Origin: Clostridia bacterium
GTDB lineage: Bacteria > Bacillota > Clostridia > Oscillospirales > CAG-272
Length of the DNA: 64,000 nucleotides
Assembly (NCBI GenBank): GCA_017446155.1
Contig: JAFSRI010000042.1
Location: 1 to 64,000, forward strand
Reading direction: 5' to 3'
Below are positions 1-64,000 of this stretch, one piece after another. The notes beneath the pieces were generated by a model. It was given only the letters and a program-made list of their open reading frames with translations, had not been told where the DNA came from and did not search any database. The number at the start of each line of letters is the position of its first letter. The first letter of the stretch is position 1. The position numbers and the translations under genes are program-made.

Positions 1-1
1 G

Positions 2-256
2 CTTGTCAAAGACGTTGACTATACTGTGGAAAAGGGAAGCACCATCGTGACCTTGAACCCCGAAACGTTTGAAAAACTTTCTGTTGGCGAGCATACCGTT
101 ACCGTGATCTTCGATAACGGCGAGGTCAGAACGACGACAACCGTTTTGGCGGCAAACAACCTTGTTGGTCTTTGGATCGCATTGGTTGTTATCTGCCTGA
201 TCGGAATTGCGGCAATCATTCTTTTCGTCAGAAAGAAAAAAGCACACAACAGGTAA
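2..256 (+). CDS. C-terminal part of a membrane-anchored surface protein (5' end outside window)
   Basis: The open frame runs in from the left edge with no upstream stop. It encodes the end of an Ig-like/X-type domain of the kind repeated in clostridial surface proteins (motifs DYTVEKGS, LSVGEHTVTV), then one hydrophobic helix of about 21 residues (LVGLWIALVVICLIGIAAI) and a basic RKKK tail. That order (extracellular domain, membrane helix, positive cytoplasmic tail) indicates a type I membrane-anchored surface protein. A GTG at 26 is only an internal codon. A strong terminator follows, so the gene ends a transcription unit. Its function cannot be told from this fragment. Confidence 0.75.
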   Translation, partial: LVKDVDYTVEKGSTIVTLNPETFEKLSVGEHTVTVIFDNGEVRTTTTVLAANNLVGLWIALVVICLIGIAAIILFVRKKKAHNR

Positions 257-278
257 AGCAGTTGTGATATAACCACTC

Positions 279-315
279 ATCGCGGCGAAGCAGTTTTGCT
301 CCGCCGCGATTTTTC
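279..315 (+). terminator. Rho-independent terminator of the surface-protein gene
   Basis: The arms 279-288 and 301-310 (ATCGCGGCG / CGCCGCGAT core), with an inner AGCA/TGCT helix, form a long GC-rich hairpin followed by TTTTTC. It sits 22 bases after the stop codon. Confidence 0.85.
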
Positions 316-657
316 TATATGTAAATAACTCTGCCACCATTTAATGAAAGCCGATGGATTTGTTTCAGATGCAAACATCCTCAATCTATTCGCAAAGTTT
401 TCAGGCGAGAAAAATGCCGGCCAATCACAGCTACCCGGCTTTTTTACCGTGTTCGTCATATGTTTGCGCATAACAAAAATTTTACTTAAATTGATATTTC
501 ATTATTTATGTCATGTCGTAGGCGCGGCGGTTTATCTATCCCGCAAAAATAAAAAAACACAAAAATTGTATAAATCCGAAGATGAGGCGCAAAATAGAAA
601 CAGGCAAAACGGAAAAACCGAATTGCGTGAAAGTAGAAATCGGAGGATTTATATATA
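316..657 (+). other. Long spoVT upstream region with a terminator-like hairpin
   Basis: About 340 bases without a convincing gene. GCCGG (416-420) and CCGGC (435-439) can pair just before a run of six T (440-445), which resembles an intrinsic terminator about 215 bases ahead of spoVT. The rest is AT-rich. I found no clear sigma-A promoter and no sigma-F/G promoter with correct spacing. A 104-codon frame at 344-658 has low-complexity composition and no ribosome binding site, so I do not call it. Confidence 0.4.
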
Positions 658-1209
658 ATGAAAGCAACCGGAATAGTAAGAAGGATAGATGACCTTGGCC
701 GCGTGGTAATACCGAAAGAGATTCGTCGCACGATGCGTATTCGCGAAGGCGACCCGCTTGAAATATATACCGACAGAGAAGGCGAGGTTATATTCAAGAA
801 GTATTCTCCCATTGGGGAACTTATGGATTTTGCCGGGGAATATGCGGAAACGCTTTATAAAACGTGCGGATTACCGGTCGCAGTTTGCGACAGAGATTGT
901 GTAATTGCTTGCGCGGGAATATCAAAGCGTGAATTTGTGGAAAAGAAACTCTCGGCGGACGTTGAAAGTGTGATCGAGGGAAGAACTCTTTACACATATT
1001 CAAATCAAAAGGAAAAAATCTTTCTTACTGATGAAAACAAGACAAATCATGTGATTTGCGCCATGCCGATTTTTGCCGAGGGAGATGTTATCGGATGTGT
1101 GGCATCCGTGGCAGGGCCTGACGGCAAAAACGATACGGTAGGTGCCGAGACCGAGATTAAGCTGATACAAACGGCAGCGGGTTTTCTCGGTAAACAGCTG
1201 GAACCGTAA
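658..1209 (+). CDS. spoVT: SpoVT/AbrB-family transcriptional regulator (stage V sporulation protein T)
   Basis: 183 residues, about the length of Bacillus SpoVT. Residues 1-50 form the SpoVT-AbrB swapped-hairpin DNA-binding domain (MKATGIVRRIDDLGRVVIPKEIRR), with RRIDDLGRVVIPKEIRR being the family signature. The remaining ~130 residues correspond to the GAF-like domain of SpoVT. In Bacillus the protein adjusts forespore sigma-G genes and spore coat/germination properties; its presence suggests endospore formation. The ATG follows GGAGG at 642-646. The gene appears monocistronic, with a terminator 16 bases downstream. Confidence 0.9.
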   Translation: MKATGIVRRIDDLGRVVIPKEIRRTMRIREGDPLEIYTDREGEVIFKKYSPIGELMDFAGEYAETLYKTCGLPVAVCDRDCVIACAGISKREFVEKKLSADVESVIEGRTLYTYSNQKEKIFLTDENKTNHVICAMPIFAEGDVIGCVASVAGPDGKNDTVGAETEIKLIQTAAGFLGKQLEP

Positions 1210-1225
1210 CAAATTTTTATAAATG

Positions 1226-1260
1226 CGACCGAAGGGATTTTTCCGCTCGGTCGTTTTTTA
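1226..1260 (+). terminator. Rho-independent terminator of spoVT
   Basis: CGACCGA (1226-1232) pairs with TCGGTCG (1247-1253) and is followed by TTTTTTA. Confidence 0.8.
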
Positions 1261-1263
1261 TTT

Positions 1264-1393
1264 GCGCTCCGCCGCGCCGGCACGTCTTTGACGTGCCGGC
1301 GGGCGCCGCCCGCGGGTGAGGATTGAGCATTTGTTTTATTGTTTGCTGCTCCGCGGGCGGCGATTGCCCCGCTTATGCGGGGCGGCGGCGCGC
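1264..1393. repeat. GC-rich multi-hairpin (cloverleaf-like) palindromic element
   Basis: An outer helix pairs 1264-1275 with 1382-1393 (11 of 12 positions). Inside it are three hairpins: 1276-1286/1290-1300 (11 perfect pairs, TTT loop), 1304-1315/1351-1362 (12 perfect pairs, 35-base loop) and 1366-1372/1377-1383 (7 pairs, TTAT loop; competes with the outer helix for two bases). The block is far richer in GC than its AT-rich flanks. It lies between the spoVT terminator and the atp promoter. No second copy was recognised in the window, so whether it is a dispersed repeat or a structured RNA is open. Confidence 0.65.
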
Positions 1394-1431
1394 AATGTAA
1401 TATAAAATTTGAGAAAAATATATAATTGTTC

Positions 1432-1460
1432 TTGAAAAGTTCATTAAATCAAGTTATAAT
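1432..1460 (+). promoter_or_regulatory. Sigma-A promoter of the ATP synthase operon
   Basis: TTGAAA (1432-1437), a 17-base spacer and TATAAT (1455-1460). The start codon of the first gene is 40 bases downstream of the -10 box. Confidence 0.8.
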
Positions 1461-1499
1461 AATCTTTGGCATACTTTAATTTGCGAAAGGAGAGGAAAA

Positions 1500-1964
1500 A
1501 TGAAAATAGATCAAACCGTAAAACGCGAAACGTTTCATATAATTTGCGGCGCATTGATTATGAGTATTCTTGAACAGTCCGTGTTTCTTATCATTAAAAA
1601 ATGGGATTTTACCGTATTGCTCGGCAATTTGCTCATGGCTGTCATTTTTGTGCTCGATTTCTTTTTCCTCGGAATAACGCTGCAATCAGTTGTTAAAAAG
1701 CAAGACAGTGGTGAAATAAAAAAATCTATGATGCTCTCGCGTCTGCTCCGATACGGCATGATAGCCGCCGCATTTGCTTGTGGTCTTATATTTCCGAAAT
1801 TGTTCAATGTGTGGGCGATGATACCGCCGCTGTTTTTCAATCGCATATCACTTGCTGTAATTGCCGCGCGGCAGCCGAAAGAACCGCACGACAGCCCTGC
1901 AACCGATGAAAACAGAGAGGAGGGCGATGAGGTTGAACCAAAAGACGAAACACAAAATAGTTGA
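1500..1964 (+). CDS. atpI: ATP synthase subunit I-like membrane protein
   Basis: 154 residues with about four hydrophobic helices in the first 125 residues and a charged C-terminal tail rich in Glu/Asp. Sequence similarity to AtpI/UncI is weak to the eye; the call rests on size, topology and its place directly ahead of atpB. AtpI proteins aid assembly of the c-ring. The ATG follows GAAAGGAGAGG. The 3' end overlaps atpB by 38 bases in another frame, so the two are probably translationally coupled. Confidence 0.6.
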   Translation: MKIDQTVKRETFHIICGALIMSILEQSVFLIIKKWDFTVLLGNLLMAVIFVLDFFFLGITLQSVVKKQDSGEIKKSMMLSRLLRYGMIAAAFACGLIFPKLFNVWAMIPPLFFNRISLAVIAARQPKEPHDSPATDENREEGDEVEPKDETQNS

Positions 1965-2847
1965 CGGCTTGCTAATTTGTATGATGATATTGCCGCTTGC
2001 GGCGGCTATCGTCATAAAAGTGTTGACTCAACCGTACAGCGAGGGCATGAATATAACGGGCGCGCTTATCTTTTTGGAAATTCCGATGCCGTTTCAGCCG
2101 TTGCTGATAACCGAGGCGCAGATAAATTCTTGGCTCGTTATGATTTCGATTACCGGTTTGTGCTTGTTCCTTACCCACGGCATTAAAGCCGTACCCGACA
2201 GTAAGCGTCAGCACATAGCCGAGATGATAGTCGAAAAAGTTGACAGTATGGTTCGTGAGAATATGGGCGAGATGTTTATGGGCTTTTCGCCGTTTGTCGC
2301 GGCGATAATGGCGCTCTCGGCATTTTCAAGTCTGCTGACGCTTATCGGCGTATTTCCGCCGACGTCTGACCTTAATATCATAGCAGGCTGGGCGATACTT
2401 GTGTTTATTTTGATAACTTATTATAAGCTCAAAGGTGGGCTTTGGAACTATATCAAGGGATTTGGCGATCCGATATTCGTCATGGCGCCTATGAACGTAA
2501 TAAGTGAAATAGCAACTCCGCTTTCAATGACGTTCCGTCATTTCGGCAATGTCATCTCCGGCGTCGTCATCTCAGCTCTTCTCGGCTCTGCTTTGTCCGG
2601 AATAACGGCAAAACTGCCGGGGCTTCTCGGACAGATACCGTTTTTAAAAATCGGTATTCCCGCCGTGCTGTCGCTTTATTTCGACATTTTCAGCGGATGT
2701 ATGCAGGCGTTTATATTCGCGTCACTTACAATGATATATATTTCAACCGGATTCCCGGGTGAAGCGTATGAAAAACGTATGAAGCGCAAAATAGAGCGCG
2801 CAAAGAAGAAAGAAGAAGCCAAACGTTTGGCTGAACTTGAAAAATAA
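1927..2847 (+). CDS. atpB: F-type ATP synthase subunit a
   Basis: 306 residues, polytopic. The a subunit forms the ion half-channels against the c-ring. The essential arginine is R204, in LSMTFRHFGN, which matches the conserved helix of the family. The C-terminal ~35 residues are unusually long and charged (Lys/Arg/Glu), probably cytoplasmic. An in-frame TTG at 1861 lies deep in atpI without a ribosome site; the ATG at 1927, preceded by GGAGGG (1919-1924), is preferred. Confidence 0.92.
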   Translation: MRLNQKTKHKIVDGLLICMMILPLAAAIVIKVLTQPYSEGMNITGALIFLEIPMPFQPLLITEAQINSWLVMISITGLCLFLTHGIKAVPDSKRQHIAEMIVEKVDSMVRENMGEMFMGFSPFVAAIMALSAFSSLLTLIGVFPPTSDLNIIAGWAILVFILITYYKLKGGLWNYIKGFGDPIFVMAPMNVISEIATPLSMTFRHFGNVISGVVISALLGSALSGITAKLPGLLGQIPFLKIGIPAVLSLYFDIFSGCMQAFIFASLTMIYISTGFPGEAYEKRMKRKIERAKKKEEAKRLAELEK

Positions 2848-2860
2848 TAAAAACAAATAA

Positions 2861-3172
<312 letters not shown>

Positions 3173-3210
3173 AATATCTTTTGATGCAAATAAACGAAAG
3201 GAGGGTTTGA

Positions 3211-3720
3211 ATGATGCAGACGCTTGACATTATTTCAATCAATATATGGAATATACTCATATCTCTTGTCAATTTGTTGATAATCTTTTTGATATTGAAA
3301 AAGCTGCTTTTCAAGCCCGTAAAAAAAGTGCTTGACCAAAGACAAGGTCAGGTGGGAAAGCTGTATGACGACGCAAAAACCGCCAAAGAGCTTGCCGAAA
3401 AAGAAAAAGAGCAATATGACGAAAAACTCGCCATGGCGCACGATGAAGCAGTCGAGATCGTTTCCGCCGCGAAAGAGCGAGCGGAGCGCATGGGCGACGA
3501 AATAGTTGACGAGGCAAACCGCAAGGCGACGGGCATGATAAAACGCGCCGACGAAGAAATTGCTCAGCAGCGCAAAAAGGCGATGAACGAGATAAAAGAG
3601 GACATTTCCAACATCTCGGTCGATATAGCCGAAAAGGTGATAGAACGCGAAATAGACGAGCGCGACCACAAAGAACTTATCGACAAGTTCATAAACGAAA
3701 TAGGTGAAGACGATGAATGA
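3211..3720 (+). CDS. atpF: F-type ATP synthase subunit b
   Basis: 169 residues: one N-terminal membrane helix (about residues 9-31) followed by a long charged, heptad-like helix, the peripheral stalk that holds the catalytic head to subunit a. The start is the first of two adjacent ATGs, after GAAAGGAGGG. The 3' end overlaps the start of atpH by eight bases. Confidence 0.92.
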   Translation: MMQTLDIISINIWNILISLVNLLIIFLILKKLLFKPVKKVLDQRQGQVGKLYDDAKTAKELAEKEKEQYDEKLAMAHDEAVEIVSAAKERAERMGDEIVDEANRKATGMIKRADEEIAQQRKKAMNEIKEDISNISVDIAEKVIEREIDERDHKELIDKFINEIGEDDE

Positions 3721-4249
3721 TGTCATAGTCGAATACGGCGGAGCGTTAAGCGACCTTGCGTTTGAAGAAAACCGAGAGGACGCCGTGCTTGAAAGCGTGC
3801 GCGCGGTAAAGCGGGCTATCTCAGACGCACCGGAATATATAAAGTTTCTTTCGGCGCCAAATATTGCAATAGGCGAAAAACTTAGCGCAATAGACGAGGC
3901 GTTCGGCGGCGTTGACGCATATGTTAAAAACTTCGTCAAGATAATGGTTGAGCGCGGGTATGCTTCAAGCATTACCGATTGCTTTGACGAGTTTACACGT
4001 CTTTATTACGCGAAAAAGAATATTTCCGTGGCAAGGGTTTTGTGCGCGGCGGAACTTGACGAGGCGCAGAAAGCGACGCTGAAAGCGAAGCTGGAAAAGA
4101 AAACGGGAAAGACAGTTGAGCTTGAATGCGTTCTTTCGCCGGAAATAATAGGCGGAATAAGGATACTTATCGACGGGGAACTGTTCGATGGAAGTATCAA
4201 GGGAAGACTTGACGGCTTGCGCGAACAGCTTGCCAAAACAACGATATAA
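3713..4249 (+). CDS. atpH: F-type ATP synthase subunit delta
   Basis: 178 residues, normal length for the delta (OSCP) subunit that links the b stalk to the alpha/beta hexamer. The C-terminal region shows the family pattern (GGIRILIDGELFDGSIKGRL). The ATG at 3713 overlaps the end of atpF and is preceded by AGGTGAAG; a GTG at 3704 in the same frame is less well placed. Confidence 0.9.
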   Translation: MNDVIVEYGGALSDLAFEENREDAVLESVRAVKRAISDAPEYIKFLSAPNIAIGEKLSAIDEAFGGVDAYVKNFVKIMVERGYASSITDCFDEFTRLYYAKKNISVARVLCAAELDEAQKATLKAKLEKKTGKTVELECVLSPEIIGGIRILIDGELFDGSIKGRLDGLREQLAKTTI

Positions 4250-5782
<1,533 letters not shown>

Positions 5783-5805
5783 GCAAAAAGGGGGTGTGAT
5801 GCTCT

Positions 5806-6633
5806 TTGGGTGCAGATACGAAAAAACTTAAAACGCGAATAAGGAGCGTCAGCTCCACGATGCACATAACGAAAGCCATGGAGCTTGTGGCTTCATCGAA
5901 AATGAAGCGCGCGAGCATGCGCCTTGACGCCGGCAGACCTTATACAGCCGCGATAGGCGAGCTTTTCGGAAGACTCAGCGGTTGCGACACGCCGTTTACC
6001 CGCGAAACAGAGCAAAAGCGTCCGCTTTGCATAGTTATCGCAGGCGACAGGGGCTTGGCGGGCGGATATAACAACGACGTGTTTAAAACGCTTAAAACTT
6101 TTTCCGACGGTAAGGACGTTGTGACGGTCCCGATCGGAAAACGCGCGTGCGACCACATAGTGAAACGCGGATATAATGAATATAAGAGTTTTGACTCTGT
6201 TGAGAACTTTGCGCTCGCCGACAGTTCTTCTCTCGGAAAAGAGATAGCGGAAGATTATCTCGACGGAAAATTTGACGCGGTATATATTATTTACACCGAA
6301 TATGTGTCGATGCTTTCACGCGAGGTGAGGGTAGAGAAAATATTGCCGATAGAAAAAACTGACGGTGCAGAATCGAACAACGCGATGATTTTCGAGCCGA
6401 ACATGGAAGAGGTGCTTGACGCCGCAGTGCCGGAATATATATCGGGCAAGATTTACGGATATGTAAGCGAGAGTTTTTCTTCCGAGCTTGCGGCAAGGAG
6501 AAACGCGATGGATTCGGCAACAAAAAACGCGTCGGAGATGATAGACGCACTCAGCTTGAAATACAACCGTGCGCGTCAGGGCGCGATAACACAGGAAATA
6601 ACAGAGATAATCGGCGGGGCCGAGGCACAGTAA
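5806..6633 (+). CDS. atpG: F-type ATP synthase subunit gamma
   Basis: 275 residues; the rotating central shaft. The N-terminus has the family pattern LKTRIRSVSSTMHITKAMELV and the C-terminus the matching helix ending in ITQEITEIIGG. The TTG start is preceded by GGGGGTG (5790-5796) at a workable distance, and no ATG upstream fits. The gene ends 17 bases before atpD. Confidence 0.93.
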   Translation: MGADTKKLKTRIRSVSSTMHITKAMELVASSKMKRASMRLDAGRPYTAAIGELFGRLSGCDTPFTRETEQKRPLCIVIAGDRGLAGGYNNDVFKTLKTFSDGKDVVTVPIGKRACDHIVKRGYNEYKSFDSVENFALADSSSLGKEIAEDYLDGKFDAVYIIYTEYVSMLSREVRVEKILPIEKTDGAESNNAMIFEPNMEEVLDAAVPEYISGKIYGYVSESFSSELAARRNAMDSATKNASEMIDALSLKYNRARQGAITQEITEIIGGAEAQ

Positions 6634-6638
6634 ATTAA

Positions 6639-8074
<1,436 letters not shown>

Positions 8075-8075
<1 letters not shown>

Positions 8076-8338
8076 TGAAAAAGTTTCGTCTTGAAATAAC
8101 GACGCCCGCAGGGGCTGAATTTGCCGGTGACGTGGTGCAGTTAAGCGTTCGCGGAGTAGAAGGGGAACTTGCCGTCATGGCGGGACATATTCCGTTTACG
8201 ACGGCGCTGGTTGAAAGCGAATGCAGAATATATGATGCCGACGGCGAGATGCGCCGTGCCGACATAAAAGGGGGGCTTCTCTGCGTTACGGCGAATAAGA
8301 CCCAAGTACTTGTGTCGGGTTTTGAATGGAAAAACTGA
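8075..8338 (+). CDS. atpC: F-type ATP synthase subunit epsilon, short form
   Basis: 87 residues against about 130-140 for most bacterial epsilon subunits. It contains the N-terminal beta-sandwich (GVEGELAVMAGHIPFTTAL) and stops immediately after it (SGFEWKN), so the C-terminal two-helix domain that inhibits rotation in other species is missing. The downstream sequence does not continue that domain in another frame, which argues for a natural short form such as the one known from Chlorobium rather than a recent frameshift. The TGATG overlap with atpD indicates coupling; a GTG one codon earlier is possible but unnecessary. Confidence 0.88.
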
Positions 8339-8477
8339 ATAAATGCCGCAGAGATTACCGTTTTTCACGGCGCGTGGACGCTTCCGTTTTGCAAACGTGG
8401 AGTTGTCTATCGTCGGTGAGGCGGGCGTCTATGCGGCGATTTGTTGTGTATAGATTGTTAACTTAACGCTTGTTTTG

Positions 8478-8506
8478 TTGACAAAACACGGTTTTGAGGA
8501 TATAAT
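8478..8506 (+). promoter_or_regulatory. Consensus sigma-A promoter of the LRR lipoprotein gene
   Basis: TTGACA (8478-8483), a 17-base spacer and TATAAT (8501-8506): a perfect consensus, suggesting strong expression. The mRNA leader would be about 75 bases. Confidence 0.88.
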
Positions 8507-8590
8507 TACATAAAAGAAGCGAATAATTATAATATCGCTTATAAAACAGATAAAAATATACGATATAAAAATGCTTTTGTGGAGGCAGGA

Positions 8591-10570
8591 ATGAAGAGAA
8601 TACTTGCGCTTTTTCTGGCGCTGACGGTTGTCGCTTTGCTGTGCGCTTGCGGAGGGGAGACAAACCCGAAAGAAACGACGACGGAGAGCACGTCGACAAA
8701 CACAAAAATAATAGAAATTGAGGAAAACGTGCTCAAATCAAGCATAGGGCAGGCTGACGAGAACGGCGTGTACACCGTGCCGAACAACATAACCGAGATA
8801 GGCGAACTTTGTTTTTACGGTGACAATACGCTTAAAAAAATCATAATTCCCGAAAGCGTCAGAACTATCTGCTCAGGCGCGTTTGCGGGATGCGTTAATC
8901 TTGTGGAAGTCGTCATGGCAGACAGCGTGACTGCCCTCGGTTCCCATGCGTTTTACGGCTGTACAAGCCTTGAAAAAGTTACGCTTTCAAATTCTCTTGA
9001 AAAGATACCGGCAATGTGCTTTAACAGTTGCACGTCGATTGAAGAAATTACGATACCGCAAGGGGTAAAAACCATTTGCCACGACGCGTTCGGGTATTGT
9101 TCGTCATTGAGCGCGGTAGACTACCCCTCAACGCTTGAAAGCATCGACGACAACGCCTTTGTCAACTGCATAGGACTTACTTCGATAGATCTTTCCGCGG
9201 CAAAAGGGCTTAAAACGCTCGGAAACGGCGTTTTCAACGGCTGTATGTATGCAAAAAGCATCGTTCTTCCTAATGGACTTGAAACGATTGGTGCAAGCGT
9301 GTTTTCAAACTGTACTGCCGTAACAAAAGTTACAATTCCGTCAACGGTGAAAACAATAGGCGCGTATGCTTTCAACCATACCGCGTGGTACGTTGAGAAC
9401 ACAGATGATTATCTCATCGTCGGCGACGGCGTGCTTATTCGTTGCGGAGTAAACGCAAAAAACCTCGATCTTTCAAACAAAGGCATCAAGGTAATAGGCG
9501 GGGCGGCATTTTGGAACGCCGAGCTTCAATACGGCACAAGTGCGAAATACGGATATAAATATGCCGGACAGTTGAAAAATGTTGAAATTCCCGAGGGCGT
9601 AGTTGAAATCGGCGACCGCGCGTTCTATTACTGCATGTCGCTGACCGACGTAAAACTTCCTTCTACGCTTGAAAGAATCGGCGACGGCGCGTTTGATTTC
9701 AGCTATGCCGAAAGCACCGACACGGGCTATTATGCCGCGGTGGATATTGATATTTCAAACTGTAAAAACTTAAAATATATCGGCGAAAACGCCTTTTACG
9801 GCTGTTCGGAAATGAGTGATATTTCCATTCCGGACGGTATTGAATATATCGGAAAAGACGCGTTTTGCATGACAAAAGCCTACGTCGATTTCTACACCGG
9901 AGCGGAAGCAAAAGGCGGAAATGAATGTTCTTTCTATATAAATAACGGCGTTCTGTTGTGGACATACGTCCCGACGGGAGCTGAGGAATTGAACGTTCCG
10001 GCGGGAGTTCGCATGATGGCAGGCGGCGCGTGCTGCGGCTGGGACAGCGTCATGGTGCTTACTTCTACCGATGGGCTGACGCCGTATTGGCTTACAAAAT
10101 ACAACATCACATACGGTATAAAGAGCGTTACGCTTCCCGATGGGCTTGAAACGATAGGCGATTACGGGTTGTATTATATAGGAAAACTCGAAAAACTTGA
10201 TATGCCCGACACGGTGAAGAAAATAGGATTTCTCTCATTCGGCAGACTTGAAGCTCTGGCAAAGATACACATGTCCGATTCCCTTGAAACGATCGGGCAG
10301 AGAGCTTTTTGGTATTGTACGTCGTTTGTAAACGTTACCTTGCCCGATTCCGTGAAGAACATCGATAGCAACGCCTTTTATGATTGCGGACGGCTTAAAA
10401 TCCTCCGTATGCCCGAGGGTACGGAAAACATCGGCACGGCAGTGTTCTCAGCAAGTTGTACAGAGCTTGATCACATATATCTGCCGCAGAAATTCAAATG
10501 CGATATTTACGATATTCTCGAAACTCCCTCGATGGATTTGAGCATTTCGTACTATATTCCGGAAAAATAA
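8591..10570 (+). CDS. BspA-like leucine-rich-repeat lipoprotein
   Basis: 659 residues. A lipoprotein signal peptide ends in LLCAC, making C20 the probable lipidated residue (lipobox L-C-A-C; Cys at -2 is less usual). A Thr/Ser-rich linker follows, then BspA-type LRR_5 repeats of about 23 residues with the core xxIxxxAFxxCxxLxxVxLPxxxxxI, interrupted twice by longer inserts with YGYKYAG- and GVRMMAGGA-like segments. Such proteins are surface adhesins/binding scaffolds in gut and oral anaerobes. The start ATG follows GGAGG (8581-8585); an upstream GTG at 8579 overlaps that site and is rejected. No enzyme motif was seen. Confidence 0.88.
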   Translation: MKRILALFLALTVVALLCACGGETNPKETTTESTSTNTKIIEIEENVLKSSIGQADENGVYTVPNNITEIGELCFYGDNTLKKIIIPESVRTICSGAFAGCVNLVEVVMADSVTALGSHAFYGCTSLEKVTLSNSLEKIPAMCFNSCTSIEEITIPQGVKTICHDAFGYCSSLSAVDYPSTLESIDDNAFVNCIGLTSIDLSAAKGLKTLGNGVFNGCMYAKSIVLPNGLETIGASVFSNCTAVTKVTIPSTVKTIGAYAFNHTAWYVENTDDYLIVGDGVLIRCGVNAKNLDLSNKGIKVIGGAAFWNAELQYGTSAKYGYKYAGQLKNVEIPEGVVEIGDRAFYYCMSLTDVKLPSTLERIGDGAFDFSYAESTDTGYYAAVDIDISNCKNLKYIGENAFYGCSEMSDISIPDGIEYIGKDAFCMTKAYVDFYTGAEAKGGNECSFYINNGVLLWTYVPTGAEELNVPAGVRMMAGGACCGWDSVMVLTSTDGLTPYWLTKYNITYGIKSVTLPDGLETIGDYGLYYIGKLEKLDMPDTVKKIGFLSFGRLEALAKIHMSDSLETIGQRAFWYCTSFVNVTLPDSVKNIDSNAFYDCGRLKILRMPEGTENIGTAVFSASCTELDHIYLPQKFKCDIYDILETPSMDLSISYYIPEK

Positions 10571-10594
10571 CCGCACAACAAAAGAACGGACGAC

Positions 10595-10795
10595 GTGAAG
10601 TGAACCACAAAGTTTAGACAAAATTAAATACAAAAACGCGAGTGAATGAGTTCGGTATTTTGCCGGGCTCATTCCTTTTAATTTAGTTGAAATTTTTTTG
10701 TTGTAGTAATAAATGTATTCGTTAAGTTTATCAACGAAAGCGTTAACGCTTTCAAACTTTTGCGCTGAAAAACAGTAATTTATCCACATCCTCAC
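10595..10795 (-). pseudogene. Relic of the 3' end of an IS3-family insertion sequence (transposase C-terminus plus terminal repeat)
   Basis: On the minus strand the sequence reads KFESVNAFVDKLNEYI, YYNKK and KLKGMSPAKYRTHSLA, the typical C-terminal end of IS3-family OrfB transposases (usually YYN, LKGLSPVQYRTQS). Just after it the bases at about 10599-10622 read TGTCTAAACTTTGTGG-TTCACT on minus, resembling IS150-type terminal inverted repeats. The catalytic DDE region, OrfA, the other end and a proper stop are missing. It is a decayed fragment between two LRR genes and is not expected to be active. Confidence 0.7.
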
Positions 10796-10826
10796 GAATA
10801 AAATACCTTGTGGGGAGGTGTTTTGC

Positions 10827-11309
10827 GTGAAGAAAATAACGTTTGAAAAAACGGCGTTTGTCGAACATCACACAGGCGCACCCGTCGTTCGTGCCTCCGT
10901 CGGTTATCCGCAGATAGACGGGTGTGAGAAAATAAACGATTTTTATAAAAAATGGGCTGACGCGTGGGGTGTTTACGTTAAAAACACAGCCGATAAAAAG
11001 CGCGCCACGGATTCACGTCCGAAGGCGAGAAGCATAAGGGTATTGCCGTTTTTGCGGTTTTCAGACGATGCGCGCGCAGATTTTACGTTCGACGTGATAA
11101 TATCTGAGGACGGCAAACTTCTGCTGTATAAAAGGACGGCGCAGAGCTGGGACATTGCTCGGCAAACGATAATAAAACCGTTTAAACGCGGCAAAGAAAC
11201 GTTCTATGACGGCGAGCGGCATATAATGATAGAAAACACATTCGGCAAAACCGAGGCGCGCCGTATGAGCGATTACGTAAAAGAAACGCAAATAAAAAAA
11301 CAGCCGTAA
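10827..11309 (+). CDS. Hypothetical protein, possibly DUF3298/DUF4163-like
   Basis: 160 residues, no signal peptide or membrane helix. The N-terminal part has a YPQIDGCEKINDFYKKW segment reminiscent of the yP.i.g....IN..y motif of DUF3298/DUF4163 (RsiV-like) domains, but the match is only a few residues. The rest is basic and unrecognised. The GTG at 10827 is preceded by GGGGAGG (10812-10818); an earlier GTG at 10818 overlaps that site. It sits directly beside the IS3 relic and has a weak terminator downstream. Confidence 0.6.
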   Translation: MKKITFEKTAFVEHHTGAPVVRASVGYPQIDGCEKINDFYKKWADAWGVYVKNTADKKRATDSRPKARSIRVLPFLRFSDDARADFTFDVIISEDGKLLLYKRTAQSWDIARQTIIKPFKRGKETFYDGERHIMIENTFGKTEARRMSDYVKETQIKKQP

Positions 11310-11360
11310 TTGCTGTGGCGTATATGATAAAGGCATTGACTTGAAAGCAAGACCTATCGA

Positions 11361-11386
11361 GCCGATAATTATTCGGCGTTATTTTT
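11361..11386 (+). terminator. Weak terminator of the hypothetical gene
   Basis: GCCGA (11361-11365) pairs with TCGGC (11373-11377), followed by GTTATTTTT. The stem is short. Confidence 0.4.
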
Positions 11387-11392
11387 CAAGAA

Positions 11393-11419
11393 AAAACAGG
11401 CTGGTTTTCAGCCTGTTTT
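11393..11419 (-). terminator. Terminator of the secreted LRR gene
   Basis: AAAACAGGCTG (11393-11403 region) pairs with CAGCCTGTTTT (up to 11419). Read on minus the hairpin ends in a TTTTTT tract, so it serves the minus-strand gene ending at 11483 and may also stop plus-strand transcription. Confidence 0.75.
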
Positions 11420-11482
11420 CCGTTATATATTTTATTTTAAGATATTTGAGCGCGTCATTTGTGTTGCGCGGCGATTTTTGAG

Positions 11483-13939
11483 TTATTGAAGTTTTTTGAA
11501 AGTGTAATAGTCATGGTCGGCATAAGACTCGACATAAGAGCCTACCTCGCCGCACAGCGTTACATATCTCATTCTGTAACTTATCGTCTGCTCTGACGTG
11601 GTGGAGCTGTTTGTAACGGCTCTTACAAACGCGTTCTTTGAAATAAACTTGACGCTTGACGGTATAATAAACATCGTCACATTGTTGTTCAGCGCCACAA
11701 ATACTCTGTCGTGCAGACGTTTTACCTTGTTTGAAACCGTGACGACGCTTGCGTCTGTCGCCCCTTGGTATTTTATCAGAACGCCGTCGCCCGCCACAAG
11801 ATATTCGTCCTTTTGGTTGTTTGCCCAGCGCGTAGAATCGAATGTCGCCGTGCCGAAATAAACGACGCTCTTCGGGATGCCGATCGATTGCAGTTTTGAG
11901 CAAGCGTAGAATACGGCGTCGGAGATTATTTTAAGCCCTTCGGGAAGAACGATTTTCTGCAAGCCGTTGTTGCACTGATAAAATGCGTTGGATGAGATAT
12001 ATTCAATCCCGCCCTCAAATTCAACGTTTGCAAGGTCACCGCACATCGCAAACGCCGCCGAGCCTATCGTCTTTACACGTGCGGGAATAGTTACGTCAAC
12101 GAGTGCTCCGCAGTTGTAATATGTTCCGGGAGCGATAGAGGAGTCATCAGAGCCGACATAAATTCTCGTCAGTTCACGACAGCCTGAGAACGCGCTCGCT
12201 TTTACGTGTCTAAGCGAGGGTATCTCGCCCAAATCCGTAATGTTCACGCAATCGGCAAACGCCGAAGAACCGATTACTTCAAGTCCTGCGGGCAGGATAA
12301 CATCCGAAAGGTGCGTGCATCCTTCGAATATTCTGTCGGGCAGTTCTTTGATGTTCGAGAGTATTACGGCTTTTCTGAGATCTGTCGAATAGAAAGCGCC
12401 GACGCCGACCGAGCGAACGGTCGCGGGAATGTCTATCTCAGTCAAGCTGTCGCATCTGCCGAAGGCAAAATCACCGAGCTTTGTTACGCCGGCGGGAATT
12501 TTAAATTCAACGATTTCTCTGCAACCGAAGAACGCATAAGCATCGATAGATGAAATGTTTTCGTTAAAAATAATATTTTCAAGTGCCGTGCAGCCGTTGA
12601 ACGTGAACGGAGGTATTTTGTCAAGTCCGCTTATGTCGGCTTTTTCAAGCGAAGTACATCCTTGGAACACGAAAGACCCCATTTTCGTTACGTTGGGAAG
12701 CAATATTTCTTTTAAAGAAGTGTCGGCGCAGAACGCATATGCTTCAACCTCTTTTACTGTTGCGGGAACGTCGATCGATGAAAGTTTTGTGCAGTAGTTG
12801 AACGCGTACTGGCCTATTTTTGTAATATTTTGCGGAATATTGACGGTAGTGAGCGCTTGGCAGGAGTCGAATATTCCCATTGGAATTTCGTTCAAGCCGG
12901 AAGGCAGCTTGACCGTGGTGAGCGCGACGCATCCTCTGAAAACGAACGATCCGATGTTCAGCGTCGCCTCGGGCAAGTCTATCGCTCTCAGCGACTTACA
13001 TTCAAGAAACGCATAAGAGCCTATCTTTGCAAGTGTAGACGGAAGAGTGACGCCTTCAAGCGACGAGCAGTTATAAAAAGCGCTCGCGCCAATCTCATTC
13101 ACACCCTCGCTTATTTTTACATCTGTCAGTTTGGCGTTTCCCGCAAACGCACCGTTGCCTATTTTTTCAACCCCCGCGGGAACGGTAAAACTGCCGCCGT
13201 CGGCGGAAGAAGAAGAGGGGAACATATAAAGCGTCTTGCCGCCGTCGCTGTAAAGCACGCCGTCTTTTGACGAAAACGCCGTGTTTGCCGCGCTTACTTC
13301 AAACGCCGAGATGCCCGTGCAGCCGTAAAACGCGCCATAGCCTATCTCTGTAAGTCGGTCTGGAATTAAAACGGTAAACGTTTTGGATGAACTTGTGGAA
13401 CAGCTTGCAAACGCATAACTGCCGATCGACGAAAGCGATTTAGCGTCAGAAAAGTCGATCGTTACGTCATAGCAGCTTTGAAACGCACCGTCGCCTATTT
13501 TTTCAAGTGCCGAGCCGATTTTAAATTCTTTCAGCTTATAGCAGTATGCAAAGGCATAATCGCCGATTTCCTCTAATTTGTTCGTCCCGTGGAAAACAAC
13601 GCTTGTCAGTTTCGGGCATGTTTCAAATGCGCTTTCGCCTATGCTTGTTACAGACGAATAAAGTTCTATCGTTTCAAGCGATTTGTTCTCGAAAAATACG
13701 CCGTCGCCGATTTTTGCTATCGGATATTTCCCGTCGATGCGGTTGAGCGTGATATACGATTCATCCCCCGAATAGCTTAGTATTTCCGCGCGACCGTTTG
13801 AGTCAACGGTGTATGTGTACAGTCCGTTTTTGCTCGTTATCACCTCTTTGTCGGCGGCAGACGCTGACAGCGCGGATATTATAATGAACACCGCCGAAAG
13901 AATCACCAAGGCGGGTATCGTCAGTTTTTTCAGTTTCAT
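11483..13939 (-). CDS. Secreted BspA-like leucine-rich-repeat protein
   Basis: 818 residues. A Sec signal peptide (basic MKLKK, hydrophobic core, SALSASAAD cleavage region near residues 27-29) is followed almost wholly by LRR_5/BspA repeats of about 23 residues (core IGxxAFxxCxxLxxIxLPxxVxxI). There is no lipobox, sorting signal or C-terminal anchor, so it is probably released or held by other contacts. The chosen ATG has AAAGGG eight bases upstream; an in-frame ATG at 13963 would add a polar extension before the signal peptide. It faces the LRR lipoprotein at 8591 convergently. Confidence 0.85.
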   Translation of the reverse strand: MKLKKLTIPALVILSAVFIIISALSASAADKEVITSKNGLYTYTVDSNGRAEILSYSGDESYITLNRIDGKYPIAKIGDGVFFENKSLETIELYSSVTSIGESAFETCPKLTSVVFHGTNKLEEIGDYAFAYCYKLKEFKIGSALEKIGDGAFQSCYDVTIDFSDAKSLSSIGSYAFASCSTSSSKTFTVLIPDRLTEIGYGAFYGCTGISAFEVSAANTAFSSKDGVLYSDGGKTLYMFPSSSSADGGSFTVPAGVEKIGNGAFAGNAKLTDVKISEGVNEIGASAFYNCSSLEGVTLPSTLAKIGSYAFLECKSLRAIDLPEATLNIGSFVFRGCVALTTVKLPSGLNEIPMGIFDSCQALTTVNIPQNITKIGQYAFNYCTKLSSIDVPATVKEVEAYAFCADTSLKEILLPNVTKMGSFVFQGCTSLEKADISGLDKIPPFTFNGCTALENIIFNENISSIDAYAFFGCREIVEFKIPAGVTKLGDFAFGRCDSLTEIDIPATVRSVGVGAFYSTDLRKAVILSNIKELPDRIFEGCTHLSDVILPAGLEVIGSSAFADCVNITDLGEIPSLRHVKASAFSGCRELTRIYVGSDDSSIAPGTYYNCGALVDVTIPARVKTIGSAAFAMCGDLANVEFEGGIEYISSNAFYQCNNGLQKIVLPEGLKIISDAVFYACSKLQSIGIPKSVVYFGTATFDSTRWANNQKDEYLVAGDGVLIKYQGATDASVVTVSNKVKRLHDRVFVALNNNVTMFIIPSSVKFISKNAFVRAVTNSSTTSEQTISYRMRYVTLCGEVGSYVESYADHDYYTFKKLQ

Positions 13940-14003
13940 CAAATGCGCCCTTTCGTTTTTCATATATTGATATTGCAAAAAATCATTGATTTAACTTTAA
14001 AAT

Positions 14004-14032
14004 ATTATACCATAATAAATTTATATTTGCAA
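14004..14032 (-). promoter_or_regulatory. Promoter of the secreted LRR gene
   Basis: On minus: TTGCAA (14032-14027), a 17-base spacer and TATAAT (14009-14004), about 65 bases ahead of the start codon. Confidence 0.75.
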
Positions 14033-14064
14033 TAGTGTGCAAAATTTGTTTTGTAACATATTTT

Positions 14065-14418
14065 TTAATTTTTATTCCAAAGTGTCCTCATCCCGCCGAA
14101 AACGAGAAACGCCCCGAATATGCCGCGTAGCAGATCGCGACTGATCATATTTGCCGCGCGAAAGCCGAAAAACGAAAACAGCGCGCCAACGGCACCTATT
14201 ATTATGACAGCCGCAATATCCATCTTCCTCCGTTTTGCGTGCAGAGGAACAGCCCCCGCCGCGCTTGAAAGAAAAGCGAACAGGTTTATGCCTTGACATG
14301 CAAGTTGATTTATCCCTCGCGCAAGCGAAAGATATATTATAAGCACGCCTCCCCCGCCCACGCCCGTTCCCGCAAGCGTTGCGGCAAGCGCCGAAATTAC
14401 AACGTCAAGCGCCGTCAT
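14065..14418 (-). CDS. TauE/SafE-family half-size membrane protein (second of a pair)
   Basis: 117 residues, three to four hydrophobic helices with the glycine-rich GTGVGGGGVLIIYLSL motif typical of TauE/SafE (anion exporter) halves. Full TauE/SafE proteins carry two such halves in about 250 residues; here they are separate genes. The ATG overlaps the preceding gene's stop by four bases (ATGA), so the two subunits are probably made in equal amounts and assemble together. The substrate (sulfite, sulfoacetate or other organic anion) cannot be told. Confidence 0.82.
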   Translation of the reverse strand: MTALDVVISALAATLAGTGVGGGGVLIIYLSLARGINQLACQGINLFAFLSSAAGAVPLHAKRRKMDIAAVIIIGAVGALFSFFGFRAANMISRDLLRGIFGAFLVFGGMRTLWNKN

Positions 14419-14813
14419 TTTGCCATCATGCTAAGCCCCGCCCAAATAACGAGCAGAGCGAACAGTTTTCTGAATACGTCCGCTTTTACGTGGTCGAGCA
14501 GTATCGCGCCTGCGATTCCCCCGACGACAGACGGGAGAATGAACGGTGCCGCGTCACTGAGCGCAAACGAGCCGCGCGCAAGATACATCACAGCTGCCGC
14601 AACCGACATTACGGCAGATGAAGCGTATGTCATGGCGAAAATATCCTTTGTACTGTATTTGGCGCTTGCCGCATATATTTTTGTTAAGGCAAACACCGAT
14701 ATTATTCCGCCGCCGGTGCCGAGCATACCGTTTATAAGACCGGCGAGCGCCCCCGTGGCGGCAAGCGTGAGAGCGCGAGGAAAACGACGAGATTTGCTTA
14801 TTTGAGAAAGCAT
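14415..14813 (-). CDS. TauE/SafE-family half-size membrane protein (first of a pair)
   Basis: 132 residues, four hydrophobic helices; the motif GLINGMLGTGGGIISV near residues 25-40 is the TauE/SafE N-terminal signature, parallel to the one in the partner gene. On minus the ATG is preceded by AAGGA. It is divergent from uppP with about 115 bases between. Confidence 0.84.
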   Translation of the reverse strand: MLSQISKSRRFPRALTLAATGALAGLINGMLGTGGGIISVFALTKIYAASAKYSTKDIFAMTYASSAVMSVAAAVMYLARGSFALSDAAPFILPSVVGGIAGAILLDHVKADVFRKLFALLVIWAGLSMMAK

Positions 14814-14837
14814 TTTATTAAATTCCTTATTTGAGTG

Positions 14838-14866
14838 TTGTATTTTATTTTATTTTATGATATAAT
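14838..14866 (+). promoter_or_regulatory. Promoter of uppP (and probably ftsK-tmk)
   Basis: TTGTAT (14838-14843), a 17-base spacer and TATAAT (14861-14866). The -10 is perfect and the -35 poor. Confidence 0.6.
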
Positions 14867-14929
14867 TACTTTGTTATACTTTGGAATAAAATCTTTCCGA
14901 GGCAGGCAAAGTATGGTTTCGGAGGAAAA

Positions 14930-15748
14930 ATGAGTATAATCGAAGCTTTGATATGCGGAATAGTGCAGGGGCTGACAGAATTTTTGCCAGTTTCAAGTTC
15001 GGGGCATCTGGCAATTTTTCATTCGCTTCTCGGCATGAGCGACATCTCTAACAACGTAACTTTTGACATAATGCTTCATCTTGCCACGCTCTGCGCCGTG
15101 TTCTGCGTATATTACGAAGATATTTTCAAACTTATTCCGGCGTTTTTTACAATGTCGGGCAAGTTTTTGCGCGGCAGAATAAAGGACTTTTCCCCAAACG
15201 AGCGCCTCGCGGCGTATATAGTTTTGGCAACAATACCTTTGGCGGGGGCGCTTATTATTTCCGACGCGGCGGAAAACGTTGCGTCAAACGTGCGCGCGGT
15301 GGGGGTAATTCTTATAATCAACGGTGTTTTGCTTGTTTTGGGCGATAAAGTCGGCAAGAAAAACAAAACCACCGACAGACTCGGCGTCGGCGGCGCGTTG
15401 GGCGTCGGAACGTTTCAGCTGGCGGCGGTGCTGCCGGGGCTTTCGAGGTCTGGCTCTACGATCACGGGAGGAATGATGTTTGGGCTCGGAAGAGAAGATG
15501 CTGTGAAATTTTCTTTCATTCTTTCAATTCCCGCCATAATCGGCGCAAACGTAAAGAAAGTCCCTCAAATGTTTTCTTCCGGCGTTGACCGCGCGTCGGC
15601 GGCAGTTTATGCCGTCGGAATGTTTTCCGCGGCGATTACAGGGTTTGCGGCTTTGAAATTGATAAAATATATTGCAAACAAAAAGAGTTTCGGAATATTT
15701 GCTTATTACTGTTTTGCGGCGGGACTTGCCGCCGTGATATTCGGATGA
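14930..15748 (+). CDS. uppP: Undecaprenyl-diphosphatase
   Basis: 272 residues, polytopic. It shows both BacA/UppP signatures: GIVQGLTEFLPVSSSGH near residues 10-26 with the E..E/SSSGH motif, and LPGLSRSGST near residue 170. The enzyme dephosphorylates undecaprenyl diphosphate so the lipid carrier can be reused for peptidoglycan, and confers bacitracin tolerance. The ATG follows GGAGG. The ftsK start lies 26 bases downstream. Confidence 0.95.
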   Translation: MSIIEALICGIVQGLTEFLPVSSSGHLAIFHSLLGMSDISNNVTFDIMLHLATLCAVFCVYYEDIFKLIPAFFTMSGKFLRGRIKDFSPNERLAAYIVLATIPLAGALIISDAAENVASNVRAVGVILIINGVLLVLGDKVGKKNKTTDRLGVGGALGVGTFQLAAVLPGLSRSGSTITGGMMFGLGREDAVKFSFILSIPAIIGANVKKVPQMFSSGVDRASAAVYAVGMFSAAITGFAALKLIKYIANKKSFGIFAYYCFAAGLAAVIFG

Positions 15749-15774
15749 GATAGATGAAATAAGGAGGAAGTGTA

Positions 15775-18453
15775 ATGGCATCAAAAAATAAAGCGGCCAA
15801 TGAAAAAGAGGACGACAAAAAGAAGAGAGCCGAAGCCTACACCGAGGAAGAGGTAAACCAACCGAAAAAGAAAAAAGTGAAAAACTCTTCGTCGCTTGCA
15901 AATCAGCTTTGGGTTCTTCTGCTCTGCATCGTGGCGCTTTTCATTACCGTAAGTTATATAATAATCCCCGCGTCGGGCGGCGAGAGCCCCCTTGTTGGCA
16001 AGGTCGGCAAGTTTGTATTCGAGTCGTCCTTCGGACTGTTCGGAGGGGCGGCGATACTTATTCCGATTCTTATATTCATTCACGCGCTTTTCCATAAGCG
16101 CGATTATGAAAGCGGCGCGATAGCGTATAAATGGAGTTTTTCCGTGCTTGAAGTGCTGTTCATCTCGGCGCTCGTGGCGTCTTTGACGCCTTACGACGGA
16201 GGAAACAGGTATGAACTCGGGCAGAAGCTGATCGGCGGCGGCGTCATCGGCGGCGGGCTGGCGAGCTTTCTTGCAAAAGGAATAGGCAACGTAGGCGTGG
16301 CGATATTGTCGATTGCCGTAATGGCTGTGTTCGGAATGTTCGTTCTCGGCAAAACGCCGGCTGCCGTGTGGGAAAGACTCAAATTCTATCTGCTCCGCCG
16401 AATGGAAAACCGCGAGCACAATAAAACTCATCCAAAGGCACCGAAAACCGACAAAAAGCAGGCAAGAGAATCACGCGAAGAAACGCGCGAGAAATATCCG
16501 AAAGCCGCCAATACATCAAAGCAGTCAGTCAAGCGTGCTCGCCGAGGAGATATTGACCCCGATGTGTTTTACGGCACGGGTGATATTTTTGACGACACAA
16601 GTGAAATGGACGTAATGGACGTAATTCCCGCCGAGGAGATAAGGACCGTTCCGAGAACGGACATAATACCCTCGGTCGGCAACACGGCGGCGGAGGAAAC
16701 CGACGAATTTGACCTCGATAAAATTTTCACCGAGCCTGAAAACGAAGCGGTAAAACAGAAATTCTCTCAGCGCGACGACGATGCTGACGAATACGATATA
16801 CCGCTTGAAGCGCAAAAAGAAATTAAAGTCGAAAGAAAACGCATCGGCGCGCAAACACAGCCGAAGCAGGAGGCGATAATCGTCGAGCCGAAGAAAAAAA
16901 TTATCCCCGACCCGCCGAAACCGCCTGCCGCACCGTCATATTTGTTCCCGCCGATAGATCTGCTCCCGCTCGGAAAGAAAACGGGTGACAACGGGGCGGA
17001 AAACGAGATAAGCATCAACGCGCAGAAACTTGTTGAAACGCTTGCAAACTTCAACATTCACGTTCGCGTAGTAAACGTTTCACGCGGGCCTGCCGTTACC
17101 AGATATGAAATAGCGCCCGAACCCGGCACGAAGGTGAGCGCAATATCAAACAGAGTGGAGGACATCTCGCTCGGGCTTGCCTCCGCCGGCGTTATAGTCG
17201 AGGGAGTTATTCCCGGCAAGAGCGCGATCGGCATCGAGGTGCCGAACAGAAACGTTTCGATAGTTTATTTGCGCGAGCTTATAGACACTGACGAATTCAG
17301 AACGGCAAAGAGCCGTATCAACGCCGCGCTCGGCATAGACCTTACCGGCACAAAAGTGTTTCTCGATATAGCCAAAATGCCCCACCTGCTTATTGCGGGC
17401 GCTACGGGCATGGGTAAATCGGTATGTATGAACTCACTTATCGTCAGCCTTTTGTATAAGGCGACGCCGGACGAGGTGAAATTCATTTTCATCGACCCCA
17501 AAAAAGTCGAGCTTAACATTTACAACGGCTTGCCGCATCTTATCGTTCCCGTAGTTTTCGACCCGAAAAAGGCGGCGGGGGCGTTGCATTGGTGCGTGGT
17601 CGAAATGGAGCGCAGATATGACATTCTCGAACAAATGGGTAAACGAAACCTCGCCCAATACAACGAGGCGACAAAAGACGATCCGACAGCTGAAAAACTC
17701 CCGCAGATAGTTATCGTCATCGACGAACTTGCCGACCTTATGACGACGGCGCCCGATGACGTTGAAACGTCGATAGCGCGCATTGCGGCAAAGGCAAGAG
17801 CGGCGGGAATGCACCTTATCATCGGCACTCAGCGCCCGGATGTGAGCGTTATCACGGGAACTATCAAATCAAATATTCCGTCGAGAATAGCGTTCACCGT
17901 TTCGTCGCAGATCGACTCCCGAACGATACTCGACGGCGCAGGCGCGGAAAAACTCGTTGGCAGAGGCGATATGCTCTTTTCACCTGTCGGCTCGCGATTG
18001 CCGCTTAGAGTGCAGGGTGCGTTTGTAGACGAAAAAGAGATCGAGGACATCGTCAGCTTTATAAAAGAGCATTGCGGCGCGTGCGAGTATGACGCGGACA
18101 TTGCGGCGAAGATAGATAAAGAAGCCGAACTTTGCGGAAAGAAGGGCAAGGGCGGCGGAGGCGCAACGCAGATGACGTTCGACGGCGATGGCGACGACGA
18201 ACCGGCGGACGACCCGATGTTAAAATCTGCAATTGAAATTGCGATAGACGAGAAAAAAATTTCAACTTCACTTATTCAGCGCAGACTTTCGCTCGGCTAC
18301 GGCCGTGCGGCAAAACTGATAGACGTAATGGAACGGCGCGGTATAGTAAGTGCCCCCGACGGGCAAAAGCCGAGGTCGGTGCTTATCACGCGCGAACAAT
18401 ATTACGAGATGCAGATGCGTGAAACAGACGGTGAAACTTCGGAAGGAGAATAA
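15775..18453 (+). CDS. ftsK: DNA translocase FtsK/SpoIIIE
   Basis: 892 residues. The N-terminal region has about four membrane helices (roughly residues 45-200), then an acidic, low-complexity linker (200-390). The alpha/beta motor domain follows, with Walker A GATGMGKSV near residue 541 and Walker B VIVIDELADLM near 650. The C-terminal gamma winged helix (SLIQRRLSLGYGRAAKLIDVMERRGIV) reads KOPS/SRS motifs. It pumps chromosomal DNA through the division or sporulation septum. Whether it acts as FtsK, SpoIIIE or both cannot be decided from sequence. The start follows AAGGAGG. Confidence 0.95.
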   Translation: MASKNKAANEKEDDKKKRAEAYTEEEVNQPKKKKVKNSSSLANQLWVLLLCIVALFITVSYIIIPASGGESPLVGKVGKFVFESSFGLFGGAAILIPILIFIHALFHKRDYESGAIAYKWSFSVLEVLFISALVASLTPYDGGNRYELGQKLIGGGVIGGGLASFLAKGIGNVGVAILSIAVMAVFGMFVLGKTPAAVWERLKFYLLRRMENREHNKTHPKAPKTDKKQARESREETREKYPKAANTSKQSVKRARRGDIDPDVFYGTGDIFDDTSEMDVMDVIPAEEIRTVPRTDIIPSVGNTAAEETDEFDLDKIFTEPENEAVKQKFSQRDDDADEYDIPLEAQKEIKVERKRIGAQTQPKQEAIIVEPKKKIIPDPPKPPAAPSYLFPPIDLLPLGKKTGDNGAENEISINAQKLVETLANFNIHVRVVNVSRGPAVTRYEIAPEPGTKVSAISNRVEDISLGLASAGVIVEGVIPGKSAIGIEVPNRNVSIVYLRELIDTDEFRTAKSRINAALGIDLTGTKVFLDIAKMPHLLIAGATGMGKSVCMNSLIVSLLYKATPDEVKFIFIDPKKVELNIYNGLPHLIVPVVFDPKKAAGALHWCVVEMERRYDILEQMGKRNLAQYNEATKDDPTAEKLPQIVIVIDELADLMTTAPDDVETSIARIAAKARAAGMHLIIGTQRPDVSVITGTIKSNIPSRIAFTVSSQIDSRTILDGAGAEKLVGRGDMLFSPVGSRLPLRVQGAFVDEKEIEDIVSFIKEHCGACEYDADIAAKIDKEAELCGKKGKGGGGATQMTFDGDGDDEPADDPMLKSAIEIAIDEKKISTSLIQRRLSLGYGRAAKLIDVMERRGIVSAPDGQKPRSVLITREQYYEMQMRETDGETSEGE

Positions 18454-18456
18454 ACC

Positions 18457-19134
18457 ATGGGAAAAATAATAACGATTGACGGCCTTGACGGGTCGGGAAA
18501 GACGACTCAAAGCGAGCGGCTTTACGAAGAACTTTTGGCACAGGGAAAGAATGTTAAACTCATCTCATTCCCCGATTATAAGAGCCCCTCATCCGCGCTT
18601 GTAAGGATGTACCTCGGCGGCGAATTCGGAAAAGACCCGGAGGTGGTCAACGCCTATGCCGCGTCAACCTTTTATGCCGTTGACAGATACGCGTCGTTTA
18701 TGCGCGACTGGAAAGAGTTTTACGAACAGCCCGACGCTGTTGTCATCGCCACCAGATACACAACGTCGAACGCCGTTCATCAACTGGCGAAGATAGACCG
18801 CGAAAAATGGGACGAATTTCTTTCGTGGCTGTCGGATTTTGAATACTGCAAGCTCGGGATACCGAAGCCGGACCTTGTGCTTTATCTTGAAATGAAGCCC
18901 GAGATAACGGAGGAACTCACGAGAAAACGCCTTGAAGAAACGGGGCAGAAGCTCGACATTCACGAAATAAACACCGACTATATAACCAAAAGCTACAAAG
19001 CGGCGCTTTACGCGTCCGATAAGCTCGGCTGGAAACGAATCTGCTGTTACGACGGCAAAGAACCGCTCTCTCCCGCCGAGATAGAGGCGCTTATTGCCGA
19101 GCAGGTCGTAATGCTGCTCGACGTGATAAAATAA
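18457..19134 (+). CDS. tmk: Thymidylate kinase
   Basis: 225 residues. P-loop GLDGSGKTTQ at the N-terminus, with the TMK motif DRYASFMRDW and the lid-like ELTRKRLEETGQKLDIHE. It phosphorylates dTMP to dTDP. It lies three bases after ftsK with a good GAAGGAG site, so the two are co-transcribed. It resembles the longer clostridial TMK-like form more than the E. coli one. Confidence 0.9.
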   Translation: MGKIITIDGLDGSGKTTQSERLYEELLAQGKNVKLISFPDYKSPSSALVRMYLGGEFGKDPEVVNAYAASTFYAVDRYASFMRDWKEFYEQPDAVVIATRYTTSNAVHQLAKIDREKWDEFLSWLSDFEYCKLGIPKPDLVLYLEMKPEITEELTRKRLEETGQKLDIHEINTDYITKSYKAALYASDKLGWKRICCYDGKEPLSPAEIEALIAEQVVMLLDVIK

Positions 19135-19233
19135 TGAATCCTTTGACGGCGCTTGTGTCTTGCTGTGGCAAAATTTCGGCTGTCATAAGAGCCGCCGTTG
19201 TAAATATAAGAATTGACAGCAGGTGATTTCTAT

Positions 19234-19256
19234 GCGTGCGGCGACGTTCCGCACGC
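19234..19256 (+). promoter_or_regulatory. Hairpin just ahead of the DJ-1 gene
   Basis: GCGTGCGG (19234-19241) pairs with CCGCACGC (19249-19256), ending directly before the GGAAAGGGG ribosome site. There is no T-run, so it is an mRNA leader hairpin rather than a terminator. A role in translation is inference. Confidence 0.45.
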
Positions 19257-19268
19257 GGAAAGGGGTAA

Positions 19269-19838
19269 ATGATGAAAAAAGTACTTGTGTTTTTTGCTTG
19301 CGGTACTGAAGAAATAGAGGCGTTGACACCGGTTGATCTGCTAAGACGCGCGGGTGCCGACGTTACGCTTGTGGGGGTCGAGGTTAACGACAAGTTAAAC
19401 GTAGGCTCTCACGGTATACGCGTCGTTGCCGACTGCACGGCAGATGAACTCGACCCGAATATGGATTTTGATATGCTCGTGCTCCCCGGTGGTATGCCGG
19501 GCACAACCAATCTCGACGTTTCACCCGTGGTAGATCACTTCATTTCCCGTGCGGTAAAAGAAAACAAACTCATAGGTGCTATTTGTGCGGCGCCGACCAT
19601 ACTCGGCCGCCGCGGGCTACTTGACGGCAAGAACGCCACGTGCTATCCGGGAATGGAAGACGGGCTCGTTGGGGCGAACGTCAAAAAGGCACGCGACGGG
19701 TATACCGTCGTTACCGACGGAAATATAATAACGGCGGCGGGTGCGGGAGTTGCGGTAGATTTTGCGCTGACGCTCATTTACGCGCTTTACGGCGCCGAAG
19801 TTCACGATAAAATAGAATATAGCATTGTGGCAGGCTGA
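19269..19838 (+). CDS. DJ-1/PfpI-family protein
   Basis: 189 residues, the DJ-1 length. The nucleophilic elbow GAICAAPT places the conserved cysteine at C106, and an N-terminal glutamate (EEIEALTP, E15-E18) fits the family's Cys-Glu pair; LPGGMPGTTNL is the other signature. Family members act as deglycases/glyoxalases or redox-sensing chaperones, so the activity is not certain. The first of two adjacent ATGs is used. The next gene begins six bases after its stop. Confidence 0.88.
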   Translation: MMKKVLVFFACGTEEIEALTPVDLLRRAGADVTLVGVEVNDKLNVGSHGIRVVADCTADELDPNMDFDMLVLPGGMPGTTNLDVSPVVDHFISRAVKENKLIGAICAAPTILGRRGLLDGKNATCYPGMEDGLVGANVKKARDGYTVVTDGNIITAAGAGVAVDFALTLIYALYGAEVHDKIEYSIVAG

Positions 19839-19843
19839 AAGAT

Positions 19844-20431
19844 ATGTACGAAATTCGCAAACATAAATCTGAAATAAGAGAATTTTATATAAACAAAAGA
19901 AAGACGCTCGACGAGGCGATAAAGGCGGAAAAAGACGCCAAGGTATGCGCAAGCGTGCTTGCAAGCGCGACATACCGTTATTCGGATATACTGCTTATGT
20001 ATATGCCGAAAGAGGACGAAATAAATATTGCTCCGGTGGCGGAGGCGGCGCTTAAAGCGGGCAAACGTGTGGCGTTTCCGTGCTGCAACCCCGAGGACAG
20101 AAGCATGGAATACAGATTTGTTTCGTCGCTTGAAGAACTCAAACCGTCGGTCATGGGGCTTTATGAGCCGATTGATTCGACAGATGTATTCGATAAATCC
20201 GAATGTGAAAAACACAATGTCGTATGTGTTATCCCGGGCATTGTGTATGATAAAAAAGGATATAGAATAGGCTACGGCGGGGGATACTATGACAGATACC
20301 TTTCATCGTTCTACGGAACGAAGGTGGGCGTAGCTCACACGGATTTCATCACGAATTCCGTCCCTCACGGCAAATTTGACCTTGCCGTAGACGTGCTTAT
20401 GACCGAAAGAGGAATATATGCAAAAAAATAA
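19844..20431 (+). CDS. fau: 5-formyltetrahydrofolate cyclo-ligase
   Basis: 195 residues. It carries the MTHFS signature GYRIGYGGGYYDRYL near residues 142-156 and PGIVYDKKG before it. The enzyme converts 5-formyl-THF to 5,10-methenyl-THF with ATP, returning the stored folate to one-carbon metabolism. The last 14 bases overlap the following CPBP gene. Confidence 0.93.
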   Translation: MYEIRKHKSEIREFYINKRKTLDEAIKAEKDAKVCASVLASATYRYSDILLMYMPKEDEINIAPVAEAALKAGKRVAFPCCNPEDRSMEYRFVSSLEELKPSVMGLYEPIDSTDVFDKSECEKHNVVCVIPGIVYDKKGYRIGYGGGYYDRYLSSFYGTKVGVAHTDFITNSVPHGKFDLAVDVLMTERGIYAKK

Positions 20432-21344
20432 AGTTGAGGGTGGCTATTCCGGACCTCCGGCGCTTGTGCTGGTGATCTCGGTACTTATGATAGCGCTGAT
20501 GTTTTTGGATCTCGGCGCGGCGCCGGGCCATATATCGGCTTATGTGCTTGTCATCGCGCTTCACGCCGTCATCTTCGGAATACCATCCGTACTTTATCTT
20601 GTTTTAAGAGGAAAATCTTTTTCCCGCTCAATTAAAAAGGGCATTATACCGCGGTCTGCCGCAGGTGTTGTGATATTGGGCACGCTTCTTTTGATATTGC
20701 AGAGCTGCATACTTAAATTCGGCGTTTTTTATTTCGGCTATGACTACTCGGCGTATACGCTTTACGGAAGCAGCTTTCAAGTCAGCGCATCCGGCGTTGG
20801 CGAGTGGATACTTATGGTGCTTGCGCTTGCGATAGTGCCTGCCGTGACGGAGGAGATCGTTTTCCGCGGGATTATTTTCACCGATTATCGCAAATGCGGG
20901 TTTTGGTGTGCGGCAACGGCGACGTCGTTGTTGTTCGCGTTTATACATTTTGATTTTCCCCAGTTTTTGATATATTTTCTCGACGGGCTCTTGCTTGCGT
21001 GGATAATGTTCATCTCCGGCACATTGCTTGCGCCCGTTATAGCGCACATAATTTACAACGTTTTCGTGCTTTTTCTTGAAAAGTACATTTGGCTTTTCTC
21101 ATCGAACCCGGACAGCGAAATTCTTTTCTGGTTGCTTCTTATAGCGCTTTATCTGTTCATTCTGTTCTTGTTTATCGGCGTGGCGGAAGGACACCTGAGA
21201 AAGTTGGCGGAGGAAGAAGAGTTCGCGCCGGAAAAAGTCAGCAGGGACAAGCTCCTCGGCACTTTTTTCCGCGTTTTTACAGCAAAACCGATGTTGCTTG
21301 AATATGCGGTGTTCACGGTTGTCGCCATAATATCCGCGCTTTGA
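20418..21344 (+). CDS. CPBP-family intramembrane metalloprotease
   Basis: 308 residues, about eight membrane helices. Motif 1 EEIVFRG (E145, E146, R150) and motif 2 FAFIHF, with the later HIIYN segment, are the three CPBP/Abi (CAAX protease and bacteriocin-processing) motifs, so the active site looks intact. The substrate is unknown. The start overlaps the fau gene by 14 bases, indicating coupling. The C-terminus after the last motif has two or three extra helices. Confidence 0.85.
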   Translation: MQKNKVEGGYSGPPALVLVISVLMIALMFLDLGAAPGHISAYVLVIALHAVIFGIPSVLYLVLRGKSFSRSIKKGIIPRSAAGVVILGTLLLILQSCILKFGVFYFGYDYSAYTLYGSSFQVSASGVGEWILMVLALAIVPAVTEEIVFRGIIFTDYRKCGFWCAATATSLLFAFIHFDFPQFLIYFLDGLLLAWIMFISGTLLAPVIAHIIYNVFVLFLEKYIWLFSSNPDSEILFWLLLIALYLFILFLFIGVAEGHLRKLAEEEEFAPEKVSRDKLLGTFFRVFTAKPMLLEYAVFTVVAIISAL

Positions 21345-21502
21345 TAAAGACCGCGGACAGGCCGGCATTTATCGATGCATAAGGTTTTGGACGCGACTTA
21401 TTATCAAGAATTTGCATCGCGTTTATCGGCTGTTTATCAAGATTAAAAGAATTAAAAAATGAAAATCGCGCAAAATATAAAAAAATATTTTGGCGGTAAA
21501 AA

Positions 21503-22549
21503 TTGAAAAAGAAGATAATTTCAGCAATAATATATATTCTTTCGCTTGCTGTCATTTCGGCGGGCATTTCGATATTTATAACCGACGTTGCAAAGGACGC
21601 GTTCGCGCTCGGAAAGGCGTCGAGCACGGCGAAGGTTGAGATACCCGATGGGGCTGACACGGACGATGTGGCGGAGATTTTTTTCGGCGCGGGACTTATC
21701 AAATTCCCGAGCATATTTAAAATTTACTCTTTTCTGAGAGGCGAAAACAGCGAATATCTCCCCGGTGAATACGAGATTGACGGGGCGCTGAGTTACGACG
21801 AGCTTCGCGGAGCCGTAAAAGCGCGCAGAAAAGAAAGAAAGCAGATAAAACTCACGTTCCCGGAGGGGTGCGACGTTGACGGTATCATTGAGATATTCAC
21901 GTCAGCCGGTATCGGCGAGCGAGAAAAATTTATCGAGGTCATAAACAATTTCGATTTTGGCTTTGATTTTCTGGACAACATTTCGTCTGACGGCAGGGTA
22001 TACCGTTTGGAAGGGTATCTTTTTCCCGACACATATTGGTTTTATTCCGATTCAAGCGAAACCGAGGCGATATATAAAATGCTCTCGTGCTTTGACGCAC
22101 GTGTCTCGGATGATATAAGAGAAAAAGCCGAAAAAAACTCTCTTACGCTCGATCAACTCATAACCATTGCCTCGATCATCGAAAAAGAGGCTTACTACAA
22201 AAGCGATATGGCTTATATCTCGTCGGTGTTTTTAAATCGTTTGCGGTCAAAGTCGATGAAAAAACTTGAAAGCGACGCGACTGCCGTTTATGCGCGCGAC
22301 GTAGGCAAAGCGGACTCGCATGGCGTGCCGACAAAGGATGATCTTTTGATAGATTCGCCCTATAACACATATAAATACGAAGGTTTACCGCCGGGGGCAA
22401 TTTGTTCACCCGGACTCGAAGCGATCGAGGCGGCGGCGGAACCGGAAAAAACGAATTACTATTATTTCGTTTGCAAAAAAGACAAAAGCGCTGTTTTTTC
22501 ACGAACGTATGCCGAGCACATGCGGGCGGTTGAAGCAGCGGGAAAATAA
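21503..22549 (+). CDS. mltG: Endolytic murein transglycosylase
   Basis: 348 residues. One N-terminal membrane helix, a LysM-like region (VEIPDGADTDDVAEIF) and the YceG/MltG catalytic domain with IASIIEKEA; E227 corresponds to the catalytic glutamate (E218 in E. coli). RLEGYLFPDTYWF is the other family signature. It cuts nascent glycan strands and so sets their length. The start is TTG with a weak GGCGG site 158 bases after the previous gene; no better start fits before the membrane helix. Confidence 0.92.
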   Translation: MKKKIISAIIYILSLAVISAGISIFITDVAKDAFALGKASSTAKVEIPDGADTDDVAEIFFGAGLIKFPSIFKIYSFLRGENSEYLPGEYEIDGALSYDELRGAVKARRKERKQIKLTFPEGCDVDGIIEIFTSAGIGEREKFIEVINNFDFGFDFLDNISSDGRVYRLEGYLFPDTYWFYSDSSETEAIYKMLSCFDARVSDDIREKAEKNSLTLDQLITIASIIEKEAYYKSDMAYISSVFLNRLRSKSMKKLESDATAVYARDVGKADSHGVPTKDDLLIDSPYNTYKYEGLPPGAICSPGLEAIEAAAEPEKTNYYYFVCKKDKSAVFSRTYAEHMRAVEAAGK

Positions 22550-22567
22550 AAATTTTTGGAGAAAAAA

Positions 22568-23785
22568 ATGGTTGAATTGCTTGCCCCGGCGGGGAACTAT
22601 GATAAACTCAAAGCGGCGGTTCGCTACGGCGCGGACGCGATATATATAGCCGGCAAAATATTCGGTATGCGCTCTGCCGCCGAAAACTTTACCGAGGATG
22701 AGCTCCGCGCGGCTGTCGAATACGCACACGGGTATGGCAGAAAAGTATATATTACCGTCAACACCATGCCGCACACGGACGAATATCCTGTGCTTAAAAA
22801 ATATCTTCAAACACTTGAAACGATCCGCCCCGACGCGCTCATCGTCGCCGACCCGGGGGTGTTTATGCTTGCAAAGCAACTAACCCCGTCCGCCGAGCTT
22901 CACATATCGACTCAGGCAGGCACGGTCAGTGCCGAAGATTGTCTTTTTTGGCGTTCGCTCGGAGCAAAACGCGCCGTGCTTGCGCGCGAGCTTTCGCTTG
23001 ACGACATAATAAAAATACGAAAAGCCGTCCCCGATGACTTTGAAATAGAAACGTTCGTTCACGGCTCTATGTGCGTTTCGTTTTCGGGCAGATGTTTGCT
23101 CTCAAACGCACTTACCGGCCGCGACGGAAATCGCGGCGCGTGCGCCCAGCCTTGCAGATGGAATTATACGATAACCGAAGAAAAACGCCCCGACACGCCG
23201 CTGCCGATTGAGCAGACAAACGACGGCACGTTTATTATGAGTTCAAAGGATATGTGCATGATAGAGCACATTCCCGAGCTTGTCGAGGCGGGCATAAGTT
23301 CGCTTAAAATCGAGGGCAGAATGAAGAGCGTTTATTATACTGCGGTTGTAACAAACGCTTACCGCGCGGCGATAGACGGGTATCTTGCAAAAGGGAAAGA
23401 CTATGTTTTCGACAAGCGTTGGCTCGATGAGCTTGAATCCGTCAGCCACAGGGAATATTCCACGGGATATTTTTTCGACTTGCCGACGGAAAACGCCCAA
23501 ACGTGCCGAAACCTCGGCTACATACGCGACAAAGCATATTTAGCCACGGCGGAACATGACGCGAAAGCGGGTGAGAGGTGTCTGTTCAAGCAGAAAAACA
23601 AATTTGTCGCGGGAGATGAGGTCGAGCTTATCTCGCCCGGAAAGTTCGGGCGGGCGTTTAAAGCCGATGAAATTTACGGGGAGAACGGCGAACCGATACC
23701 GTCTACTCCTCACCCGGAGATGAAGTTTTATCTCGTCGCTCCGTTTGACATAAAGGCCGGCGATATTCTGCGCGGGGCGAAATGA
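22568..23785 (+). CDS. U32-family peptidase/tRNA hydroxylation protein P-like
   Basis: 405 residues. It matches the U32 signature exactly (ETFVHGSMCVSFSGRCLLS) and has the following RGACAQPCRW cysteines, which in the TrhP/RlhA group bind an iron-sulfur cluster. Members of this branch (YegQ/TrhP, YrrN/O) make 5-hydroxyuridine at tRNA position 34 using prephenate, so RNA modification is more likely than proteolysis. The mltG neighbourhood is the same as in Bacillus. ATG at 22568 follows GGAG; the in-frame TTG at 22556 lies before that site. Confidence 0.88.
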   Translation: MVELLAPAGNYDKLKAAVRYGADAIYIAGKIFGMRSAAENFTEDELRAAVEYAHGYGRKVYITVNTMPHTDEYPVLKKYLQTLETIRPDALIVADPGVFMLAKQLTPSAELHISTQAGTVSAEDCLFWRSLGAKRAVLARELSLDDIIKIRKAVPDDFEIETFVHGSMCVSFSGRCLLSNALTGRDGNRGACAQPCRWNYTITEEKRPDTPLPIEQTNDGTFIMSSKDMCMIEHIPELVEAGISSLKIEGRMKSVYYTAVVTNAYRAAIDGYLAKGKDYVFDKRWLDELESVSHREYSTGYFFDLPTENAQTCRNLGYIRDKAYLATAEHDAKAGERCLFKQKNKFVAGDEVELISPGKFGRAFKADEIYGENGEPIPSTPHPEMKFYLVAPFDIKAGDILRGAK

Positions 23786-23860
23786 CGCATTCCGATTTTT
23801 TCCCGCAGAATATTTAAATAAAAAACGCGGCTGTCGGTTCGGATATTTTTACTGACATTG

Positions 23861-23890
23861 AAATGATAATTTCGACAAAAATTATCATTT
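23861..23890. promoter_or_regulatory. Perfect 12-bp inverted repeat upstream of the pgk promoter
   Basis: AAATGATAATTT (23861-23872) and AAATTATCATTT (23879-23890) are perfect complements separated by six bases, ending seven bases before the -35 box. This could be an operator, or an AT-rich terminator for the U32 gene, since TTTTTC follows. Confidence 0.5.
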
Positions 23891-23896
23891 TTCATA

Positions 23897-23925
23897 TTGC
23901 AAAAATATAATGTAAGTGATATACT
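23897..23925 (+). promoter_or_regulatory. Promoter of pgk-tpiA
   Basis: TTGCAA (23897-23902), a 17-base spacer and TATACT (23920-23925), 35 bases before the pgk start. Confidence 0.75.
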
Positions 23926-23959
23926 TAACAAGTAAAATTTTATAAATTGAGGTGTCAAA

Positions 23960-25270
23960 ATGACGTACAACAAAAAATCAATCGAAGACGTTGAGATAAA
24001 AGCCGGACAAAAGGTTTTCGTCCGTTGTGACTTCAACGTTCCAATGAAAGACGGCGTTATCACAAGTGACAAACGTATCGTCGGGGCTCTGCCGACTATC
24101 AAATACCTTATGGAAAAAGGCGCGAAAGTTATCCTTTCTTCTCATATGGGCAAACCCCATGCTATCTTTACGCCGAATTTCAAGCTCGACAAAAAAGAGC
24201 AGGCGAAGGTAGACGCGCTTCCCGAAGAAGAGCGCGCGGCATTTACGGCTGAGCTCAAAGAGAAAGCACTTAAAAACGACCCCAAGAAATTTACACTTGC
24301 TCCCGTTGCGGCAAAACTCAACGAATATCTCGGCGGCAAAGTTGCGTTCGCTTCCGACATAATCGGCGACGACGCACACGCGAAGATCGACGCTATGGAA
24401 AACGGCACGTGCGTGCTTATTGAAAACGTTCGTTTTGACGCAAGAGAAACGAAAAACGACGCAACGTTTGCAAAAGCTCTGGCAGAACTTGCAGGCGAGG
24501 GCGGTTTGTTTGTAAACGACGCGTTCGGTTCCGCTCACAGAGCGCACGCCTCAACCGCGGGTATAGCAGACTATCTCCCCGCAGTTTGCGGATACCTTAT
24601 TCAGAAAGAGATCACCGTTATGGGTGCTGCTCTTGAAGAGCCGAAAAGACCGTTCGTCGCAATCCTCGGCGGAGCTAAGGTTTCGGACAAGATCGGCGTT
24701 ATCACAAACCTTATCGACAAGGTAGACACGCTCATCATCGGCGGCGGAATGGCTTATACGTTCTTTAAAGCATTCGACCGCAAGATAGGCACGTCTATCT
24801 GCGAGGACGACAAGCTCGAACTTGCAAAAGACATAGTGAACAAGGCGAGAGCAAAAGGCGTTTCGTTCCTTCTTCCCGTCGATAACATCATCGGCCGTGA
24901 ATATGACGAAAACACCGTTTGCATGAGAATGTACTCGGATTCAATCCCCGACGGTTGGATGGGACTTGATATAGGACCGACAACGAGAGAGCTTTTCGCA
25001 AAAACTCTTATCGGCGCTGGTACGGTAGTATGGAACGGACCTATGGGCGTTTCCGAATGGGAAAACTTCGCAGAAGGCACAAGAGCCGTTGCAAGAGCAG
25101 TTGCCGAATCGGGCGCTATCTCCATCATCGGCGGCGGTGACTCGGCGGCGGCCGTTGAATCGCTCGGATTTGCCGACAAGATGACGCACATCTCTACCGG
25201 CGGCGGCGCTTCGCTCGAATTCCTTGAAGGTAAGGAACTGCCCGGAATAGCTTGCCTTCTCGACAAATGA
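23960..25270 (+). CDS. pgk: Phosphoglycerate kinase
   Basis: 436 residues against about 395 usual. RCDFNVP (residues 22-28), R39, the SHMGKP loop and the C-terminal [10 protein letters not shown] and [13 protein letters not shown] motifs are all present, so it should be active in glycolysis (1,3-bisphosphoglycerate plus ADP to 3-phosphoglycerate plus ATP). The extra length is a charged insert at about residues 68-110, after the substrate-binding loop, where most PGKs have only a few residues. The codon use is strongly biased, as in highly expressed genes. The start follows GAGGTG. Confidence 0.96.
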
Positions 25271-25291
25271 TTTGAAAAGGAGAGCTTGACA

Positions 25292-26059
25292 ATGGATAAA
25301 TCAAAGAGAACGGCTGTTATCGCCGGGAACTGGAAAATGAATATGACCCCTGCTCAGACCGAGGCGTTTATAAAAGAACTTGCCCCGATGGTAGCAGGAC
25401 TTGACGGATGCTCGATCGTTCTTTGCGTTCCGTTTGTTGACATCGCAACGGCTGTAAAGGCTGCCGAGGGTACGAACATTCACGTTGGCGCCGAGAACGT
25501 TCACTTCGCTGAAAAAGGCGCGTACACGGGTGAGGTTTCGGCTGAAATGCTCACGTCAGTCGGCACGGAATACGTTATCGTCGGTCACAGCGAAAGAAGA
25601 CAGTATTTCGGTGAAACTGACGTTACGGTAAACCAAAGACTTACAGCCGCTCTTAAAGCGGGGCTGAAAGTTATCGTTTGCGTCGGCGAAACTCTCACCG
25701 AGCGCGAACAGGGCGTAACGCTTGAAACCGTATCCCGCCAGACAAAAGTAGCGCTTATGGGTGTTACGGCTGATGAGATGAAAAACGTTATCATCGCATA
25801 CGAGCCGGTATGGGCTATCGGCACGGGCAGAACAGCCACGGCTGAACAGGCGGAAGAGGTTTGTGCCGACATCCGCGGCGTTGTTTGCTCGCTTTACGGA
25901 AAAGAGGTAGCCGAGGCTACGACTGTACAATACGGCGGCTCGATGAACGCAAAGAATGCCGAGGAGCTTCTCTCGATGAAGAATATCGACGGAGGACTTA
26001 TCGGCGGTGCGTCACTTAAAACAGCAGACTTTACGGTTATCGTAAAGGCGGCACAGTAA
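25292..26059 (+). CDS. tpiA: Triose-phosphate isomerase
   Basis: 255 residues. GNWKMN (N13, K15), the catalytic His in VGHSERRQ (H99), the YEPVWAIGTG loop with the catalytic Glu, and QYGGSMNAKNA are all present. It interconverts DHAP and glyceraldehyde-3-phosphate. ATG at 25292 has AAGGAGAG at good spacing; a TTG six bases earlier is too close to that site. It is co-transcribed with pgk (21 bases between). Confidence 0.97.
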   Translation: MDKSKRTAVIAGNWKMNMTPAQTEAFIKELAPMVAGLDGCSIVLCVPFVDIATAVKAAEGTNIHVGAENVHFAEKGAYTGEVSAEMLTSVGTEYVIVGHSERRQYFGETDVTVNQRLTAALKAGLKVIVCVGETLTEREQGVTLETVSRQTKVALMGVTADEMKNVIIAYEPVWAIGTGRTATAEQAEEVCADIRGVVCSLYGKEVAEATTVQYGGSMNAKNAEELLSMKNIDGGLIGGASLKTADFTVIVKAAQ

Positions 26060-26070
26060 ACAAAATTTCA

Positions 26071-26102
26071 CAGGGGCTGACGACATCAGCCCCTGCTTTT
26101 TA
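26071..26102 (+). terminator. Terminator of pgk-tpiA
   Basis: CAGGGGCTGA (26071-26080) pairs perfectly with TCAGCCCCTG (26086-26095); a CTTTTTAA tract follows. Confidence 0.9.
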
Positions 26103-26201
26103 ATGTGCGCTGTCAAGAAAAAACCGCCTGAAAACCGTTTTTATATATTGATTTAAACGTTTCTCACAATATGACCGGCAAAATATCAAAAGGAAAAATA
26201 A

Positions 26202-26921
26202 ATGAAAAAACATACAATTTACAGTGAACTTGTCTATGTTGCGGCGATATTGCTCCTCACGCTTGCCGTCGCCATGACGGCGGCCGCCGACCTCGGCGTG
26301 TCGATGGTCGTAGCGCCAGCGTATATACTTCACCTTAAATTTGACGCAATACATCTCGGCTCTCTCACAATACCGCTTACGTTCGGCGTGTTTACGTATC
26401 TCGTCGAGGGGCTTATATTTATTGTGTTCTGCATACTTATGAAAAAGGTGAAGCTCTCGTATTTCTGTTCGTTTCTCACCTGCGTCATCTATGGATATGT
26501 TCTTGACGCTTGGCGTGCGGTTGTTCCGCTGTTCAACGAAAGCATAACGCCGCCCGGCAGCATGGCGTTGTGGGCGCGGATACTTCTCTTCGCGGGAGGA
26601 ATGGTACTTACTTCATTTTCAGTCGCGTTATTCTTCAAAACATACATTCCGCCGCAGGTGATCGACTTCTTCGTCAAAGGCGTGAGCGAAAAATACTCGA
26701 TTGATCGCACGAAATTCAAGATAATCACAGATGCGGTGCTTCTTATTACCGCTTGCGCCATGACGCTATTGTTTTTCGGCAAGTTTAAGGGAATCGGCGT
26801 GGGCACAGTGATAATTACGCTTTGCAACGGCTGGCTTATAGGCTTATTTACAAAATTGCTCGATAAGTTTTTCTCAGTCAAAGCTATCTTCCCGAAAATC
26901 GAGGCAAAATTCTCGCTTTGA
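26202..26921 (+). CDS. YczE/YitT-like integral membrane protein (DUF6198-type)
   Basis: 239 residues with about six hydrophobic helices. The early AMTAAADLGVSMVVAPAYIL segment and the late VGTVIITLCNGWLIGLFTKLLDKF segment match the YczE/YyaS/YitT type of membrane protein, which has no established substrate. It has a weak ribosome site (AAAGGA). It stands alone, 140 bases after tpiA, ending at a strong bidirectional terminator. The family name is from memory of the pattern, not a search. Confidence 0.65.
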   Translation: MKKHTIYSELVYVAAILLLTLAVAMTAAADLGVSMVVAPAYILHLKFDAIHLGSLTIPLTFGVFTYLVEGLIFIVFCILMKKVKLSYFCSFLTCVIYGYVLDAWRAVVPLFNESITPPGSMALWARILLFAGGMVLTSFSVALFFKTYIPPQVIDFFVKGVSEKYSIDRTKFKIITDAVLLITACAMTLLFFGKFKGIGVGTVIITLCNGWLIGLFTKLLDKFFSVKAIFPKIEAKFSL

Positions 26922-26937
26922 TAAATATGTCGCAATT

Positions 26938-26980
26938 CAAAACACCTCTTGCGGACAACTCCGCAAGAGGTGTTTTGTAA
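26938..26980. terminator. Strong bidirectional terminator
   Basis: 18 perfect base pairs (26938-26955 with 26960-26977) around a CAAC loop. It separates the converging YczE-like and DUF4177 genes and carries A/T tracts on both sides. Confidence 0.9.
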
Positions 26981-26985
26981 TATAT

Positions 26986-27144
26986 TCAGCCTTTTTTCTC
27001 ACGTTCTAACGTAATAATAAGGCACGTTTTGAAGTTTGTCCAAAACACGACTTCAACAACACGCCAGCCGTCATTTGCCATTTTGTTCATCAGTTCTTCC
27101 GCTTCGACATGATTTCTCGCTTCAATTACTCTATACTCAAACAT
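26986..27144 (-). CDS. Small DUF4177-like protein
   Basis: 52 residues. MFEYRVIEA ... EELMNKMANDGWRVVEV ... LIITLERE follows the DUF4177 pattern of small clostridial proteins of unknown role. The start used has GGAGG (27151-27155 on minus) seven bases upstream; a longer frame from 27192 would swallow that ribosome site. It lies 111 bases after the 27256 gene and may belong to the same minus-strand unit. Confidence 0.75.
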   Translation of the reverse strand: MFEYRVIEARNHVEAEELMNKMANDGWRVVEVVFWTNFKTCLIITLEREKKG

Positions 27145-27255
27145 ATTTTTCCTCCGTATTATTTTTCCGCTGTAAACATTATATTTTTTCAATATGCTTA
27201 TGTCAATAGAGGAAAAGTTGAGTTAAAACTCGCTGAGTATTCACTTCACCGGCGT

Positions 27256-27705
27256 TTATTCGTCGAACGCCCACATCTCGCCCGAGCCGTCCTCGGCGAC
27301 GAACAGCCCAAGCTCGATATACGACAGCTTGTTAAATTCAAAATTAAACCACGCCGCAACGTCGGGAAAAAACAGCGTTTCTTCCGTCGCCGTGTCGTGT
27401 TCGTCATAATCGCCGCATCCGTTTGATTTCATCAAACGAACGACGTCCTCTTTTTCGCGCAGGAACACTTTTTCGCCGAACACCGTCATCTCCGGCGAAA
27501 AGCATTGAATAAGCGTTGTTCTCAGGTCTTTGTCGCGTTCAAACCACACCATCATCATGGGCTTGTTGTAAATATACGTCTGTTCGTAAATTTCGTCGTT
27601 TTCACAAACGTTTATCTTGTCGGGCATACCGAGCACTTTTATCACGTCCATCGGTTTCATACCAATTTTTACCCCGCAAGCTCCCACGCCGAACTCGATT
27701 ATCAT
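27256..27705 (-). CDS. Unknown protein in the rhamnosidase-PPTase operon
   Basis: 149 residues, acidic, no signal or membrane helix. It has a GACGVKIGMKPMDVIKVLGMPDK start that recalls SmpA/BamE-like or immunity-type folds, with an aromatic-rich C-terminus (FFPDVAAWFNFEF ... GEMWAFDE). I do not recognise a family. It begins three bases after the phosphopantetheinyl transferase stop, so it is certainly part of that operon. Confidence 0.65.
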   Translation of the reverse strand: MIIEFGVGACGVKIGMKPMDVIKVLGMPDKINVCENDEIYEQTYIYNKPMMMVWFERDKDLRTTLIQCFSPEMTVFGEKVFLREKEDVVRLMKSNGCGDYDEHDTATEETLFFPDVAAWFNFEFNKLSYIELGLFVAEDGSGEMWAFDE

Positions 27706-27708
27706 TCT

Positions 27709-28371
27709 TTACACCTCTGTCTTTTTTATCGAATATTCGCTTTCGCCAAGCGTGCAAACGGCGCCGCGGCAAAGATAAATATCGCGTATCTCATAAAAGA
27801 ATGCGTCCTGTTGAAGCACGCCTCGGTCGTTCATTTTCGGCACTCCGCGCGGAAAAGAGCACGAAAGCGGCGCAAGTCCACGGTCAAAGCCCGTCCCGCG
27901 CATTTTAACATAGCTTTCGCGCAGCGTCCAAAGACGGCAAAACGCCTCCTCGGGCGAGGGACTCAGCATTATCGCGCTTTTTTCAAGGGATGAGAAAAAT
28001 CTTTCAGCCACGCCTATCGCCTCCGCCTGAGAGCCGATCTGCTCAATATCAAGACCGACCGGCACGTTGGAGCAGGCGCACGCGACGTATTTGCCCGTGT
28101 GCGAAACGTTAAAATACACGTTTTCGGCATTTGCCACAAACGGCTTGCCTTTTTCGTCTACCTTTATCTCATATTCTTTGTCGCCGAAAACTTCTTTCAG
28201 CGCTTTTTTTGCTATAAGTGCCGATCCGAGCAGTTCCGCCTTCGTTTCCGCGCGTCTTGCGTGCGCTATTCGTTCACGTCGGGCGTCGTCCACCTCGCTC
28301 AAACGAGCGCCGAGTTCCTTCTCATCATAATATTTTGAAACGTCCGCATAAAAAACTTTTACAAAATTCAT
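27709..28371 (-). CDS. 4'-phosphopantetheinyl transferase, Sfp type
   Basis: 220 residues, the Sfp size. The substrate-binding NVSHTGKYVACA, the metal-binding GLDIEQIG and WTLRESYVKMRGTGF motifs (D and E ligands present) define the superfamily. It transfers the phosphopantetheine arm of CoA to carrier-protein serines. Its ATG starts one base after the rhamnosidase stop (TAA-A-ATG), so it is translated from the carbohydrate operon. No PKS, NRPS or carrier protein gene is in this window; the target may be fatty-acid ACP or a distant cluster. Confidence 0.9.
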   Translation of the reverse strand: MNFVKVFYADVSKYYDEKELGARLSEVDDARRERIAHARRAETKAELLGSALIAKKALKEVFGDKEYEIKVDEKGKPFVANAENVYFNVSHTGKYVACACSNVPVGLDIEQIGSQAEAIGVAERFFSSLEKSAIMLSPSPEEAFCRLWTLRESYVKMRGTGFDRGLAPLSCSFPRGVPKMNDRGVLQQDAFFYEIRDIYLCRGAVCTLGESEYSIKKTEV

Positions 28372-28372
28372 T

Positions 28373-30574
28373 TTATCTCACTATCCTGTTCTCGCCTGCT
28401 TTTAAGGCGATTGTTTTATTGTCTATCGTCGCCATTGCTTTTACATTTTTCGGAACGGTGAAAATATATTCGGTTTTTCCGTTTTCTCTTTTCCACTCGG
28501 AGCTTATTTTTCCGTATTCCGTATCTATCGAAGCCTTGACGTAATTTATTCTTTCGTCTGTTTTCGGGCAGAAAAGCACCGTTTTATATCCTGCCTCGGC
28601 AGGGGTTATCCCCGCCATAACTGAATACATCCACTCTCCCACGGCGCCGTAGGCATAGTGGTTGAACGAATTCATTTTCTTATCCCACATATCGCCGTTT
28701 TCCTTTACACCGTCCCAATGTTCCCAAATAGTTGTAGCGCCTTGCTTTATCGAATACAGCCACGACGGACACTTATCTCCGAGAAGGACCGAGAATGCCT
28801 CTTTTTCATATCCGTTGCGCGACAGTGCGTAAAGCAGGTGCGGTGTTCCGACAAAGCCCGTCGTCAGCCGACAGCCGTTTGCTTTTACGGAGTTTACAAG
28901 TTTTTCGGCGAGTTTATTTCTCTCTGTTCCGTCGCAAAGTCCGAATTCAAGCATCAGCGCGTAATACGTTTGAGTTTTCAGCGATTTTTCTCCGCTGTGA
29001 ACTTTTTCATATTCGTCCTCGTCGGAAAATTCGCGTTTTACTTTATCAAGACATACGCCGAGAAATTCCTCATATTCTTTTATGTCTTTGCCTATCGCTT
29101 CCGAAAGCGATATAAAAAGCTCGGTCGAATATGCGGCGTAAGCCGTGGCGACAAATTCCTTAGGGGTAAGTCCCGTATATCTATCCGGGCGTTCCATTGC
29201 AAGCCAGTCGCCGTAATGGAATCGTTCCTCACTTGTGTAATCGTCGAAGTTATCCCGCATATATTCTATCCAGCGGCGCATCATGTCGTAATTGTCGTAA
29301 ATTATCTTTTTGTCGCCGTATTGCATATAAAGATTATACGGAATTATGACGCACGCGTCAGACCACGCCGCCGACGAGCGCACCCAATGCGACGGCACGA
29401 CGACGGGTATTCTGCCGTCATCCGTCTGGCACAGGCGCATATCGGCGAGCCACTTGTCAAAGAATTTTCTTGCGTCATAGTTTATCGCGGCGCAGTTTGA
29501 AAAAACCTCAGCGTCACCCGTCCAGCCGATGCGCTCGTCGCGCTGCGGGCAATCGGTCGGCACGTCGAGGAAATTCCCCCTCTGCCCCCAGATTATATTT
29601 TGATACAGCTTGTTTAAGCGCTCGTCGGAGCATTCAAATCTGCCGCGTCGTTTCATATCCGAATACACCGCTATCGCGCGGAAGTTTTCGGGTTTTATTT
29701 CTTCCGCCCACTCGTTTATTTTAATATATCTGAACCCGTAATAATTGTATTCCGGCTTGAAACTTTGCGGTGTTCCGTCGCAGATAAATACCGTTTCGGC
29801 TTTTGCAGAGCGATAGTTTTCATTGTAAAAATTTCCGTTTTTATCAAGCATTTCACCGTGAGAAAACGAGCATCGTCCGCCGTTGTTACCCGTTACGTTA
29901 AACTCTACGTAACCTGTTATCTCCTGCCCGAAATCGAGCACCGTTTCCCCCGCCGGAGTTTTTATCAGTTCTTTAACGTCAAGCACCTCGTGCTCGGCGA
30001 TGATCTCTCCCTCTTGCGGAATGAGCATATCCGTTGACGCAGGAAGCTGACGTGCAAAATAAACGTCTGCGGCAGAGAACGTAGCGTCGTAAACGTCGCC
30101 GCCGTACATATCGGCATACCTGTTTTTCGTTTCGCAAACAGACCAGCTTCCGTCGGTGAAGATATATTCTTTTCTACCGTCGGTAAATGTAAGCTCCACG
30201 GCGCAAATTGCCGCCGTGCAGTCCGGTTTAAGACCGCTAAGGCATTCTTTCGGATTTTTTTCGTGAAAAAGATCTTGACAAAGAAATCCGCGTCCTACGG
30301 AAATTTCTATTTTATTTTCACCGACTGTCAAAATGGAGGAAATATCCGATTTTTGATATTGCACGCGCTTTGTGTATAGCGTCCAGCCGGGAGCAAAAGG
30401 ATATATATCGAGTTTTTTTCCATTTATTTTTGCCGTATACACGCCTATTGCAGAGCAATAAATATGTGCCGAAAGCACTTTTTCGGCAATATTGAACTCT
30501 TTTGAATATTTCCACACTTTGCTTTCCGTATCAAACGGTGGGGTTATCCATTTTGAGCCGTATAATATGTCCAT
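28373..30574 (-). CDS. Alpha-L-rhamnosidase, GH78 family
   Basis: 733 residues, somewhat short for GH78 (usually 850-950), with no signal peptide, so it is probably cytoplasmic. N-terminal beta-sandwich domains (residues 1-300) precede the (alpha/alpha)6 barrel. The barrel carries the DVPTDCPQRDERIGWTGDA signature with the general acid Glu, and the later TTIWEHWD motif with the second catalytic Glu. It removes terminal rhamnose from plant glycans or flavonoid glycosides. The start ATG has AGGAG upstream. It heads the operon with the PPTase and the unknown gene. Confidence 0.92.
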   Translation of the reverse strand: MDILYGSKWITPPFDTESKVWKYSKEFNIAEKVLSAHIYCSAIGVYTAKINGKKLDIYPFAPGWTLYTKRVQYQKSDISSILTVGENKIEISVGRGFLCQDLFHEKNPKECLSGLKPDCTAAICAVELTFTDGRKEYIFTDGSWSVCETKNRYADMYGGDVYDATFSAADVYFARQLPASTDMLIPQEGEIIAEHEVLDVKELIKTPAGETVLDFGQEITGYVEFNVTGNNGGRCSFSHGEMLDKNGNFYNENYRSAKAETVFICDGTPQSFKPEYNYYGFRYIKINEWAEEIKPENFRAIAVYSDMKRRGRFECSDERLNKLYQNIIWGQRGNFLDVPTDCPQRDERIGWTGDAEVFSNCAAINYDARKFFDKWLADMRLCQTDDGRIPVVVPSHWVRSSAAWSDACVIIPYNLYMQYGDKKIIYDNYDMMRRWIEYMRDNFDDYTSEERFHYGDWLAMERPDRYTGLTPKEFVATAYAAYSTELFISLSEAIGKDIKEYEEFLGVCLDKVKREFSDEDEYEKVHSGEKSLKTQTYYALMLEFGLCDGTERNKLAEKLVNSVKANGCRLTTGFVGTPHLLYALSRNGYEKEAFSVLLGDKCPSWLYSIKQGATTIWEHWDGVKENGDMWDKKMNSFNHYAYGAVGEWMYSVMAGITPAEAGYKTVLFCPKTDERINYVKASIDTEYGKISSEWKRENGKTEYIFTVPKNVKAMATIDNKTIALKAGENRIVR

Positions 30575-30672
30575 TCTTTTCTCCTAAGCGGTTATTTGTA
30601 AAAATCACTCTTTCAATCCATAAGAAATCCCGTGCGGAGCTTTCTTTGTGAAATTCCAAGTGTTGTTAAATA

Positions 30673-30701
30673 ATATTATCATATATGATAATTAAAGTCA
30701 A
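30673..30701 (-). promoter_or_regulatory. Promoter of the rhamnosidase operon with an embedded palindromic operator
   Basis: On minus: TTGACT (30701-30696), a 17-base spacer and TAATAT (30678-30673). An 18-base perfect palindrome, ATTATCATATATGATAAT (30675-30692), fills most of the spacer and the -10 box. That is the classic position for a repressor site. Confidence 0.7.
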
Positions 30702-30723
30702 TGCAAAAAAATACCGAAAAGTA

Positions 30724-30752
30724 TGGACAAACGGGCAAAATGCTGTTAAAAT
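30724..30752 (+). promoter_or_regulatory. Promoter of the HAD-SDR-Gfo/Idh genes
   Basis: TGGACA (30724-30729), a 17-base spacer and TAAAAT (30747-30752), 42 bases before the HAD start and divergent from the rhamnosidase promoter. Confidence 0.6.
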
Positions 30753-30794
30753 GTATATGCAAAAACTCAACTCTGCAAGGAAAATTAAAAGAAA

Positions 30795-31457
30795 ATGATA
30801 AAAGCGGCTATTTTTGATCTCGACGGAACATTGGCAAACACACTCCCCGACCTTACGGAGGGCATGTGCCGCGCAAGGGCGCGATACGGTTTTCCTCCGA
30901 TAACTGAGAAAGAAATATTAAAGTTCGTCAACGGCACGACGGACGATTACGTTCATAAGTGTTTTCCCGAAGGGCAGGATGAAGATTTCTTTCAGCAGGC
31001 AAAAAAAGTATACATTGAGGAATACTCCAGATGTTATCTTAATAATACATATGCATACGAAGGAATGACGTCGCTGATGGACGACCTTAAATCTCGCGGG
31101 ATACGCTTGGCGGTGTTTACGAACAAAGACCACAAGAGTGCAAACGACATAGTTAAAAAGTTATACGGCGACGGCGTGTTTGAGATAATTTTAGGCACGG
31201 GATTTTTCCCCGGCAAGCCGGATCCGGCGGGGGCGCTGTATCTTGCTGAAAAACTCGGCGCAAAGCCGAGCGAAACCGTGTTTATCGGCGATTCGGACGT
31301 TGACGTAAATACCGCGAAAAACGCGGGAATGATCCGCCTTGACGTTTCATGGGGATACAGAGACGAGGCGTTTTTGCACGGTGCGGGGGCGCAATATATA
31401 GCGCATGACGCCGGAGAAATCCTTAAAATAATCGACAAAATAAATTCTGAAAGATAA
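30795..31457 (+). CDS. HAD-superfamily phosphatase, phosphoglycolate phosphatase-like
   Basis: 220 residues. DLDGTLANT (motif I with both aspartates), VFTNKDH (motif II Thr), the lysine of GKPDP (motif III) and FIGDSDVD (motif IV) are in order, with a helical cap between motifs I and II: subfamily I, Gph/PgmB type. The substrate is a small phosphate ester; in this setting a sugar phosphate is plausible. AAGGA lies 15 bases ahead of the ATG, a weak site. Confidence 0.88.
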   Translation: MIKAAIFDLDGTLANTLPDLTEGMCRARARYGFPPITEKEILKFVNGTTDDYVHKCFPEGQDEDFFQQAKKVYIEEYSRCYLNNTYAYEGMTSLMDDLKSRGIRLAVFTNKDHKSANDIVKKLYGDGVFEIILGTGFFPGKPDPAGALYLAEKLGAKPSETVFIGDSDVDVNTAKNAGMIRLDVSWGYRDEAFLHGAGAQYIAHDAGEILKIIDKINSER

Positions 31458-31471
31458 AAGGAGAAATCAAA

Positions 31472-32326
31472 ATGAAACTTCCATTTCAAATCGACCTTAA
31501 AGATAAAGTTGCCGTGGTAACCGGCGGCGGAGGGGTGCTTTGCTCGGGTTTTGCCGAGGCTCTCGCGCTTTGCGGCGCAAAGGTTGCCGTATGTGACCTT
31601 AAAGTTGAGGCGGCACAGGCGGTTGCCGACAAAATAAATGCCGAGGGCGGCACAGCGATAGCTGTCGGCGCAAACGTTCTCGAACGCGAGAGCTTGGAAG
31701 AGGCGAGAAAGACGATAAACGAAAAGCTCGGCACGTGCGATATTCTTCTCAACGGTGCGGGCGGCAACAACCCCAAGGGTACGACGACGAAAGAATATCT
31801 CTTCCCCGAGGACATCGACGGCGGCGAGGACATCGTTACGTTCTTTGACCTCGACCCGAAGGGAATAGAGTTTGTTTTCAATCTTAACTTCATCGGAACG
31901 CTCCTTCCCACACAGGTGTTCGCGCGCGATATGGCAAAGAAAGAGGGCACGCTTATCCTCAACGTTTCCAGCATGAACAGCTTCCGTCCGCTGACGAAAA
32001 TACCGGCTTATTCCGGTGCGAAAGCCGCAGTGTCTAACTTTACCCAGTGGCTCGCCGTTCACTTTGCAAAGGTTGGCATCAGAGTAAACGCCATAGCTCC
32101 CGGCTTCTTTGTTACGAATCAAAACCGCGGAATGCTTATGAACCCCGACGGGTCTCTAACGCCGAGAAGCGAAAAAATACTCGCTCACACGCCTATGGGC
32201 AGATTCGGCACGACGGATGACCTCACGGGAACATTGCTTTGGCTTTGCGACAATGAGGCTTCGGGCTTTGTCAACGGCGTTGTCGTTCCCGTTGACGGCG
32301 GCTTTGCCGCATATTCCGGCGTTTGA
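31472..32326 (+). CDS. SDR-family oxidoreductase, D-mannonate oxidoreductase-like
   Basis: 284 residues. It has the N-terminal TGGGGVLCSGFAEAL cofactor loop, NGAGGNNPKGTT, the catalytic Ser of NVSSMNSF and YSGAKAA (Tyr/Lys). The long insert and GGNNPKGTT pattern resemble Bacillus YjmF, which interconverts D-mannonate and D-fructuronate, so a uronate/aldonate role is inferred. It has an AGGAG site and lies 14 bases after the HAD gene. Confidence 0.85.
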   Translation: MKLPFQIDLKDKVAVVTGGGGVLCSGFAEALALCGAKVAVCDLKVEAAQAVADKINAEGGTAIAVGANVLERESLEEARKTINEKLGTCDILLNGAGGNNPKGTTTKEYLFPEDIDGGEDIVTFFDLDPKGIEFVFNLNFIGTLLPTQVFARDMAKKEGTLILNVSSMNSFRPLTKIPAYSGAKAAVSNFTQWLAVHFAKVGIRVNAIAPGFFVTNQNRGMLMNPDGSLTPRSEKILAHTPMGRFGTTDDLTGTLLWLCDNEASGFVNGVVVPVDGGFAAYSGV

Positions 32327-32390
32327 TGTGATAATTTACAAAGAAAAGTTATAGTAAATCTTTAAATATAATCATACGGAGGTATTTAAA

Positions 32391-33647
32391 ATGGGCAAGA
32401 TATTCACGGTGGCCATTCTCGGTTGCGGGAGCCGCGGCGCCAATGCTTACGGGCGAAAGATGTTTGATATGCCGGATAAATATAAGATAGTTTCTCTTTG
32501 CGATATAAATCCGGAAAAGTTAAGATTGACAAAAGAAACGTTTTCTGTGCCGGATGAGGAAACTTTCACCGACGAAAATGAGTTCTTCAAAAAGAAACGC
32601 GCCGACGTGATAGTTATAGCAACGCAGGACCAAGACCATGTTCGCCACTGCGTAAAGGCGCTGGAGCTCGGCTATGACGTTCTGCTTGAAAAGCCGCTGA
32701 CGAAAACGAAAAAGGGCTGTGACGCCTTGCTTAACGCACAGAAAAAATACGGCGGTAAGGTGCTTGTGTGCCACGTGCTCAGATACGCCCCCGCGTTCAT
32801 TAAGGCGGCGGAACTTATCGACAGCGGCGCGATAGGACGGCTGGTTGAAATCGACAACACCGAGCAGGTGGCGTTTTGGCATCAGGCTCACAGTTTTGTG
32901 CGCGGAAACTGGCGTAGAAGCGATGAAACCTCGCCCATGATACTTGCAAAATGCTGCCACGACCTCGATCTCTTGCAGTTTTTTGCAAAATCGAAATGTA
33001 AATCGCTTTCATCTGTCGGAGATTTGACGTTCTTCACGCCCGAAAACGCACCAGAAGGGGCGGCTGAAAGATGCCTTGACTGCAAATACATCGATACCTG
33101 CCCATATAGCGCAAAGCAGGTGTATATTACTCGATTCGGTGGGAACGAAATAACGTGGCCGTCGAGCGCCATAACACTCAAACGTCCGTTGACGGCGGAG
33201 AATGTGATGGAGGCGTTAAAAGACGGACCTTACGGTCGTTGCGTATTCCATTGCGATAATAACGTTGTCGATCATCAACTGACGACAATGACGTTTGAAA
33301 ACGGCGTCAAAGCCACGCTTACGATGGTTGCTTTCACCGGCAAAAGCGGAAGACTTATGTTCTTGCGCGGAACGCTCGGCGAAGTCATAGTCGACGAGGA
33401 ACACGGCAAGGTGATACTTAAACAGTTTATGAAAGATACGCAAGAGTGGGAGATAAGCTCGCTTGTTTCGGCGGGTGACGGCCACGGCGGCGGCGACAGC
33501 GGCATTGTGGGCGCACTGTATGAAACGCTTGCAGGCGGAAAGGAAGGCGCGACGACGCTTAAAGAGTCGATTGAAAGCCACTTGATGGGTATTGCGGCTG
33601 AAAAATCGAGGCTTGCCGGCGGCAAACTTACAAAAGTTCACCGGTAA
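32391..33647 (+). CDS. Gfo/Idh/MocA-family oxidoreductase
   Basis: 418 residues. The N-terminal Rossmann fold (VAILGCGSRGANAYG) and EKPLTKT motif (the conserved catalytic lysine region) are clear, followed by the C-terminal alpha/beta domain. A CLDCKYIDTCPYSAK segment carries three or four cysteines that may bind a metal; this is seen in part of the family. NAD(P)-dependent oxidation of a sugar or cyclitol is expected, but the substrate is not known. CGGAGGT precedes the ATG. Confidence 0.88.
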   Translation: MGKIFTVAILGCGSRGANAYGRKMFDMPDKYKIVSLCDINPEKLRLTKETFSVPDEETFTDENEFFKKKRADVIVIATQDQDHVRHCVKALELGYDVLLEKPLTKTKKGCDALLNAQKKYGGKVLVCHVLRYAPAFIKAAELIDSGAIGRLVEIDNTEQVAFWHQAHSFVRGNWRRSDETSPMILAKCCHDLDLLQFFAKSKCKSLSSVGDLTFFTPENAPEGAAERCLDCKYIDTCPYSAKQVYITRFGGNEITWPSSAITLKRPLTAENVMEALKDGPYGRCVFHCDNNVVDHQLTTMTFENGVKATLTMVAFTGKSGRLMFLRGTLGEVIVDEEHGKVILKQFMKDTQEWEISSLVSAGDGHGGGDSGIVGALYETLAGGKEGATTLKESIESHLMGIAAEKSRLAGGKLTKVHR

Positions 33648-33655
33648 ATAATTTA

Positions 33656-33687
33656 TGCCCGAGGGGAATTTTCCTCGGGCATTTTTG
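33656..33687 (+). terminator. Terminator of the Gfo/Idh gene
   Basis: TGCCCGAGG (33656-33664) pairs with CCTCGGGCA (33673-33681), followed by TTTTT. Confidence 0.85.
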
Positions 33688-33742
33688 CGCTCAAATTGCG
33701 GAACATTTAAAAAAGGTGCAAAAAATGACCGTTTTTTGCACA

Positions 33743-33769
33743 AAAAAAGAGCCTTTCGGCTCTTTTTTC
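33743..33769. terminator. Bidirectional terminator between the plus and minus clusters
   Basis: AAAAAAGAGCC (33743-33753) pairs with GGCTCTTTTTT (33758-33768) around a TTTC loop; it is A-rich on one side and T-rich on the other. It serves chiefly the minus-strand GDPD gene. Confidence 0.8.
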
Positions 33770-33777
33770 GGCATTTT

Positions 33778-34530
33778 TTATTCGAGAATATTGCTTGTTA
33801 TGAAGTCCACACCCCAACTTGCGTATTTTTCCGCGCGCTCGGGGTCGTCTACCGTCCAGCAGTTTATCTGCAAGCCTTCGTTGTGCATAATGCGTATTGC
33901 CTCGTCGCTGTGATTGAAGCGGTAGTAGTCACCGATGTCGGCACCTATGCGCAGGTCTATCATTTGACCGAGGTGATCGTCAAAATCGGTGTTAGAGCAG
34001 AGAAACTGCATATCGTATATACGCGATTTTCCGCGAAGGACGGCGAGATTTTCAAAGCCGAACGAGATGAACGTTGTGCCCATAATATAGCCGAGTTTAT
34101 CAATCGTGTCAGCCATGCGATATAGCGCCTCCGCCGGCCAGACAGGGTTGCTGTCCGAGCCTTTGATTTCAAGCACGGCTCGTTTTGAATATTTCTGACA
34201 TATCGAGATATATTCTTCAAGTGTTGGCAGGATAAGATCTCCGCGGGATTTTTGCCCGTCTTTATTAAAGAGAATTATTTTGCGAAGATCATCGAATTTT
34301 GTTTCCTCGATAATTATATCCTCGCCCGCGACGCGTTTTAGAGAAGAGTCGTGGCAAATGATGAATTTGCCGTCGGCGGTGAGATGCACGTCGGTTTCAA
34401 TGCCGTAATACGAGCGGTTGCCAGCGGCTACGAACGCCGAGCATGTGTTTTCGGTTTCAAGGCCGGATACGCCGCGATGGGCGATAATTTTTGTATTGTA
34501 TTTATTTTTAATTTTTATAGTGTCGTTCAT
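33778..34530 (-). CDS. Glycerophosphodiester phosphodiesterase
   Basis: 250 residues, cytoplasmic (no signal). IIAHRGVSGLETENT gives the His-Arg active-site start, GIETDVHLTADGKFIICHD the metal-binding Glu/Asp and second His. The product would be glycerol-3-phosphate plus an alcohol from phospholipid head groups. The gene begins nine bases after the SGNH lipoprotein stop and has no visible ribosome site of its own, so it probably depends on translational coupling. Confidence 0.92.
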   Translation of the reverse strand: MNDTIKIKNKYNTKIIAHRGVSGLETENTCSAFVAAGNRSYYGIETDVHLTADGKFIICHDSSLKRVAGEDIIIEETKFDDLRKIILFNKDGQKSRGDLILPTLEEYISICQKYSKRAVLEIKGSDSNPVWPAEALYRMADTIDKLGYIMGTTFISFGFENLAVLRGKSRIYDMQFLCSNTDFDDHLGQMIDLRIGADIGDYYRFNHSDEAIRIMHNEGLQINCWTVDDPERAEKYASWGVDFITSNILE

Positions 34531-34539
34531 TATAGATAA

Positions 34540-36549
34540 TTATTTTACGGGTACGTAGATTGCAAATACGTCTTTGAGTGCGTTCATTTCAGCGTCTGAA
34601 AGAGCGGGGTTTTTGAGTTTTGCGATGTTGAACGCGCGAATGTTCCAGCCGCCCCACCATTTTGCGTCTATTTCGACTACGCTTGACGTAACGTTTGCGG
34701 GACGGGCGGAGGAAGCGTTCTTTGACGATTCGGACGTCCAGCCCTCGGGACGGTACTGATAGCCGACTTGAAGCACGATGACGGAGCCCTCGGGCAGGTC
34801 TGCCTTTGTAAACTTTTTAGTTGTGGCAAACTGGTTAAGGTTTGATGCGGTGCTGCCCGTTGCCTTTGACGTTACGGTACCGCCGGCGGTGGAATTATAG
34901 TAGGCGTAATATGTTATATCGAGGTCGAGCTTTGTATATTTGCTTGCGTCGTAGCCGGCGGTGGCGAATATTTCATCAACCGTTTGATTTGCGTATTTTT
35001 CCTCGTCGGTGTGCTTAGGAACAAAGATAAAGAACACGTCTTTGAGCGCCGTCATATCGGCGTCGGAGAGTGCGGGGTTGCCCGCCTTTGCGATGTTGAA
35101 CGCGCGGTAGCCCCAGCTGCCCCACCATTTTGCGTCTACCTCAACGACCTCTGCCGTAACGTTTGCGGGACGCTCGGAGGAGCTGTTCTTGGACGAGAGC
35201 GCAATCCAGCCTTCCGGACGGTATTGATAACCTTTTTTGAGAAGTATCATCGTGCCGTTGGGGAGGTCTTCCTTCGGGAATATTCTTGTCGCCGCGAATT
35301 GATTAAGGTTTGACGCTGTGCTGTTGGCTTTTGATTGAAGTGTGCTGTTCGCGCCTGAGTTATAATATGCGTAATATGTAAGGGAGGGGTCGATGAGGTA
35401 GTAATCGTCGGGGTTTTTGCCGGCGGCTTTGAGCATTGCGACGGCGTCTGCGTTCTCGATTGTGGGAACGGCGGGTTTTTCTTTATATGACGATTCCGTC
35501 ACCTTGTCGGGGGTTTTGACGGCTTTGTTTACGGCATCTTTCAAGGCTTTTAGCATGTCTGCCGATATTGAAAAACCGTTGGGCACCCACGTTACCTCGT
35601 CTATATCCCAGCCGGTGAGAGTTTTCGCCCATGTGAGCGCCGCCGTATATCTGCCGAAGCCGAGATTAAGATGATAACCGTCACGCGTTACCTTGTCGCC
35701 TATGTAGCTTGTTCTGAGGTTCTGGATGGCGGTTCCGACGGGAATTACAAGTGAAAATTCGTCGTGTGCTAAAACTTTATCCTTTACCGTGTTGACGATT
35801 GCCTGATACATCGTCATTTGGTCTTTGTTGTATTTTGCAAAATCTGTGTGGGTCGAGTCGCCCTCATATGCCCACGTCATATTCCAAACGAATTTTGCGT
35901 CCGGGCATTTCTTTTTGATCATTTCTTTGAGTTCGGTAAAAATGTCCGTCAGGTGCGGCTCATACGTTTCGGGAAGTCCGCTCTTGCCGCTTACTTGTTG
36001 CAGAGAGATATAGTCCCAATCATATTCTTCGACAGCCGTCTTTACGGACGCTTTTCTCTTTGTCCATGTGCCGGAGGTGTTGAGCTGATAGTCGTATGTG
36101 GCAACGTTAAATTCGATGTTCATCGAATGCGTTTCAAGCGAGCAACCGCCTATATACATATTGCCGAGGACTATCTCTTTTGCGCCCATGTCGTGAAGTA
36201 TGCCGTAGAGGTGGTTCATGGAATCCTCGGAGAAGCTGTTGCCGATAGCGAGGATTTTTATAGAATCTTTTGACAGCGTTTCATCGACTGCGGTCGGAAT
36301 TTCAACGTCGGGGCGTGCTACGGTTGTGGTTTCCGTTGCAGAGGTGGTTTCCGTTTCGGTTGCCGTCGTCGTTTCGGTGGCAGTGGTTGTCGTTTCCGTC
36401 GCCGTTTCGGAAGATTTCGGCGTCGTGGCGTCGGTTTCCGTTCCTTTTGTCGTTGATGTTTCTTCGTTTTTCGCTTCGCCGCATGCCGCGAGAGCAAGAA
36501 CGCTTACTATCATGGCGGCCGCTATAAGCAGAGTAATAACTTTTTTCAT
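34540..36549 (-). CDS. SGNH-hydrolase (DUF4886-type) lipoprotein with a duplicated C-terminal domain
   Basis: 669 residues. The signal peptide ends in LALAAC with lipidated C23. A Thr/Glu-rich linker of repeated TET-like units (about 30-80) follows. Residues about 95-345 form an SGNH/DUF4886 domain with the nucleophile block IGNSFSEDS and a DGYHLNLGFGRY block supplying Asp/His. Two homologous ~130-residue modules then share YYAYYNS, TASNLNQFA, GYQYRPEGW, SSARPANVT, VDAKWWG and RAFNIAK motifs. The modules may bind a polysaccharide (many exposed Trp/Tyr); that is inference. The domain could be a surface deacetylase or esterase. Confidence 0.82.
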   Translation of the reverse strand: MKKVITLLIAAAMIVSVLALAACGEAKNEETSTTKGTETDATTPKSSETATETTTTATETTTATETETTSATETTTVARPDVEIPTAVDETLSKDSIKILAIGNSFSEDSMNHLYGILHDMGAKEIVLGNMYIGGCSLETHSMNIEFNVATYDYQLNTSGTWTKRKASVKTAVEEYDWDYISLQQVSGKSGLPETYEPHLTDIFTELKEMIKKKCPDAKFVWNMTWAYEGDSTHTDFAKYNKDQMTMYQAIVNTVKDKVLAHDEFSLVIPVGTAIQNLRTSYIGDKVTRDGYHLNLGFGRYTAALTWAKTLTGWDIDEVTWVPNGFSISADMLKALKDAVNKAVKTPDKVTESSYKEKPAVPTIENADAVAMLKAAGKNPDDYYLIDPSLTYYAYYNSGANSTLQSKANSTASNLNQFAATRIFPKEDLPNGTMILLKKGYQYRPEGWIALSSKNSSSERPANVTAEVVEVDAKWWGSWGYRAFNIAKAGNPALSDADMTALKDVFFIFVPKHTDEEKYANQTVDEIFATAGYDASKYTKLDLDITYYAYYNSTAGGTVTSKATGSTASNLNQFATTKKFTKADLPEGSVIVLQVGYQYRPEGWTSESSKNASSARPANVTSSVVEIDAKWWGGWNIRAFNIAKLKNPALSDAEMNALKDVFAIYVPVK

Positions 36550-36601
36550 AGATTGTGCCTTTCTTAAAAAACAATCGCATCTATCACGATTTTATATTAT
36601 G

Positions 36602-36630
36602 ATTTTATCATAGTACATATATTTTGTCAA
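36602..36630 (-). promoter_or_regulatory. Promoter of the SGNH lipoprotein gene
   Basis: On minus: TTGACA (36630-36625), a 17-base spacer and TAAAAT (36607-36602), about 52 bases ahead of the start codon. Confidence 0.82.
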
Positions 36631-36832
36631 CGAGTCAATTAAAAAATGCCGTGCGGTCACAGCAAAACGGTAATGCGGAAGAATATGATTGTGAACGGCA
36701 AAATTAAGGTCAATTTCACATTCGCCCGATAAATAAAACGCAAATCTACGGCAGGTTTTCGCGGAATGAGGTTAAATAATACGGTCAAAGCCGCACCGGT
36801 GACGTTTTGACGAATGATTTGACGCCTCGGCG
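36631..36832. other. Intergenic stretch without recognisable features
   Basis: About 200 bases between the lipoprotein promoter and the trxB terminator. No plausible frame, promoter or repeat was seen. Confidence 0.6.
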
Positions 36833-36863
36833 GAAAAAATCGGGGAGAAGTTTTTTCTCCCCG
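36833..36863 (-). terminator. Terminator of the nrdD-trxB operon
   Basis: CGGGGAG (36841-36847) pairs with CTCCCCG (36857-36863). Read on minus, the hairpin is followed by ATTTTTTCC. Confidence 0.8.
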
Positions 36864-36869
36864 AAGTTT

Positions 36870-37775
36870 TTACATCATATCGATATAGTTGCACGCCGCG
36901 AGCGCCGCGACCGACCCGTCAGCCGCCGCCGTCGTTATTTGGCGTATTTTCTTTGAGCGGCAGTCACCCGCAACGAATACTCCCGCGGTTTTCGTTCTGC
37001 AATCCTCGCCGGAATCGGCATAGCCGTATGTGTCGAGTCCGCAGACGTTTTCAAACGCTTTGTTTGACGGGATAAGCCCTATCGCAACGAACACACCGTC
37101 GATGTTGAGCGTGCTCTCATTTCCGTCGCCGTGAGATAGCGTCACCGAGCGTATGGCGTCATCGCCGTTGAAGCTCTTTACCACGGCGTCGGTGATAAAT
37201 TCGACGTTGGGGCGGCCTTTGAGCACTTCAAGTGTTTTCGCCTCTCCCGTGAAATACGGCAGGTTTTGAACCATTGTCACTTTCGTGCATTTTTCCGAAA
37301 GAAGTATCGCCTCTTGCAAGGCGCTGTTGCCGCCGCCGATGACGGCTACTTCCTTTCCGGCATAAAAATCTCCGTCGCACACGGCGCAGAACGATATGCC
37401 GTCGCCGAGGAATTTTTCCTCGCCTTCGGCGCCCGTTTTTCTATGCTTTACGCCGACGGCGATTATCACCGTCTTGGTTTCAAAACCGCCTGAGGTTGTT
37501 TTGACGAATTTTGTCGCGCCTCTGTCCTCGATGCCGACGACCTCGTCAAGCTCGACCTCAGCTCCGTGTTCGAGCACTTGGCTTACCATTTGATCCGCCA
37601 GGGCATTGCCGCTGATAGCCGCCGAGCCGGGGAAGTTTTCTATTTTCGGCGAGAATGTCATTTGCCCGCCGAACGTGGATTTTTCGATTATGAGAACGGT
37701 TTTCCCCGCTCTTCTGGCGTAGAGGGCGGCGGTAAGTCCCGCCGGCCCCGCGCCGATTATTATTATGTCGTACAT
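36870..37775 (-). CDS. trxB: Thioredoxin reductase
   Basis: 301 residues, usual length. The FAD-binding GAGPAGLTAALYARR, the redox-active CAVC (C130, C133), the NAD(P)-site GGGNSALQEAI and the C-terminal GVFVAGDCR motifs are present. It passes reducing power from NADPH (possibly NADH or ferredoxin in some clostridia) to a thioredoxin or glutaredoxin-like partner. It begins three bases after nrdD, whose C-terminus carries such a partner domain, so the pair probably forms one reductive chain. Confidence 0.95.
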   Translation of the reverse strand: MYDIIIIGAGPAGLTAALYARRAGKTVLIIEKSTFGGQMTFSPKIENFPGSAAISGNALADQMVSQVLEHGAEVELDEVVGIEDRGATKFVKTTSGGFETKTVIIAVGVKHRKTGAEGEEKFLGDGISFCAVCDGDFYAGKEVAVIGGGNSALQEAILLSEKCTKVTMVQNLPYFTGEAKTLEVLKGRPNVEFITDAVVKSFNGDDAIRSVTLSHGDGNESTLNIDGVFVAIGLIPSNKAFENVCGLDTYGYADSGEDCRTKTAGVFVAGDCRSKKIRQITTAAADGSVAALAACNYIDMM

Positions 37776-37778
37776 AGT

Positions 37779-40139
37779 TTATGCAAGTGTTTCGATGTAT
37801 TTTCTTATCTCCGACACGCCCTTGTATTTTGTGCCGTCGGGGGCAACGAGCGTGGGAGCCGTCGTTATTTTAAGCTCCGTCGCTTCTGCCGCGTGCTCGT
37901 CGGCATAGAGGTTTGTATACTCGACGCCTGCTTTTTCAAGGAGCGATTTTGCTATTTTGCAGTTGGGGCAAGTTTTTGTGGTGAAGAGAAGTGTTGCGCT
38001 GTCGGTCGTTTTTTTCTCTTCGCAGTTGCAGCTTTCGTCCGGATGCTGAACGCCTTTGTGTTTGAGAACGGAACGCTCGATGACGTATTCCTTGCGCTCT
38101 TCAAACTCTTGCGCTTTGCCGTCGTTGAAGTTTTGAACGGGGCGATAATATCCTGTTATACGGCTGTAAACTTCCGTCTTTTTGCCGCAAATCGGGCATG
38201 CGTACTGCTCGCCTACGAGATAGCCGTGCTCGGTGCACACCGAATATGTCGGAGAAAGCGTATAGTAAGGGAGCTTGTAGTTTTCGGATATTTTTCTGAC
38301 AAGGTTTGCGGCGGCTCTCCAATCGGGGAGCTTTTCTCCGAGGAAAGCGTGGAATACCGTGCCTGAGGTGTAGAGCGTCTGCAAATCGTCTTGAATGTCA
38401 AGCGCAGAGAAGATGTCCTCGGTGTAGCCGACGGGAAGGTGAGAGCTGTTTGTGTAATACGGAGCGTCTTCGGTGCCGGCGGTGATGATGTCGGGGTATT
38501 TTCTCTTGTCGTGCTTGGCAAGACGGTATGCGGTGGATTCAGCGGGGGTAGCTTCGAGGTTGTAAAGATCGCCGTATTTTTCCTGGTAGTCGGAAAGACG
38601 CTCGCGCATATGGTTGAGAACGTCCTTTGCGAACTGCTGGGTTTCTTCGTGGGTGATGTCTTTACGGAGCCATTTAGCGTTGAGGCCGGTTTCGTTCATG
38701 CCGACAAGGCCTATCGTTGAGAAGTGGTTTGAGAATGTGCCGAGGTATCTCTTTGTGTACGGATAAAGTCCTTCGTCGAGAAGTTTTGTTATTACGGTTC
38801 TCTTTACTTTGAGAGAACGCGCGGCAACGTCCATGATGTGATCGAGGCGTTTGTAGAAGTCGGCTTCGTCAGCCGCGAGGTATGCTATTCTGGGAAGGTT
38901 GATCGTGACGACGCCGATGGAACCGGTGGATTCGCCGCTGCCGAAGAAGCCGCCTGATTTCTTTCTGAGTTCTCTGAGGTCAAGACGCAGACGGCAGCAC
39001 ATCGAGCGGATGTCGCTGGGTTCCATGTCGGAGTTTACGTAGTTTGAGAAGTACGGCGTGCCGTATTTGCTCGTCATTTCAAACAAAAGTTTGTTGTTTT
39101 CTGTTTCCGACCAGTCGAAATCTTTTGTTATTGAATACGTGGGAATAGGATACTGGAAACCGCGGCCGTTGGCGTCGCCTTCGATCATTATTTCGATGAA
39201 CGCTTTGTTTATCATGTCCATCTCTTTTTTGCAGTCTTTATAACGGAAGGGCATTTCCTTGCCGCCGACGATGCAGTTGAGCTCTGCGAGGTCGTTGGGC
39301 ACGGTCCAGTCGAGGGTGATATTCGAGAACGGCGCCTGCGTGCCCCATCTGGACGGGGTGTTTACGCCGTAAATGAACGATTCGATGCATTTCTTTGTGG
39401 CGTCATATGAGAGGTTATCTACCTTGACGAAAGGAGCCAGGTAAGTGTCAAACGACGAGAATGCCTGAGCGCCCGCCCATTCGTTCTGCATTATGCCGAG
39501 GAAGTTTACCATTTGGTTGCAGAGGGTGGCAAGGTGCTTTGCGGGAGCGGAGGTGATTTTGCCCGTTACGCCGCCGAGACCTTCCTGAATTAGCTGTTTG
39601 AGCGACCAGCCGGCGCAATAGCCTGTGAGCATTGAAAGGTCGTGGAGGTGGAAATCGCCGCTCTTATGAGCCTGAGCTATTTCTTCGTCGTAAATTTCTG
39701 AAAGCCAGTAGTTGGCGGTGATGGCGCCTGAGTTTGAAAGGATAAGACCGCCGACGGAATACGTTACGGTGGAGTTTTCCTTTACACGCCAGTCGGTGGC
39801 TTTTACATAACTGTTGACAAGCTCTTTATAGTCGAGGATCGTCGATTTCATGTTGCGGATCTTTTCTCTCTGCTTACGGTAGAGAATGTATGCTTTCGCA
39901 ACGTCGTCATAGCCGGCTTGAATGAGAACGGACTCGACGCTGTCCTGAATATCCTCGACGGAGACGGTGCCGTTTTTGATCTTCTGCTCGAAATTTGACG
40001 TTACTTTGAGCGCGAGAAAATCTATTACGCCGGGATGATACTCCTTTTGAAGCGCTTCAAACGCTTTCGTTATGGCGACTGTTATTTTGGAAATGTCAAA
40101 TTCCGCGACTTTGCCGTCTCTCTTTATTACTTGGTACAT
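37779..40139 (-). CDS. nrdD: Class III (anaerobic) ribonucleoside-triphosphate reductase fused to a glutaredoxin-like domain
   Basis: 786 residues. The N-terminal ATP-cone (residues ~1-95: KRDGKVAEFDISKI) precedes the ten-stranded barrel. A zinc site (CTEHGY ... CPICG) and the glycyl radical loop RITGYYRPV follow, with G663 as the radical residue. Beyond the usual end there is a ~74-residue thioredoxin-fold domain (from ~713) with CPNC (C724, C727) and the cis-proline segment TTAPTLV. NrdD makes deoxyribonucleotides without oxygen; the tail probably supplies reducing equivalents in place of formate. The ATG at 40139 has AGGAGG upstream; the longer frame crosses the promoter. Confidence 0.95.
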   Translation of the reverse strand: MYQVIKRDGKVAEFDISKITVAITKAFEALQKEYHPGVIDFLALKVTSNFEQKIKNGTVSVEDIQDSVESVLIQAGYDDVAKAYILYRKQREKIRNMKSTILDYKELVNSYVKATDWRVKENSTVTYSVGGLILSNSGAITANYWLSEIYDEEIAQAHKSGDFHLHDLSMLTGYCAGWSLKQLIQEGLGGVTGKITSAPAKHLATLCNQMVNFLGIMQNEWAGAQAFSSFDTYLAPFVKVDNLSYDATKKCIESFIYGVNTPSRWGTQAPFSNITLDWTVPNDLAELNCIVGGKEMPFRYKDCKKEMDMINKAFIEIMIEGDANGRGFQYPIPTYSITKDFDWSETENNKLLFEMTSKYGTPYFSNYVNSDMEPSDIRSMCCRLRLDLRELRKKSGGFFGSGESTGSIGVVTINLPRIAYLAADEADFYKRLDHIMDVAARSLKVKRTVITKLLDEGLYPYTKRYLGTFSNHFSTIGLVGMNETGLNAKWLRKDITHEETQQFAKDVLNHMRERLSDYQEKYGDLYNLEATPAESTAYRLAKHDKRKYPDIITAGTEDAPYYTNSSHLPVGYTEDIFSALDIQDDLQTLYTSGTVFHAFLGEKLPDWRAAANLVRKISENYKLPYYTLSPTYSVCTEHGYLVGEQYACPICGKKTEVYSRITGYYRPVQNFNDGKAQEFEERKEYVIERSVLKHKGVQHPDESCNCEEKKTTDSATLLFTTKTCPNCKIAKSLLEKAGVEYTNLYADEHAAEATELKITTAPTLVAPDGTKYKGVSEIRKYIETLA

Positions 40140-40213
40140 AAAAAACCTCCTATTGACAAGCCTCGGCGGTAAACTGCTTCGTTTTTGCCGACTTAAAATT
40201 TTGATGCGATAAC

Positions 40214-40242
40214 ATATTATCACAACAAAATGTGTTTGTCAA
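40214..40242 (-). promoter_or_regulatory. Promoter of nrdD-trxB
   Basis: On minus: TTGACA (40242-40237), a 17-base spacer and TAATAT (40219-40214). The -10 is 75 bases ahead of the nrdD start. Confidence 0.85.
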
Positions 40243-40267
40243 TAGGAGATAACACAATATCTTGTGT
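40220..40267. promoter_or_regulatory. Pair of NrdR boxes
   Basis: 40252-40267 reads ACACAATATCTTGTGT, matching the NrdR consensus ACACWATATATWGTGT at 15 of 16 positions. 40220-40235 reads TCACAACAAAATGTGT, 12 of 16. Their centres are 32 bases apart (three helical turns), the standard NrdR arrangement. The weaker box fills the -10/-35 spacer and the stronger lies just upstream of -35. Repression of nrdD-trxB by NrdR with ATP/dATP is therefore expected. Confidence 0.85.
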
Positions 40268-40306
40268 TTTTTTCGTATTTGCTCGATTTTTGTCACAAAA
40301 TATAGA

Positions 40307-40999
40307 TTAAACGCCTCTCAGTTGTGCATTTGTAACAAAACGTCGGGCAATGTCGATAAAATGTTGGTATTCGTCATAAGAAAAACCGTCAAGTCCCGCC
40401 GATATAACGTTGCCTGAATCTTTGAACGCTTGCAGGAACCAGCGTTTTGAGCCGGTGATCCATCGCCCGATATTTTCTATATCTTCTTCGGTGTGATATT
40501 CGCGCACGAGCGTCGTGCGAAATTCATAGTCGACGCGATCGGTTTTGAGCAGCTCGACCGTGCGGCATATTGCTTCAACGTCGGGGGCGGGGACGCCTGT
40601 TATAAGCGGATATTTTTCCTTTGAATTTTTTATATCGACGGCGACATAATCGAGCAGGCCTTCATCGATCAACGCGGCGAGTTTCTCCGGGAACGTTCCG
40701 TTCGTGTCGAGCTTGACGGCAAAACCGCGCTTCTTTATATTATATATAAAATCATGCAGACCTTTTTGCAGCATCGGCTCGCCGCCTGTTATCGCCACGC
40801 CGTCAAGACGGCCGCGACGGCTTTCGAGAAATTCAAAAAAATCTTCCTCGTCAATTCCGTTTCCGTCGTCTTTTTCGGTTACGAGAAACGCATTGTGGCA
40901 GAACGGACATCTGAAATTGCAACCGTAAAAAAACACGGTGCAGGCTGTTTTGCCCGGGAAGTCGAGCAAGGTGAGTTTTTGAAGTCCCGAAATTCTCAT
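40307..40999 (-). CDS. nrdG: Anaerobic ribonucleotide reductase activating protein (radical SAM)
   Basis: 230 residues. The radical SAM cluster motif is CNFRCPFC (C27, C31, C34), followed by ITGGEPMLQ. It uses S-adenosylmethionine to create the glycyl radical on NrdD. It is the longer PflA/NrdG-like form ('anaerobic RNR activating protein, ISGLQKLTLLDFPGK start') common in clostridia. AGGAG precedes the ATG. It lies upstream of nrdD on the same strand but nrdD has its own promoter between them. Confidence 0.92.
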   Translation of the reverse strand: MRISGLQKLTLLDFPGKTACTVFFYGCNFRCPFCHNAFLVTEKDDGNGIDEEDFFEFLESRRGRLDGVAITGGEPMLQKGLHDFIYNIKKRGFAVKLDTNGTFPEKLAALIDEGLLDYVAVDIKNSKEKYPLITGVPAPDVEAICRTVELLKTDRVDYEFRTTLVREYHTEEDIENIGRWITGSKRWFLQAFKDSGNVISAGLDGFSYDEYQHFIDIARRFVTNAQLRGV

Positions 41000-41523
41000 G
41001 ATTATCTCCTGTTTATACTGTTTTGCTTATAAATCCGCGCTTGTTTTCGATTTTTCATCGATTACAGAAAGTTTATCATAAAAAACGCGGTTTTTCAATA
41101 TCGTTTCAGGATAAAATATCATTAAATCCGCGCGAGTTGAGATTTGTATGCTTGCCGGGGAATGTTTTGATAAGAAAAACGACGCGTAGGCGGATGACCT
41201 CATACGGTATTGCTTTTTGGATTCGGCAAAAACGAATAAAAATTTTAAATGTCAGTATTATCTTTTCAGCGATTTCGGCGCGCAAGGTGATGGGTCAAGA
41301 AAAACAAGACATTGCGGAAAACCGACGGTATATTGGGCTACGCGGTATATATTGCTCGGTATACGGCTGACATCCGGCATTGACCGCACCGAATATTTCG
41401 GGCGTTTCGGCGCGATTTTGACGAAAATTAAACATAGAAAAAAATTATTTACAAATAAGTCTTTATTTTTTATTAAATGTGTGATAACATGTAAGGTACA
41501 ATACAAACAAGGGGAAATTTATT
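41000..41523. other. AT-rich intergenic region with no confident gene
   Basis: More than 500 bases between the divergent nrdG and CPBP genes. Short frames here (for example 41023-41370) lack ribosome sites and family resemblance. A TACAAT (41497-41502) could be the -10 of the CPBP gene but has no good -35. No NrdR box is visible before nrdG. Confidence 0.5.
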
Positions 41524-42909
41524 ATGGATGAAAACAATTTGAATTTAAACAATGAACTTCCCGCAGACGATAAAGCAGTGACGGAGCAAACCGAGCCTGT
41601 TGAGGGCGTCGCCGAAAACGACGCGGCAAAAACCGAACGAAGTGAGGTTGCGCAGGCTTCTTTGGCGGAGGCAACGGAGCAAAACGAACAGAATGTATCT
41701 GTCGAAGAGGAACCGGCGGAAGATAATCAAAACGAAACAGACAAATCGACCTCGTCGGAAGAAACCTCAGCGGTTGAAGGCGACGGCGCGTTTGAAACGT
41801 ATTCCGGTGAGAAGAGCGCAAACGACGATTTGCAGGGTGAAAGCGGTTTAACGGCAGAACAAAGCTACGCTTCGGCGACGACCGACGCACCCGCAAAGGA
41901 AAAAATATCGTTCGGAAGAACGTACGGACATTTTACTTTGATATTCGGTTCGATTTTTGCATTTGTTGTTGCGGCTGTGATTTTCCAATCGGCAGCGGTG
42001 ATAATAATTCAGGCGTTTTTCCCGCAACTGATCGATTTCAGCGGGATAAATCTGCTGCTTTCGGTAATTCCGATGTATTGCGTCGGACTTCCCGTGGCGG
42101 TAATAGTATTGCTGTTCGCAAAGAAAGGTCCCGCGTGGGAAAAGCAGAGTATAACTTTCGGAAAATGGCTTAAACTGTTTTGTGTAACGGCGGCGGTGAT
42201 GTATTTGGGAAACATAGTCGGAAACATCATCAACTCATTTATTTCGTTCTTTCCCGGAACAAACATCCGCGACGTCGTGGATGAGATACTCGGCGAGGAC
42301 CCGTTCCGGCTTCCGGCGTTAATAACCGTTGTGATTGCGCCCGTGGTTGAAGAGTTGATATTCAGAAAAATGTTTATCGACAGGATGCGCGGCTACGGAG
42401 AAAAATTCGCCATATTCATTTCGGCTCTGTGCTTCGGACTGTTCCACGGAAATTTCAGCCAATTCTTCTATGCGTTCGGAATAGGACTTGTATTCGGATA
42501 CGTCTACTCGAAAACGAGAAATTTGTGGTATACCGTTTCGCTTCACGCGGCGGCAAACCTGTTCTTCGGAGTGATAAGCGCGCTTGTTGCAAATTATTCA
42601 AGCGGGCTGATTGACCTTGCGTCGGATATAATGCAAGGCGCGGACATTGCGACAGAGGAGCTTATTCCTCGGTTGGCGGGGCTCGTTCTGCCGGCGATAG
42701 TCAGGATGCTTTACTTGCTTTTGACGATAGCGCTTGTGGTTTGCGGAGTTGTGTTCTTTATCATAAGAGTGAGGAAGAAGATTTCGCTCGAACCGGCGCA
42801 TTACGAACTTGCAAGCGGAAAGCTCAGCGTAGCGGCCGTGTGGGCTAACGTCGGGTTCTGGCTTTTCGCCGTGCTGACGGTTATAACGTTTTTGTCATCA
42901 ATATTTTAA
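41524..42909 (+). CDS. CPBP-family intramembrane protease with a long acidic N-terminal tail
   Basis: 461 residues. Residues 1-125 are disordered-looking and very acidic (Glu, Asp, Ser, Thr, Gln, Asn). About eight membrane helices follow, with motif 1 EELIFRK (E276, E277), motif 2 FGLFHGN and motif 3 LHAAANL, so the CPBP active site seems complete. Position 7 of motif 1 is Lys rather than the more common Gly. The substrate is unknown. The gene directly precedes the cysteine-cluster gene (19 bases) and is likely co-transcribed with it. GGGG precedes the ATG. Confidence 0.83.
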   Translation: MDENNLNLNNELPADDKAVTEQTEPVEGVAENDAAKTERSEVAQASLAEATEQNEQNVSVEEEPAEDNQNETDKSTSSEETSAVEGDGAFETYSGEKSANDDLQGESGLTAEQSYASATTDAPAKEKISFGRTYGHFTLIFGSIFAFVVAAVIFQSAAVIIIQAFFPQLIDFSGINLLLSVIPMYCVGLPVAVIVLLFAKKGPAWEKQSITFGKWLKLFCVTAAVMYLGNIVGNIINSFISFFPGTNIRDVVDEILGEDPFRLPALITVVIAPVVEELIFRKMFIDRMRGYGEKFAIFISALCFGLFHGNFSQFFYAFGIGLVFGYVYSKTRNLWYTVSLHAAANLFFGVISALVANYSSGLIDLASDIMQGADIATEELIPRLAGLVLPAIVRMLYLLLTIALVVCGVVFFIIRVRKKISLEPAHYELASGKLSVAAVWANVGFWLFAVLTVITFLSSIF

Positions 42910-42928
42910 ATAAAGGAGATATACAATC

Positions 42929-43408
42929 ATGGGAAAAGGTTTTGGATTTCTTGCCGCTGTTGCGGCAGCGGTACTTCTCACACCGTATAACGTTGAGATA
43001 GACAAAGAAAACAACACATACAAATTCCGTTCGCTTTTGCTTAACGTAAACGTAAAGAAAGAAAAAGACGAAGAAACGAACGAAACGACTCACAACGTTG
43101 AGGTAAAGCTCGCCGGCAAGCCGACGAAAGAGGACTTTGAAACGCTTAAAACCAACGTTGCAAACGTTGCAAACGAGGGCGTGAAGAAGGCGAAAGAAAC
43201 GGTTGAAAAGGCAAAAGATTTCGCAAACAAGGCAAAGGAAAAATTCACCGAAGCCGCGGAAGAGGGCGAAGAAGAATGCTGTTGCGGCGGTGACGAGGAG
43301 TGCTGCTGCGGAGAAGAAACGGCTGAACAGGCCGAAACCGCGGAAACGACGGAGAAAACCGAGGACGTCGGCGACTTCTGCACCGAAGAAGAGGCGGCTC
43401 AGTTCTGA
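42929..43408 (+). CDS. Unknown protein with two triple-cysteine clusters
   Basis: 159 residues. A short hydrophobic N-terminus (FGFLAAVAAAVLLTPYNVEI) could be a membrane anchor or part of a fold. A charged KAKETVEKAKDFANKAKEKF-type helix follows at about 85-112. The acidic tail holds CCC at 117-119 and 125-127 plus C151, set among Glu/Asp and Gly. I do not recognise a named family. Metal binding is a guess from the cysteine clusters. AAGGAG precedes the ATG, and a strong terminator follows. Confidence 0.72.
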   Translation: MGKGFGFLAAVAAAVLLTPYNVEIDKENNTYKFRSLLLNVNVKKEKDEETNETTHNVEVKLAGKPTKEDFETLKTNVANVANEGVKKAKETVEKAKDFANKAKEKFTEAAEEGEEECCCGGDEECCCGEETAEQAETAETTEKTEDVGDFCTEEEAAQF

Positions 43409-43417
43409 AAGAACGGC

Positions 43418-43455
43418 ACGGCGGAGCGAAAAACCTCGCTCCGCCGTAAAATTTT
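43418..43455 (+). terminator. Terminator after the cysteine-cluster gene
   Basis: ACGGCGGAGCGA (43418-43429) pairs perfectly with TCGCTCCGCCGT (43436-43447), followed by AAAATTTT. Confidence 0.85.
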
Positions 43456-43468
43456 GTGAAAAAAACTA

Positions 43469-43497
43469 TTGACAAACCCGAAAAGCTATGTTATACT
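43469..43497 (+). promoter_or_regulatory. Promoter of infC-rpmI-rplT
   Basis: TTGACA (43469-43474), a 17-base spacer and TATACT (43492-43497). The leader to the infC start is about 150 bases. Confidence 0.85.
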
Positions 43498-43503
43498 TTT
43501 TGG

Positions 43504-43651
43504 GCAAAACGAAGTAAAGCGGTCCCGCTTTCACCGTACCGCACGGCGAGTTACGGTAAATAATGAACATTCCGGCACGGAGTGCGCGGAATTTTGTTGC
43601 GGCGGGAACGGTATCGTTTTCCGCTTATTTTATTTTTTGGGGGTGCCGGAT
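43504..43651 (+). promoter_or_regulatory. Structured infC leader with intrinsic terminator (probable L20-type attenuator)
   Basis: The leader has several hairpins: AAGCGG/CCGCTT near 43517-43530, ACCGT/ACGGT just after, and ATTCCG/CGGAAT around 43569-43592. The last is a terminator: 43602-43624 fold (GCGG-GAA / TTT-CCGC with a CG/CG cap) and run into TTATTTTATTTTTT (43625-43638). In Bacillus this operon is controlled by L20 through transcription attenuation in the leader; the same role here is inferred from position and structure. The competing antiterminator was not worked out. Confidence 0.65.
43602..43638 (+). terminator. Leader terminator upstream of infC
   Basis: Stem 43602-43608 with 43618-43624, plus a two-pair cap and a T-rich tail ending at the infC ribosome binding site. 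Because it lies between promoter and gene, readthrough must be regulated. Confidence 0.65.
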
Positions 43652-44173
43652 ATAAGCACGAAAGATTACCTTCTCAACGAAGAGATAAACGTTCCTCAGG
43701 TGCGCCTTATCGGCGAAGAGGGGGAACAACTCGGAATAGTCGATTCCGCAAAAGCTCGCAAGCTCGCCGAAGAAGCGGGAAGCGACCTTGTGATGATTGC
43801 ACCCACGGCACAGCCGCCGGTTTGCAGAATAATGGATTACGGCAAGTTCCGGTTTGAACGTGAAAAACGCGAAAAGGAAGCAAAGAAAAAACAGCAGGTG
43901 GTGGAAGTTAAAGAAATTCAGCTCTCGTGCAATATCGGCGAGCATGACTTCAACACCAAACTCGGCCACGCTTTGAAGTTCTTAAAAGAAGGAAACAAAG
44001 TGCGCGCGGTCGTAAAATTCAACGGAAGAAGAGAAATGCTCCACCCGGAGCTCGGCACAGCTATGATGGATAAATTCGTCGAGGCGTGCTCGGAGTTCGG
44101 CACGACGGAGAAAAAAGCGGTAATGGAAGGGCGCAAGCTCTCGCTTATAATCTCGCCCGTTGCGAAGAAGTAA
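43652..44173 (+). CDS. infC: Translation initiation factor IF-3, AUA start
   Basis: 173 residues, identical in length to Bacillus IF-3. It has [11 protein letters not shown] at the N-terminus and [15 protein letters not shown], the IF-3 signature. It binds the 30S subunit and checks the start codon. No ATG/GTG/TTG start suits: the protein begins at ATA (43652) with GGGGGTG at 43639-43645, six bases away. A GTG at 43643 overlaps that ribosome site. Rare starts (AUU) are known for infC and let IF-3 control itself. Confidence 0.92.
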
Positions 44174-44219
44174 ACAAATGCGGCTTGCCGCAAAGTCATA
44201 TCGAAAGGAAAAAATCATT

Positions 44220-44414
44220 ATGCCCAAGATCAAAACACACAGCGCGACAGCGAAAAGATTTTCCGTAACGAAAAGCGGAAGAGTAAAAATGAACAGCTCG
44301 AACCGCCGTCATAAGCTCGGCCTTAAAACACCGAAGCGCAAGAGACAGCTCAGACGCAACGCATACCTCAGCCCGTCGTTTGAAGCTACGGTAAAAACGC
44401 TCATTCAGAAGTAA
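44220..44414 (+). CDS. rpmI: 50S ribosomal protein L35
   Basis: 64 residues: [20 protein letters not shown] is the L35 signature, and the rest is basic with RRNAYLSPS. The ATG at 44220 has AAAGGAAAA upstream; an in-frame GTG-type extension to 44160 lies over the infC stop. It sits between infC and rplT, the standard order. Confidence 0.96.
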
Positions 44415-44435
44415 TTCAGCAGGAGGAATAAAGAC

Positions 44436-44795
44436 ATGGCAAGAGTAAAAGGCGCGATGATGACGCGCAAGAGAAGAAATAAAGTCCTCAAACTCGCAAA
44501 AGGTTATTGGGGCGCCAAGAGCAAACACTTCAAAATGGCTAAACAAGCCGTTATGAAGAGCGGCAACTATGCTTTCGCAGGTCGCAAACTCAAAAAGAGA
44601 GATTTCAGATCCCTTTGGATCACCAGAATTTCCGCGCAGGCAAAGGTTAACGGCGTAAACTACTCCACGCTTATGCACGGTCTTAAAGTTGCGGGCGTTT
44701 CGATCAACCGCAAGATGCTTGCAGAGCTTGCAGTAAACGATAAAGAAGCATTCGCTTCTCTCGTTGAAACAGCAAAGAACGCACTCAACAAATAA
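44436..44795 (+). CDS. rplT: 50S ribosomal protein L20
   Basis: 119 residues, standard length; [24 protein letters not shown] and the [13 protein letters not shown] motif identify it. L20 is an early 50S assembly protein and the likely repressor of its own operon through the leader upstream. AGGAGG precedes the ATG. Confidence 0.97.
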
Positions 44796-44809
44796 AATAC
44801 GAACTCTTA

Positions 44810-44838
44810 AACCAAAGCTGAAATATGCTTTGGTTTTT
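44810..44838 (+). terminator. Terminator of infC-rpmI-rplT
   Basis: AACCAAAGC (44810-44818) pairs with GCTTTGGTT (44827-44835), followed by TTTGC. Confidence 0.8.
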
Positions 44839-44890
44839 GCTAATTAAAAAGGCAAATAAAATAATCCTGATGACAATGGGGTGGCGACGT

Positions 44891-45652
44891 ATGGAAAAGA
44901 TAACAAGCAGGCAAAACCCGAAAATATCGGAGGCGTGCGCCCTTCAAAAGAAGAAATGCCGCGACGAGAGCGGAGAATTTTTCTTCGAGGGGATAAAACT
45001 CTTGCGCGAGGCAAAGCGCGAAAACGTGAATATTGTGCGGGTTTTCGTCACCGCCGCCGCCATCGACGCTTACGGGGACGAGCTTTCGGGTGAGTTTGAA
45101 ACGGTAGAGGTGAGCGACTCCGTTTTTGAGAAGTTGACGACGGAGAACGCTCCGCAGGGGGTGTTCACGGTTGCGAGGATGCTTGCTCCCAAACGAAAAC
45201 CGACAGGGCTTTCAATAATTCTCGACGCGCTCTCGGATCCGGGAAATCTCGGCACGGTGATACGCTGCGCCGACGCGTTCGGAGTGGAGAAGATTTACCT
45301 CAGCGACACGTGCGCCGACGTGTATAACCCCAAGACTGTTCGCGCGGCGATGGGATCTGTTTTCAGAGTTCCGACGGAGCGCGGAGATATTGAAAAGAAC
45401 ATAAAAGAATTGCAAAATAACGGCTATTCGGTTTACGCCGCCATGCTTGACGAAAACGCTCTGCGCGCCGAAGAAACCGAGAAGGACGGAAAGACGGCTT
45501 TTGTCATCGGCAACGAGGGGCACGGCGTGTCGAAAAGTGTGAGAGACGCTTGCGACGGCAGTGTTTTTATTCCGATGAGAGAGGACAGCGCCGAGTCGCT
45601 CAACGCCTCGGTAGCGGCGGCGATACTGATGTGGGAACATAAAAAAATTTGA
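44891..45652 (+). CDS. SpoU/TrmH-family RNA 2'-O-ribose methyltransferase
   Basis: 253 residues. An N-terminal substrate-binding domain (KITSRQNPKI ... FFFEGIKLLREA) precedes the knotted SPOUT domain with DALSDPGNLGTVIRCADAFGV and the cofactor-binding VIGNEGHGVS and N-A-S-V-A-A-A motifs. The 23S or tRNA target is not evident; it resembles the RlmB/TsnR-like clostridial 'RNA methyltransferase' downstream of rplT. The ATG at 44891 is chosen because it starts the family domain and has GGGGTGG nearby. Confidence 0.9.
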   Translation: MEKITSRQNPKISEACALQKKKCRDESGEFFFEGIKLLREAKRENVNIVRVFVTAAAIDAYGDELSGEFETVEVSDSVFEKLTTENAPQGVFTVARMLAPKRKPTGLSIILDALSDPGNLGTVIRCADAFGVEKIYLSDTCADVYNPKTVRAAMGSVFRVPTERGDIEKNIKELQNNGYSVYAAMLDENALRAEETEKDGKTAFVIGNEGHGVSKSVRDACDGSVFIPMREDSAESLNASVAAAILMWEHKKI

Positions 45653-45666
45653 CGGAGGGGAAACGG

Positions 45667-46899
45667 ATGGAACGGTTGATTTATTGGATATGGCTGTCGT
45701 TGAGATGCGGCGCCGGAAGCGAAAGCGGAACGTATCTTTTGGCACAGTTCAAAGATCCGAAAGCCGTGTATGACGCCGACGACAAGGCTTTATCGGCGGT
45801 GGGCGGAATATCGGAAGAACTGAAAAAGGCACTGTTGGACAAGGATATTGAGCTTTGTAAAAGAATACTCGATTATTGCCGCCGCACGAACGTTTCCATC
45901 ATGACTTGCGACGACACCATATATCCCGAACGGCTGCGCTCGATACACGCAAAGCCGATATTGCTTTATTACAAGGGCAAAATTCCGCAGATAGACGACA
46001 GCGTTCTCGTTGCCGTTGTGGGAACACGTTCCTGCACGCAATACGGTGAGAAAACCGCATACAAATTCGGCGCGGAGCTGGCGCAGGGCGGCGCTATCGT
46101 CGTTTCCGGCATGGCGCTCGGAATTGACGCCTATGCCGCTCGCGGCGCGCTGTCGGTCAAAGGGCACACGATAGCCGTGCTCGGATGCGGCATCGACACG
46201 GCGTACCCGCCGCAGAACAAAGACCTTATGCAGCAGATAATGATGACGGGAACGGTTATAACCGAATACGCGCCGGGAACTCAGCCGTCCGGAAAGAATT
46301 TTCCCGTGAGAAACAGAATAATATCAGGGCTATGTCAGGCTACGCTTGTGGTTGAGGCCGACAGGCACAGCGGTGCGCTTATTACGGCGGGAAGAGCCAT
46401 GTCGCAGGGACGCGACGTGTTTGCCGTTCCCGGCAGAATAGGCGAGCAGGCGAGCGAGGGTACAAACGACCTTATTCGCAACGGCGCGAAGATAGCGCTT
46501 TCGGGCAAGGATATTCTTGAAGAATATGAACTGTTGTATCCGCATAGAATATTTACCGAAAATATCTCTCAAAACCGTTTTGTCACGTCGCAGAAATTAA
46601 GAGTTGCGGCGACGGATATGAAACTCGATCAAGCGCCGCCTCCGCCGAGATATACGAAAAAGAGAACAATGCCCGCAACGCCGAAAAAGAGAAACGAGCC
46701 GGATATTTCTTATCTTACGGAGCAAGAACAGGCTGTGTTCCGTATAATGAACGGAAAAATGACCTCCGACGAAATACGCGCGGCGGCACTTGAAAACAAC
46801 ATTCCCGTGGAAACGGGGGAGCTGCTTAGCATTTTGACAACGCTTGAAATTTACGGGCTTATTTCCGCGCTTCCGGGCGGAAGTTATGAAAGGTCATAA
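45667..46899 (+). CDS. dprA: DNA-processing protein DprA
   Basis: 410 residues. The Rossmann-like DprA domain (VAVVGTRSCTQYGEK ... VSGMALGIDAYAARGAL ... GCGIDTAYPPQNKDL) binds incoming single-stranded DNA and loads RecA in transformation. A C-terminal winged-helix domain of about 70 residues follows a Pro-rich linker. The family is present in many non-competent bacteria, so competence is not proved. GGAGGGG precedes the ATG at 45667. Confidence 0.93.
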   Translation: MERLIYWIWLSLRCGAGSESGTYLLAQFKDPKAVYDADDKALSAVGGISEELKKALLDKDIELCKRILDYCRRTNVSIMTCDDTIYPERLRSIHAKPILLYYKGKIPQIDDSVLVAVVGTRSCTQYGEKTAYKFGAELAQGGAIVVSGMALGIDAYAARGALSVKGHTIAVLGCGIDTAYPPQNKDLMQQIMMTGTVITEYAPGTQPSGKNFPVRNRIISGLCQATLVVEADRHSGALITAGRAMSQGRDVFAVPGRIGEQASEGTNDLIRNGAKIALSGKDILEEYELLYPHRIFTENISQNRFVTSQKLRVAATDMKLDQAPPPPRYTKKRTMPATPKKRNEPDISYLTEQEQAVFRIMNGKMTSDEIRAAALENNIPVETGELLSILTTLEIYGLISALPGGSYERS

Positions 46900-46908
46900 A
46901 AAATTTAC

Positions 46909-46937
46909 TTGACAGAAAATGCGCGGTTGTGTATAAT
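46909..46937 (+). promoter_or_regulatory. Promoter of topA
   Basis: TTGACA (46909-46914), a 17-base spacer and TATAAT (46932-46937): perfect consensus, placed just after the dprA stop. Confidence 0.88.
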
Positions 46938-46972
46938 GGCAATCGACGCATAAGCGAAAAATATATAAGGAG

Positions 46973-47017
46973 ATGTGCCATAGGGCAATCGTGCGAAGAT
47001 GCATCATTATCTTGTGA
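46973..47017 (+). CDS. Possible 14-codon leader peptide overlapping topA
   Basis: The only strong ribosome site before topA is AAGGAG at 46967-46972. An ATG follows at once (46973) in another frame, giving MCHRAIVRRCIIIL and a TGA at 47015-47017, 16 bases inside topA. The spacing to this ATG is too short for ideal initiation, and that to topA (27 bases) too long. It may couple translation, or be meaningless. Confidence 0.25.
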   Translation: MCHRAIVRRCIIIL

Positions 47018-49227
47018 TAATTGAATCGCCGTATAAAGCGCCGGCGATAAACTCATATTTGGGAAAAGAATATTCGGTGGTGGCGTCCAAAGGTCATGTA
47101 AGGGACCTTCCGAAAAGCTCGCTTGGAGTTGACACCGAACATGATTTTACCGTAAAATACGTAACGATACAAGGCAAAGCCGAGCTGATAAATCAGCTGA
47201 AAAAAGACGTGAAAAACGCCGACAAGGTGTTCTTTGCAACCGACCCTGACCGCGAGGGCGAGGCTATCTCGTGGCATTTGGCGACGGTGTTGGGCATAAA
47301 GCCCGAGGACGCGAACAGAGTTACGTTCAACGACATAACAAGAAAAACCGTGCTTGCAGGAATAGAAAATCCGCGGGCGATAGACATGAACCTGGTAAAT
47401 TCCCAGCAGGCGAGAAGAACGCTTGACAGAATTGTGGGCTATAAATTAAGCCCTTACCTGTGGAAAACCGTGAAGAGCGGGCTTTCTGCGGGAAGAGTTC
47501 AGTCGGTGGCGACGAGGATAATAGTTGAAAGAGAAGCTGAGATAAAGGCGTTTGTTCCGAAAGAATATTGGACGGTGGACGCCTCTCTCAAAACGCAGAA
47601 AAGAAATAAGATAACGGCTCGTTTTTACGGCGACGAAAACGGCAAAATAGAACTCAACAACGAAGAGGAAGCAAATAAAATAACTTCCGCATGCGATGGC
47701 AACGACTTTAAAGTGCTTTCGCACGCAAACAACAGAAAGAGCAAATCTCCCGCGCCGCCGTTCACGACGTCTACTATGCAGCAGGAAGCGGCAAGACGGC
47801 TCGGGTTCCAGTCGAAAAAGACAATGATGGTGGCGCAGGAACTGTATGAGGGTATAAATCTCGGATCTGCTTTCGGCGGCACCCACGGTGTCATCACATA
47901 CATGAGAACCGACTCGCTGAGAATTTCCGACGAGGCGGCTGACGCGGCAAAAACCTTCATTACGGAGAATTTCGGTGCGGAATTTTATCCGTCGAAGCGC
48001 AGAGTTTATAAATCTGCTTCGTCCGCTCAGGACGCGCATGAGGCAATTCGCCCCGCGGACATGACTTTGCCGCCCGAAAAAATAAAGGGGGCGCTCTCAA
48101 ACGACCAATATAAGCTGTATAAGCTGATTTGGGACAGATTCATCGCAAGCCAAATGAAAAACGCCGAGCTTGAAATCCTTTCAGCCGACATCGGATGCGC
48201 GGGATATGTTTTCAAAACGAGCGAATATATTGTGAAATTCAAGGGATATATGCTTGTCTACGACGACAGCGATGAAAGCGACGAGCTGAAAAGCAAGTTG
48301 CCGGAACTCAGCGACGGCGAAACGCTTTTGAAAGAATCGCTTTCCGCCAAGCAGAATTTCACAGACCCGCCGGCACATTTCACCGAAGGATCGCTTATTA
48401 AGTTTCTTGAAGAAAAAGGTATCGGTCGCCCGAGCACGTACGCGCCGACCATCACCACAATCGTTTCACGCGGATACGTAAAACGCGACAAAAAAGCGCT
48501 TATCTCAACTCCGCTCGGCGAGGCGACGGTCGAAATAATGAAAAAGAACTTCCCGGAGATAGTAAACTATAAGTTTACGGCAAATATGGAGGAAGAGCTT
48601 GATAAGATTGCAAGAGGCGAAACGACGTATGAGCAGGTATTGACCGATTTCTACGGCGATTTTGAAAAGACGCTCGATAAAGCACAAGCGACGATCTCAG
48701 AGAGCAAGGTGAAAATTCCGGACGAGGAATCCGACATAATCTGCGAAAAATGCGGTAGAAAAATGGTGATAAAACACGGCAGATTCGGCGATTTCGCCGC
48801 TTGCCCCGGATACCCCGAATGTAAAAACACAAAGAAGCTCGACAAGAAGGGTACGGTTGTTGAAAAACCGAAGGAAGAACCTGAGAAAACCGACCTTAAA
48901 TGCCCGAGATGCGGCGGAGAGCTTGTTATACGTCAAAGCTCTTTCGGAAAATTCTATGCTTGTACAAACTTCCCGAAATGCAGATATACTAAGGCAATAC
49001 TTGAACCTATCGGCGTAAAATGCCCGAAATGCGGCAAAGAAATCGTAAAAGCATATGGCAGACGTAAAAATCTTTATTACCGCTGTGAAGATTACCCCGA
49101 GTGCGATTTTTCAAGCTGGGATCTTCCCACCGATAAAAAATGCCCGAAATGCGGCAAAATGCTTTTTGAAAAAGCTAAAAAAGGTCTTTATTGCGCCGAT
49201 GAAAATTGCGGATATAAAGAGTTTTAA
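46999..49227 (+). CDS. topA: DNA topoisomerase I
   Basis: 742 residues. The TOPRIM domain (VIIESPYKAPAINSYLG ... FFATDPDREGEAISWH) binds Mg2+; Y301 in VITYMRTDS is the DNA-linking tyrosine; GIGRPSTYAPTI is the toroid motif. The C-terminus has four cysteine zinc-ribbon repeats (CEKCG..., CPRCG..., CPKCG..., CPKCG...CADENCG). It relaxes negative supercoils. The N-terminal VIIESPYKAPAI differs from the usual VIVESPAKAKTI but keeps the key Glu. An in-frame TAG at 46981 limits the start to ATG 46999. Confidence 0.95.
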   Translation: MHHYLVIIESPYKAPAINSYLGKEYSVVASKGHVRDLPKSSLGVDTEHDFTVKYVTIQGKAELINQLKKDVKNADKVFFATDPDREGEAISWHLATVLGIKPEDANRVTFNDITRKTVLAGIENPRAIDMNLVNSQQARRTLDRIVGYKLSPYLWKTVKSGLSAGRVQSVATRIIVEREAEIKAFVPKEYWTVDASLKTQKRNKITARFYGDENGKIELNNEEEANKITSACDGNDFKVLSHANNRKSKSPAPPFTTSTMQQEAARRLGFQSKKTMMVAQELYEGINLGSAFGGTHGVITYMRTDSLRISDEAADAAKTFITENFGAEFYPSKRRVYKSASSAQDAHEAIRPADMTLPPEKIKGALSNDQYKLYKLIWDRFIASQMKNAELEILSADIGCAGYVFKTSEYIVKFKGYMLVYDDSDESDELKSKLPELSDGETLLKESLSAKQNFTDPPAHFTEGSLIKFLEEKGIGRPSTYAPTITTIVSRGYVKRDKKALISTPLGEATVEIMKKNFPEIVNYKFTANMEEELDKIARGETTYEQVLTDFYGDFEKTLDKAQATISESKVKIPDEESDIICEKCGRKMVIKHGRFGDFAACPGYPECKNTKKLDKKGTVVEKPKEEPEKTDLKCPRCGGELVIRQSSFGKFYACTNFPKCRYTKAILEPIGVKCPKCGKEIVKAYGRRKNLYYRCEDYPECDFSSWDLPTDKKCPKCGKMLFEKAKKGLYCADENCGYKEF

Positions 49228-49235
49228 TAACAATT

Positions 49236-49268
49236 CAGCCGACGGAATTTCCGTCGGCTGTTTTTTGT
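49236..49268 (+). terminator. Terminator of topA
   Basis: CAGCCGACGGA (49236-49246) pairs with TCCGTCGGCTG (49250-49260) around ATT, then TTTTTTG. Confidence 0.88.
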
Positions 49269-49522
49269 TTTTATGCATCGGCTTGCCTGCTTTGACAGTA
49301 TAAAATCGGCAGATATGAAAAGCGGTTTCTGTCGATAAAAGCCGTAAACACGCATATGCCGTTGCTTTTCGGTTATATGAAAATAATATTTTTATTGCGG
49401 CGGCAATTAAAGATTGCTTATAAGAAATATCAAATCGTGAGAAAATGCGAGAAGCGAAAACGCAAATGAGGTTTTGTTGAGAACAGATTTATGCACAAGT
49501 TGCTTTTTTGCGTCGAAACATA
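49269..49522. other. Intergenic stretch without recognisable features
   Basis: About 250 AT-rich bases between the topA terminator and the plsX promoter. No FapR-like operator, frame or repeat stands out. Confidence 0.55.
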
Positions 49523-49551
49523 TTGAAATATTTAATTACTTGATATATAAT
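49523..49551 (+). promoter_or_regulatory. Promoter of the plsX-rnc-smc cluster
   Basis: TTGAAA (49523-49528), a 17-base spacer and TATAAT (49546-49551), 32 bases ahead of plsX. Confidence 0.75.
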
Positions 49552-49582
49552 ATATTATAAAACTTTATTATGGGGTAAAATT

Positions 49583-50611
49583 ATGAAAATAATTCTCGAC
49601 GTAATGGGCGGCGATAATCCCCCGGAGGCGATTGTACGCGGGGCGATAATGGCAAAAGAGAGCGTGAGCTCTCGCATAGTGCTTGTAGGTAATGAAACGA
49701 TGATAAGAGAAGCGCTGGCAAAACACGGCGCCGATGAAAACGATTTTGATATAGTTCACAGTGACGGCGTGATAACGATGGAAGACGGGCCGATGTGTAT
49801 CGTGCAGAAGAAGAAAGATTCATCGATGGCAAAGGCACTGACACTGCTCGCGCAGGGCGAGGGCGACGCCTGCGTTTCGTGCGGAAACACGGGGGCGCTG
49901 TTTACGGGCGCGACGCTTATAGTCCGCAGGATAAAGGGCGTAAGACGCGCGGCGCTGGCGACGATAATGCCTTATGACAACGACGTGATGCTTATCGACA
50001 GCGGGGCAAACGTTACGGTTACAGCCGATTATCTTGTGCATTTTGCATATCTCGGCTCGATATACATGAGAAAAGTTTACGGGCTTGAAGCGCCGAGGGT
50101 GGCGATAATAAACAACGGAGAAGAAAAACACAAGGGCACGCCGCTTGTGCTTGAAGCCAGAGAGCTTATGCTCGGCGACGAGTATATCAACTTTGTGGGC
50201 AGCGTAGAGGGTCAGGAGTTGCCTTATGCCAAGTGCGACATCGCCGTGTGCGACGGCTTTACGGGCAATGTGATACTTAAAACGAGCGAAGGGCTGAGCA
50301 ATTATATAACCGACGCGGCAATGGCCGCGATCAAAGCAGCGGGCAACGCGAGCGAAGAGGTGCTCGAAGCGATGGAAAAGATAAGACGTCGCTTTGACAG
50401 CACAGAATACGGCGGGGCGGTGATGATCGGACTTACAAAGCCCGTAGTCAAGGCGCACGGAAGTTCTGACAGCAACGCCATAAAGAACGCGCTTATCTGT
50501 GCTGAAAAATACGCAAAGAGCGACGTCACCTCGGATATAGAAAAGGCGTTTGAAGTGCTCGACCCGCTAGCGCAGCTTGCCAACGGAGGAAAAAATGACT
50601 CAAAGAAATGA
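49583..50611 (+). CDS. plsX: Phosphate acyltransferase PlsX
   Basis: 342 residues. MKIILDVMGGDNPPEAIVRGA is the PlsX N-terminal signature and GFTGNVILKTSEG the later one. It converts acyl-ACP to acyl-phosphate for PlsY in phospholipid synthesis. Its last 17 bases overlap rnc; there is no fabD/acpP here, unlike Bacillus. The ribosome site is GGGG. Confidence 0.95.
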   Translation: MKIILDVMGGDNPPEAIVRGAIMAKESVSSRIVLVGNETMIREALAKHGADENDFDIVHSDGVITMEDGPMCIVQKKKDSSMAKALTLLAQGEGDACVSCGNTGALFTGATLIVRRIKGVRRAALATIMPYDNDVMLIDSGANVTVTADYLVHFAYLGSIYMRKVYGLEAPRVAIINNGEEKHKGTPLVLEARELMLGDEYINFVGSVEGQELPYAKCDIAVCDGFTGNVILKTSEGLSNYITDAAMAAIKAAGNASEEVLEAMEKIRRRFDSTEYGGAVMIGLTKPVVKAHGSSDSNAIKNALICAEKYAKSDVTSDIEKAFEVLDPLAQLANGGKNDSKK

Positions 50612-51311
50612 GGCTTATCCGAAAAATGCCGCGGAACTTGAAGCAAAGCTGGGATACAGTTTTTCAGACAAGGAACTTTTGTTGCAGGCGCTCAGACATT
50701 CGTCTTATTCAAACGAAGCGCGGACAAGCTCCAATGAACGCCTTGAATTTCTCGGAGATTCGGTGCTTTCGAAAATAGTGAGCGAATATCTGTATAAGAC
50801 TTTCCCTGAAAGGAACGAGGGGGATCTTTCAAATATACGGCGGCAGCTTATAGAGCAGAAAACGCTCGCAACATTCGCAAGAGAACTTGAAATAGGTAAA
50901 TATTTGTTCCTTGGACATGGGGAAGAAAACGGCGGCGGACGGGATCTTGATTCAAATCTCGAAGATGCGTTTGAGGCAATAGTCGGCGCGATATACCTCG
51001 ACGGAGGCGACGCGAGTGCCGAAAAGTTCGTTTTATCGATAATATCCGATACGGCGAAGGAGATCTCGTCGTCGAAAAAACTTATAGATCCGAAGTCGCT
51101 TTTGCAGGAGATAGTTCAGGACACGCCCGGTGAAAAGCTCGAATACGTTATCACGGGCGAGGAGGGACCGGACCACGATAAGACATTCTATTGCGACGTT
51201 ATGGTGAACAGCAACGTGATAGGGTCCGGCGTCGGACACAGTAAAAAAGAAGCCGAAAAAGCCGCGGCGAGAAAAGCGCTGAAATTGTTCGGCGCGACGA
51301 ATTTTGAATAA
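50595..51311 (+). CDS. rnc: Ribonuclease III
   Basis: 238 residues. The catalytic signature NERLEFLGDSVL, with the metal-binding acidic residues, is followed by LEDAFEAIVGAIYLDGG and a C-terminal double-stranded RNA binding domain (GVGHSKKEAEKAAARKAL). It processes rRNA and structured mRNA. The ATG at 50595 has GGAGGA and overlaps the end of plsX; the next gene begins immediately after the stop. Confidence 0.96.
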   Translation: MTQRNEAYPKNAAELEAKLGYSFSDKELLLQALRHSSYSNEARTSSNERLEFLGDSVLSKIVSEYLYKTFPERNEGDLSNIRRQLIEQKTLATFARELEIGKYLFLGHGEENGGGRDLDSNLEDAFEAIVGAIYLDGGDASAEKFVLSIISDTAKEISSSKKLIDPKSLLQEIVQDTPGEKLEYVITGEEGPDHDKTFYCDVMVNSNVIGSGVGHSKKEAEKAAARKALKLFGATNFE

Positions 51312-52325
51312 ATGAAAAAACACGTAAACATTCCGATATTCGTGCCGCATATGGGTTGTCCGCACGCGTGTGTGTTTTGCAATCAAAGGACGATTTCGGG
51401 ACATGACAAGCCGGATTTTACAAAAGTCAGGAGCGAGATAGAAAACGCGCTTAAAAGCGTTGATAATGAAAAGCAAGAGGCGCAGATAGCGTTTTTCGGC
51501 GGGAGCTTTACAGGCATCGAGCGCAAGGACATGATATTTCTTTTATCGGTGGCAAAAGAATTTATTGACGACGGCAGGGTGAGTTCGATACGTATTTCCA
51601 CCCGCCCGGATTATATCGACGAAGAAATAATCGAAATACTGAAAAAATACGGCGTGAAAAGCGTGGAGCTCGGAATACAAAGCTGCTCGGACAGGGTGCT
51701 CGGCGTGTGTGAGCGCGGGCACGACAGGGAAACGTCCGTAAAAGCCGGAAGAATGATCGTTGACGCGGGGCTTGAACTTGTGGGACAGATGATGATAGGT
51801 TTGCCGTCGTCGAGCGCGGATGATGAAAAAGAAACGGCGCGGGCGATAGTCGATATGGGCGCCAAAGCCGCAAGGATATATCCGACCGTTGTTTTTTGCG
51901 GCACGGAACTTGCAAGAATGGCGGAGCGCGGAGAATATACTCCGCTGTCGCGCGACGATGCCGTTGAGAGAAGCGAGGGAGCGTTTGAAATTTTTGTCGA
52001 CTCAGGCGTTGACGTTATTCGCATCGGGCTTCAATCGAGCGAGGCGCTTTGCGCGGGAGAAGAGATTGCGTGCGGCAAATATTGCGAGGCGATAGGCGAA
52101 ATGGTTATCTCGCGGTATTTTGAAAAACGCCTGACGGAGAAATTTGACGGCGTTTGCGGCGGCGACGCGGTGATAAAGGTCAATCCGCGGCGAGTATCGA
52201 ACGCGGCCGGTTATCATGCCGAAACAAAAAAGAAACTGAAAGAAAAACATAAACTGAAATCTCTTAAAATCATAGGTGACGCGGCTCTTGATGAATTTGA
52301 GATAATGATAAAGACAAATGTGTAA
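51312..52325 (+). CDS. Radical SAM protein, Elp3-like, of the rnc-smc cluster
   Basis: 337 residues. CPHACVFC is the C-x3-C-x2-C cluster motif (C16, C20, C23), followed by FFGGSFTGI and VELGIQSCSDRVL, typical of the Elp3/YhcC-like group. No acetyltransferase domain is attached. The family is regularly found between rnc and smc in clostridia; its reaction is not established. It directly abuts the rnc stop. Confidence 0.88.
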   Translation: MKKHVNIPIFVPHMGCPHACVFCNQRTISGHDKPDFTKVRSEIENALKSVDNEKQEAQIAFFGGSFTGIERKDMIFLLSVAKEFIDDGRVSSIRISTRPDYIDEEIIEILKKYGVKSVELGIQSCSDRVLGVCERGHDRETSVKAGRMIVDAGLELVGQMMIGLPSSSADDEKETARAIVDMGAKAARIYPTVVFCGTELARMAERGEYTPLSRDDAVERSEGAFEIFVDSGVDVIRIGLQSSEALCAGEEIACGKYCEAIGEMVISRYFEKRLTEKFDGVCGGDAVIKVNPRRVSNAAGYHAETKKKLKEKHKLKSLKIIGDAALDEFEIMIKTNV

Positions 52326-52340
52326 AGGAGAGTGAAAAGG

Positions 52341-55300
52341 TTGCGGCTGAAATCACTTGAAATGCAGGGATTTAAATCGTTCCCCGACAAGACAGTCGTC
52401 AATTTCGACCAAGGTATTACCGTGGTCGTTGGACCGAACGGCTCGGGAAAATCAAATATATCGGACGCAATGCGTTGGGTGCTGGGCGAAATGTCAACGA
52501 AAAGCATCCGCGGCTCGAAAATGGAGGACGTTATTTTTGCCGGTTCGCAAAAGAGAAGCCCAATGGGGTTTGCCGAGGTTTCCGTGACGCTTGACAACAG
52601 CGAAGAAGACGGAAAGATTGCCTCGATGGCCGATTATGACGAAATAACCGTAACTCGCCGTTATTATCGCGCAGGAGAGGGAGAATATTTTATAAACCGC
52701 AAGCCGGTAAGACTGAAAGACGTTCACGAGTTGTTTTTCAATACCGGTCTCGGCAAAGGCGGGTATTCGATCATCGGTCAGGGCAGAATAGCCGAGATAA
52801 TCTCGTCGAAGAGCGAGGACAGACGTGCAATATTCGAGGAAGCGGCGGGAATTGCGAAATATCGTCACCAGAAAGAGGACGCGGAGAAAAAACTTGCGCA
52901 GACGCTGGACAACCTTGTAAGGTTGGAGGATATTGAAAGCGAACTCGAAACGCGTGTGGGGCCGCTTGAAAAAGAGGCGGAAAAAGCGAAAAAATATCTT
53001 GAAATAAGAGATGAGAAAAAAACGGTTGACCTTTCGCTTTCGATATATGATATAGACGTGGCAAAGGCTGAAGCGGGCGAGTTTGAAATGAAGCTGGCGG
53101 CGGCGAAAAACGATCTGGACAAAGCCGACGCCGATATTGCCGACCTCGACCGCCGCAGTGACGAGCTGTTTTCGGCTTTGCAGGAAAACAAAGCCGACAG
53201 CGAGAGAGTGAGCGACGATATTTCCGCGTGGACGGAGAAAATATATGAGTGCGAGTCGGAAAAGAAACTCGCTGAAAATGATATTGAACATATAAGCGCA
53301 AGGCTGAGCGAGGCGAAAAGCTCTTTTGAAGAAAAGCAAAACGCGGCTTTGACATTGAAAGCCGAGGAAAAGACGCGCACCTCCTCCCTTGACAAAGCGA
53401 AAGCAAAAAGAGACGGGCTGCTTTCTTTGCAAAACGAGATAAACAAAGAAACGGAGAGCGTATCAAAACGGATTGACGAGCTTGAAGCCGAGGAAACGAA
53501 ACTTGCCGACGAATGCGAGGCGACGAGAGGAGCCGAGGTGGAAGCGAAACTGTCGAGAACGGTGGCGCAAACGCAAAGAGAGAGCGATTTGAAAAAAGCC
53601 GCCGACATTTCAGTGGAAATGGCAAAGCACGACGACGACATCGCCTTGCTTGACGACAGAATATCAAAGGCGAAAGCTAAAATTGAGGGATATAAAGAAA
53701 AGATAAACGCGGCGAGCGGCGAGGTAGCCGAGGTGAGCCGCCGTAAAGAAGAAAAAGAAGTGCTTGCCAGACGTCTTGCTTCACAGAAAAACGATTTGTT
53801 CCTTGAAATTTCCCAGCGAAAACATCAGATAGCGAACCTTCTCAGAATGGAAGAGCTGCTTGAAGGATATTCAAGGGCGGTAAGGTTCGTGATGAGCGAA
53901 TATAAACAGGGCAATATAAAAGACCAAAACGGAAAAAACCCCGTGATTTACGGGCCTGTTTCGCAGTTTGTCACGGTGTCGGAGAAATATTCTCAGGCAT
54001 TGGAGGTGGCGTTCGGGCAGTCGCTGCAAAATATTATTGTAGACGACGAGGCGTGCGCCAAGACGGCGATTTCGTTCCTTAAACGTAAAAGCGCCGGACG
54101 CGCGACGTTTTATCCGCTGACGACGATGAAAGGCTCGCCGCTTGACGGGGTGAAGCTTGGAATCGACAGAATGAACGGGTATGTTGCCGTTGCGAATACG
54201 CTTGTGTCGTGTGACGCGAAGTTTAGAAATATCGTAGATTATCTGACGGGACGGATCATTGTGGCGTCAGACATGGACAGCGCTTCGCTTATCGCAAGAA
54301 AACTCGATTTCAAATATAAAATAGTCACCCTTGACGGGCAGGTTATTAACGCCGGAGGAAGCTATACGGGCGGGTCGGTTTCCGGCGACGCACAGATGCT
54401 TTCGCGCAGGGCGCAAATAGACCGCTTGGGCGACGAGATAAAATCGCTTGAAAAAGAAAGCGCCGAAACCGACGATGAGATAGCGGCAAACGAAAAGGCG
54501 CTGAGCGACATTAAAAACGAAGAAAAAGCCATGCTTGGATCGCAGTCGATGATAAAGACGCTGGCTGACGCCGAAACGACGCAAATGAAGATACTCGAAT
54601 CGAACAAGGCAGTGATTGCGGAGTCGAGAGAGCAGCTCAAAGGTCAGTATGACGCGCTGATGGCGGACGCCGAAAACGAAGGTGACACCGCAAAGGCGTG
54701 TGACGAAACTATTTCTTCTTGCCAAATAAAACTTGCCCGGGCAGAAAAGGACATATGCGACGTAAAGAACGCACGCGTTGCCGCCGAGGGTAGACTTGAA
54801 GGGCTGAAAAGCCGCGCCGCCGACTGTTCGGTCGAGCTTGCGGTTGAGGAAAAGAACGTCGAAATGCGTGAGGCGGAACTTTCCGTTTGCAGAGAAAAGA
54901 TCGACGCAAACTCCCGCGAAGCCGAGGAGCTGACGATGATAAGTGAAGCCGCCGAAAGCGAAATTAAAGAGAAAAAGCGGATAATCGAAGAATGTGAAAT
55001 GACTGCCGCTGAAACTCAGACACAGATAGACGCGGTGACAAGCCAAAAGTCGAGGCTTTCTTCCGAAAGCCTGAACATAGAACGAAGGCTTAACGAAACG
55101 CGGACAAAACAAAAGGAAGTTTCACACACGCGCGACCTTGTTTTCAGGGAATATACGACGGCGGAAGCCGCATTCAATCGTGCCACCGAAAAACAGGATA
55201 AACTCATCTCTTTTTTGTGGGACGAATATGAGATAACATATTCCGAGGCGACGGCGCAGATAACGGAAAAAATAACCGAAAAGACGCGCCATGAGGCTGT

Positions 55301-55964
55301 TTCGCGTCAGAGCAAGTTGAAAAACGCGATAAAAGCGTTGGGCGACGTTCACGTGGGCGCGATTGAAGAATACAAAGAAGTAAAAGCGAGATATGAGTTG
55401 CTTTCATCGCAGACGAAAGACCTGCGCGATTCAAAAGAGGAGTTATACAAGATAGTTATTTCTCTTGAAGAACATATGAAAGAGGACTTCCAGACGACGT
55501 TTGACAGCATAAACAAGAATTTCGGAGAAGTATTCTCTCAATTGTTCGGCGGCGGCCATGCGGAGCTGAAACTTTCCGACACGATAGACGTGCTCAATTC
55601 AGGAATAGAAATAAACGTCGCTCCCCCGGGAAAGATAATAAAGAATATGTCGTTGCTTTCGGGCGGCGAGCAGGCGTTTGTGGCGATAGCGCTTTATTTT
55701 GCAATACTTAAAGTTACCCCGTCGCCGTTCTGTATACTCGACGAGATTGAGGCGGCGCTGGACGAGGTAAACGTAGACAAATTCGCGCAGTATTTGCAGA
55801 ATTATTCCGACAAGACGCAATTCGTCGTCATTACTCACCGCCGCGGCACGATGGACGCGGCAGACAGGATATACGGTGTGACGATGCATGAAAAGGGTAT
55901 ATCCGACGTACTTATGCTCGACGTTTCGGAGATCGAAGCGCGCACGGGCGCAAAACTGAATTAA
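52341..55964 (+). CDS. smc: Chromosome segregation protein SMC
   Basis: 1207 residues. Walker A GPNGSGKSNI near residue 31, long coiled coils (about 165-500 and 680-1030), the hinge around 505-660 (GPVSQFVTVSEKYSQALEVAFG ... GRATFYPL), signature LLSGGEQAFVAIAL and Walker B CILDEIEAALDE near the end. SMC with ScpAB condenses and organises the chromosome; ScpAB are not in this window. TTG at 52341 has AAAGGAG at good spacing; a GTG at 52332 lies too close to that site. Confidence 0.95.
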   Translation: MRLKSLEMQGFKSFPDKTVVNFDQGITVVVGPNGSGKSNISDAMRWVLGEMSTKSIRGSKMEDVIFAGSQKRSPMGFAEVSVTLDNSEEDGKIASMADYDEITVTRRYYRAGEGEYFINRKPVRLKDVHELFFNTGLGKGGYSIIGQGRIAEIISSKSEDRRAIFEEAAGIAKYRHQKEDAEKKLAQTLDNLVRLEDIESELETRVGPLEKEAEKAKKYLEIRDEKKTVDLSLSIYDIDVAKAEAGEFEMKLAAAKNDLDKADADIADLDRRSDELFSALQENKADSERVSDDISAWTEKIYECESEKKLAENDIEHISARLSEAKSSFEEKQNAALTLKAEEKTRTSSLDKAKAKRDGLLSLQNEINKETESVSKRIDELEAEETKLADECEATRGAEVEAKLSRTVAQTQRESDLKKAADISVEMAKHDDDIALLDDRISKAKAKIEGYKEKINAASGEVAEVSRRKEEKEVLARRLASQKNDLFLEISQRKHQIANLLRMEELLEGYSRAVRFVMSEYKQGNIKDQNGKNPVIYGPVSQFVTVSEKYSQALEVAFGQSLQNIIVDDEACAKTAISFLKRKSAGRATFYPLTTMKGSPLDGVKLGIDRMNGYVAVANTLVSCDAKFRNIVDYLTGRIIVASDMDSASLIARKLDFKYKIVTLDGQVINAGGSYTGGSVSGDAQMLSRRAQIDRLGDEIKSLEKESAETDDEIAANEKALSDIKNEEKAMLGSQSMIKTLADAETTQMKILESNKAVIAESREQLKGQYDALMADAENEGDTAKACDETISSCQIKLARAEKDICDVKNARVAAEGRLEGLKSRAADCSVELAVEEKNVEMREAELSVCREKIDANSREAEELTMISEAAESEIKEKKRIIEECEMTAAETQTQIDAVTSQKSRLSSESLNIERRLNETRTKQKEVSHTRDLVFREYTTAEAAFNRATEKQDKLISFLWDEYEITYSEATAQITEKITEKTRHEAVSRQSKLKNAIKALGDVHVGAIEEYKEVKARYELLSSQTKDLRDSKEELYKIVISLEEHMKEDFQTTFDSINKNFGEVFSQLFGGGHAELKLSDTIDVLNSGIEINVAPPGKIIKNMSLLSGGEQAFVAIALYFAILKVTPSPFCILDEIEAALDEVNVDKFAQYLQNYSDKTQFVVITHRRGTMDAADRIYGVTMHEKGISDVLMLDVSEIEARTGAKLN

Positions 55965-55983
55965 ACATTCATAAGGAGATATA

Positions 55984-56898
55984 ATGGGATTTTTTGAAAA
56001 ACTCAAAGCCGGACTTTCCAAGACGAAAAAGGCGCTTTCGGACGGAATCGAAAACATTTTCAAGAGCTTTGTAAGGATCGACGAGGATCTTTTCGACGAG
56101 TTGGAAGAGTTGCTTATAATGTCGGACGTCGGTGTTGAGATGACGGAGATTATTCTTGACAAACTTCGCGACACGCTGAAAACAAAGCGCATTACCGACG
56201 GCGAGCTTGCAAAAAAAGAACTTGTGACTATTTTGCGCGAGATGATAGGCGACGGCGGAGAGATAGAATTTGAAGAAGGAAAAATGACCACGGTGCTCGT
56301 TATAGGCGTAAACGGGGTAGGCAAGACGACGACGATAGCAAAACTTGCAAATTCTCTTAAAGCCGACGGAAAAAAGGTGATACTTGCGGCGGCAGACACG
56401 TTCCGCGCCGCAGCTGCGGAGCAGCTTGCCGTATGGGCGGAGCGTGCGGGAGTTGAACTTATACGTCAGAACGAGGGCTCCGACCCTGCGGCTGTTGTTT
56501 TTGACGCGGCGGCAGCCGCGAAAAAACGCGGCGCGGACGTGCTTATAGTTGACACAGCGGGCAGACTGCACAACAAGAAAAACTTGATGGCGGAACTTGA
56601 AAAAATAAACCGAGTGATCGACCGGGAACTTCCCGATTGTGTGAGAGAAACATTGCTCGTGCTCGACTCGACCACGGGGCAGAACGCCGTAATACAGGCA
56701 AAAGAATTTGAGAATGCCGCAAAAATAACGGGCATCGTGCTTACAAAACTCGACGGAACGGCAAAGGGCGGTATTGTGTTTTCAATTCGTCACGAGCTTG
56801 GTATACCCGTAAAATATATCGGCGTAGGAGAGAAGATCGACGATATGCAGCACTTTGACCCGGATGAGTTTGTGGAGGCGTTGTTCGGCAATGGATAA
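55984..56898 (+). CDS. ftsY: Signal recognition particle receptor FtsY
   Basis: 304 residues. A helical N domain precedes the SRP-type GTPase domain: GVNGVGKTTT near residue 109, DTFRAAAAEQL, DTAGR, TKLDGTAKGG. It docks ribosome-SRP complexes on the membrane. The acidic A domain of E. coli is lacking, as in most Gram-positives. AAGGAG precedes the ATG; the stop overlaps rdgB. Confidence 0.96.
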   Translation: MGFFEKLKAGLSKTKKALSDGIENIFKSFVRIDEDLFDELEELLIMSDVGVEMTEIILDKLRDTLKTKRITDGELAKKELVTILREMIGDGGEIEFEEGKMTTVLVIGVNGVGKTTTIAKLANSLKADGKKVILAAADTFRAAAAEQLAVWAERAGVELIRQNEGSDPAAVVFDAAAAAKKRGADVLIVDTAGRLHNKKNLMAELEKINRVIDRELPDCVRETLLVLDSTTGQNAVIQAKEFENAAKITGIVLTKLDGTAKGGIVFSIRHELGIPVKYIGVGEKIDDMQHFDPDEFVEALFGNG

Positions 56899-57493
56899 AA
56901 TAAAAATCGTTGTGGCAACACACAACGCACACAAGGCAAAAGAGATAAAGGCGCTGTTTTCCAAGCTCTGTCAGTCTGACGTTCTTACGCTTTCGGATGT
57001 CGGATATGACGAGGATATAATTGAGGATGGGAAAACGTTTGAAGAAAACGCGCTGATAAAGGCGCGAGTTGCCGCGAACCTCGGCGACATCGGCATTGCC
57101 GACGATTCCGGGCTTTGCGTGGATGCGCTCGGCGGCGCGCCCGGAATATATTCGGCAAGATATGCCGGAGAGCCGTCAAATGATGAAAAAAACAACGCAA
57201 AACTGCTTGACGCGCTTAAAAATGCGGATAACAGATGCGCGGCGTTTGTATCGGTTATCGGTTGTGTGCTGAGCGACGGCACTGAATTTACTGTCAGGGG
57301 CGAATGCCGCGGGATGATTCTTCAAAACATGCGCGGCGAGGGCGGATTCGGATATGATCCTCTCTTCTATTACGAACCGCTGAAAAAAACGTTCGCCGAA
57401 CTTTCTGAGGATGAAAAAAACGCGGTAAGTCACAGAGCTTGCGCTATGAAAAATTTTGCTGAAAAATTCAAAGAAATAATACAAAAAAACTGA
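56891..57493 (+). CDS. rdgB: Non-canonical purine NTP pyrophosphatase, RdgB/HAM1 family
   Basis: 200 residues. VVATHNAHKAKEI (HAM1 start), DDSGLCVDALGGAPGIYSARYAG and GEGGFGYDPLF are the family motifs. It removes (d)ITP and XTP from the nucleotide pool. The ATG at 56891 overlaps the end of ftsY by eight bases. Confidence 0.95.
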   Translation: MDKIKIVVATHNAHKAKEIKALFSKLCQSDVLTLSDVGYDEDIIEDGKTFEENALIKARVAANLGDIGIADDSGLCVDALGGAPGIYSARYAGEPSNDEKNNAKLLDALKNADNRCAAFVSVIGCVLSDGTEFTVRGECRGMILQNMRGEGGFGYDPLFYYEPLKKTFAELSEDEKNAVSHRACAMKNFAEKFKEIIQKN

Positions 57494-57500
57494 GGTAAAA

Positions 57501-57803
57501 ATGATAACGAGTAAACAAAGGGCGTTTCTTCGCGGCAAGGCAAACGACATGGACACGATCTTTCAGATCGGCAAAGGCGGACTTGGCGACAATTTGATAA
57601 AGCAGTTGTATGACGCGCTCGAAGCGAGGGAACTAATAAAAATAAGAACTCTTGAAAATTGCGAATACACACCGCGCGAGGCGGCGGATGAAATATCCGA
57701 AAGGCTCGGAGCAGACGTGATAAGCGTTGTGGGATACAGAATTGTGCTTTATCGCGAATCGAGAACAAAAAAGAATTACAGCTTGATGATAAAACACATA
57801 TGA
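57501..57803 (+). CDS. YhbY-family (CRM domain) RNA-binding protein
   Basis: 100 residues: LRGKANDMDTIFQIGKGGL is the CRS1-YhbY signature, with the RNA-binding GKGG loop. The protein associates with pre-50S particles in E. coli. The last four bases overlap nadD (ATGA). Confidence 0.92.
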   Translation: MITSKQRAFLRGKANDMDTIFQIGKGGLGDNLIKQLYDALEARELIKIRTLENCEYTPREAADEISERLGADVISVVGYRIVLYRESRTKKNYSLMIKHI

Positions 57804-58402
57804 GGCTCGGCATTTTCGGCGGGACGTTCTCCCCGCCGCACATAGGGCACATTTCCTCGGCTGAAAAATTTATCTTGCAATGCAAGCTGGATAAATTGCT
57901 CATAATTCCCGCGTATATAGCGCCGCATAAAGACAGGGCGGAGGCCGATATTCCGCAACACAGACTTAACATGGCGAGGCTGGCGTTTGCCGCGCTCGGC
58001 GAGAGGGCGGAAGTGTCTGATATTGAAATATCGCGCGGAGGAAAGAGTTATACGTTTGACACGCTGACGGCGCTCGGGGAAAAAGACGAGTTGTTTTTGC
58101 TTTGCGGCACGGATATGATGATGAACTTTGAGAGCTGGTATAGGTTTGAAGAAATTTTCAAGATGTGTACCGTTGCCGTGTGCGAAAGATATTCGCCGAC
58201 ATCGGAAGAAAACGCGGCGCTTAAAGTCAAGACGGAATATTTTAAAAATCGATACGGCGCGAAGATTATGACGCTTGCCGGCGTTTCCGTGCCTATCTCT
58301 TCTACCGCAATAAGAGAGATGATAAAAAACGGCGAGGACGTATCGGCTTATGTCGGGGACGACGTTACGGAATATATTGAAGAAAAGGAACTTTACAGAT
58401 GA
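57800..58402 (+). CDS. nadD: Nicotinate-nucleotide adenylyltransferase
   Basis: 200 residues. GGTFSPPHIGH (the HxGH nucleotidyl-transfer motif) and VPISSTAIREM (ISxTxxR) are intact. It makes nicotinate adenine dinucleotide from NaMN and ATP in NAD synthesis. It overlaps both neighbours by four bases, pointing to translational coupling. Confidence 0.95.
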   Translation: MRLGIFGGTFSPPHIGHISSAEKFILQCKLDKLLIIPAYIAPHKDRAEADIPQHRLNMARLAFAALGERAEVSDIEISRGGKSYTFDTLTALGEKDELFLLCGTDMMMNFESWYRFEEIFKMCTVAVCERYSPTSEENAALKVKTEYFKNRYGAKIMTLAGVSVPISSTAIREMIKNGEDVSAYVGDDVTEYIEEKELYR

Positions 58403-59031
58403 ACCCGATCGGTGAAGAAAAGTATTTTAAAATAAAAAAAGAAATAGGAAAATATGAAAGTGAAAGTCGGCTTGCACATACTTGCAGTGTTTTTGAAGAA
58501 TGTAAACGGCTGGCGGACATGTACGGGCTTGATGAAAACGACCGCGACAAGCTATGCACAGCGGCGCTGCTGCACGACATAACAAAGGATATAAGCGGTG
58601 CAAAACAGATAGAACTTTGCAAAAAATACGGGTTGAGATCGCCCGAAAACGCCAAAGAGCCTATGCCGACGATACATCAGGATACGGGCGCGTATTTCGC
58701 GAGGGAAATATTCGGAGAAGAAATTGTAGACGACGTTGTTTTCGGCGCGATGTCGGCGCACACTACCGGAAAAGAGGATATGTCGAACATCGACAAGCTG
58801 CTGTTTGTGGCTGACTATATAGAGCCGACAAGAAAATATAATTCTTGTATCGCAATGCGGGAATATTTGTATAAAGAATGCGGAAAAATAAATAAAAACG
58901 ACAAAGCGGCGCTTTACAGGCTGTTAAACAAAGCGGTGATCGACATAATAGGCTATACGGTAACGTTTCTGACAGAAAAAAGACGGAACATCGACTGCCG
59001 CATGATTCTTGCATGGAACAGTCTGCTGTGA
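58399..59031 (+). CDS. yqeK: YqeK-type HD-domain phosphohydrolase
   Basis: 210 residues. RLAHTCSVFEECKRLA, LLHDITKD (the HD pair) and FVADYIEPTR are typical of YqeK, a symmetrical Ap4A hydrolase. It overlaps nadD by four bases, the common order nadD-yqeK. A downstream rsfS two genes on keeps the usual clostridial order. Confidence 0.92.
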   Translation: MNPIGEEKYFKIKKEIGKYESESRLAHTCSVFEECKRLADMYGLDENDRDKLCTAALLHDITKDISGAKQIELCKKYGLRSPENAKEPMPTIHQDTGAYFAREIFGEEIVDDVVFGAMSAHTTGKEDMSNIDKLLFVADYIEPTRKYNSCIAMREYLYKECGKINKNDKAALYRLLNKAVIDIIGYTVTFLTEKRRNIDCRMILAWNSLL

Positions 59032-59050
59032 GCGCGGAAAGGTCTTTAAA

Positions 59051-60157
59051 GTGAATACAAACAACAAAAATAAAAATAACGACAAAATCTCGCAAAGGTC
59101 GGTTTTATTTATAACGCTTGGCATATTGGCGATATTGGTATTGCTTGTGGTGCTGTTTCTTTCCACCTACAAGCCCGCATCGCTCGAAAACGACGCGACA
59201 AGTGACGTAACAACGACCGATTCCACACCGGTAAACGTCGACCCGACGGCAAGAAAAAAAGGCTATTATACATTTCTTCTGGCGGGCGTTGACAACGTAT
59301 CAAACAGTACGGACGTGCTAATGCTCGTTTCGCTTGACGCGGTTAATCACATCATAAACGTCGTGTCCGTTCCGAGGGACACATATATAAACAAATCTGT
59401 CGGCGGATATTTGAATATTACGAGAATCAACTCCATTTACGCGGCGGCATATAACCATGAAATAGGCATCGGCACGCGCTCGTCGAGCGCAAAACACATA
59501 GCGATGAAAGACCTGTGCCGAAGGCTTGAAGAAAACATGGGGATAACGATCGACTATTATATGCTTGTTGACACCGCGGCTTTCCGCGGGATAGTTGACG
59601 CCGTGGGCGGAATATATTTTGACGTTCCGCGCGACATGGACTATGACGACGAAGAGCAGAACCTGCATATTCATCTGAAAGCCGGTTATCAACTGCTTGA
59701 CGGCGCCGCTGCCGAGGGCGTTGTGAGATTCCGCAAGGGATATTCGCAAGGCGATATTGACAGAGTGAACGTACGCGCGGCGTTTATGAAAGAGATGTTA
59801 AAGCAGGTAAAAGAAAAACTGAATATCGAAACGACAGTAAAGCTGATAGGAGAGCTTATTGGCTCGGTCGACACGTCGCTGTCGCTTACTCAGGCGGTGG
59901 CAAGGGCGCGCGATGTGTACGCCGTGCCAAACGAGAACGTAAAGTTTATAACGTTGTCGGGTTCAACCGTTATGAACCCGGCGAACGGCATGTGGATTTA
60001 TTATGTGCTAAATCGCCGCGGCGCGTCAAACGATATAAACAAGTATCTGAACGTCTTGCAGAGCGACATAGACGACGGCGCATTTGACCCGCGGGGATTC
60101 TTTACGGACAGCGTAAATGAAGAGAACGCGTATATAAACGAATATTATAATTCATAA
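59051..60157 (+). CDS. LytR-CpsA-Psr family protein
   Basis: 368 residues. A short cytoplasmic tail, one membrane helix (about 17-37), a Thr-rich linker, then the LCP domain with LLAGVDNVSNSTDVLMLVSLD, SVPRDTYI and INSIYAAA and a later RFRKGYSQGDIDRVNVRAAFM. LCP enzymes attach teichoic acids or polysaccharides to peptidoglycan. The GTG at 59051 has AAAGG upstream; a longer frame to 59009 overlaps yqeK. Confidence 0.9.
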   Translation: MNTNNKNKNNDKISQRSVLFITLGILAILVLLVVLFLSTYKPASLENDATSDVTTTDSTPVNVDPTARKKGYYTFLLAGVDNVSNSTDVLMLVSLDAVNHIINVVSVPRDTYINKSVGGYLNITRINSIYAAAYNHEIGIGTRSSSAKHIAMKDLCRRLEENMGITIDYYMLVDTAAFRGIVDAVGGIYFDVPRDMDYDDEEQNLHIHLKAGYQLLDGAAAEGVVRFRKGYSQGDIDRVNVRAAFMKEMLKQVKEKLNIETTVKLIGELIGSVDTSLSLTQAVARARDVYAVPNENVKFITLSGSTVMNPANGMWIYYVLNRRGASNDINKYLNVLQSDIDDGAFDPRGFFTDSVNEENAYINEYYNS

Positions 60158-60229
60158 ATTTTTTGAGAACAATTTTTGCGAAAATAATTTATCGACGGCA
60201 CAAGCCGGGAAAGGAACAAAAAAACGGAT

Positions 60230-60613
60230 ATGGATACCGAAAAAACAAACGAAACCGTATTGACTTCCGAGCAGATGGCAATGGAGATAGTGAAAATCCT
60301 CGATGAAAAGAAAGCGAGAGATATAAAATTGCTATCGGTAAGGGATAAAACCGTGCTGACAGACTATTTTGTAATATGCTCGGGAACGTCGAACACCCAG
60401 ATAAAGTCGCTGGCGGGCGAGGTGGAATATAAGATGGGCGAGCTTGGAATAACGCCGCTTGGAACCGAGGGATATGAGGCGGGCACATGGGTGGCTATTG
60501 ATTTTGCACATGTGATAGTTCACATATTCAACCGCGACCAGCGCGAGTTTTATAAACTGGAAAAACTGTGGGCTGACGCAGAAGAGATTCCGCTTCAACT
60601 GAGCGAGGAATGA
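60230..60613 (+). CDS. rsfS: Ribosomal silencing factor RsfS
   Basis: 127 residues. DYFVICSGTSNTQIKSLAGEVE, GTWVAIDFAHVIVHIF and FYKLEKLWADA match the RsfS/Iojap family, which binds L14 to keep the subunits apart in poor nutrient conditions. AAAGGA lies 12 or so bases from the ATG. Confidence 0.94.
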   Translation: MDTEKTNETVLTSEQMAMEIVKILDEKKARDIKLLSVRDKTVLTDYFVICSGTSNTQIKSLAGEVEYKMGELGITPLGTEGYEAGTWVAIDFAHVIVHIFNRDQREFYKLEKLWADAEEIPLQLSEE

Positions 60614-60658
60614 TAGAGCAATTTAATTTCACATATTTTTATTCGGAGGAATTTACCT

Positions 60659-63058
60659 ATGGTATACGATTTTAACGCTATTGAACCCAAATGGCAGAAA
60701 ATTTGGGAGGAAAAAGAGGCGTTCAAGGCGATAGACGGCTCGGACAAAAAGAAATTTTATGCGTTGGTAGAATTTCCGTATCCTTCGGGTGCGGGAATGC
60801 ACGTAGGACACATAAAGGCTTATTCCGGACTTGAAGTGATATCGAGAAAGAGAAGAATGGAAGGATACAACGTTCTTTTCCCTATCGGTTGGGACGCGTT
60901 CGGACTCAACACCGAAAACTATGCGATAAAGACGAACACTCATCCGCGTAAAGTTACAATGGACAACGTCGCACATTTTACATCTCAGCTCAAACGCGTC
61001 GGTTTTTCGTTCGACTGGTCGAGAGAGATCAACACGACTGATGAGGAATATTACAAATGGACGCAATGGATATTCCTTAAAATGTTTGAAAACGGACTCG
61101 CTTTCCGCGACAGAACACTTGTAAACTATTGCCCGTCGTGCAAGGTAGTTCTTTCAAACGAAGATTCCCAAGGCGGAAAATGCGACGTGTGTCATTCGGA
61201 CATTGTTCAGCGCTCAAAAGAGGTATGGTATCTGCGTATAACAGAATACGCCGACAAGCTCCTCTCGGGCTTGGATGAGGTCGATTATCTGCCGAATATC
61301 AAACAGCAACAGGTCAACTGGATAGGCAAATCGACCGGCGCTTTTGTGAATTTCGAGCTTTCCGGCATTGAGGATAAGCTCCGCATATATACAACGCGCC
61401 CCGATACGCTATTCGGCGTGACGTTCATGGTAATCGCGCCCGAACACCCGATCATCGAAAAATATTCCGACAGAATAAGAAATATTGACGACGTAAACGC
61501 CTATAAAGCGGAATGTGCCAAAAAGACCGAATTTGAACGCACACAGCTTGTAAAAGACAAGACGGGCGTCAAGCTCGAAGGACTTACAGCCGTCAACCCC
61601 GTTTCGGGAAAAGAAATTCCGATATACATAGCGGATTACGTTATGATGGGCTATGGCACAGGGGCTATAATGGCTGTTCCCGCACACGACCAGCGCGACT
61701 GGGAATTTGCAAAAACGTTCGGCATCGACATTGTTGAGGTAATTAAAGGCGGAGATATTGAAAAAGAAGCGTACTCCGGCGACGGGGAAATGGTAAATTC
61801 ACAATTCCTCAACGGCTTGACGAACAAAAAGGATTCCATCGCCAAAATGGTTGAATTTCTTAAAGAAAAAGGTATTGGCGAGGCAGGCGTTCAGTTCAAG
61901 ATGAAAGACTGGGCGTTCAACCGCCAGAGATATTGGGGCGAGCCGATACCGATCGTCCACTGCAAGCACTGCGGAATGGTACCCGTTCCGTACGAGGAGC
62001 TTCCGTTGAAGCTTCCAAACGTTGAAAACTTCGAGCCGGGAACAGACGGTGAAAGCCCGCTTGCCAAGATAGAGAGCTTCGTAAACTGCAAGTGCCCGAA
62101 ATGCGGCGAGCCGGCAAAACGCGAGACCGACACGATGCCGCAGTGGGCGGGCAGTTCGTGGTATTTCCTCAGATACTGCGATCCGCACGGCACGGACGCG
62201 CTTGCCGACAAGGAAAAACTGAAATATTGGATGCCGGTAGATTGGTATAACGGCGGTATGGAGCACGTAACGCGCCATATGATTTATTCGCGTTTCTGGC
62301 ACAAATTCCTTTACGATATAGGGGCGGTGGATGTTGACGAACCGTATGCAAAACGCACGGCGCAGGGACTTATTCTCGGCCCGGACGGTGAAAAAATGTC
62401 AAAATCCAAAGGCAACGTCGTCGATCCCAACGACGTGGTTGACGTTTACGGAGCGGACGTTCTCAGAACGTATGTGCTGTTTATGGGCGATTACACGATG
62501 GCGGCGCCGTGGTCCGAAAACAGTGTTAAGGGTTGCCGCAGATTCCTTGAACGCGTATGGGGGTTGTTGTTCCTTAGCAGAAACGAAAAGGATAACGCCC
62601 TTGAAACGAATTTCCACAAAACTATAAAGAAAGTTTCGCAGGATATAGAGCAGATGAAGTTTAACACGGCGATAGCGTCAATGATGACGCTGCTCAACGA
62701 CGTCTGCGATCACGGATCTATAACGACCGAACAGCTTGGAATATTCGCAAGACTCCTGTGTCCGTTTGCTCCGCACATAAGCGAGGAAATTTGGGAGAGG
62801 ATAGATGGCAAGGGGCTTTGCTCGCTTGCAAAATGGCCCGAATATGACGAGGCAAAGACAAAAGACGACACCGTAACCGTAGCCGTTCAGGTAAACGGAA
62901 AGCTGAAAAACGCGATCGCCGTTCCTGCCGACGCCGATCAAAGCGTGGTAGAAGCGGTGGCGAAGGCGGATCCGAAAGTAGCCGCGGCGATAGACGGAAA
63001 GCAAATAGTCAAGGAGATTTACGTCAAAAATAAGATATTCAATATCGTTGTAAGGTGA
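60659..63058 (+). CDS. leuS: Leucyl-tRNA synthetase
   Basis: 799 residues, like the Bacillus form. HIGH-type motif MHVGHI near residue 47, a zinc-ribbon (CPSCKVVLSNEDSQGGKCDVCH), the CP1 editing domain (TTRPDTLFGVTFMVIAPEHP), KMSKSKGN near 578 and the tRNA-binding C-terminal domain. It charges tRNA-Leu. CGGAGGA precedes the ATG. No T-box leader is evident in the 45 bases upstream. Confidence 0.97.
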   Translation: MVYDFNAIEPKWQKIWEEKEAFKAIDGSDKKKFYALVEFPYPSGAGMHVGHIKAYSGLEVISRKRRMEGYNVLFPIGWDAFGLNTENYAIKTNTHPRKVTMDNVAHFTSQLKRVGFSFDWSREINTTDEEYYKWTQWIFLKMFENGLAFRDRTLVNYCPSCKVVLSNEDSQGGKCDVCHSDIVQRSKEVWYLRITEYADKLLSGLDEVDYLPNIKQQQVNWIGKSTGAFVNFELSGIEDKLRIYTTRPDTLFGVTFMVIAPEHPIIEKYSDRIRNIDDVNAYKAECAKKTEFERTQLVKDKTGVKLEGLTAVNPVSGKEIPIYIADYVMMGYGTGAIMAVPAHDQRDWEFAKTFGIDIVEVIKGGDIEKEAYSGDGEMVNSQFLNGLTNKKDSIAKMVEFLKEKGIGEAGVQFKMKDWAFNRQRYWGEPIPIVHCKHCGMVPVPYEELPLKLPNVENFEPGTDGESPLAKIESFVNCKCPKCGEPAKRETDTMPQWAGSSWYFLRYCDPHGTDALADKEKLKYWMPVDWYNGGMEHVTRHMIYSRFWHKFLYDIGAVDVDEPYAKRTAQGLILGPDGEKMSKSKGNVVDPNDVVDVYGADVLRTYVLFMGDYTMAAPWSENSVKGCRRFLERVWGLLFLSRNEKDNALETNFHKTIKKVSQDIEQMKFNTAIASMMTLLNDVCDHGSITTEQLGIFARLLCPFAPHISEEIWERIDGKGLCSLAKWPEYDEAKTKDDTVTVAVQVNGKLKNAIAVPADADQSVVEAVAKADPKVAAAIDGKQIVKEIYVKNKIFNIVVR

Positions 63059-63129
63059 GTTTTTGACCTATTTCGAGAAAAAAATATAAAAAAACTTGTG
63101 TTTGTCGCATAAAAAAACAAAAATCATTG

Positions 63130-63158
63130 TTGACAAACGGAATTTAATATTGTATAAT
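63130..63158 (+). promoter_or_regulatory. Promoter of DUF177-rpmF
   Basis: TTGACA (63130-63135), a 17-base spacer and TATAAT (63153-63158): perfect consensus. Confidence 0.88.
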
Positions 63159-63205
63159 TTATAGTGCTGTACTATGGCGCAACAGATAAACGGGCGGTGA
63201 AATGT

Positions 63206-63733
63206 ATGCTTTTGGATATGAGGCCGATCATCTCTGACGGCAAAACAAGTATAGATTTCGATATTCCGCTTCAAAAAGAGGATTGCGCCGTATTGACGGA
63301 GCTTTACCCCGACGTTCAGTTCGATTTTCCTATTCGGCTCGTCGGGCAGGTAAAGAATATGGCGGGATATATGGTGTTGAAAATCGACGCCGACATAAAG
63401 TTTACGACGCCCTGTGCAAGGTGCGCCGAACCCGCGGATTATTCGTTTGCTCTGTCGCTTGAAAAAAGCATAGCCACGGGAGACACTTCCCGCGACAACG
63501 ACGATTATATCTTCATTGAGGATATGAAACTCGATATAGCGACGCCGACATTGGAGGAGATCATCTTCCATATGCCGTCGAGAGTCCTCTGCCGAGAGGA
63601 TTGCCGCGGGCTTTGCCCGAGGTGTGGGAAAAATCTTAACGAGGGAGACTGCGACTGCAAAAAGACGCAGGGAGATCCAAGACTCGCGATACTGAGATCG
63701 CTACTCGAAAAAGACGATCCGTCGGCAAAATAA
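63206..63733 (+). CDS. DUF177/YceD-family protein
   Basis: 175 residues. The paired cysteines of CARCAEP and of [23 protein letters not shown] are the YceD/DUF177 features, and it is followed by rpmF as in most bacteria; a role in 23S rRNA accumulation is reported for the family. The ATG at 63206 has GGGCGGTG nearby. A GTG at 63164 would coincide with the transcription start and is rejected. Confidence 0.9.
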
Positions 63734-63770
63734 CTACGTAGTTAAAAATCTTTCATGGGAGGTTACTGAA

Positions 63771-63953
63771 ATGGCAGTACCGAAGAGAAAAGTCTCGAAA
63801 GCAAGAAGAGACAAAAGACGTTCGAGCGTCTGGAAACTTGATCTTCCCGGCATGACAAAATGCCCCAAATGCGGAGAATATAATCTTGCACACAGAGTAT
63901 GCAAGGCATGCGGCACATACAACGGCAAGGAAGTTATTAAAACAGACGATTGA
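63771..63953 (+). CDS. rpmF: 50S ribosomal protein L32
   Basis: 60 residues. [19 protein letters not shown] and two zinc-binding cysteine pairs (CPKC ... CKAC) are present: the zinc-bound (C+) form of L32. GGAGG precedes the ATG. Confidence 0.96.
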
Positions 63954-63963
63954 TTGCAATTGG

Positions 63964-64000
63964 GGCAGGTATGGTTTTCCATACCTGCCGAATTGTTTTT
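63964..64000 (+). terminator. Terminator of DUF177-rpmF
   Basis: GGCAGGTATGG (63964-63974) pairs with CCATACCTGCC (63979-63989) around TTTT, with a T-run (GAATTGTTTTT) at the window edge. Confidence 0.85.

Follow-up and report, generated by a model that had tools for sequence, protein, structure and literature searches.

A predicted AUA start codon for infC behind a probable L20 leader in a gut clostridium

The window analysed here, a stretch of 64,000 nucleotides from a gut clostridium, very likely carries a Bacillus-type infC-rpmI-rplT operon under L20 control, in which IF3 is translated from an AUA codon at position 43652. The gene, the position of its start, the family to which the leader belongs and the alternative pairings within that leader were all established by computation.

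The operon and its surroundings

The genome (1.7 Mb in 58 contigs, 81.5% complete) has relatives whose titles name Clostridia and Oscillospiraceae bacteria, and the animal gut is the source of many of them. In the window, infC comes first, followed by rpmI and rplT on the same strand, behind a promoter from which the transcript would start at about 43504.

43469-43497, + strand: sigma-A type promoter, TTGACA-17-TATACT with an extended TG before the -10 (11 of 12 consensus bases)
43652-44173, + strand: infC, IF3, 173 aa (Pfam PF05198, IF3_N, 7e-32; PF00707, IF3_C, 3e-29)
44220-44414, + strand: rpmI, ribosomal protein L35 (Pfam L35, 1e-19)
44436-44795, + strand: rplT, encoding ribosomal protein L20, which the leader presumably binds (Pfam L20, 4e-44)

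Directly 5' of the promoter, a 159-aa protein with clustered cysteines (EECCCGGDEECCCGEE; 42929-43408, + strand) is encoded, for which Pfam returned no family. Between this upstream gene and the promoter there is a strong inverted repeat of 12-14 pairs (43417-43448), likely a terminator. Over 41524-49227 the order on the + strand is a CAAX protease-like gene (Rce1), the infC operon, a SpoU-type rRNA methylase, DprA and topoisomerase I.

The start codon of infC

Translation of infC almost certainly begins at AUA 43652, a placement made from sequence comparison.

43639-43645, + strand: Shine-Dalgarno sequence GGGGGTG (the usual form among relatives is GGRGGTG)
43652-43654, + strand: predicted infC start codon AUA, in frame with the IF3_N and IF3_C domains and placed by comparison with relatives

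The initial annotation had proposed this ATA behind a correctly spaced GGGGGTG, and the proposal is borne out by the Shine-Dalgarno sequence itself, by the 8 nt that lie between GGGGG and ATA, and by the presence of AUU, AUC or AUA (AUH) in relatives. The codon thus stands at an appropriate distance from the Shine-Dalgarno sequence and in frame with IF3, with no better canonical start. The resulting protein of 173 aa would match its Bacillus counterpart in length. The open frame extends 5' to 43460, and from the promoter to the IF3 domain the only canonical codons in frame are TTG 43637 and GTG 43643; the first one 3' of ATA is codon 17, already within the IF3_N domain. It had also been stated that no ATG, GTG or TTG fits. 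None does, the Shine-Dalgarno sequence being weak or absent for each, but the two in-frame codons had been overlooked. Because they are in frame, the window by itself does not force AUA, and the choice was decided by the AUH codon that stands at the same site across relatives.

Starts at GTG 43643 or TTG 43637 would lengthen IF3 by 3 or 5 residues and are what a gene caller restricted to ATG, GTG and TTG would annotate. Both codons are stop-free to infC, yet such a start is very unlikely. The GTG consists of the last three bases of GGGGGTG, which leaves almost no Shine-Dalgarno sequence 5' of it, and computed pairing with the anti-Shine-Dalgarno sequence over the 22 bases upstream of each codon gives -12.1 kcal/mol for ATA as against -4.3 for GTG and +0.7 for TTG. 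The anti-Shine-Dalgarno sequence used was the standard one, assumed to be this organism's own, since a search of its incomplete genome with a 16S 3'-end pattern gave no match. In the nearest sister genome (G002) the closest canonical in-frame codon lies 39 nt 5' of its ATC, and in 17 related loci among the matches listed a stop falls no more than three codons upstream of AUH. The GTG and TTG starts were therefore rejected on pairing, on position inside the Shine-Dalgarno sequence and on the sister genome.

Preference for AUA 43652 is based on two samples. The family set holds 211 loci (L001-L211), 193 of them unique around the start; 185 family genomes had a match, and loci were taken from the matches listed (100 regions and 29 further loci), with the lowest-scoring left out. 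Among these matches, AUU, AUC or AUA occupies the site in 192 of the 193 unique loci. A rule that takes the in-frame codon 6-10 nt past the Shine-Dalgarno core assigned 191 of the 193 (AUU 99, AUC 52, AUA 40), and the AUU of L101, at 9 nt, was assigned by eye because a second G-run misled the rule. Where AUH codons stand in tandem, the one closest to the usual spacing was counted. In 50 of the 192 AUH loci, again among the matches listed, an in-frame stop lies upstream with no ATG, GTG or TTG between, and 31 of these 50 also have no canonical codon before the conserved core. The comparison of start codons across sister species, which the initial annotation had named as a check, likewise supports AUA: G002, which is 85% identical, starts with ATC and has no GTG at the corresponding place, and within the genus the four species besides that of the window start with ATC, ATC, ATA and ATC.

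In the phylum-wide sample (101 genomes, with 100 loci besides that of the window, 98 of them unique), every one of the 98 unique loci carries AUH at this position. The rule assigned 94 of these (AUU 60, AUC 27, AUA 7) and four were assigned by eye: L222 and L225 (AUC), L298 (AUU) and L259, where the rule chose a competing TTG over an AUA at 8 nt. A canonical start is impossible between the upstream stop and the IF3 domain in 48 of the 98. The two sets share at least one locus, and their counts are not summed.

The leader

The RNA between the promoter and infC is probably a switch that senses ribosomal protein L20. At curated thresholds, Rfam gave no match anywhere in the window. With relaxed thresholds, the top match was RF00558 (L20_leader) at 43506-43638, aligned over model positions 1-127 of 127, with a score of 23.8 bits (E 0.041) that lies below the gathering threshold of 58.7 bits. 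A clade covariance model, R1, was built from 58 aligned leaders, all from outside the genus (58 of 92 non-redundant). It matches the window at 43509-43562 with 50.9 bits (E 1.2e-10), the only match with E<1 (the next has E 6.1). R1 also matches 99 of the 100 family-set loci searched, some of which were used to train it, and 35 of 100 phylum-wide loci (E up to 0.1). The leader has the architecture of the L20_leader family, with H1, H2 and a terminator 5' of infC, and it sits where the family does, ahead of infC-rpmI-rplT in a genome from the Bacillota.

43516-43531, + strand: hairpin H1, AAAGCG-GUCC-CGCUUU, 5' part of the predicted L20 site (RF00558, R1, folding, own-versus-swapped test)
43523-43529, + strand: predicted antiterminator strand 1, UCCCGCU of the H1 loop and 3' arm, pairing with 43601-43607 (segment duplex -13.2 kcal/mol)
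43533-43557, + strand: hairpin H2, ACCGU...ACGGU (RF00558, R1, own-versus-swapped energy)
43569-43592, + strand: hairpin H3, a variable spacer (folding)
43601-43607, + strand: predicted antiterminator strand 2, which is the 5' arm of the terminator (duplex energy, prefix folding)
43601-43638, + strand: predicted intrinsic terminator, stem-loop 43601-43625 and T-rich tail (RF00558, folding)

The hairpin and T-run described earlier as lying directly 5' of the ribosome site were found again, as a bulged stem at 43601-43625 of moderate stability (-11.1 kcal/mol) and a tail to 43638.

The pairings were compared between each leader's own arms and arms swapped among loci. Since H1 had been chosen partly by its pairing, the H1 pairs given by RNAalifold are biased, and the unbiased test used loci found by sequence alone. 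This rule located the element in 136 of the 193 leaders from the matches listed, and these 136, not the remaining 57, entered the H1 and H2 tests. Perfect 5-bp pairing of H1 was present in 122 of the 136 loci with their own arms (absent in 14) and in 79.3 +/- 3.6 with arms swapped, and the H2 duplex in the same loci was more stable with its own arms (-7.44 versus -5.56 +/- 0.15 kcal/mol). For the antiterminator, 167 of the 193 leaders had a recognised H1 and terminator, and their own pairing reached -9.25 kcal/mol as against -7.20 +/- 0.13 when swapped (0 of 10000 permutations). The difference held in 17 non-redundant loci (-8.39 versus -6.09 +/- 0.43 kcal/mol, 0 of 10000 permutations) and was seen again when 121 loci were picked by sequence alone (-9.13 versus -7.71 +/- 0.14 kcal/mol), and a control segment showed none (-3.00 versus -3.05).

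Antiterminator and terminator are mutually exclusive in the window, as in the L20_leader family. When prefixes of the leader are folded, H1 is predicted until 43600 and the antiterminator at 43612-43624; at 43628 the fold switches to the terminator, and from 43634 onwards, up to the full-length leader, it is the antiterminator once more. For the whole leader, the free optimum is the antiterminator form (-46.1 kcal/mol) and the form with H1 and terminator lies at -43.8 kcal/mol, a gap of about 2 kcal/mol that a bound protein could close. That the antiterminator form is the predicted minimum-energy fold has no bearing on L20.

A plain constitutive terminator, or merely a hairpin-rich 5' end, is a highly improbable account of the same region. 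It is favoured by the score below the RF00558 threshold and by the computational nature of the support for L20. It is opposed by the full-length alignment to RF00558 and the match to R1, by the co-variation of H1, H2 and the antiterminator, and by the presence of rplT in the same operon. The attenuation by L20 suggested in the initial annotation gains support from the Rfam family match, the clade model and the co-varying elements, and is the preferred reading of the leader. Least probable of all is an added translational control in which the H1/CACC segment of read-through RNA hides the Shine-Dalgarno sequence of infC: CUCC and CACC look like an anti-Shine-Dalgarno sequence, the duplex in the window reaches -6.6 kcal/mol and inhibition of infC translation by 5'-proximal sequences is reported for B. 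subtilis (PMC3997798), but own pairings are no better than swapped ones (-6.15 versus -6.26 +/- 0.08; equalled or bettered in 4646 of 5000 permutations) and GGGGG in the Shine-Dalgarno sequence shows no association with CCC in the loop (p = 1), so it was rejected for lack of covariation.

Proposed mechanism

In the L20 attenuation model, transcription would begin near 43504 and the nascent RNA would first fold H1 and H2, which may mimic the L20 site on 23S rRNA. Free L20, once bound, would keep H1 closed and allow the terminator at 43601-43638 to form, stopping transcription before the ribosome site. At low L20 levels, H1 would instead pair through its loop and 3' arm with the 5' arm of the terminator and the operon would be read, so that IF3 could be translated from AUA 43652 behind GGGGGTG. 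Because IF3 itself discriminates against non-AUG starts, its level may be subject to feedback. We infer L20 binding, termination in vivo and IF3 feedback from these elements; self-control by IF3 is suggested by the precedent in E. coli and by the almost complete avoidance of AUG at this position.

An AUG exception and consequences for annotation

L185 (family genome G160) is the sole locus with an AUG start for infC (GGAGGTTAAATGGCA) among the 193 unique loci from the matches listed, which indicates that AUG is possible for this gene. Of the 100 loci searched, L185 alone also lacks an R1 aptamer match. In its leader, a degenerate-looking copy of the aptamer and a terminator-like hairpin remain. 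One reading is that selection keeps infC off AUG throughout the phylum and that the two controls are linked, L185 having moved to AUG and no longer having a recognised L20 aptamer; we consider this unlikely. If it were true and more such cases existed, the L20 attenuator and the IF3 feedback through the start codon would be parts of one coupled circuit, kept or lost together.

The avoidance of AUG by infC is consistent across the phylum, and gene callers limited to ATG, GTG and TTG cannot annotate infC correctly. Similarly, of 40 loci sampled, the Rfam gathering threshold recovers L20_leader in the two from Caldanaerobacter and Thermoanaerobacter and misses 38, so Rfam-based genome annotation would miss most of the sampled gut clostridial leaders. 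Both are correctable annotation gaps around a type of regulation that is already known.

Comparison with known systems

The literature searched yielded no survey that covers infC start codons or the L20 leader in Clostridia, although one arXiv title concerns non-AUG genes in bacteria. In B. subtilis, infC is described as starting with ATT, L20 as stabilising the leader terminator and the H1/H2 junction as the L20 binding site (PMC6097659), and two alternative structures of the leader are reported (PMC10931766). The operon of the window has in common with B. subtilis infC-rpmI-rplT the gene order, the H1/H2 site for L20 (predicted here) and a terminator before the Shine-Dalgarno sequence, along with an alternative structure and a non-AUG infC start as these sources describe them (PMC6097659, PMC10931766). 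It differs in having AUA where B. subtilis has AUU, and in a leader that is a clade variant falling under the Rfam threshold.

The AUA start is shared with infC of S. aureus, where it is reported as a peak of retapamulin-stalled ribosomes with an extended Shine-Dalgarno sequence and self-control has been suggested (PMC13009471), whereas the AUA of the window is predicted by comparison. Listeria monocytogenes also has a non-canonical infC start, reported as fixed and experimentally confirmed (PMC13068326), although it is ATT there and ATA here. In E. coli, infC likewise has a non-AUG start, AUU, and its change to AUG is reported to abolish IF3 autocontrol (Butler 1987); L20 is described there as acting on translation of rpmI-rplT, with infC outside its control (PMC10931766), in contrast to the control of infC by L20 proposed here. 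Both layers, the non-AUG infC start and the L20 attenuator, are thus already known, and the window holds a clade variant of the leader.
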